Source: a virus
Length of the DNA: 22,516 nt
Virus record (IMG/VR): IMGVR_UViG_3300024346_004204
Coordinates: 1-22,516 of that record
Reading direction: 5' to 3' (one strand)
The position numbers were made by a program, and so were the translations under genes. Position 1 is the first letter of the stretch, and each line of letters begins with the position of its first letter. Shown here piece by piece: positions 1 to 22,516 of this stretch. The notes under the pieces were generated by a model. The model saw nothing but the letters and a program-made list of their open reading frames with translations, had not been told where the DNA came from and did no database searches.

Positions 1-2
1 AA

Positions 3-29
3 AGACTAGCCGAGAAACTAGGTAAGTAA
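3..29 (+). CDS. C-terminal end of an upstream gene (partial)
   Basis: The third frame is open from the window edge and ends in RLAEKLGK followed by TAA, five bases before the next start codon. The other two frames stop at TAG (7-9) and TAA (23-25). The dense + strand packing of the region makes a gene end here likely, but eight residues cannot identify the product. Confidence 0.3.
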   Translation, partial: RLAEKLGK

Positions 30-34
30 GAAAA

Positions 35-598
35 ATGGACTTTCACGATCTACAGAAAAAATTATTTGATATAGAACCAACTAATCCTGCAGAAGATAAA
101 GCAAAAATGATAGCAGCACTTAACAGTGGTTCTAGTCAACCTGCTCCTGAAATTCCGCAGACAGTATCTGAAAGTTATAATGTTGCCGAAGGTTCGTTAC
201 AACTGGATAAGAACTATAGCGTAAACGACTTTGCCGCTCTTGCAGGTGTTATTAAAGCACAACCAAATCGTATAGTAGAAACAATAACAGATCAAGATTA
301 TCAACCAGTTCCCAGAACAACAGACAAAGATCTACGTATTCAACAACTAGAAGAACGTGTTTCTAAACTAGAATCATTACTATCCGAACGTTCACTTACT
401 AAAGGTGAAGAAGCCAAAAAAGAAAAGAACGTTAAAGGTATGAAAAAGAACAAAGACGACTTTAAGAAGCGTTACGGCAAAGACGCAGAAGCAGTTATGT
501 ATGCAACTGCAACTAAAAATGCCAAAAAAGAATCATTTATCAAAGATGAGCTCTATCGTAGATTAGCCGAATACGAATTCAAATCTACCAAAAAGTAA
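35..598 (+). CDS. Hypothetical coiled-coil protein, 187 aa
   Basis: Function unknown. The first ~95 residues are acidic and proline/serine-containing, probably poorly ordered. Residues ~100-120 have a heptad-like pattern (IQQLEERVSKLESLL) that suggests a short coiled coil and oligomerisation. The C-terminal third is very lysine-rich and contains KKRYGKDAEAVMYATATK, a kind of motif I recall from several proteins of marine T4-like phages; that is recollection, not a search. There is no signal peptide or membrane segment. The start ATG lies just after an upstream stop without a strong Shine-Dalgarno sequence. The next gene has its own promoter, so this ORF probably ends a transcription unit. It could be a structural or scaffold-associated protein, but nothing in the sequence proves that. 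Confidence 0.75.
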   Translation: MDFHDLQKKLFDIEPTNPAEDKAKMIAALNSGSSQPAPEIPQTVSESYNVAEGSLQLDKNYSVNDFAALAGVIKAQPNRIVETITDQDYQPVPRTTDKDLRIQQLEERVSKLESLLSERSLTKGEEAKKEKNVKGMKKNKDDFKKRYGKDAEAVMYATATKNAKKESFIKDELYRRLAEYEFKSTKK

Positions 599-609
599 AA
601 ATTTTACTT
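593..609. repeat. 8-bp inverted repeat abutting the -35 box
   Basis: AAGTAAAA and TTTTACTT flank a single A. The right arm runs into the TTGACT -35 hexamer (608-613) and the left arm covers the stop codon of the preceding gene. As RNA it would be a weak AT stem without a proper U-tract. As DNA it could be a binding site overlapping the promoter. A similar arrangement occurs at 14161-14176. Confidence 0.5.
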
Positions 610-636
610 GACTTTTATCTAAATATCCGCTATAAT
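608..636 (+). promoter_or_regulatory. Sigma70-type early promoter for dsbA
   Basis: TTGACT (608-613), a 17-bp spacer and TATAAT (631-636), preceded by C as in all nine promoters of this type in the window. The -10 region and downstream bases TATAATATAACTTA are identical to those of the folE promoter at 12001. It sits 28 bp upstream of the dsbA start with no gene between. Confidence 0.88.
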
Positions 637-663
637 ATAACTTAACTAACATAGGAGTATATT

Positions 664-924
664 ATGAGTTCACGTACCTACGGTGCCGACGAAAAAGCAA
701 AACTAGAACGCCTTGTAAGAGAAGGTGTAACTGTACTGCAAGAAGTAGAAGATTTGAATACAGGGTTAAAAGAAACTGTTAAAGCAGTAGCAGAAGAAAT
801 GGATATTAAGCCAAGTCTTATTAACAAAGCAATTAAAATTGCACAAAAACGTGACTGGGATAATCATGCTGATGCCTATGACGATTTAGAAACATTAATC
901 GTTACGCTTGGTTATGATAAGTGA
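664..924 (+). CDS. dsbA: DsbA-like double-stranded DNA-binding protein
   Basis: This is an 86-aa acidic, helical protein close in length to T4 DsbA (89 aa), a dsDNA-binding protein implicated in late-promoter regulation. The middle (residues ~35-60, TVKAVAEEMDIKPSLINKAIK) looks like a helix-turn-helix: an alpha-helical segment, MDIKPS as the turn, then a recognition-like helix. T4 dsbA lies among replication and late-transcription genes, and here it precedes DNA polymerase, which fits. The start has an AGGAG Shine-Dalgarno sequence (AGGAGTATATT before ATG). It is transcribed from the promoter at 608-636, and its stop overlaps the GTG start of the following membrane protein. The family call rests on length, composition and context more than on strong residue identity. 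Confidence 0.6.
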   Translation: MSSRTYGADEKAKLERLVREGVTVLQEVEDLNTGLKETVKAVAEEMDIKPSLINKAIKIAQKRDWDNHADAYDDLETLIVTLGYDK

Positions 925-1199
925 TTAGTCAAGTAAAATCATTTTTTAAGGAAAGTTATAAACTAAGTCCAGTTGCATTTTACTGCGAAATGGTCGAAGC
1001 AGTGTTTTTGATCTCAGCAAGTGCAATTCTTAGTTTTACTATCCTTGACCCTGCTACAAAGTTATTTGTACCTATGTATCTTATTGGTAGTATACTAGGT
1101 ATTGTAAGTGCAGTAATTAGACGTGCGGCATTTGTAATATTACTTTGTAGTTGGTTTACTGCAATGAATTTATTTGCACTGGTTCAGTTGTTTTTATAA
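921..1199 (+). CDS. Small membrane protein, 92 aa, about three TM helices
   Basis: Function unknown. Hydrophobic stretches at residues ~22-42, ~46-66 and ~70-91 predict three membrane helices. VIRRAAF between the last two supplies positive charge for orientation. There is no lipobox or recognisable domain. The start is GTG, overlapping the dsbA stop (GTGA), which suggests translational coupling. The end of the gene contains the TATAAATA late-promoter motif (1195-1202). It could be an inner-membrane or host-lysis-related factor, but there is no sequence evidence for a specific role. Confidence 0.7.
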   Translation: MISQVKSFFKESYKLSPVAFYCEMVEAVFLISASAILSFTILDPATKLFVPMYLIGSILGIVSAVIRRAAFVILLCSWFTAMNLFALVQLFL

Positions 1200-1202
1200 A
1201 TA
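1195..1202 (+). promoter_or_regulatory. T4-type late promoter motif TATAAATA
   Basis: This is an exact match to the T4 late -10 consensus TATAAATA, recognised by a gp55-type sigma factor. It spans the stop codon of the membrane protein and lies 71 bp before the DNA polymerase start. Only four NATAAATA sites were found on the + strand, so the match is not common background. A late promoter before polymerase is unexpected, since T4 gene 43 is early/middle. Confidence 0.5.
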
Positions 1203-1209
1203 AAAGTAC

Positions 1210-1229
1210 GCCCATAGCAATAGCTAGGC
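1210..1229 (+). promoter_or_regulatory. Leader hairpin upstream of DNA polymerase
   Basis: GCC, then a CA bulge, TAGC, the loop AATA, GCTA and GGC form a seven-pair bulged hairpin in the 74-bp leader of gene 43. Phages T4 and RB69 repress gp43 translation by gp43 binding to a leader hairpin whose loop contains AAUAAC. The loop here also begins AATA, but it lies ~44 nt upstream of the start rather than against the Shine-Dalgarno sequence, so the analogy is only suggestive. Confidence 0.4.
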
Positions 1230-1273
1230 ATGAAGAAGGTTAAGTTGGCCATAAGCAACGTAAGGAGAAATGA

Positions 1274-3943
1274 ATGCCATATGTAGACGCGATGTTCGAT
1301 CGCGACCAGGATATCATCCGTGTCGTAGAACGTAGAGACGGTAAAAGACAGTTTACTGAATATCCTGCAAAGTACACTTTTTATTTTAAAGACGAGCGAG
1401 GCAAATACAAAAGTGTATTTGGTGACCCTCTTACAAGAATTGTATGTAAGAACACAAAAGACTTTCGAAAAGAAGTTGCAATCAATCGAGATAAGAAACT
1501 TTTCGAAAGCGATATTAATCCAATCTTCCAGTGTTTGAGTGAAAACTATCTTAATCAAGATGCACCTAAATTAAATATTGCATTTTTTGATATTGAGACT
1601 GATTTTGATCCAGAGCGCGGCTTTGCTGATCCTGCTGATCCGTTTATGCCTATTACTTCCATAAGTGTATACTTACAGTGGCTAGAAACAATGATATGTT
1701 TAGCTGTGCCGCCTAAGACACTTACAATGGAGCAAGCCGAAAAAGAACTAGAAGGCATTGACAATGTAATGTTATTTGAAAAAGAAGGTGATATGATTGA
1801 CACTTTCTTAACACTAATTGAAGATGCTGATATTTTGTCAGGCTGGAACAGTGAAGGTTATGATATTCCTTATACCGTTAATAGAACTAGTCGTGTACTG
1901 AGCAAAGATGACACACGTAGGTTCTGCTTATGGGGCCAACTGCCTAAGAAACGTGAATATGAAAAGTACGGGAAGCAAGCTGTTACATTTGATTTAATAG
2001 GTCGTGTACACTTAGATAGTTTAGAGCTATATCGTAAGTACACATATGAAGAACGTCACACATATCGACTTGATGCTATTGGTGAAATTGAAGTAGGCGA
2101 AAACAAAGTCCCTTATGAAGGTACTTTGGACCAGTTATACAACAATGACTTTAGAAAGTTTATCGAATACAACATACAAGATACTGCACTACTAGACAAG
2201 CTAGACAAAAAACTAAGATTTATTGATCTTAGTAATACTGTTGCACACGAAAACACTGTGTTACTACAGACTACTATGGGTGCTGTTGCTGTTACAGAAC
2301 AAGGCATTGTTAACGAAGCACATAACAGAGGCTTACAAGTTCCTAATCGTCCTAAGCGAGACGATACAGAAAACACACAAGCGGCTGGTGCGTATGTTGC
2401 GTTTCCAAAGAAAGGCTTGCACAAGTGGGTAGCTTCAATGGATTTAAATTCACTGTATCCTAGTGTTATTAGAGCGTTAAATATGGCTCCTGAAACTGTC
2501 GTAGGGCAAATACGCCCAGACATAAGCGAAGCCCGTGTACACGAAGATATGACGCTTAAAAAGAAGTCATTTGCAGGTAGTTGGGAAGGACGTTTTTCGA
2601 CAGAGGAATACGAAGCCGTAATGGAAAAACGTAAAGATATTTCCCTTACAATTGACTGGGAAGATGGTCGTACTGATGTTTTGAGTGGTGCAGAAATGTA
2701 TCAGTTAGTCTTTGATAGTCAAATGCCGTGGATGCTTAGTGCTAACGGTACTATCTTTACAACAGAGTTCGAAGGTGTTATTCCTGGACTATTAAAGCGT
2801 TGGTACGCTGAACGTAAAGATATGCAGAAGATGTTAAAGAAAGCAAAAGATGCAGAAAACAAAGCTGAGATTGAATACTGGGACAAGAGACAGTTAGTTA
2901 AGAAGATTAACTTGAACAGTTTGTATGGTGCTATTCTTAATCCTGGTTGTAGATTCTTTGATAAACGTATTGGTCAAAGTACAACACTAAGCGGCAGAAC
3001 TATTGTTAAACATATGTCAGCAGAAGTAAACAACTGTATTACGGGTGAATACGACCATGTAGGTAAAGCAATGATATATGGTGATACTGACTCTTGTTAT
3101 TTTAGCGCCTGGCCCTTATTAAAAGACGATGTTAATTCTGGAAAACTGGAATGGAGTACTGAAAAAGCTATTGCACTGTATGATCAAATTTGTGAGCAAG
3201 CAAACACAACATTTCCGAAGTTTATGGCACAAGCATTTCATTGCCCAAAGAGCCGTTCAGATGTTATTGCCGCTGGTAGAGAAATTGTAGCACAGTCAGG
3301 CTTATACATCACTAAGAAACGTTATGCGGCACTAGTTGTTGACAACGAAGGCTTTAGAACAGATGCTGACGGTGTAGGTAAAGTAAAGGCAATGGGCTTA
3401 GACTTACGTAGGTCAGACACGCCTGTGTTTATGCAGGACTTCTTAAAAGAACTATTAACAATGGTACTTACTGATGTTCCGCAGAAAGAAGTGCTAGATC
3501 GTATTACAGAATTCCGTAAGGAGTTTAGTCAACGACCTGGCTGGGAAAAAGGTTCTCCTAAACGTGCAAACAAAGTAGGACACTACAGACGTTTAGAAGA
3601 AAAACAAGGAAAAGCAAACATGCCTGGGCATGTACGAGCAAGCATTAACTGGAATACACTCAAGCGAATGAACGGAGACAAGTATTCGCAGGAAGTTGTT
3701 GACGGAATGAAAGTTATTGTTTGTAAACTAAAACAAAATCCTTTAGGATACACAAGCGTTGCTTACCCAACAGATGAATTGCGTATTCCTGAATGGTTTA
3801 AAGAACTGCCATTTGACGATGCGGCTATGGCAGAAACTATTATTGATAACAAACTAGACAATTTAATCGGAGTGCTTAATTATCCACTAGAGGATACTAA
3901 GTCACATACAACATTTGGCAGTTTGTTTGAATTTGGAGACTAA
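1274..3943 (+). CDS. 43: Family B DNA polymerase with 3'-5' exonuclease (T4 gp43-like)
   Basis: This is the replicative phage DNA polymerase, 889 aa against 898 in T4. Exonuclease motifs are intact: Exo I FFDIETDFD (D106, E108), Exo II GWNSEGYDIPY and Exo III YNIQDTALL. Polymerase motifs follow in order: A SMDLNSLYPS (D390), B KINLNSLYG (N548 region) and C IYGDTDS (D604, D606), then KKRY downstream. All catalytic acidic residues are present, so the enzyme should be fully active and proofreading. The ATG at 1274 follows an AAGGAG Shine-Dalgarno sequence (1262-1267). A second ATG at 1270, in another frame, opens a short ORF. The leader carries a hairpin and a late-promoter motif. The next small gene starts two bases after the stop. 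No intron or split is seen, although split polymerases occur in some T4-like phages. Confidence 0.97.
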   Translation: MPYVDAMFDRDQDIIRVVERRDGKRQFTEYPAKYTFYFKDERGKYKSVFGDPLTRIVCKNTKDFRKEVAINRDKKLFESDINPIFQCLSENYLNQDAPKLNIAFFDIETDFDPERGFADPADPFMPITSISVYLQWLETMICLAVPPKTLTMEQAEKELEGIDNVMLFEKEGDMIDTFLTLIEDADILSGWNSEGYDIPYTVNRTSRVLSKDDTRRFCLWGQLPKKREYEKYGKQAVTFDLIGRVHLDSLELYRKYTYEERHTYRLDAIGEIEVGENKVPYEGTLDQLYNNDFRKFIEYNIQDTALLDKLDKKLRFIDLSNTVAHENTVLLQTTMGAVAVTEQGIVNEAHNRGLQVPNRPKRDDTENTQAAGAYVAFPKKGLHKWVASMDLNSLYPSVIRALNMAPETVVGQIRPDISEARVHEDMTLKKKSFAGSWEGRFSTEEYEAVMEKRKDISLTIDWEDGRTDVLSGAEMYQLVFDSQMPWMLSANGTIFTTEFEGVIPGLLKRWYAERKDMQKMLKKAKDAENKAEIEYWDKRQLVKKINLNSLYGAILNPGCRFFDKRIGQSTTLSGRTIVKHMSAEVNNCITGEYDHVGKAMIYGDTDSCYFSAWPLLKDDVNSGKLEWSTEKAIALYDQICEQANTTFPKFMAQAFHCPKSRSDVIAAGREIVAQSGLYITKKRYAALVVDNEGFRTDADGVGKVKAMGLDLRRSDTPVFMQDFLKELLTMVLTDVPQKEVLDRITEFRKEFSQRPGWEKGSPKRANKVGHYRRLEEKQGKANMPGHVRASINWNTLKRMNGDKYSQEVVDGMKVIVCKLKQNPLGYTSVAYPTDELRIPEWFKELPFDDAAMAETIIDNKLDNLIGVLNYPLEDTKSHTTFGSLFEFGD

Positions 3944-3944
3944 T

Positions 3945-4106
3945 ATGAAAGTAAAACTTGAAGTTGAACTTGATACTGAAAAACAAAAAGACTTAGATAT
4001 GATTGAAGATGTGATTTATCATTTACAAGACGTCCGTGAAATTTTAGAAGAACATCAAGAAAACCTAAATAACAATACTAAACATAAAAACAATCGGAGA
4101 AAATAA
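3945..4106 (+). CDS. Small acidic hypothetical protein, 53 aa
   Basis: Function unknown. The start at ATG 3945 is chosen over an earlier in-frame ATG because GGAG (3935-3938) lies at the right distance and the stop of DNA polymerase is just upstream. The N-terminal half is charged and helical with a coiled-coil flavour (LDMIEDVIYHLQDVREILEE); the tail is asparagine- and lysine-rich. T4 has the small translational repressor RegA downstream of 43, but this protein is less than half its length and shows no clear resemblance. It is followed with no spacer by the cytidylyltransferase start at 4107. Confidence 0.65.
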   Translation: MKVKLEVELDTEKQKDLDMIEDVIYHLQDVREILEEHQENLNNNTKHKNNRRK

Positions 4107-4517
4107 ATGAAAGTTGGTTTTACTTGTAGTACATTTGATTTATTGCACTCAGGACACGTACAAATGCTACGTGAAGCAAAAGATCAATGCGATTACTTGA
4201 TATGCGGATTACAAGTTGATCCTAGTGTTGACCGAAAAGATAAGAATAGTCCTATACAAACAGTAGTCGAACGATATACTCAGCTTAAAGCAGTTGGCTA
4301 TGTAGATGAAATTATTCCATATGGCACTGAAGAAGATTTAGAAGATATACTTAGTATGTATTCGATAAATGTGCGTATACTAGGAGAAGAATATAGAGAT
4401 AAACCGTTTACTGGCAGAGATATTTGTCGTAAACGAGATATTGATATCTACTTTAATAATAGAGATCATCGATTTAGTTCAAGTGATTTAAGACAAAGGG
4501 TTACAGATGCAAAATAA
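4107..4517 (+). CDS. TagD-like cytidylyltransferase (glycerol-3-phosphate or related)
   Basis: This is a nucleotidyltransferase of the HxGH superfamily, which joins CTP (or ATP) to a phosphorylated small molecule; TagD makes CDP-glycerol. At 136 aa it matches the TagD length (~130). The N-terminus GFTCSTFDLLHSGH carries the HSGH signature at residues ~16-19. YVDEIIPY in the middle matches the family pattern YVDEVIP. Near the C-terminus RFSSSDLRQRV corresponds to the second nucleotide-binding motif (RTEGIST in TagD). The start follows a CGGAGAAA ribosome site, and the end overlaps the following HAD gene by 11 bases, suggesting the two enzymes act in one pathway. The exact substrate cannot be told from sequence. 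Confidence 0.8.
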   Translation: MKVGFTCSTFDLLHSGHVQMLREAKDQCDYLICGLQVDPSVDRKDKNSPIQTVVERYTQLKAVGYVDEIIPYGTEEDLEDILSMYSINVRILGEEYRDKPFTGRDICRKRDIDIYFNNRDHRFSSSDLRQRVTDAK

Positions 4518-5217
4518 ATTTGTCTTTGATGTTGACGGAACACTAACTCCTAGTAGACAACCAATTGATAATAACTTTGCAAAGTTCTTTTACAATTTTT
4601 GCTTAGGTAATGATGTATATCTTGTTACAGGAAGTGATAGAGCAAAAACAATAGAACAAATAGGTGAAAAAATATACAACAGATGCAGACGTGTATACCA
4701 ATGTAACGGTAATGATGTTTGGAAAGGCAATGTTAATGTTCGAACAAATGAATGGACACTTCCAGACCTAGCAAGAACATTCCTTATTAGTTGTGAATAC
4801 GAAAGTAACTTTGATATACGCACAGGAAACCATATTGAAGAACGTCCGGGTATGGTAAACTTTAGTGTAGTAGGACGTAATGCATCTTTATATGAACGTA
4901 AACAGTATGTTGATTACGACACAAAAGAAAACGAACGTAATACAATAGCAAAAGCATTTAATACAATGTTTCCAGACTTATCAGCAAAAGTAGGCGGTGA
5001 TACAGGTATTGATATTTCACCTAAAGGTTGTGATAAATCACAAGTTGTAAAGGACTTTGATAAACAGGACAAACTGTGGTTCTTTGGAGATGCGATTTAC
5101 GAAGGTGGCAATGATTATCCGTTAGCGCAAGTAGTAAAGAATTACAGAAAGGTTACTGGATGGTCGCAGACTAAAGAATATTTAGAAGTATTTCAAGATC
5201 AAAGAATGGCAAATTAA
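4507..5217 (+). CDS. Phosphomannomutase-like HAD-superfamily enzyme
   Basis: This 236-aa protein resembles the eukaryotic-type phosphomannomutase (PMM) family, HAD class IIB with a C2b cap. Motif I is FDVDGTLTPSRQPID at residues ~7-21, with both catalytic aspartates; human PMM2 has FDVDGTLTAPRQ. Motif II is LVTGSD. The cap carries ERPGMVNFSVVGRNA, matching the substrate phosphate-binding arginine region of PMM (FRNGMLNVSPIGR). The DTKENER segment matches DKKENIR, and motif IV is FFGDAIYEGGNDYPLAQ, where PMM has FFGDKTMPGGNDHE. PMM interconverts mannose-6- and mannose-1-phosphate. With the upstream cytidylyltransferase and the downstream glycosyltransferase this suggests nucleotide-sugar supply. 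It could instead be a sugar phosphatase, since HAD relatives switch chemistry easily. Confidence 0.85.
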   Translation: MQNKFVFDVDGTLTPSRQPIDNNFAKFFYNFCLGNDVYLVTGSDRAKTIEQIGEKIYNRCRRVYQCNGNDVWKGNVNVRTNEWTLPDLARTFLISCEYESNFDIRTGNHIEERPGMVNFSVVGRNASLYERKQYVDYDTKENERNTIAKAFNTMFPDLSAKVGGDTGIDISPKGCDKSQVVKDFDKQDKLWFFGDAIYEGGNDYPLAQVVKNYRKVTGWSQTKEYLEVFQDQRMAN

Positions 5218-5220
5218 TGC

Positions 5221-5249
5221 TTGACAAACAAGTACTTATGTACTATAAT
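5221..5249 (+). promoter_or_regulatory. Consensus sigma70-type promoter for the clamp operon
   Basis: TTGACA (5221-5226), a 17-bp spacer and TATAAT (5244-5249), preceded by C, placed 28 bp before the clamp start. The spacer holds AGTAC-TTAT-GTACT (5231-5244), a perfect 5-bp inverted repeat touching the -10 box, which could be an operator. This is probably a strong early promoter read by the host RNA polymerase. Confidence 0.9.
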
Positions 5250-5276
5250 TATAATAACACTAATGGAGAATCATAA

Positions 5277-6005
5277 ATGAAAGACATTTTACAAGACGTG
5301 GTAGCACATACACACGCACTAGGCTTTTTATCGCTTGTTAAAGTAAGCAACGATGAAGGTACAGCAATCGACTCAATGGCAGAAGATCGTTCAGTTATTT
5401 TAACAGGAACAACAGCAACTCCGGTTAATGAGTTCAAAGGTACATTTGGCATGCCTAACTTAGACAAGTTAGCATTGCATTTGAAAAATCCCGAGTACAA
5501 AGATAACGCAAAGATCGATGTTGTTGAAGCAGAACGTAACGGCGAACTTATTCCGACACATATTCACTTTGAAAATGCAACAGGTGACTTTGAAAACGAT
5601 TATCGCTTTATGAATAAAGCAATTATTGAAGAAAAGTTAAAAACTGTTAAGTTCAAAGGTGCTACATGGGAAGTATCTATACAGCCAAGTATGGCAAGTA
5701 TTGCACGTATGAAGTTAATGAGTGCTGCTCATTCAGAAGAACCTACATTTAATGTAAAAACTACTGGCGGCAACTTAGTGTTTAGCTTCGGCGATGCAAG
5801 TACTCACGCAGGTGAATTTGTATTCCAACACGGTATTGAAGGTTCATTACAGCATCAATGGAGTTGGCCTGTAGCACAAGTACAAGCAATCTTAAACTTA
5901 GATGGCGATGCAACTATGAGTATTAGTGACCAAGGTGCAATGAAGATTAGTATAAACAGTGGTATGGCAACATACGACTATATTTTACCAGCACAGAGCA
6001 AGTAG
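5277..6005 (+). CDS. 45: Sliding clamp, DNA polymerase processivity factor (T4 gp45-like)
   Basis: This 242-aa protein (T4 gp45 is 228) has the alternating hydrophobic beta-strand pattern of clamps. Its second half has the strongest resemblance: a central stretch VSIQPSMASIARMKLMSAAHSEEP, followed by NLVFSFGD, a second-domain strand region and a terminal MATYDYILPA, comparable to the gp45 C-terminal strand that ends the ring domain. A trimeric ring of this kind holds gp43 on DNA and, in T4, also activates late transcription. The start follows TGGAGAATCATAA before ATG. It has its own strong promoter and leads the operon into dpdA. Unlike T4, the loader genes 44 and 62 are not adjacent and are not seen in this window. 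Confidence 0.78.
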   Translation: MKDILQDVVAHTHALGFLSLVKVSNDEGTAIDSMAEDRSVILTGTTATPVNEFKGTFGMPNLDKLALHLKNPEYKDNAKIDVVEAERNGELIPTHIHFENATGDFENDYRFMNKAIIEEKLKTVKFKGATWEVSIQPSMASIARMKLMSAAHSEEPTFNVKTTGGNLVFSFGDASTHAGEFVFQHGIEGSLQHQWSWPVAQVQAILNLDGDATMSISDQGAMKISINSGMATYDYILPAQSK

Positions 6006-6008
6006 AAT

Positions 6009-7538
6009 ATGCGTAAAGACTTAACCGCAGAACAACATGACTATGCACGTTTTTTGCCTGCACTGAGTGGCTTTTATGCTACTTATGTGGGCAAACAACG
6101 TTATGACGAGTATGTAGATAAGTCACGTATTCCTAGTAACTTTACTCACGGTGTCGAAAGTCTAAACTACCTAAATGATCAAGAAGGACAGTTCCAATAT
6201 AAATGGACACTGTATTCAGCAGGTCATGCTGAGCTTGACATCAACAAACATAGTCCTAAAGAAGATATGATCCGTAATAGAGATAGAGAAAACTCTTGGA
6301 TGCTTGGAGACTCAGGTGGTTTCCAGATCGGTAAAGGCGTGTGGGAAGGTGATTGGAAAGATCCTAACTGTCCTAAGGCACAGAAAAAACGTGATGGTGT
6401 ATTGCGTTGGATGGACGCTTATATGGACTATGGCATGATACTTGATATTCCAGCGTGGGTAGCACGTTCGCCCGAAGGCGCAAAAGCAACAGGCATTAGT
6501 ACATACGACGAAGCTGTAAAAGCAACACGTATAAACAATGACTATTGGATGAAACATAGAACAGGTGCTTGTAAATTCTTAAATGTATTACAAGGTGAGA
6601 ATCATACAGATGCCGATGACTGGTATGAGCAAATGAAAGACTATTGCGATCCAGTTAAGTATCCTGACAATCACTTTAATGGTTGGTCTATGGGTGGTCA
6701 GAATATGTGTGACGTACACTTAGTTCTTAAACGCATTGTTACATTACATTTTGATAACTTGTTACAAACAGGTGTACACGATGTAATGCACTTCTTAGGT
6801 ACATCTAAACTAGAGTGGGCGACATTGCTCACTGATATTCAACGTGCAGTAAGAAAGAATTACAATGAGAACTTTACTATTACCTTTGACTGTGCTAGTC
6901 CTTTCCTCGCAACCGCGAATGGACAAATCTACATTCAAAACGAGACTGAAGACCGAAGCAAATGGACGTATCGTATGGTGCCGTCAGTTGACGATAAAAA
7001 ATATGCTACAGACAACCGTGGATTTAGAGACACTGTTATATCAGATGGGATATTTAAAAACTTTGAAGACTCGCCACTTACAGCCGAACTTAAAGTATCA
7101 GACGTTTGCACTTATGCTCCAGGAGATCTAAATAAGATAGGTAAAGAAGGAAAGACATCATGGGATTCATTTAGTTATGCTATACAAATGGGTCACAACG
7201 TATGGAGTCATATTAATGCCGTACAAGAAGCAAACAGGCAATATGATGCAGGCATTGTTCCTAAGATGCTTGTACAAGAAACATTTGACAGAGTATTCTT
7301 TAGAGATGTAGTAGAAGAAATATTTGCTATTGACAATCGAGAAGAAGCCCTAGCAAAGATTGATGAGTATTCGAAGTTCTGGATGGCTATTCCAGGTACT
7401 AGAGGTGCTATTGGCAAAAAAACTGTAAATGCCAGTACACACTTTAACGCATTATTTGATGTAGAAGAAACTGATGTAGTTGAAGAAGACGAATTAGATG
7501 AAACTAAATTGGAGAATCTCGAGGATGAGCAATTATGA
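6009..7538 (+). CDS. dpdA: DpdA-like 7-deazaguanine DNA transglycosylase (TGT superfamily)
   Basis: This enzyme should exchange guanine in phage DNA for a 7-deazaguanine base. DpdA is the DNA-directed relative of tRNA-guanine transglycosylase (TGT). Visible signatures are LGDSGGFQIGKG (D101, matching the TGT catalytic aspartate of DSGGFQ), NGWSMGG (~G225, matching the base-binding GGLAVGE loop) and TFDCASPF then ANGQIYI (D294), matching the TGT nucleophile region DMFDCVLPTR and GRNGQ. The TGT zinc motif CxCxxC is not present; only scattered Cys and His residues follow (VCTYAP, then MGHNVWSHI). At 509 aa it is longer than TGT (~375), with an acidic C-terminal tail. folE, queE and a QueD-like gene nearby support the DNA-modification role. 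The Shine-Dalgarno sequence is weak and the start lies three bases after the clamp stop. Confidence 0.85.
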   Translation: MRKDLTAEQHDYARFLPALSGFYATYVGKQRYDEYVDKSRIPSNFTHGVESLNYLNDQEGQFQYKWTLYSAGHAELDINKHSPKEDMIRNRDRENSWMLGDSGGFQIGKGVWEGDWKDPNCPKAQKKRDGVLRWMDAYMDYGMILDIPAWVARSPEGAKATGISTYDEAVKATRINNDYWMKHRTGACKFLNVLQGENHTDADDWYEQMKDYCDPVKYPDNHFNGWSMGGQNMCDVHLVLKRIVTLHFDNLLQTGVHDVMHFLGTSKLEWATLLTDIQRAVRKNYNENFTITFDCASPFLATANGQIYIQNETEDRSKWTYRMVPSVDDKKYATDNRGFRDTVISDGIFKNFEDSPLTAELKVSDVCTYAPGDLNKIGKEGKTSWDSFSYAIQMGHNVWSHINAVQEANRQYDAGIVPKMLVQETFDRVFFRDVVEEIFAIDNREEALAKIDEYSKFWMAIPGTRGAIGKKTVNASTHFNALFDVEETDVVEEDELDETKLENLEDEQL

Positions 7539-7734
7539 TTCAGTGGAAGATAAACTACGTTCCCACTACGAAGAATTAAAACGGAAACATCGAGAGCTTG
7601 ACATTGAGCTCGAAACCAAGTATAATAATCAAACAGTGTCTGAGGAAGCTCGTAGAATGAAAACTATGAAACTTTATCTTAAAGACGAAATGCATCGAAT
7701 CAATGCTTACTTGATACAAAAAGGTTTAGAATGA
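7525..7734 (+). CDS. Small coiled-coil protein, DUF465/YdcH-like
   Basis: This is 69 aa from ATG 7525, preferred over an in-frame ATG at 7498 because GGAG and CGAGG ribosome sites precede 7525 and the overlap with dpdA is shorter. The sequence is almost entirely helical and charged: EELKRKHRELDIELETKY, then MKLYLKDEMHRINAYL. This matches the pattern of the DUF465 (YdcH) family, with a KHRELD-like centre and LKDEI-like end. The function of that family is unknown. It overlaps the following gene by four bases (ATGA). A consensus promoter lies inside it at 7598-7626. Confidence 0.65.
   Translation: MSNYDSVEDKLRSHYEELKRKHRELDIELETKYNNQTVSEEARRMKTMKLYLKDEMHRINAYLIQKGLE
7598..7626 (+). promoter_or_regulatory. 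Consensus promoter inside the DUF465-like gene
   Basis: TTGACA (7598-7603), a 17-bp spacer and TATAAT (7621-7626), preceded by C, sit wholly within a coding region. It would transcribe the gene at 7731 and those beyond independently of the clamp/dpdA promoter. GAGCT and AGCTC form an inverted repeat spanning the -35 (7594-7611). Confidence 0.65.
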
Positions 7735-8252
7735 AACGAGATTATGAAAGTGGTGTATTAGATACGCCTACTATGTTTACAGGTGTAGAAGTTGAAAAGA
7801 CTCCTGCATTTGGTATGCAAACACTATTTGTAGACGGCATTCAAGACATTGAAACTATACTTGAATACTACAACAAGTTAGAGTGTAAGCATATATTCTT
7901 TGGTGCAAATCATTCATACAGTCCGAGCGAAGCGGACGAGTTCGAAGCGTGGGACAAGTATATCCTAGAATTTGTAAAAGAAGGCTATTTGTGTAGTTTA
8001 GATATTCCAAGTACTATTAACTTAGAATGGTTCTTAGAAGGCGGCTTAATAGAGTATGATAACTTTATTCCGCAAATACGTGTTGTAGTGCCTTATGTTA
8101 AACAGTGGAACTATAACACAATGGTTAAGATAGACGACAAAGACTTTAAAGCAAGCAATCCAGGTGTTTGGTGTCATAGCTTACACGACTTAATGGATCA
8201 AGAAAAATTTACTGATTGGTCTAAATATGGCCTTGACAAAGTTATTAAATGA
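7731..8252 (+). CDS. Hypothetical protein, 173 aa
   Basis: I do not recognise this protein. It is a globular alpha/beta-looking sequence rich in aromatic residues, with hydrophobic strand-like segments CKHIFFGANHS (~residues 52-62), LCSLDIPST (~85-93) and IPQIRVVVPYV (~112-122), then NPGVWCHSLHDL (~142-153), which looks like a functional motif. There is no signal peptide, membrane span or nucleotide-binding loop. It starts by ATGA overlap with the previous gene and can also be read from the promoter at 7598. It lies between dpdA and the QueD-like gene, so a role in base modification is possible but is inference from position only. Confidence 0.75.
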   Translation: MKRDYESGVLDTPTMFTGVEVEKTPAFGMQTLFVDGIQDIETILEYYNKLECKHIFFGANHSYSPSEADEFEAWDKYILEFVKEGYLCSLDIPSTINLEWFLEGGLIEYDNFIPQIRVVVPYVKQWNYNTMVKIDDKDFKASNPGVWCHSLHDLMDQEKFTDWSKYGLDKVIK

Positions 8253-8261
8253 AAGTATACT
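8233..8261 (+). promoter_or_regulatory. Consensus promoter before the QueD-like gene
   Basis: TTGACA (8233-8238), a 17-bp spacer and TATACT (8256-8261), preceded by C, overlap the 3' end of the 173-aa gene. Transcription would start near 8268, exactly at an in-frame ATG. Either the message is leaderless or translation starts at 8331, where there is a ribosome site. Confidence 0.65.
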
Positions 8262-8330
8262 AATAATATGGAACAACGTGAATCATATCATAATTATATG
8301 GGACGTAGAATGAGAGAGGAAGATGCTAAA

Positions 8331-8750
8331 ATGGCAACTGAAAACGCACTAAATAATGCACAGAGAAGTATATGGGTAACCTTTAGAAAAGAAGGTGTAC
8401 ATTTATATCCAGGAGCAGATAGTGATCCAAAATTGGCAACAGGTGATTGGGACGATGTGTCGTTTCTTGGTATTGCTCATCGTCATATTTTCCACTTTCG
8501 GGTGCGCATCGAAGTGTTCCACAACGATAGAGACATCGAGTTCATCCAATTCAAAAGATGGCTTGAAAGATTATATTCTGAGCAAGGTACGTCCGACGGT
8601 GACGTGCTTGTTCTAAATCATAGATCGTGCGAGATGATTGCGGACGAACTATACGAAAAAATCACTACAAAGTTCCCCAGCCGCTTTGTAGAGATTGAAG
8701 TCGCCGAAGATGGCGAAAATGGCTGTTCAATTTACTATCCTAAATGCTAA
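8331..8750 (+). CDS. QueD/6-pyruvoyl-tetrahydropterin synthase-like (T-fold) protein
   Basis: QueD makes 6-carboxy-tetrahydropterin, the step between FolE and QueE in 7-deazaguanine synthesis. From ATG 8331 the protein has 139 aa (QueD ~120). VHLYPG (H24) matches the first zinc histidine region (AAHRLP). HRHIFHFRVRIEV (H50, H52) matches HGHSFMVRLEI, giving three possible zinc ligands. DIEFIQFKRWL matches the IDFAELK segment, SCEMIADELYEKI matches PTSEVLAKWIW, and VAEDGENGCSIYY matches the terminal glutamate strand. The catalytic cysteine normally between the first His and HxH is absent, so it may do altered chemistry. The start at 8331 is chosen for GAGAGG at 8314-8319; a longer form from 8268 would add 21 residues. 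The family call is by motif only. Confidence 0.55.
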   Translation: MATENALNNAQRSIWVTFRKEGVHLYPGADSDPKLATGDWDDVSFLGIAHRHIFHFRVRIEVFHNDRDIEFIQFKRWLERLYSEQGTSDGDVLVLNHRSCEMIADELYEKITTKFPSRFVEIEVAEDGENGCSIYYPKC

Positions 8751-8769
8751 TAAAAGAGAGAAACTTAAA

Positions 8770-8976
8770 ATGGCAAATAACTTCCCTCCGGTCAACAAGA
8801 TCTTCGACGACTTGGACAAGTTCCGCGACTACTGTCGCTTTGAAGGTAAACCTTTTGATGAAAAAGATCTTTACAAGAAAGATGCTTGGGTGTGGCAAGC
8901 CTACGGCAAGTATCAAAACTACCTTCGTGCAAAGGCCCGTAATGGAGGCCGTGATTTTAAACAACGGAGAAACTAA
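8770..8976 (+). CDS. Small basic hypothetical protein, 68 aa
   Basis: Function unknown. The start at 8770 is chosen over 8695 because GAGAG lies ~10 bp upstream and it avoids a 56-base overlap with the preceding gene. The sequence is helical and aromatic (FDDLDKFRDYCRFEGKPF, then WVWQAYGKYQNYLRA) and ends in a basic tail NGGRDFKQRRN, which could contact nucleic acid. It sits between the QueD-like gene and the glycosyltransferase and ends one base past the latter's start region. Confidence 0.65.
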   Translation: MANNFPPVNKIFDDLDKFRDYCRFEGKPFDEKDLYKKDAWVWQAYGKYQNYLRAKARNGGRDFKQRRN

Positions 8977-10035
8977 ATGACTATTCATATTGTAGACATC
9001 GAAGCAGTAGATACACGCTATACTAAGCAATGGAAAGAATATCTTCCAAAGCAACTACAACGAGCTACAAATGAGAATGTAAAAGTTATTAGTGGCGGAG
9101 AAACACCTCAGGCAACAACGCCTGGGGCGTTTCTTAACTTCGGCGGTACTAACGTTTATAAAAGTAAACAACTAGAAACTATTGGTGAAATGTTCTGTAA
9201 TGGACGAGTCAAAGACAATGACTATTTCTTATACACAGATGCGTGGAATCCTACTGTTATACAATTAAAGTATATGGCAGAGTTACTAGGTGTTGATATT
9301 AAAATTGGTGGCTTATGGCACGCTGGCAGTTATGATCCGCAAGACTTCTTAGGAAGACTTATAGGTGATAAACCTTGGGTACGACACGCAGAGATGTCAA
9401 TGTTTGAATGTTATGATGATAACTTCTTTGCAAGTGACTTTCATATTGATATGTTTACAGACGTGATGATGGAAGATTATAGTATTGATTATGATAAAAT
9501 ACATCGTGTAGGCTGGCCTATGGAGTATCTAAAGAATAGTTTAGATAGTTACAAAGGTATGGAAAAGCGAGACTTAATTTTATTTCCGCACCGTGTTGCT
9601 CCAGAGAAACAAGTTGATATCTTTAGAGATCTTGCAATGCGTTTACCGCAATACGAGTTTGTAGTATGTCAAGAACAACAACTTACTAAGAATGAATATC
9701 ATAACTTGCTAGGCGAAGCTAAACTAGTGTTTAGTGCTAACTTGCAAGAAACACTTGGTATTAGTTGGTATGAAGGCGCATTGGTTGATGCAATTCCTAT
9801 GGTGCCTGATAGACTAAGTTATGCCGAAATGGCATTACCTGAGTTTAAGTATCCAAGCGAATGGACTGAAGACTATGATGCATACTTACATCATAAGGAC
9901 AAAGTTATTGCACAAATTGTAAACTATATGGAAAACTTTACTGATTTACAAGTGTCGTTAGAGAAACAGCGTACTAAACTAAACAAAGACTTTTTTAGCG
10001 GAACTGAACTTTATAAGGCAATTGCAGATGAATGA
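8977..10035 (+). CDS. GT-B fold glycosyltransferase with EX7E motif
   Basis: This 352-aa protein looks like a retaining glycosyltransferase of the GT4 kind. The C-terminal donor domain has LILFPHRVAPEKQVDIF (~residues 195-211), the usual start of that domain, and ETLGISWYE (E258 to E266), the EX7E motif that binds the nucleotide-sugar. The N-terminal acceptor domain (residues ~1-180) has DNDYFLYTDAW and IGGLWHAGSYD. There is no membrane anchor or signal peptide, so it acts in the cytoplasm. The start follows ACGGAGAAACTAA before ATG. The acceptor is unknown: phage DNA bases, as with T4 glucosyltransferases, is attractive given dpdA upstream, but a protein or surface glycan is also possible. 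A GC-rich hairpin lies in its 5' coding part (9106-9127). Confidence 0.8.
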   Translation: MTIHIVDIEAVDTRYTKQWKEYLPKQLQRATNENVKVISGGETPQATTPGAFLNFGGTNVYKSKQLETIGEMFCNGRVKDNDYFLYTDAWNPTVIQLKYMAELLGVDIKIGGLWHAGSYDPQDFLGRLIGDKPWVRHAEMSMFECYDDNFFASDFHIDMFTDVMMEDYSIDYDKIHRVGWPMEYLKNSLDSYKGMEKRDLILFPHRVAPEKQVDIFRDLAMRLPQYEFVVCQEQQLTKNEYHNLLGEAKLVFSANLQETLGISWYEGALVDAIPMVPDRLSYAEMALPEFKYPSEWTEDYDAYLHHKDKVIAQIVNYMENFTDLQVSLEKQRTKLNKDFFSGTELYKAIADE

Positions 10036-10405
10036 TGATTTTGTATATACATTACCGGATACAATTGATTTAAGTGACGATCAAATTACACTATCAATTG
10101 ATTCAGATTATACTTCTGACGGTACAATTACTATAGACACAAGTTCTTGGGATGATAGTTTTACTACCAGTCCTAGTTCAATATACACGTCTAGTAGCAG
10201 TAGCGATGTTGTTATCGAAGGTGAGTTAACAGTAGGTGGTGTAGATGTTATGCAGTCTATTAAAGATATGCAACGTGTACTAGGTGTTGTAAGTAGAGAT
10301 ATTGCAAAAGAAGAAAAGTATACAGGCCTAAAACGTGCCGCAGAAGCATACGAGCGTGAACTAGCAAAGATTGAAACTTTTGAAACTCTAAAGGATTCAG
10401 CATAA
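10028..10405 (+). CDS. Acidic, serine-rich hypothetical protein, 125 aa
   Basis: Function unknown. The ATG at 10028 overlaps the end of the glycosyltransferase and follows an AAGG at about 10015. The first ~65 residues are low-complexity Asp/Ser/Thr (DDQITLSIDSDYTSDG, SSSSDVVIEG), probably disordered or a repeated beta-strand region. The rest, from ELTVGGVDVMQSIKDMQRVLG, is helical and ends in AAEAYERELAKIETFE. The strand-then-helix layout resembles small virion-associated proteins, but there is no clear family. The stop overlaps the next start by one base (TAATG). Confidence 0.7.
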   Translation: MNDDFVYTLPDTIDLSDDQITLSIDSDYTSDGTITIDTSSWDDSFTTSPSSIYTSSSSSDVVIEGELTVGGVDVMQSIKDMQRVLGVVSRDIAKEEKYTGLKRAAEAYERELAKIETFETLKDSA

Positions 10406-10836
10406 TGTTTAATTTTTTAAAAGATCGTAAACGTGTAATTAGAGACAGAGATAGTAACGAGCCATACTTAGTTCGTTGGTATTTGTTTCTAAAGGACAGA
10501 AAGAACTTTCCTTTCAATATCACTTTGCATAAAGTACTAGTAAGTGACGAGCCTACACTACACGATCACCCTTGGAGTTATGCTACTTTTATTATTAAAG
10601 GCGGCTACTATGAAAATACTCCTAAAGGACGCTTTTGGCGCGGGCCAGGTCACTTCCGTTATCGTAGTGCAGACGATTTACACTATTTAGAACTTGCAAA
10701 AGATGCTAAAGGTAACGAAATACCGTGCTGGAGTTTGTTCTTTATGGGTAAGAAAGCAACGGACTGGGGCTTTCTTAAAGACGGAGAATGGATTCATAAC
10801 AAAAAATACTTAGCTCGAGGAGCAAAACACGAATGA
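10405..10836 (+). CDS. Cupin-like protein
   Basis: This 143-aa beta-rich protein has a cupin metal-binding motif: TLHDHPWSYATFIIKGGYYE, with H53 and H55 as HxH and a glutamate about ten residues on. A second conserved segment (DDLHYLELAKDAKGN, then CWSLFFMG) fits the second cupin motif with another histidine. Cupins include isomerases, dioxygenases and sugar epimerases, so substrate and reaction are open. It lies between the glycosyltransferase block and a phosphoribosyltransferase, with four-base overlap to the next gene (ATGA), suggesting joint expression. A sugar-nucleotide-modifying role would fit the neighbours, but that is inference. Confidence 0.65.
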   Translation: MFNFLKDRKRVIRDRDSNEPYLVRWYLFLKDRKNFPFNITLHKVLVSDEPTLHDHPWSYATFIIKGGYYENTPKGRFWRGPGHFRYRSADDLHYLELAKDAKGNEIPCWSLFFMGKKATDWGFLKDGEWIHNKKYLARGAKHE

Positions 10837-11390
10837 CAAATAAACATTATTATAATTGGCAGGATGTAGAGAACTCCTGCATAAACATTGCTTTACAAAT
10901 GTATAAAGACAACTGGCGTCCTGACTATATTGTAGGTATTACTAGAGGCGGCAATGTACCTGCTACTATACTAAGCAATATGTTAAATGTACGTGGCGAA
11001 GCATTAAAAGTAAGTTTACGTGATGCTACAGGTGAAAGTGAAAGTAACTGTTGGATGGCTAGTGATGCATTTGGGTATGTAGATGAAGAAGAACGTACTA
11101 ATACTAAAAGTCGTTGGGATATAGGTAAACGTAAAAAAATACTTATTGTAGATGACATCAACGACACTGGTGCTACGTTTAACTGGATTAAACAAGACTG
11201 GCCAGCAGGTTGTTTACCTAACGAGGAAAGTTGGAAAACAGTATGGCACAACAATGTTCGCTTTGCTACTATTACAGATAACTTATCAAGTAATTTTAAT
11301 GGCACTGTAGACTACAGCGTACACGAAGTAAACAAAGCAGAACAAGATGTTTGGTTAGTTTACCCTTGGGAGAATGTAGGTGAATATTGA
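10833..11390 (+). CDS. Type I phosphoribosyltransferase
   Basis: This 185-aa protein has the classic PRPP-binding loop ILIVDDINDTGATF at residues ~103-116 (D107, D108), preceded by YIVGITRGGNVPATIL (residues ~31-46), the pyrophosphate-loop region shared by HPRT and xanthine PRTases. It should transfer ribose-5-phosphate from PRPP to a purine-like base in the cytoplasm. It starts inside the end of the cupin gene and overlaps the HIT-family gene. The base is unknown. In this neighbourhood it could act on guanine salvage or on a deazaguanine base, but the sequence does not say which. Confidence 0.85.
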   Translation: MTNKHYYNWQDVENSCINIALQMYKDNWRPDYIVGITRGGNVPATILSNMLNVRGEALKVSLRDATGESESNCWMASDAFGYVDEEERTNTKSRWDIGKRKKILIVDDINDTGATFNWIKQDWPAGCLPNEESWKTVWHNNVRFATITDNLSSNFNGTVDYSVHEVNKAEQDVWLVYPWENVGEY

Positions 11391-11754
11391 TACACTAGAA
11401 ATTGCACAGCAGGAAGGAAGGGCTCCGTGGACTAACATAGAGCTTGACACACGTGACTTTATTGTATATACTGACAAGTATCCTGTAACCGAAGGTCATA
11501 CACTAGTTGTGCCAAAAGTAAATCATCAAGAAGCAATACTTAAATGTATGAAATTTGCACTTGCTATGGGCAACGATAATGTAAAAGCATCCAGCAATAA
11601 CATTACAGGATTTAACATTGGCCTAAATATTGGCGAAAGTGCAGGACAAACTTGTATGTATCCGCACATACATTTAATCTTCCGTCGTGATGGAGATATG
11701 GAAGATCCGAAAGGCGGCGTACGGGGCGTCATTCCATCTAAACAAAAATACTAA
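11380..11754 (+). CDS. HIT-family (histidine triad) hydrolase
   Basis: This 124-aa HIT protein starts at GTG 11380, seven bases after GGAG (11369-11372) and inside the end of the phosphoribosyltransferase. HIT enzymes hydrolyse nucleoside phosphoramidates, AppppA or adenylylated compounds. The active-site region is GQTCMYPHIHLIFRRDGD, followed by PKGGVRGVIPSKQ, a tail typical of bacterial HIT proteins. Most relatives read HAHIHLIPR; here the first His is Tyr and the Pro is Phe. The remaining HIH pair retains the nucleophile position. FIVYTDKYPVTEGHTLVVPK at the N-terminal side is the usual HIT strand-helix signature. Overlap with the PRTase suggests paired function. Confidence 0.82.
   Translation: MNIDTLEIAQQEGRAPWTNIELDTRDFIVYTDKYPVTEGHTLVVPKVNHQEAILKCMKFALAMGNDNVKASSNNITGFNIGLNIGESAGQTCMYPHIHLIFRRDGDMEDPKGGVRGVIPSKQKY
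11444..11472 (+). promoter_or_regulatory. Consensus promoter inside the HIT gene
   Basis: TTGACA (11444-11449), a 17-bp spacer and TATACT (11467-11472), preceded by C, lie in the first third of the HIT coding sequence. The palindrome CACGTG follows the -35 directly. It would serve the small gene at 11766. It may be incidental, but the exact match to the nine-member pattern argues against that. Confidence 0.5.
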
Positions 11755-11765
11755 GGAAAGGAACT

Positions 11766-11972
11766 ATGGACTTGAAGGAACAAATGATTAAAGCGGCAAG
11801 ACTACACGCTGAAGCAGAAATAGAATTGCATAAAACTAATATCGAAGTTTATATGCAAAAAGTCGTAGGCATTGGAGAACACTCTGATATCATTGAAACA
11901 ATTCAAAAAGAACTAGATCAAATGGCTACAGCACACGATCGTCTTGATATGTTAAACACATATTTTGTATAA
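11766..11972 (+). CDS. Small helical hypothetical protein, 68 aa
   Basis: Function unknown. It has a strong ribosome site (AAGGAAAGGAACT before ATG). The sequence is fully helical and amphipathic (MIKAARLHAEAEIELHKTN, then IIETIQKELDQMATAHDRLDML), consistent with a small coiled-coil or dimerising protein. It is the last gene before the folE promoter; no terminator is visible between them. Confidence 0.7.
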   Translation: MDLKEQMIKAARLHAEAEIELHKTNIEVYMQKVVGIGEHSDIIETIQKELDQMATAHDRLDMLNTYFV

Positions 11973-11977
11973 CATAC

Positions 11978-12006
11978 TTGACAAAAACCTAAATACAATG
12001 TATAAT
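11978..12006 (+). promoter_or_regulatory. Perfect consensus promoter for folE-queE
   Basis: TTGACA (11978-11983), a 17-bp spacer and TATAAT (12001-12006), preceded by C. The TATAATATAACTTA stretch is identical to that of the dsbA promoter (631-644). It leaves a leader of ~55 bases before folE, which contains a small hairpin. Confidence 0.92.
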
Positions 12007-12036
12007 ATAACTTATATTGTGCATTGTATTATTAAC

Positions 12037-12050
12037 GGCAATCCACTGCC
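12037..12050 (+). promoter_or_regulatory. Small leader hairpin before folE
   Basis: GGCA, the loop ATCCAC, and TGCC form a compact 4-bp GC-rich stem ending eight bases before the CGGAG ribosome site of folE. It could influence folE translation. It does not fit the preQ1-I riboswitch: the loop is too short and the A-rich tail is not convincing. Confidence 0.35.
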
Positions 12051-12068
12051 TAAACATCGGAGAAACAA

Positions 12069-12758
12069 ATGGATAAATCCAAAGAGATAAAAGCCCGTTT
12101 GCAACAAGCAGACAAACGCTTCTGGGCCGGCGACAACATTTCAGACTTTATTAAGGACGGCGAAAAGCAAATACTAATTGATGAGCTTGCTGTTAAGTTT
12201 GAAGACGTATTACAAGGTCTTGTAATAGATACAGAAAACGATCCTAACAGTAACGGCACAGGCAAACGTCTTGCAAAGATGTATATCAATGAGCTAATGG
12301 CTGGACGTTATGAACCAATGCCACCTGCAACAGCATTTCCAAATGATAGCGATGATCGTTATGAAGGTATGCTAGTTGTACGTAGTGAACTTACAAGTAT
12401 GTGTTCACATCATCACCAGATAGTTAAAGGTGTAGCGTACATTGGTATTATTGCATCAGACAAACTAATTGGTTTAAGTAAGTATACACGTATTGCACAA
12501 TGGTGTGCTATGCGAGGTACACTACAAGAAGAACTTGCAAACGACATTGTACGTGAGATTCAGAAGGCAACTGGTGCAGAACACTTAGGTGTTTATGTAC
12601 AAGCAACACACGGTTGTGTCGAAAACAGAGGTGTAAAAGCACACAGTAGCCTTACACAAACAACTGTATTGAAAGGCGCATTTAAAGATGACGCAGGTAC
12701 AAAAAAAGAGTTTATGGACAATATTAAACTGCAACAAGAATTTGCTTGTGGGAAATAG
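12069..12758 (+). CDS. folE: GTP cyclohydrolase I
   Basis: FolE turns GTP into dihydroneopterin triphosphate, the first step of both folate and 7-deazaguanine (queuosine/preQ0) synthesis. The 229-aa protein has zinc ligands C112 and H115 in SMCSHHHQIVKGVAYIGI and C183 in THGCVENRGV, matching C110, H113 and C181 of the E. coli enzyme. The core GLSKYTRIAQWCAMRGTLQEELANDIV matches the family GLSK-R-A-R-QvQE pattern. The start has a CGGAG ribosome site and its own consensus promoter. The stop is followed after three bases by queE, so the two are one operon. In this phage it most likely feeds DNA modification through DpdA. Confidence 0.95.
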   Translation: MDKSKEIKARLQQADKRFWAGDNISDFIKDGEKQILIDELAVKFEDVLQGLVIDTENDPNSNGTGKRLAKMYINELMAGRYEPMPPATAFPNDSDDRYEGMLVVRSELTSMCSHHHQIVKGVAYIGIIASDKLIGLSKYTRIAQWCAMRGTLQEELANDIVREIQKATGAEHLGVYVQATHGCVENRGVKAHSSLTQTTVLKGAFKDDAGTKKEFMDNIKLQQEFACGK

Positions 12759-12761
12759 AGT

Positions 12762-13655
12762 ATGAAACTTAGATATTCAGAAGCATTTTATAGTGTACAA
12801 GGCGAAGGCAAGTTTGTAGGAGTACCTAGTGTATTCCTACGCACATTCGGTTGTAACTTTCGTTGTATGAATTTTGGTGTTGATACTAAAAAGAATCGTG
12901 TAGAGTTACACGCAGAAGGACAGAGATACAATGCAGAAGTTAAAGATTTAATTGATGCAAAAGTACACGAAACAACTGAAAAATTTGAAGACTTGCCTAT
13001 TATACACACAGGCTGTGATACTTATGCAAGTATCTATCCCGAATTTAAACATTTTAACAAACAAGCAGAGGTTGAAGAAGTAGTTGAACATCTGCTATCA
13101 CTCACTCCTAACGGTAAGTGGGTACAGGATAATGGGCAAGATGTCCATTTAATATTAACGGGTGGCGAACCATTGTTGGCGTGGCAACGATTGTACGTAG
13201 AATTATTTGAACATCCACGTATGAGAGACTTAAAAAATGTTACATTTGAAACAAACACTACACAACCTTTACACAACGAGCTCTACGATTATCTCAACAA
13301 TAGCGACAGACTTACGATCACTTGGAGTTGTTCCCCAAAACTTAGTGTTAGCGGAGAACCTTGGGAGACTGCTATTAAGCCTGACATTGCTCGTGAGTAT
13401 ACTAGGGTTTCTGATAGTGAACTTTATCTCAAGTTTGTTGTCGCTACTCAAGATGACTTTGAAGAAGTTGAAAGAGCTGTGGACGCTTACAGAAGTGCCG
13501 GGGTACAGTGTCCGGTATATCTTATGCCGTTGGGCGGACGCAGTGAAGAATACGCCCTCAACGTTAAAGACGTTGCTGAAGCGTGTATGGAAAAAGGATG
13601 GCGATTCACGCCAAGACTCCACATTTCCTTATTCGGAAATGCCTGGGGTACTTGA
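12762..13655 (+). CDS. queE: 7-carboxy-7-deazaguanine synthase (QueE), radical SAM
   Basis: QueE makes 7-carboxy-7-deazaguanine (CDG) from carboxy-tetrahydropterin by a radical SAM reaction. The 297-aa protein opens with YSEAFYSVQGEGKFVGVPSV, the QueE substrate-binding start (E. coli FQTLQGEGYFTGVP), then FLRTFGCNFRC. LILTGGEPLLAW is the SAM-binding GGE motif. Later, SCSPKLS and the C-terminal RLHISLFGN match the QueE ending. The 4Fe-4S cysteines are displaced: C31 and C35 are present, but the third appears to be C85 in TGCDTYAS (normally WCDT), with a ~49-residue insertion between. The spacing would be CX3CX49C instead of CX3CX2C. It is in one operon with folE. Confidence 0.92.
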   Translation: MKLRYSEAFYSVQGEGKFVGVPSVFLRTFGCNFRCMNFGVDTKKNRVELHAEGQRYNAEVKDLIDAKVHETTEKFEDLPIIHTGCDTYASIYPEFKHFNKQAEVEEVVEHLLSLTPNGKWVQDNGQDVHLILTGGEPLLAWQRLYVELFEHPRMRDLKNVTFETNTTQPLHNELYDYLNNSDRLTITWSCSPKLSVSGEPWETAIKPDIAREYTRVSDSELYLKFVVATQDDFEEVERAVDAYRSAGVQCPVYLMPLGGRSEEYALNVKDVAEACMEKGWRFTPRLHISLFGNAWGT

Positions 13656-13662
13656 TCCGCAT

Positions 13663-13758
13663 ATGAATTATAAAAACGAACAACACGAACGAGCTATGAA
13701 AGCACCTATTAATGATGGTGGTAATTTAGAGAAACGTGTAAGGGAGGCAGGACTATGA
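13663..13758 (+). CDS. Small ORF after queE, 31 aa
   Basis: This open frame fills the 100-base gap between queE and the next gene. ATG 13663 gives 31 residues; ATG 13639 would give 39 but overlap queE. The product is highly charged (EQHERAMKAPIND, then NLEKRVREAGL). The stop TGA overlaps the next ATG (ATGA), the coupling seen throughout this genome, which is the main reason to think it is real. There is no recognisable family and no good ribosome site. Confidence 0.4.
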   Translation: MNYKNEQHERAMKAPINDGGNLEKRVREAGL

Positions 13759-14171
13759 AACAATTTATAAAAAAACTAACAGGACTTGATAAACTTGAGA
13801 AAGAAAAAGAAGCCCTACAAAAAGAACGAAAAAGAGTTAGTAAACTAACTCCGGAAGAAGAACGTCGAGAAGCACTTGACAAAGAGAAAGCACAAGCAAC
13901 TAAAGACAACAAACCCTGGGTTGCTGTATTAGACACTCAAGTAAATGCAGATAATATTAAAAATGGGTTTTTTGAACTTGATTGGAATAACGAGTTTATT
14001 GAACAATTACTTGATGCAGGATATAAAGGCGAATCCAACGAAGAAATTGTTGATCAGTGGTTTAAAACTATTGTTACACAAATGCTTCAAGAAGACGGAC
14101 AAGATGCCGATCGAGGTATGGGATATGTTAATGTTGTACCCATCGATAAAGGAAAGAGTGAAGTATCTTAA
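13755..14171 (+). CDS. Hypothetical coiled-coil protein, 138 aa
   Basis: Function unknown. It has a strong GGGAGG ribosome site (13741-13746) ahead of ATG 13755. Residues ~8-50 are a long charged helix (KLEKEKEALQKERKRVSKL), probably coiled coil. Residues ~55-138 are globular, with KPWVAVLDTQVNADNI, FFELDWNNEFIEQLLDAGY and a C-terminal VNVVPIDKG. No catalytic motif is visible. It closes the folE-queE unit and is followed at once by a new promoter. Confidence 0.75.
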   Translation: MKQFIKKLTGLDKLEKEKEALQKERKRVSKLTPEEERREALDKEKAQATKDNKPWVAVLDTQVNADNIKNGFFELDWNNEFIEQLLDAGYKGESNEEIVDQWFKTIVTQMLQEDGQDADRGMGYVNVVPIDKGKSEVS

Positions 14172-14174
14172 TAC

Positions 14175-14203
14175 TTGACAACAGCCAGATCTGGTGTTAT
14201 AAT
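14175..14203 (+). promoter_or_regulatory. Consensus promoter for the RNase H operon, with palindromes
   Basis: TTGACA (14175-14180), a 17-bp spacer and TATAAT (14198-14203), preceded by C. The spacer contains the perfect 10-bp palindrome CCAGATCTGG (14185-14194), and the bases just upstream form AAGTAT-CTTA-ATACTT (14161-14176). Both are candidate operators for a regulator. Confidence 0.9.
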
Positions 14204-14232
14204 AGTATTATAATTAACACAAAGGCAAAACT

Positions 14233-14319
14233 ATGATAGAATTATTAGGCATTACACTACTTGTTGCATTCATACAGAATGGCGACTTGTTCACATTATG
14301 TATATCGGGGTGTTCATAA
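14233..14319 (+). CDS. Small hydrophobic leader ORF, 28 aa
   Basis: ATG 14233 follows AAAGG (14221-14225) at good spacing and encodes a hydrophobic peptide (MIELLGITLLVAFIQNGDLF, ending in CS). It starts ~23 bases after the predicted transcription start and ends one base before the nuclease ATG, so ribosomes could couple into it. It could be a tiny membrane protein or a leader peptide. Too short for a family call. Confidence 0.45.
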   Translation: MIELLGITLLVAFIQNGDLFTLCISGCS

Positions 14320-14320
14320 T

Positions 14321-15304
14321 ATGACAACTTATGTATTAGTAGATACACTTAATACTTTCTTTCGTGCAAGGCACGTAGTACGTGGCGACATTGACACTAA
14401 GGTTGGTATGGCATTACATATTACACTTAATAGTGTTAAGAAGGCTTGGCAAGACTTTGATGCAGACCACGTTGTATTTTGTTTAGAAGGACGTAGTTGG
14501 CGTAAGGACTTTTACGAACCATACAAACGTAATCGTAAAGAAACACGCAATGCAATGACTCCTGTACAAGCAGAAGAAGATAAAGTATTCTTTGAAATAT
14601 TTGACGAGTTTAAAAACTTTATTGATACAAAAACTAATTGTACTGTTATACAAAATTCTGTGTTAGAAGCAGACGATCTTATTGCAGGTTGGGTACAATC
14701 ACATCCTAATGATAATCACGTTATTATTAGTACTGACGGTGACTTTGCACAACTTATTGCTCCTAACTGTAAACAGTACAATGGTGTTAGTAACACTACA
14801 ATTACACACGAAGGCTACTTTACAGACAAAGGCGATGCTGTTATTGACAAGAAAACAAAAGAGGCTAAGCCTGCACCGCATCCTGACTTTATGTTGTTTG
14901 AAAAGTGTATGCGTGGTGACACTAGTGATAATGTATTCAGTGCATATCCCGGTGTACGTAAGAAAGGCACTAAGAACAAAGTTGGCCTTATTGAAGCATA
15001 TGAAGATAAAGGTACAAAAGGTTACAACTGGAACAATATGATGTTACAGCGTTGGACTGATCACGAAGGCGACGAGCATCGTGTACTAGATGATTATACA
15101 CGTAATGTTACACTATGTGATTTGACTGCGCAACCTGATGACATTAGAGAAATAATTAATAATACTATTGCAGAAGTAGAACCTAAAGAAATATCACAAG
15201 TTGGTATGAGACTTATGAAGTTCTGTGCTAAATGGGATATGCAACGTATTGCAGATCAGGCGGCTACTTTTGCAGAACCATTACAAGCGAGGTATCCTAA
15301 ATGA
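14321..15304 (+). CDS. rnh: RNase H / FEN-family 5'-3' exonuclease (T4 Rnh-like)
   Basis: This 327-aa protein (T4 Rnh is 305) should remove RNA primers from lagging-strand fragments. The metal-binding acidic residues are in place: LVDTLN (D8), VLEADDLIAGW (E116, D118, D119), ISTDGDFAQL (D139, D141) and MRGDTSDNVFSAYPGV, the FEN-type GD-SDN motif that starts the helix-hairpin-helix. The ATG at 14321 is chosen over 14261 because it begins TTYVLVDT, the conserved first strand, and follows the small ORF by one base. It is transcribed from the promoter at 14175. The resemblance extends to PolA-type 5' nucleases, but the length and context favour T4 Rnh. Confidence 0.88.
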   Translation: MTTYVLVDTLNTFFRARHVVRGDIDTKVGMALHITLNSVKKAWQDFDADHVVFCLEGRSWRKDFYEPYKRNRKETRNAMTPVQAEEDKVFFEIFDEFKNFIDTKTNCTVIQNSVLEADDLIAGWVQSHPNDNHVIISTDGDFAQLIAPNCKQYNGVSNTTITHEGYFTDKGDAVIDKKTKEAKPAPHPDFMLFEKCMRGDTSDNVFSAYPGVRKKGTKNKVGLIEAYEDKGTKGYNWNNMMLQRWTDHEGDEHRVLDDYTRNVTLCDLTAQPDDIREIINNTIAEVEPKEISQVGMRLMKFCAKWDMQRIADQAATFAEPLQARYPK

Positions 15305-15783
15305 GTATAAAAACAAAAACTATCCTTAAAGATAAATTTTGGATTTTAGAAGATGACGGTGTACGAATTGGTACAATATCATTAGCAGACGAAAATCGTT
15401 TTATGTTTAGTGGAGTTGAAGGTACAACATATTTTGATAGTAAAAAAGCGTTAAAAAATACGTTTGGTGATAACGTATTAATTAACGATATTACTTTACA
15501 AAATGAAAGGGCTGTTAAGGCTGATAAAGATGTACACGGATTTCCAACAAGCACAGTTCCTTACAATACAATGTTAGATGTAAAACGTAAGTTACCATTA
15601 TTTACAAAAAGTTCTAAAAGTAAAAGTTTATATTGTGCAGGTTATTACATTATTCACTTTGATAAAGGATGGGTTAAAAGTTTCTGTCCTAAACTAATTA
15701 CTGTAGAACGTTATGATACAGAAGGTCCATTTAAAAATGATTTAGAAATGCGTACAGCATTGAGTAAAGCAAATGCAAAATGA
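15301..15783 (+). CDS. Hypothetical conserved-looking protein, 160 aa
   Basis: Function unknown; I recall similar proteins in marine T4-like phages but no assigned role. Its N-terminal half is beta-rich (FWILEDDGVRIGTISL, then RFMFSGVEGTTYFDS). Its C-terminal half has DVHGFPTSTVPYNTMLDVKR and LYCAGYYIIHFDKGW, a motif-like stretch with a Cys. It overlaps the nuclease stop by four bases (ATGA). No membrane span or nucleotide-binding loop is seen. Confidence 0.75.
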   Translation: MSIKTKTILKDKFWILEDDGVRIGTISLADENRFMFSGVEGTTYFDSKKALKNTFGDNVLINDITLQNERAVKADKDVHGFPTSTVPYNTMLDVKRKLPLFTKSSKSKSLYCAGYYIIHFDKGWVKSFCPKLITVERYDTEGPFKNDLEMRTALSKANAK

Positions 15784-16009
15784 ACCTTTAAACACCTCTA
15801 GCATACAGCAATTTATTATGCAAGTTAAAAACGCTGATGCTAGTAATGCTAGAGAAGTAAAACTTACATTGCCGCAAGCTAAGAACTTAGCATACACACT
15901 AGGCATTGTAATGGCACGTCTTGAAGGAGACCTTGAAAGATACGTAAAGGACAACAGTGGTGGCGGCGATATTGAAGTACGTCTCGACGGCGGAAGCAAC
16001 TGGAAGTAA
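15773..16009 (+). CDS. Small hypothetical protein, 78 aa
   Basis: Function unknown. It overlaps the previous gene by 11 bases. A helical centre (LPQAKNLAYTLGIVMARLEGDLERYV, ~residues 33-58) is flanked by a polar start and a glycine-rich acidic end (SGGGDIEVRLDGG). An in-frame ATG at 15818 is an alternative start. It is the last gene before the late-promoter/hairpin site at 16034. Confidence 0.65.
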   Translation: MQNEPLNTSSIQQFIMQVKNADASNAREVKLTLPQAKNLAYTLGIVMARLEGDLERYVKDNSGGGDIEVRLDGGSNWK

Positions 16010-16033
16010 ACTACGTAGATAACTCAAAAAAGA

Positions 16034-16041
16034 GATAAATA
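16034..16041 (+). promoter_or_regulatory. Late promoter motif GATAAATA
   Basis: This matches NATAAATA, the late -10 motif described for T4-like cyanophages, and differs from T4 TATAAATA only at the first base. Transcription would start around 16047, inside the left arm of the hairpin at 16041-16051. No sigma70-type promoter is seen in this gap. Confidence 0.65.
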
Positions 16042-16074
16042 TATGCGTATATAATTTAAGGAGTATACGCATAT
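16041..16074 (+). promoter_or_regulatory. Ribosome-site hairpin, 11-bp perfect stem
   Basis: ATATGCGTATA (16041-16051) pairs fully with TATACGCATAT (16064-16074). The 12-base loop holds AAGGAG (16058-16063), and the right arm contains the first two bases of the start codon. A readthrough transcript would fold and hide the start. A transcript beginning at the late promoter would lack about half the left arm and stay open. T4 gene e uses the same arrangement. Confidence 0.75.
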
Positions 16075-16363
16075 GAGCAGGCCTAAACCCACTGTATTAC
16101 TAGAATACATAGATAAAAAAACTTATAGAGCAGAACAAGTATTAGATGCTACTGCTATTTGGGCTGTATTTTATAATGGCAAACCATTTAATTTAAAAAG
16201 CAGTAACTCTATTACAAATTATCCTGGACCAAAATATAAGAAAGTTTCTTTTTCAAATCCTGGTCACGCACACAATCTAGCAAAAAAATTAAACGAAATG
16301 TTCAATACTGATGAGTTTAAAGTATATATGATGTCTAGTGGTGAAGTAGTAACTGAAGAATGA
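16073..16363 (+). CDS. Hypothetical protein under predicted late translational control, 96 aa
   Basis: Function unknown. Residues ~1-60 are beta-like (TVLLEYIDKKTYRAEQV, then AIWAVFYNGKPFNL), followed by KYKKVSFSNPGHAHNLAKKLNEMF and an acidic end. Its start codon is built into the 3' arm of an 11-bp hairpin, and a late-promoter motif lies directly upstream, so the protein is probably needed late in infection, e.g. for assembly or lysis. It overlaps the next start by four bases (ATGA). Confidence 0.75.
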   Translation: MSRPKPTVLLEYIDKKTYRAEQVLDATAIWAVFYNGKPFNLKSSNSITNYPGPKYKKVSFSNPGHAHNLAKKLNEMFNTDEFKVYMMSSGEVVTEE

Positions 16364-16734
16364 ACTGGAAAGAAACATATACAAAAATCTTTCTTAATCA
16401 ATTAGGTAAAACTTCAAATGATATTACAGTAAAAGAATATTTGCCCTTGTGGTGGAAGAACACTAGAGACAAGGGAGGACTTAGATTAACCGATACTGGA
16501 TTTGACATCTTAACCGAAATTGAGTTAGCTTCGTACGAAGTACCGTATCCTAAAGATATGCCAATAACTACTCAAGTTATTATCTTTTTAGACAAATTTA
16601 TCGACTGTCCTTACTACATTACCAACAGAGCAATACACGTAACAAGCGAAAAGAAAGCAATGGAATTACACTTGTTTAGCGGAGATTTGCGCAAATATGG
16701 ACTAGCAAAAGCATTAAAAAGACAAAATAATTAA
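16360..16734 (+). CDS. Hypothetical protein, 124 aa
   Basis: Function unknown. It is a compact mixed sequence: YLPLWWKNTRDKGGLRLTD (~residues 28-46), which looks like a conserved core, then TQVIIFLDKFIDCPYYIT and a C-terminal helix MELHLFSGDLRKYGLAKALK. It is likely translated with the gene before it through ATGA overlap, so it may share the late control. A new promoter starts nine bases after its stop. Confidence 0.75.
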   Translation: MNWKETYTKIFLNQLGKTSNDITVKEYLPLWWKNTRDKGGLRLTDTGFDILTEIELASYEVPYPKDMPITTQVIIFLDKFIDCPYYITNRAIHVTSEKKAMELHLFSGDLRKYGLAKALKRQNN

Positions 16735-16742
16735 AAAAACAC

Positions 16743-16771
16743 TTGACATTCAACTCATTTGAGCATATACT
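16743..16771 (+). promoter_or_regulatory. Sigma70-type promoter for the MoxR-like gene
   Basis: TTGACA (16743-16748), a 17-bp spacer and TATACT (16766-16771), preceded by C. The spacer holds CTCA-TT-TGAG (16754-16763), at nearly the same position as the palindromes of the 5221 and 14175 promoters. Confidence 0.85.
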
Positions 16772-16825
16772 ATATACATAGTAAGAAATTACTTAGCACT
16801 GATTATGACAATTGAGGAATACGAA

Positions 16826-17914
16826 ATGGAAAATGTAGCACTACGCACAGTAAGCCCTAACAAGGCAAAAACATCAATTAAACACGCAATGAAAAAGAAG
16901 CGTCCAATCTTTCTTTGGGGACCTCCAGGTATTGGTAAATCTGAAGTAGTTGAACAAATTACTAATAGTTTGCCTAACTCACACTTAATTGATATTCGAT
17001 TATCACTTTGGGAACCTACAGATATTAAAGGTATTCCATATTTTGACAGCAACTCCGGTACTATGGTATGGGGTGCTCCAGGTGAACTTCCTTCAGAAGA
17101 GTTTGCAAAACAATTTGATCATATTGTACTGTTCTTAGATGAAATGAATTCGGCAGCACCGGCAGTACAAGCGGCAGCATATCAATTAATTCTTAATCGT
17201 AAGGTTGGAACATATAAACTGCCGGACAATGTATCAATTGTTGCCGCAGGTAACCGTGACGCAGATAAAGGCGTTACATACAGAATGCCGGCACCATTAG
17301 CTAATCGTTTTATTCACTTAGAATTAGCAGTTAGTTTCAATGACTGGTTTGACTGGGCTGTAGAAAACAAAATACACAATGATGTAGTAGGATTTTTACA
17401 GTTTAGTAAGAAAGATTTATACGACTTTGATCCAAAGTCACCAAGCCGTTCATTTGCAACGCCTCGAACTTGGTCGTTTGTAAGTGAATTAATTGAAGAT
17501 GATCTTGACAATGAGACTACAACTGATCTTGTATCAGGAGCAGTCGGTGAAGGTCTTGCTGTAAAGTTTATGGCACACCGTAAAGTAGCGGCATCAATGC
17601 CTAACCCAAGTGACATTTTGTCAGGTAAGGTTAAAGAGTTGAAACAGACAGAAATCAGTGCAATGTATTCCTTGACTATTTCACTCTGCTACGAACTAAA
17701 AGAAGCGTCAGATGCAAACGATAAGAAGTTTGATGCAAAAGTTAATAACTTTTTGCGCTTCGCAATGGATAACTTTGAAACTGAGTTAGTTGTTATGGGT
17801 GTTAAAGTAGCACTCACTCAGTATGCATTGCCCATTGATCCAGACGAAGTAGAATGCTTTGATGAATTCCACGAACGTTTTGGCAAGTACATTAAGGCTG
17901 CACAACAGTCTTAA
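16826..17914 (+). CDS. MoxR-family AAA+ ATPase
   Basis: This ATPase (362 aa) belongs to the MoxR/AAA_5 type, chaperone-like machines that mature or remodel partner proteins together with VWA-domain proteins. Walker A is GPPGIGKS (residues 32-39), Walker B is VLFLDEMN (D105, E106), sensor 1 is AAGNRD and RMPAPLANRF carries the arginine-finger region. IDIRLSLWEPTDIKGIPY between them is typical of the subfamily. ATG 16826 is preferred over 16805 because GAGG (16814-16817) sits at proper spacing before it. It has its own promoter and is followed by a strong terminator, then by the metallopeptidase/VWA gene with a separate promoter. It presumably drives the activity of that partner. Confidence 0.9.
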   Translation: MENVALRTVSPNKAKTSIKHAMKKKRPIFLWGPPGIGKSEVVEQITNSLPNSHLIDIRLSLWEPTDIKGIPYFDSNSGTMVWGAPGELPSEEFAKQFDHIVLFLDEMNSAAPAVQAAAYQLILNRKVGTYKLPDNVSIVAAGNRDADKGVTYRMPAPLANRFIHLELAVSFNDWFDWAVENKIHNDVVGFLQFSKKDLYDFDPKSPSRSFATPRTWSFVSELIEDDLDNETTTDLVSGAVGEGLAVKFMAHRKVAASMPNPSDILSGKVKELKQTEISAMYSLTISLCYELKEASDANDKKFDAKVNNFLRFAMDNFETELVVMGVKVALTQYALPIDPDEVECFDEFHERFGKYIKAAQQS

Positions 17915-17929
17915 TGGGTGTGTTGGGTT

Positions 17930-17960
17930 TGGGCGATCCCGTAAAAAATCGCCCATTTTT
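17930..17960 (+). terminator. Rho-independent terminator after the MoxR gene
   Basis: TGGGCGAT (17930-17937) and ATCGCCCA (17948-17955) form a perfect 8-bp GC-rich stem with a 10-base loop, followed directly by five T. It is the only convincing intrinsic terminator in the window and separates the ATPase message from its partner's. Confidence 0.93.
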
Positions 17961-17961
17961 C

Positions 17962-17990
17962 TTGACATTATTAGTAAATAGTAGTATAAT
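17962..17990 (+). promoter_or_regulatory. Consensus promoter for the VWA/metallopeptidase gene
   Basis: TTGACA (17962-17967), a 17-bp spacer and TATAAT (17985-17990), preceded by C. It begins two bases after the terminator T-run, so the partner gene is independently transcribed. The gene starts 33 bases after the -10 with a GAGAGG ribosome site. Confidence 0.92.
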
Positions 17991-18023
17991 ATATGTATAG
18001 AATAACAAAGTGAGAGGCAAATT

Positions 18024-19370
18024 ATGTTAGACTTTACACCAGAATATGTTGCAATGGCAGCTAAAGATACTGCAAGTAAACTAAAAAATTGGCAACCTGA
18101 TCCTAATATCACTCCCGAACAACTAGAAGAAATGCGTGTAGAAGTATATGACCGTATTATTGTTGCTCGAGTAGGTTTGCTGTTGCGTCACCCATTTTTT
18201 GGCAATATGGCTACACGTTTACGTATTTTAGCCGCAGATGATTGGTTACCTACTGCCGCTGTAGACGGGCGCAACCTTTATTACAATACTCAATTCTTTA
18301 ACGCAATGACTAACAAAGAAATTGAGTTCGTTGTTGCACACGAAATTTTGCACTGTGTATTTGATCACTTAGAACGTAGAGAAGATCGTAATCCTATGAT
18401 CTATAATATTGCGGCAGATTACAAAGTAAACAATTTGCTTGTAAGAGATCGTATTGGTGTTACTCCAAGTATTGTCGACTGTTACCAAGACTTTAAATAC
18501 GAAGAATGGACTTCGGAAGAAATTTATGACGAACTGTTCGAACAAGCAAAACAAAATGGTGAAGAATTTCTACAACAACTAGGCGAAATGTTAGATGAAC
18601 ATTTGGACGGACAAGGTGATGAAGACGGAACCGGTGACGCCGGTGAAGGCAAAGATGCAAACGGAAATGGCGTTAGTAAAAAGAAACCTACGTATTCTAA
18701 AGAACAAATAAAACAAATTAAGGACGAAATCAAAGAAGGTATGATGCAGGCAGCACAGGCAGCTGGTGCAGGTAATACTCCGGGTGAAATACAACGTATG
18801 ATTAAAGAGCTCACAGAGCCTAAAATGAACTGGCGTGAGATCTTACAACAACAAATACAATCTACCATACGTAATGATTTTACATTTCAACGTCCTAACC
18901 GCAAAAGTTGGCATACTGGTGCTATACTTCCAGGTATGGACTTTGACGAAACTATTGACATATGTGTTGCTGTTGATATGTCAGGTTCAATTGGTAATGT
19001 ACAAGCACAAGACTTTTTAAGTGAAATACAAGGTATTATGGATCAATACAAAGACTATAATATTAAAGTATGGTGTTTTGACACTAAAGTTTATAACGAA
19101 CAAGACTTTAGTGCAAACGGTGGTGAAGATCTTAGAGATTATGAAGTAGTTGGTGGTGGTGGAACTGATTTTGATGCCAACTGGATTTATATGAAAGACC
19201 AAGATATACAACCTAAGAAATTTATTATGTTTACAGACGGATATCCTTGGGATAGTTGGGGTGATGAATCATACTGTGATACTGTATTTTTAATTCATTC
19301 ACACCACGATAAAAATACACAAGCACCGTTTGGAACTACTGTACATTACGAGGATGCAATTGGCGCTTAA
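18024..19370 (+). CDS. VWA-like protein with a metallopeptidase domain (DUF2201-like)
   Basis: This 448-aa protein has two domains. The N-terminal one has VVAHEILHCVFDHLERRED, with the zinc HExxH at H106-H110, followed by NIAADYKVNN, the combination seen in the DUF2201 putative metallopeptidase family. A flexible linker (~residues 175-230, DEDGTGDAGEGKDANGNG) leads to a C-terminal VWA-like fold. That fold has a complete MIDAS set: AVDMSGSIG (D318, S320, S322), GGGTDF (T381) and FTDGYP (D405). Such proteins pair with MoxR ATPases. The upstream ATPase gene and the matching promoter support a two-component unit. The substrate is unknown; virion maturation, host protein remodelling or defence are all possible. 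Confidence 0.9.
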   Translation: MLDFTPEYVAMAAKDTASKLKNWQPDPNITPEQLEEMRVEVYDRIIVARVGLLLRHPFFGNMATRLRILAADDWLPTAAVDGRNLYYNTQFFNAMTNKEIEFVVAHEILHCVFDHLERREDRNPMIYNIAADYKVNNLLVRDRIGVTPSIVDCYQDFKYEEWTSEEIYDELFEQAKQNGEEFLQQLGEMLDEHLDGQGDEDGTGDAGEGKDANGNGVSKKKPTYSKEQIKQIKDEIKEGMMQAAQAAGAGNTPGEIQRMIKELTEPKMNWREILQQQIQSTIRNDFTFQRPNRKSWHTGAILPGMDFDETIDICVAVDMSGSIGNVQAQDFLSEIQGIMDQYKDYNIKVWCFDTKVYNEQDFSANGGEDLRDYEVVGGGGTDFDANWIYMKDQDIQPKKFIMFTDGYPWDSWGDESYCDTVFLIHSHHDKNTQAPFGTTVHYEDAIGA

Positions 19371-19647
19371 ACTAAAAGAACCTAATGCATTAAACTTCTT
19401 TAATATTAGAAGGAGTAAGGTATGTGTTCCTCATTATGAACATATAACCATTCCTTACACCTATAACATTGAAGAATCGTTAAATAAGTGGGTAAAACAT
19501 AATTTAAAAGGCAGATATTTTGTGGTAAAAACACTTAATATCAACAGTACTAATAGTCAAATTGAAAATGCTATTAGGATAGGTTTTGAAGAAGGAAAAG
19601 AATTAGCATATTTTATGCTTGCTTGTCCACTTTTAAAATACAAATAA
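19354..19647 (+). CDS. Hypothetical protein, 97 aa
   Basis: Function unknown. The ATG at 19354 overlaps the preceding stop; an earlier ATG at 19330 exists, but neither has a well-placed ribosome site (CGAGG sits directly before 19354). The sequence is basic and aromatic (ALKLKEPNALNFFNIRRSK, VPHYEHITIPYTYNIEES, GRYFVVKTLNI) and ends in a short alanine/leucine-rich helix. It resembles the small unassigned proteins common in marine T4-like phages. It is co-transcribed with the VWA gene. Confidence 0.65.
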   Translation: MQLALKLKEPNALNFFNIRRSKVCVPHYEHITIPYTYNIEESLNKWVKHNLKGRYFVVKTLNINSTNSQIENAIRIGFEEGKELAYFMLACPLLKYK

Positions 19648-19683
19648 TTAACTACGCATATATACTTTACAAGGAGAAAAAAT

Positions 19684-19932
19684 ATGGCTGAAGAAAACAA
19701 ACCTGATACAGTAGCACCAGAAGTAGCACCGGCTCAAGAGGCGGCTGCGGCAGCTGAACTTACTGTTCAAGATCTTACTGCTATCAAGCAGATTATCGAT
19801 GTTGCTAGTTCTCGCGGAGCATTTCGTGCAAACGAAATGTCTGTAGTAGGACAAACATACAATAAACTAGAATCATTCTTAGGTGCAGTACAAGCACAAC
19901 AAGAACCTAAGGAAGAACCTAAAGGGGAATAA
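19684..19932 (+). CDS. Small alanine-rich hypothetical protein, 82 aa
   Basis: Function unknown. It has a strong ribosome site (AAGGAGAAAAAAT before ATG). The first ~25 residues are acidic and alanine/proline-rich. The core LTVQDLTAIKQIIDVASSRGAF and VGQTYNKLESFL (~residues 27-66) is amphipathic helix, a pattern I recall from cyanophage proteins of unknown role. The tail is acidic and proline-rich. The high alanine content and strong ribosome site hint at an abundant, perhaps virion-associated protein. Confidence 0.75.
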   Translation: MAEENKPDTVAPEVAPAQEAAAAAELTVQDLTAIKQIIDVASSRGAFRANEMSVVGQTYNKLESFLGAVQAQQEPKEEPKGE

Positions 19933-19934
19933 CT

Positions 19935-20555
19935 ATGGCATTAAAACACATAGGAAAAGACGCTAAGACCAATCGAAAGGTTGTAGTAGCATATAGAATA
20001 GTTCCAGGTGAGCCTGAACACTGTATTATTATAAAAAGCGAAAGCCTTGATGCAGCATCACACGATTCATTAATGGCAGCTGTTGAATCAAATGCTGGTC
20101 AGAATGCATACGAATTTGCCGAAGCAATGTTTAGAAATACATTACCGGACGGATTAAATATGTTGCAAGGAATGCAAAAGTACGGTAAAATGGTTAAAGT
20201 TCCAACAAATAGTATTATAATGACACCTGATACAAAAACGTCAATTAATCTTGCTGAACTTAACAAAGTTATTGCTGAACAAAAAGGTGTTACAATTGCA
20301 GAACTTGCTCTTAAAGATGCTAGTGGTAACACTGTACAACCTGTAGACTCAGGTCCTGCAGTAGATCCCGTGGCAGCTTACAGTTCGGAAGCTATTACGT
20401 CAACAGAAGGTGTTCTAACTGATGAAGACCTAGCGGCACAATATCGTTCACAAGCTGATGCTTTATTTAAAGAAGCAAAGGCACTAAGAGAACAAGCAGA
20501 AGAATTAGTCCCTACAAAGAAGAAGACTAAATCTAGTGCAAAAGAAACGGCCTAA
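19935..20555 (+). CDS. Hypothetical protein, 206 aa
   Basis: Function unknown. It starts two bases after the previous stop behind GGGGAATAACT. The N-terminal half is globular (RKVVVAYRIVPGEPEHCIII, SHDSLMAAVESNAGQNAYEF, MLQGMQKYGKMVKVPTNSII). The middle is polar, and residues ~160-206 form a charged helix ending in a lysine-rich tail (YRSQADALFKEAKALREQAE). The long C-terminal helix suggests oligomerisation. It overlaps the following GTG-started gene by 20 bases. Confidence 0.75.
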   Translation: MALKHIGKDAKTNRKVVVAYRIVPGEPEHCIIIKSESLDAASHDSLMAAVESNAGQNAYEFAEAMFRNTLPDGLNMLQGMQKYGKMVKVPTNSIIMTPDTKTSINLAELNKVIAEQKGVTIAELALKDASGNTVQPVDSGPAVDPVAAYSSEAITSTEGVLTDEDLAAQYRSQADALFKEAKALREQAEELVPTKKKTKSSAKETA

Positions 20556-20850
20556 CAAACTCCCAAACTCGGTTATCAGTCAATGGCCGGAGGTACTCAA
20601 TGACGTCGACATAGATGTTGTACCACTTGAGTACCTCCGTTCTATCCGTGTTGAGTTTACTGACGGTAAACTATGGGAAATTGATATTGACACTGAAAAA
20701 AATCCTGCAAAAGAGTTAGAAAAATCTCTTGAAGATTTATTCGAACAATACAAAGATCATATAAAAAATATTGACTTTAGGTTAGACACACATAAAGTCA
20801 AACAAGATATTACCAAACGAACAAAAAAATTCCTAAAGCTAAGAAGATAG
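20536..20850 (+). CDS. Hypothetical protein, 104 aa, GTG start
   Basis: Function unknown. The best start is GTG 20536, inside the end of the previous gene; no ATG is available near the beginning. The core is SQWPEVLNDVDIDVVPLEYL, RVEFTDGKLWEIDI, then LEKSLEDLFEQYKDHIKNIDFRLDTHKV with a lysine-rich tail. The layout (short strand pairs followed by helix) is that of a small alpha/beta protein. A 13-bp perfect inverted repeat lies within the coding sequence (20588-20639). It is the last gene before the late-promoter region and fibre gene. Confidence 0.7.
   Translation: MQKKRPNKLPNSVISQWPEVLNDVDIDVVPLEYLRSIRVEFTDGKLWEIDIDTEKNPAKELEKSLEDLFEQYKDHIKNIDFRLDTHKVKQDITKRTKKFLKLRR
20588..20639 (+). repeat. 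13-bp perfect inverted repeat inside a coding region
   Basis: CGGAGGTACTCAA (20588-20600) pairs with TTGAGTACCTCCG (20627-20639) across a 26-base spacer. In this AT-rich context a 13-bp GC-balanced stem is striking. There is no T-tract after it, so it is not a plain terminator. It could be an RNA processing or stability element, or a protein site. Confidence 0.7.
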
Positions 20851-20865
20851 CAAACAGTTCAATCG

Positions 20866-20873
20866 GATAAATA
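20866..20873 (+). promoter_or_regulatory. Late promoter motif GATAAATA (fibre gene)
   Basis: This matches NATAAATA and lies 38 bases before the ATG of a long structural-looking gene, as expected for late expression. A second copy of the motif lies at 20883. Confidence 0.65.
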
Positions 20874-20882
20874 CTAATAACA

Positions 20883-20890
20883 AATAAATA
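20883..20890 (+). promoter_or_regulatory. Second late promoter motif AATAAATA
   Basis: This second NATAAATA match lies 17 bases after the first. One of the two is probably the main late start for the fibre gene; the other may be incidental, since the region is very AT-rich. Confidence 0.45.
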
Positions 20891-20911
20891 TGTTATCAGG
20901 AGTTAACTAGA

Positions 20912-22516
20912 ATGGCATTACAAATCAGACGTGGTACAGATGCTGAACGTACAGCAGGTGGCGGTGTAATATTCGCAGAAGGCGAGTTAGTGTATGTAAC
21001 AGATACCGATGCACTGTATGTAGGTGACGGCGCAACAGCAGGTGGCGTGAAACTAACAGACAATGCAGGAGCAGTGCTTGGTAGTTATATCACTGCAGAC
21101 ACAATAAATTCAACATTAGATTTACAACAAAATTTAGACCTTAACGGCAAAGACATAATTGGTACAGGTAATATTAATATTGCTGGTACTATTAATGCTA
21201 CTGGCAATGTAAACATTGGTGACGATGCCAATACAGACACTGTTAACTTAGCAGCACAAATAACAAGTTCATTAACTCCGAACGCAGATACTACTTACAA
21301 CATCGGTACACCAACCGCACGTTGGAATAACGGTTACTTTACAGGTTTAGTTGTTGACGGACAAGTAGATGCTGTTGCAGTTAATGCAAACGTAGTTGCT
21401 AATGACTCATCTGTGATGGTAAATGTTAGTAATAATATATTTACAGGAGCATTTTCAGGTAACGTAACAGGTAATGTTTTAGGTGATCTAACTGGCGATA
21501 GTGCAGGTACACATACAGGTAATGTTATAGGTAATGTTACAGGTAGCTTAGATGGTGATGTTACAGGTTCAATATTTGGCGACGATTCGACATTAATTGT
21601 TGATGCTATAAACAAAACACTGACCGGAAACTTAACTGGTAATACAGCAGGAGTACACACTGGTGATGTAACTGGTAACGTAACTGGGCAAATTAAAGGT
21701 TCAGGTAGCGGCACAGTACTAGCACCAAACACAGGTCCAGCAGATGCAGAACTTAGTGTACTTAATGTAACAGCAACCGGTACAATTACAGGTGCTGTTA
21801 CAGGTAATGTTACAGGTAATACAGCAGGTTATCATACAGGTGATGTTAAGGGTTCAGTATTTGGCGACGATTCAGCAGTATTAGTAGACGCAGTTGCAGG
21901 ATCTATTCCAGGAGAAAATATTACTGGAACTGTTACTGCTGCATTTACAGGCAACTTAACCGGTAATGCTGCAGGTGATCATACAGGTACATTTACAGGT
22001 AATATATTTACTAGCTTAATTGATAGCGGCGATTCAAGTGCTATTATAGTTACCCCAAGAATGGACTTTAGTTCCGATGTTATTATAAACAATACATTGT
22101 TTATCAACCCAACTGGTAACCCAGGTGGTGATATTGCTAAAATAGATAATACAGGAACTATAAGTGGTATTCGATTAGAAACACAACGTATTACTCACAC
22201 CGACGGCGGCGAATTAGTTTTTGGTAATCGAGTAGGTTTTGAAGAAACTACAACGTTTCTAAAGCAAGCAACATTTGCAGAAAAACTAAGTGTCCAAACT
22301 ATTGCAGGCCAATTTAGTGGTTCACTTGCTATAGAAACATTTACTGGTGACCCTGATGATGATGCTTCTGTTGCAAATGCTGCAAATTATGACAAGCACT
22401 TTGAAGCAACTACAACAAAAGCAACATTTGGTGTGCCGGCACAATTTGCTAATATGACAACTAGTGTTCGAAATGCACTAACACCGGCAGCTGGTATGGT
22501 TGTGTTTAATACTACA
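20912..22516 (+). CDS. Repetitive tail-fibre/structural protein, N-terminal 535 aa (runs off window)
   Basis: The frame is open from ATG 20912 to the window end with no stop (535 codons). AGGAG precedes the start (CAGGAGTTAACTAGA before ATG). Residues 1-50 (LQIRRGTDAERTAGG, then GELVYVTDTDALYVGDG) resemble the N-terminal domain of major tropism determinant-type and other phage receptor-binding proteins. SLTPNADTTYNIGTPTARWN (residues ~113-132) is a strand motif common in marine phage fibres. From ~175 to ~370 the chain is made of short Gly/Thr/Asn units such as TGNVTGN and AG-HTGD, as in beta-helical or collagen-like fibre shafts. Module GSIFGDDSTLIVDA (~219) recurs as GSVFGDDSAVLVDA (~314). 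The end of the window is non-repetitive. It is probably a tail fibre or adhesin; a neck or baseplate fibre is possible. Confidence 0.85.
   Translation, partial: MALQIRRGTDAERTAGGGVIFAEGELVYVTDTDALYVGDGATAGGVKLTDNAGAVLGSYITADTINSTLDLQQNLDLNGKDIIGTGNINIAGTINATGNVNIGDDANTDTVNLAAQITSSLTPNADTTYNIGTPTARWNNGYFTGLVVDGQVDAVAVNANVVANDSSVMVNVSNNIFTGAFSGNVTGNVLGDLTGDSAGTHTGNVIGNVTGSLDGDVTGSIFGDDSTLIVDAINKTLTGNLTGNTAGVHTGDVTGNVTGQIKGSGSGTVLAPNTGPADAELSVLNVTATGTITGAVTGNVTGNTAGYHTGDVKGSVFGDDSAVLVDAVAGSIPGENITGTVTAAFTGNLTGNAAGDHTGTFTGNIFTSLIDSGDSSAIIVTPRMDFSSDVIINNTLFINPTGNPGGDIAKIDNTGTISGIRLETQRITHTDGGELVFGNRVGFEETTTFLKQATFAEKLSVQTIAGQFSGSLAIETFTGDPDDDASVANAANYDKHFEATTTKATFGVPAQFANMTTSVRNALTPAAGMVVFNTT

Follow-up and report, generated by a model that had tools for sequence, protein, structure and literature searches.

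Leader hairpins of the T4 type, closed in early RNA and open in late RNA, are known at a small number of genes in phages closely related to T4. The logic of such leaders in T4 itself has been published (PMC3014915; PMC2988022). At the homing-endonuclease genes I-TevI, I-TevII and segB of T4 and mobE of phage Aeh1, a late box lies directly ahead of a hairpin at the ribosome site, and the hairpin forms only on RNA that has been started upstream (PMC2988022); long RNA of genes 49, soc and 26 of T4 carries a closed structure where translation begins (PMC3014915; PMC2988022). The T4 late box spans positions -13 to -6 (PMC1524935), and NATAAATA is found in the cyanophage S-PM2 (PMC2984593).

The stretch of DNA considered here, referred to below as the window, is 22,516 bases long and makes up an entire IMG/VR record; it covers part of a phage genome. 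The phage has a T4-type DNA polymerase and, judged by that protein, its nearest isolates are the jumbo phages Phosso and Atu_ph07. Ahead of a conserved gene for a 96-aa protein, the window carries what is very probably a switch for late timing, of the kind known from gene e of T4 but in another clade of phages. The proposed sequence of events is the following: early RNA from σ70 promoters (the nearest at 14175) would read into the gene with both arms of a hairpin present, and the hairpin would close on the Shine-Dalgarno sequence and start codon, blocking translation; after the onset of replication, RNA polymerase with a gp55-type σ would use GATAAATA at 16034, and the resulting RNA, started at about 16047 and missing the left arm's 5' half, would form no stable stem and would be translated. 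We infer the exact 5' end, the read-through RNA and the change in translation.

Anatomy of the leader

The coordinates of the leader, its gene and their surroundings are collected in Table 1.

Table 1. The leader of the 16073 gene and neighbouring features of the window
Feature	Position	Strand	Basis or remark
σ70 promoter TTGACA-17-TATAAT (12/12), candidate source of read-through	14175-14203	+	1.9 kb upstream of 16073
Upstream ORF, 78 aa, codirectional	15773-16009	+	stops 63 nt short of the ATG at 16073
T4-type late promoter box GATAAATA (NATAAATA type)	16034-16041	+	sequence; same box in 89/94 marine-type relatives
Hairpin left arm ATATGCGTATA	16041-16051	+	inverted repeat, folding; fixed distance from box in 94/94 marine-type relatives
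Predicted late transcription start (last A of box + 6)	16047	+	by the T4 -13/-6 convention
Hairpin loop TAATTTAAGGAG, 12 nt	16052-16063	+	
Shine-Dalgarno AAGGAG, inside hairpin loop	16058-16063	+	Shine-Dalgarno in loop in 89/94 marine-type relatives
Hairpin right arm TATACGCATAT	16064-16074	+	inverted repeat, folding, covariation with left arm
Start codon ATG of the controlled gene	16073-16075	+	A and T inside right arm
Controlled gene, 96 aa, MSRPKP..., conserved, function unknown	16073-16363	+	homolog searches, alignments
Next gene, start overlaps stop of the 16073 gene (ATGA)	16360-16734	+	phrog_15638, unknown function

The original prediction had described a perfect 11-bp stem with AAGGAG in its loop and the first two bases of the start codon in its right arm, and had let the left arm begin where the late motif ends; on all of these points the coordinates are exact, the box and the left arm having the single base 16041 in common. 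Taken by itself, with conservation data set aside, the stem is unremarkable, and single-sequence folding is weak evidence. Other inverted repeats of similar length are present in the window. In the predicted fold of a 101-nt RNA the stem does form, extended to 13 pairs, but its z against shuffles is only -1.9, a score that was left out as proof. Three things raise the stem above chance: conservation with covariation, the constant spacing of motif and arm, and the top rank in opening cost, the ribosome site of the 16073 gene being the costliest to open among the 24 genes of the window (9.6 kcal/mol).

When one mismatch is allowed, the window shows no excess of GATAAATA, and only exact NATAAATA was therefore counted. 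It occurs at four sites, all on the plus strand and none on the minus strand, and three of these sites are followed by a gene start at a distance of 22-39 nt; in five marine genomes, ATAAATA within 60 nt upstream of genes is met 46 times in the sense and 6 times in the antisense orientation. Since the T4 box occupies -13 to -6, the start is predicted six nucleotides past the last A, inside the left arm, and the 5' end of late RNA would accordingly lie near 16047.

(Two technical notes on boxes. The long, repeat-rich, adhesin-like gene at 20912 has two late boxes upstream, GATAAATA at 20866 and AATAAATA at 20883; in its leader (20866-20902 of the window) a 6-bp helix, ATAACA/TGTTAT at 20877-20882/20891-20896, encloses the second box and directly adjoins the Shine-Dalgarno sequence CAGGAG. 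Several relatives have a motif like CTACGTAGATAAC some 12-25 nt ahead of GATAAATA (16010-16022 in the window); it resembles the left arm together with the bases that follow it, ATGCGTAGTTAAT.)

Conservation and covariation in marine-type relatives

At least 590 relatives of the 16073 gene are present among the viral-contig matches listed. Nearly all of the first 80 loci (59 distinct here) have GATAAATA joined directly to TATRYGTA, a loop that contains a Shine-Dalgarno sequence, and, ending close to the ATG, a right arm that matches the left; L035 and L065 depart from this layout, and L035 is without the usual hairpin. With further loci added, the layout is common to 94 distinct sequences: the box is GATAAATA in 89 of them, and the join of box and arm is invariant in all 94. 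Loss of pairing without compensation had been named in advance as the observation that would tell against a switch; what the relatives present instead is pairing kept with compensation.

The covariation rests mainly on one base pair. With the right arm placed by best pairing, this variable pair is G-C in 59 of the 94 distinct sequences, A-U in 27, G-U in 5, A-C in one, and something else in two. An unfitted test, in which the base at -3 of the ATG is simply set against the left-arm base, yields a Fisher p of 9e-8 with relatedness ignored (all statistics taken over sets of homologs in this analysis are phylogenetically non-independent). On a tree of coding sequences, the left base has changed at least 17 times and the right base at least 20 times; depending on the random pairings, 5-7 supported independent contrasts go in the same direction and none in the opposite one (sign test p 0.016-0.06).

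Is the pairing maintained in RNA or in DNA? The pairs of 87 stems comprise 585 Watson-Crick, 15 G-U and 2 A-C, and the loop varies from 6 to 19 nt; the excess of G-U over A-C, together with this variation of the loop, points to selection on RNA rather than on a DNA dyad. One can nevertheless imagine a dimeric regulator that binds two half-sites and controls the late promoter, with the RNA hairpin incidental: both half-sites do lie at the late promoter and change together, and the I-TevI protein of T4 acts at an operator, too, to repress its late promoter (PMC2988022). An operator with constant half-site spacing and a symmetric base requirement was rejected on the pair counts and arm distances just given, and distant homologs (below) build their helix from other sequences at other positions; a DNA operator is accordingly held to be very improbable.

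The left arm might also be nothing but an extended promoter or initial transcribed sequence, its pairing a by-product of an AT-rich start region. Six of 81 GATAAATATATRCGTA sites do indeed have no member of this gene family behind them; some precede another gene and lack a right arm that would match. The other 75 or so precede a 16073-type gene, and the right arm, which is outside any promoter, tracks the left-arm base. Plain promoter extension was rejected on the placement of the GATAAATATATRCGTA sites, the stem pair counts and the right-arm association, and is hardly credible.

Predicted opening on late initiation

An RNA switch of the T4 type implies a ribosome site that is costly to open in read-through RNA and cheap to open in late-started RNA. 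The site was scored from -14 to +2 in both. For the 16073 gene, the read-through cost already given rises to 10.4-12.2 kcal/mol with a leader of 100-400 nt; starting at 16047 lowers it to 3.3 kcal/mol, a weak 6-bp remnant of the stem surviving in the window phage. The 5'-truncated RNA does, then, open in silico under the T4 start convention, as had been anticipated. From 16048 onward, starts leave the site open (0.9 kcal/mol at 16048); starts up to 16045 leave it closed (9 kcal/mol or more). Marine-type relatives behave in the same way: in 98 of them the median opening cost goes from 9.8 to 3.3 kcal/mol, and the drop falls between last A + 4 and last A + 5. In silico, the switch requires a start no earlier than last A + 5, and the expected start at + 6 is therefore just on the open side; by this modelling, late RNA started at last A + 4 or earlier would stay closed.

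That dependence on the exact start gives a foothold to the proposal that the hairpin is present in all RNAs, late RNA included, and serves as a translational operator or thermosensor, transcription starting upstream of the full left arm. T4 is the model by which the late start was placed, the site stays closed when RNA begins no later than last A + 4, and the stability of the hairpin varies with temperature. What makes the proposal very unlikely is that the left arm keeps its fixed distance from the late box throughout the marine-type relatives, that several distant homologs have their left arm upstream of the late box, where it would be absent from any RNA started at that box, and that no Rfam family matches: covariance models of thermometers, riboswitches and other leaders gave no match at E up to 1 over 15700-16400.

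The predicted opening on late initiation distinguishes this gene from others behind the same box. In 162 distinct homologs the median drop in opening cost is 6.5 kcal/mol, and it is at least 2 kcal/mol in 88%; 38 other NATAAATA genes of five marine genomes have a median drop of 1.4 kcal/mol (p 9e-14, relatedness not corrected), and in four of these five genomes the 16073-type gene has the largest drop of all. In T4, which served as positive control, the same scan places gene e first (17.4 to 1.9 kcal/mol), with I-TevI, I-TevII, 49, 26 and segB among the best; the coordinates were checked against the annotation, and these genes are the ones already published (PMC3014915; PMC2988022). Computing the opening cost in read-through and in late RNA can find such switches in any phage with a gp55-type σ.

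(Another technical note: the scans also drew attention to two further genes. T4 gene 51 at 116479 (L240-L290) is a switch candidate, at 11.1 to 1.3 kcal/mol; it is not known to have been counted among the established cases. The strongest candidate in PA5oct is EST35_0209 at 135020 (L416, PA5oct 134500-137000), a 478-codon ORF between two virion proteins, whose leader has a GTCTCCG/CGGAGAC helix with GATAAATA in the loop.)

Distant homologs and other layouts

The original prediction had taken the gene to be that of a marine-type phage. Many of its relatives are indeed marine, but homologs are also found in isolated jumbo phages and in contigs of up to 578 kb. Beyond the marine phages, some homologs have different helices and some have none; the box is there in nearly all, NATAAATA or a near form of it persisting in distant homologs in which the helix differs. 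In a recurrent alternative, the left arm precedes the late box and the box falls within the loop. The helices are ACCTCTTTT/AAAAGAGGT in L134, CACCAATCTTTAA/TTAAAGATTGGTG in L146, CTCCGTAT/ATACGGAG in L144, CACCTC/GAGGTG in L105 and TCCGACCA/TGGTCGGA in L106; L148 has the same arrangement. Because the arm is upstream of the box, late RNA of these homologs would lack it whatever the exact start beyond the box.

When 54 distinct distant or variant homologs were compared with shuffles that kept the box and the ribosome site, p was at or below 0.05 in 21 (2.7 expected; Fisher combined 6e-14). Base-pair probabilities for the 162 homologs place the arm between box and start in 102 and upstream of the box in 33; 27 have little or no predicted switch (drop below 3 kcal/mol), and these include PA5oct and SCTP-2. 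On a tree of architectures, the layouts with the arm upstream and with the arm at the transcription start interchange at least 10 times, a count that is only supportive because 97 columns give poor resolution. (In the leaders of homologs L093, L109 and L084, the left arm of a hairpin overlaps the end of the late box and the hairpin ends before the Shine-Dalgarno sequence; such a hairpin would either be without effect or act on read-through RNA differently, by blocking or terminating it.)

Promoters and σ factors

Where would the early, read-through RNA originate? Near-perfect σ70 promoters lie at 5221, 7598, 8233, 11444, 11978, 14175, 16743 and 17962 in the window. All eight, of the form TTGACA-17-TATA(A/C)T, are on the plus strand, and 0.005 are expected by shuffling; as a set, they make a clean predicted map of early transcription. 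A scan of the plus strand predicted no terminator-like site between the 14175 promoter and 16073, and RNA reading into the 16073 gene should come from that predicted promoter. G001 and G004 have similar σ70 promoters 1.8 kb upstream of the gene.

A gp55-family late σ was found in 15 of the 20 records searched (T4 is counted among the 15), including the relatives G001, G002, G004, G005 and G007 of the window phage and the jumbo phages PA5oct, Phosso, Atu_ph07 and SCTP-2; none was identified within the 22.5-kb fragment that is the window. (At 664-924, the window encodes an 86-aa protein that matches phrog_639, "transcriptional regulator" (3e-7), and phrog_12534.)

The 96-aa gene and its neighbours

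The 96-aa protein is well conserved, with a mean column identity of 73-74% in alignments of 45 and 41 homologs, and resembles little else. It has no Pfam or PHROG match in the window phage, a PDB sequence search reached a best E of only about 0.5, and its AlphaFold model, of fair quality (pLDDT 88), found no match in a PDB fold search (best E 0.69) and just two uncharacterised proteins in a library of viral structures. For the family, a sub-threshold match to SspH in 5 of 45 homologs and a single PHROG match at 0.007 were judged uninformative.

The ATGA overlap makes it probable that late expression includes the 16360 gene, and the two genes are likely to be co-translated. Downstream, the window, Phosso and PA5oct all have a gene for an AAA ATPase; in Phosso and Atu_ph07 the homolog is directly preceded by a glutaredoxin gene. 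The PA5oct record of the homolog carries no mass-spectrometry note; those of some nearby genes do.

(Elsewhere in the window, the genes at 6009-7538, 12069-12758 and 12762-13655 look by eye like a TGT/DpdA-like enzyme, FolE and QueE, a combination that suggests 7-deazaguanine modification of DNA; PA5oct has an annotated 7-carboxy-7-deazaguanine synthase near the homologous place. The gene at 18024-19370 bears conflicting labels, "HNH endonuclease" by PHROG (phrog_1314) and DUF2201 metallopeptidase with a VWA-like domain by Pfam; taken together with the AAA ATPase at 16805, it suggests a MoxR-VWA pair.)

Why should a phage take such care over a protein of 96 residues? The hairpin has been kept by compensating mutations and apparently rebuilt in distant giant phages, and late-only production of the protein for that reason looks strongly selected; we infer a dedicated late role. 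Strong selection against the early protein would be a direct lead to its function. Generalizing from there is on more tentative ground: it is possible, though doubtful, that throughout a clade reaching from marine phages to contigs of more than 500 kb this one gene stands under a closed-early/open-late switch that has been repeatedly rebuilt, with the arm downstream of, overlapping or upstream of the box, and that its product is a late-stage factor that is harmful if made early. Were that so, the protein might be, for example, an agent that ends early transcription or replication.

Comparison with the T4 leaders

The mechanism is known in kind; what is new is its breadth, its covariation and its rebuilding around one uncharacterised gene. 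The same T4 logic is found on a single conserved gene in many marine and distant jumbo phages, where it has apparently been rebuilt several times.

The resemblance to T4 gene e, on which the original prediction drew, is borne out by the anatomy, by the gp55-type σ of relatives, by the sense enrichment of ATAAATA and by the early-type promoters. In both cases a late box of the NATAAATA type lies at or inside the helix of a gene in an early-read region (predicted to be so in the case of the 16073 gene), the Shine-Dalgarno sequence would be closed in long early RNA, and late RNA would lack the 5' strand. The differences are these: 1) gene e encodes lysozyme, whereas no lysozyme similarity was found for the 96-aa protein, whose gene belongs to a different phage clade; 2) gene e has two late boxes and the 16073 gene one; 3) the Shine-Dalgarno sequence is in the stem in gene e and in the loop here.

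With I-TevI, I-TevII, segB and mobE the 16073 gene has in common the late box ahead of the hairpin, and the scan finds the T4 members of that group as well. All four are mobile elements; the 96-aa gene, in contrast, is conserved and in several phages has similar neighbours (an AAA ATPase nearby). An inhibitory structure at late genes is likewise a feature of 49, soc and 26 of T4, the first and last of which the scan recovers; no homology of sequence or gene to them was found.
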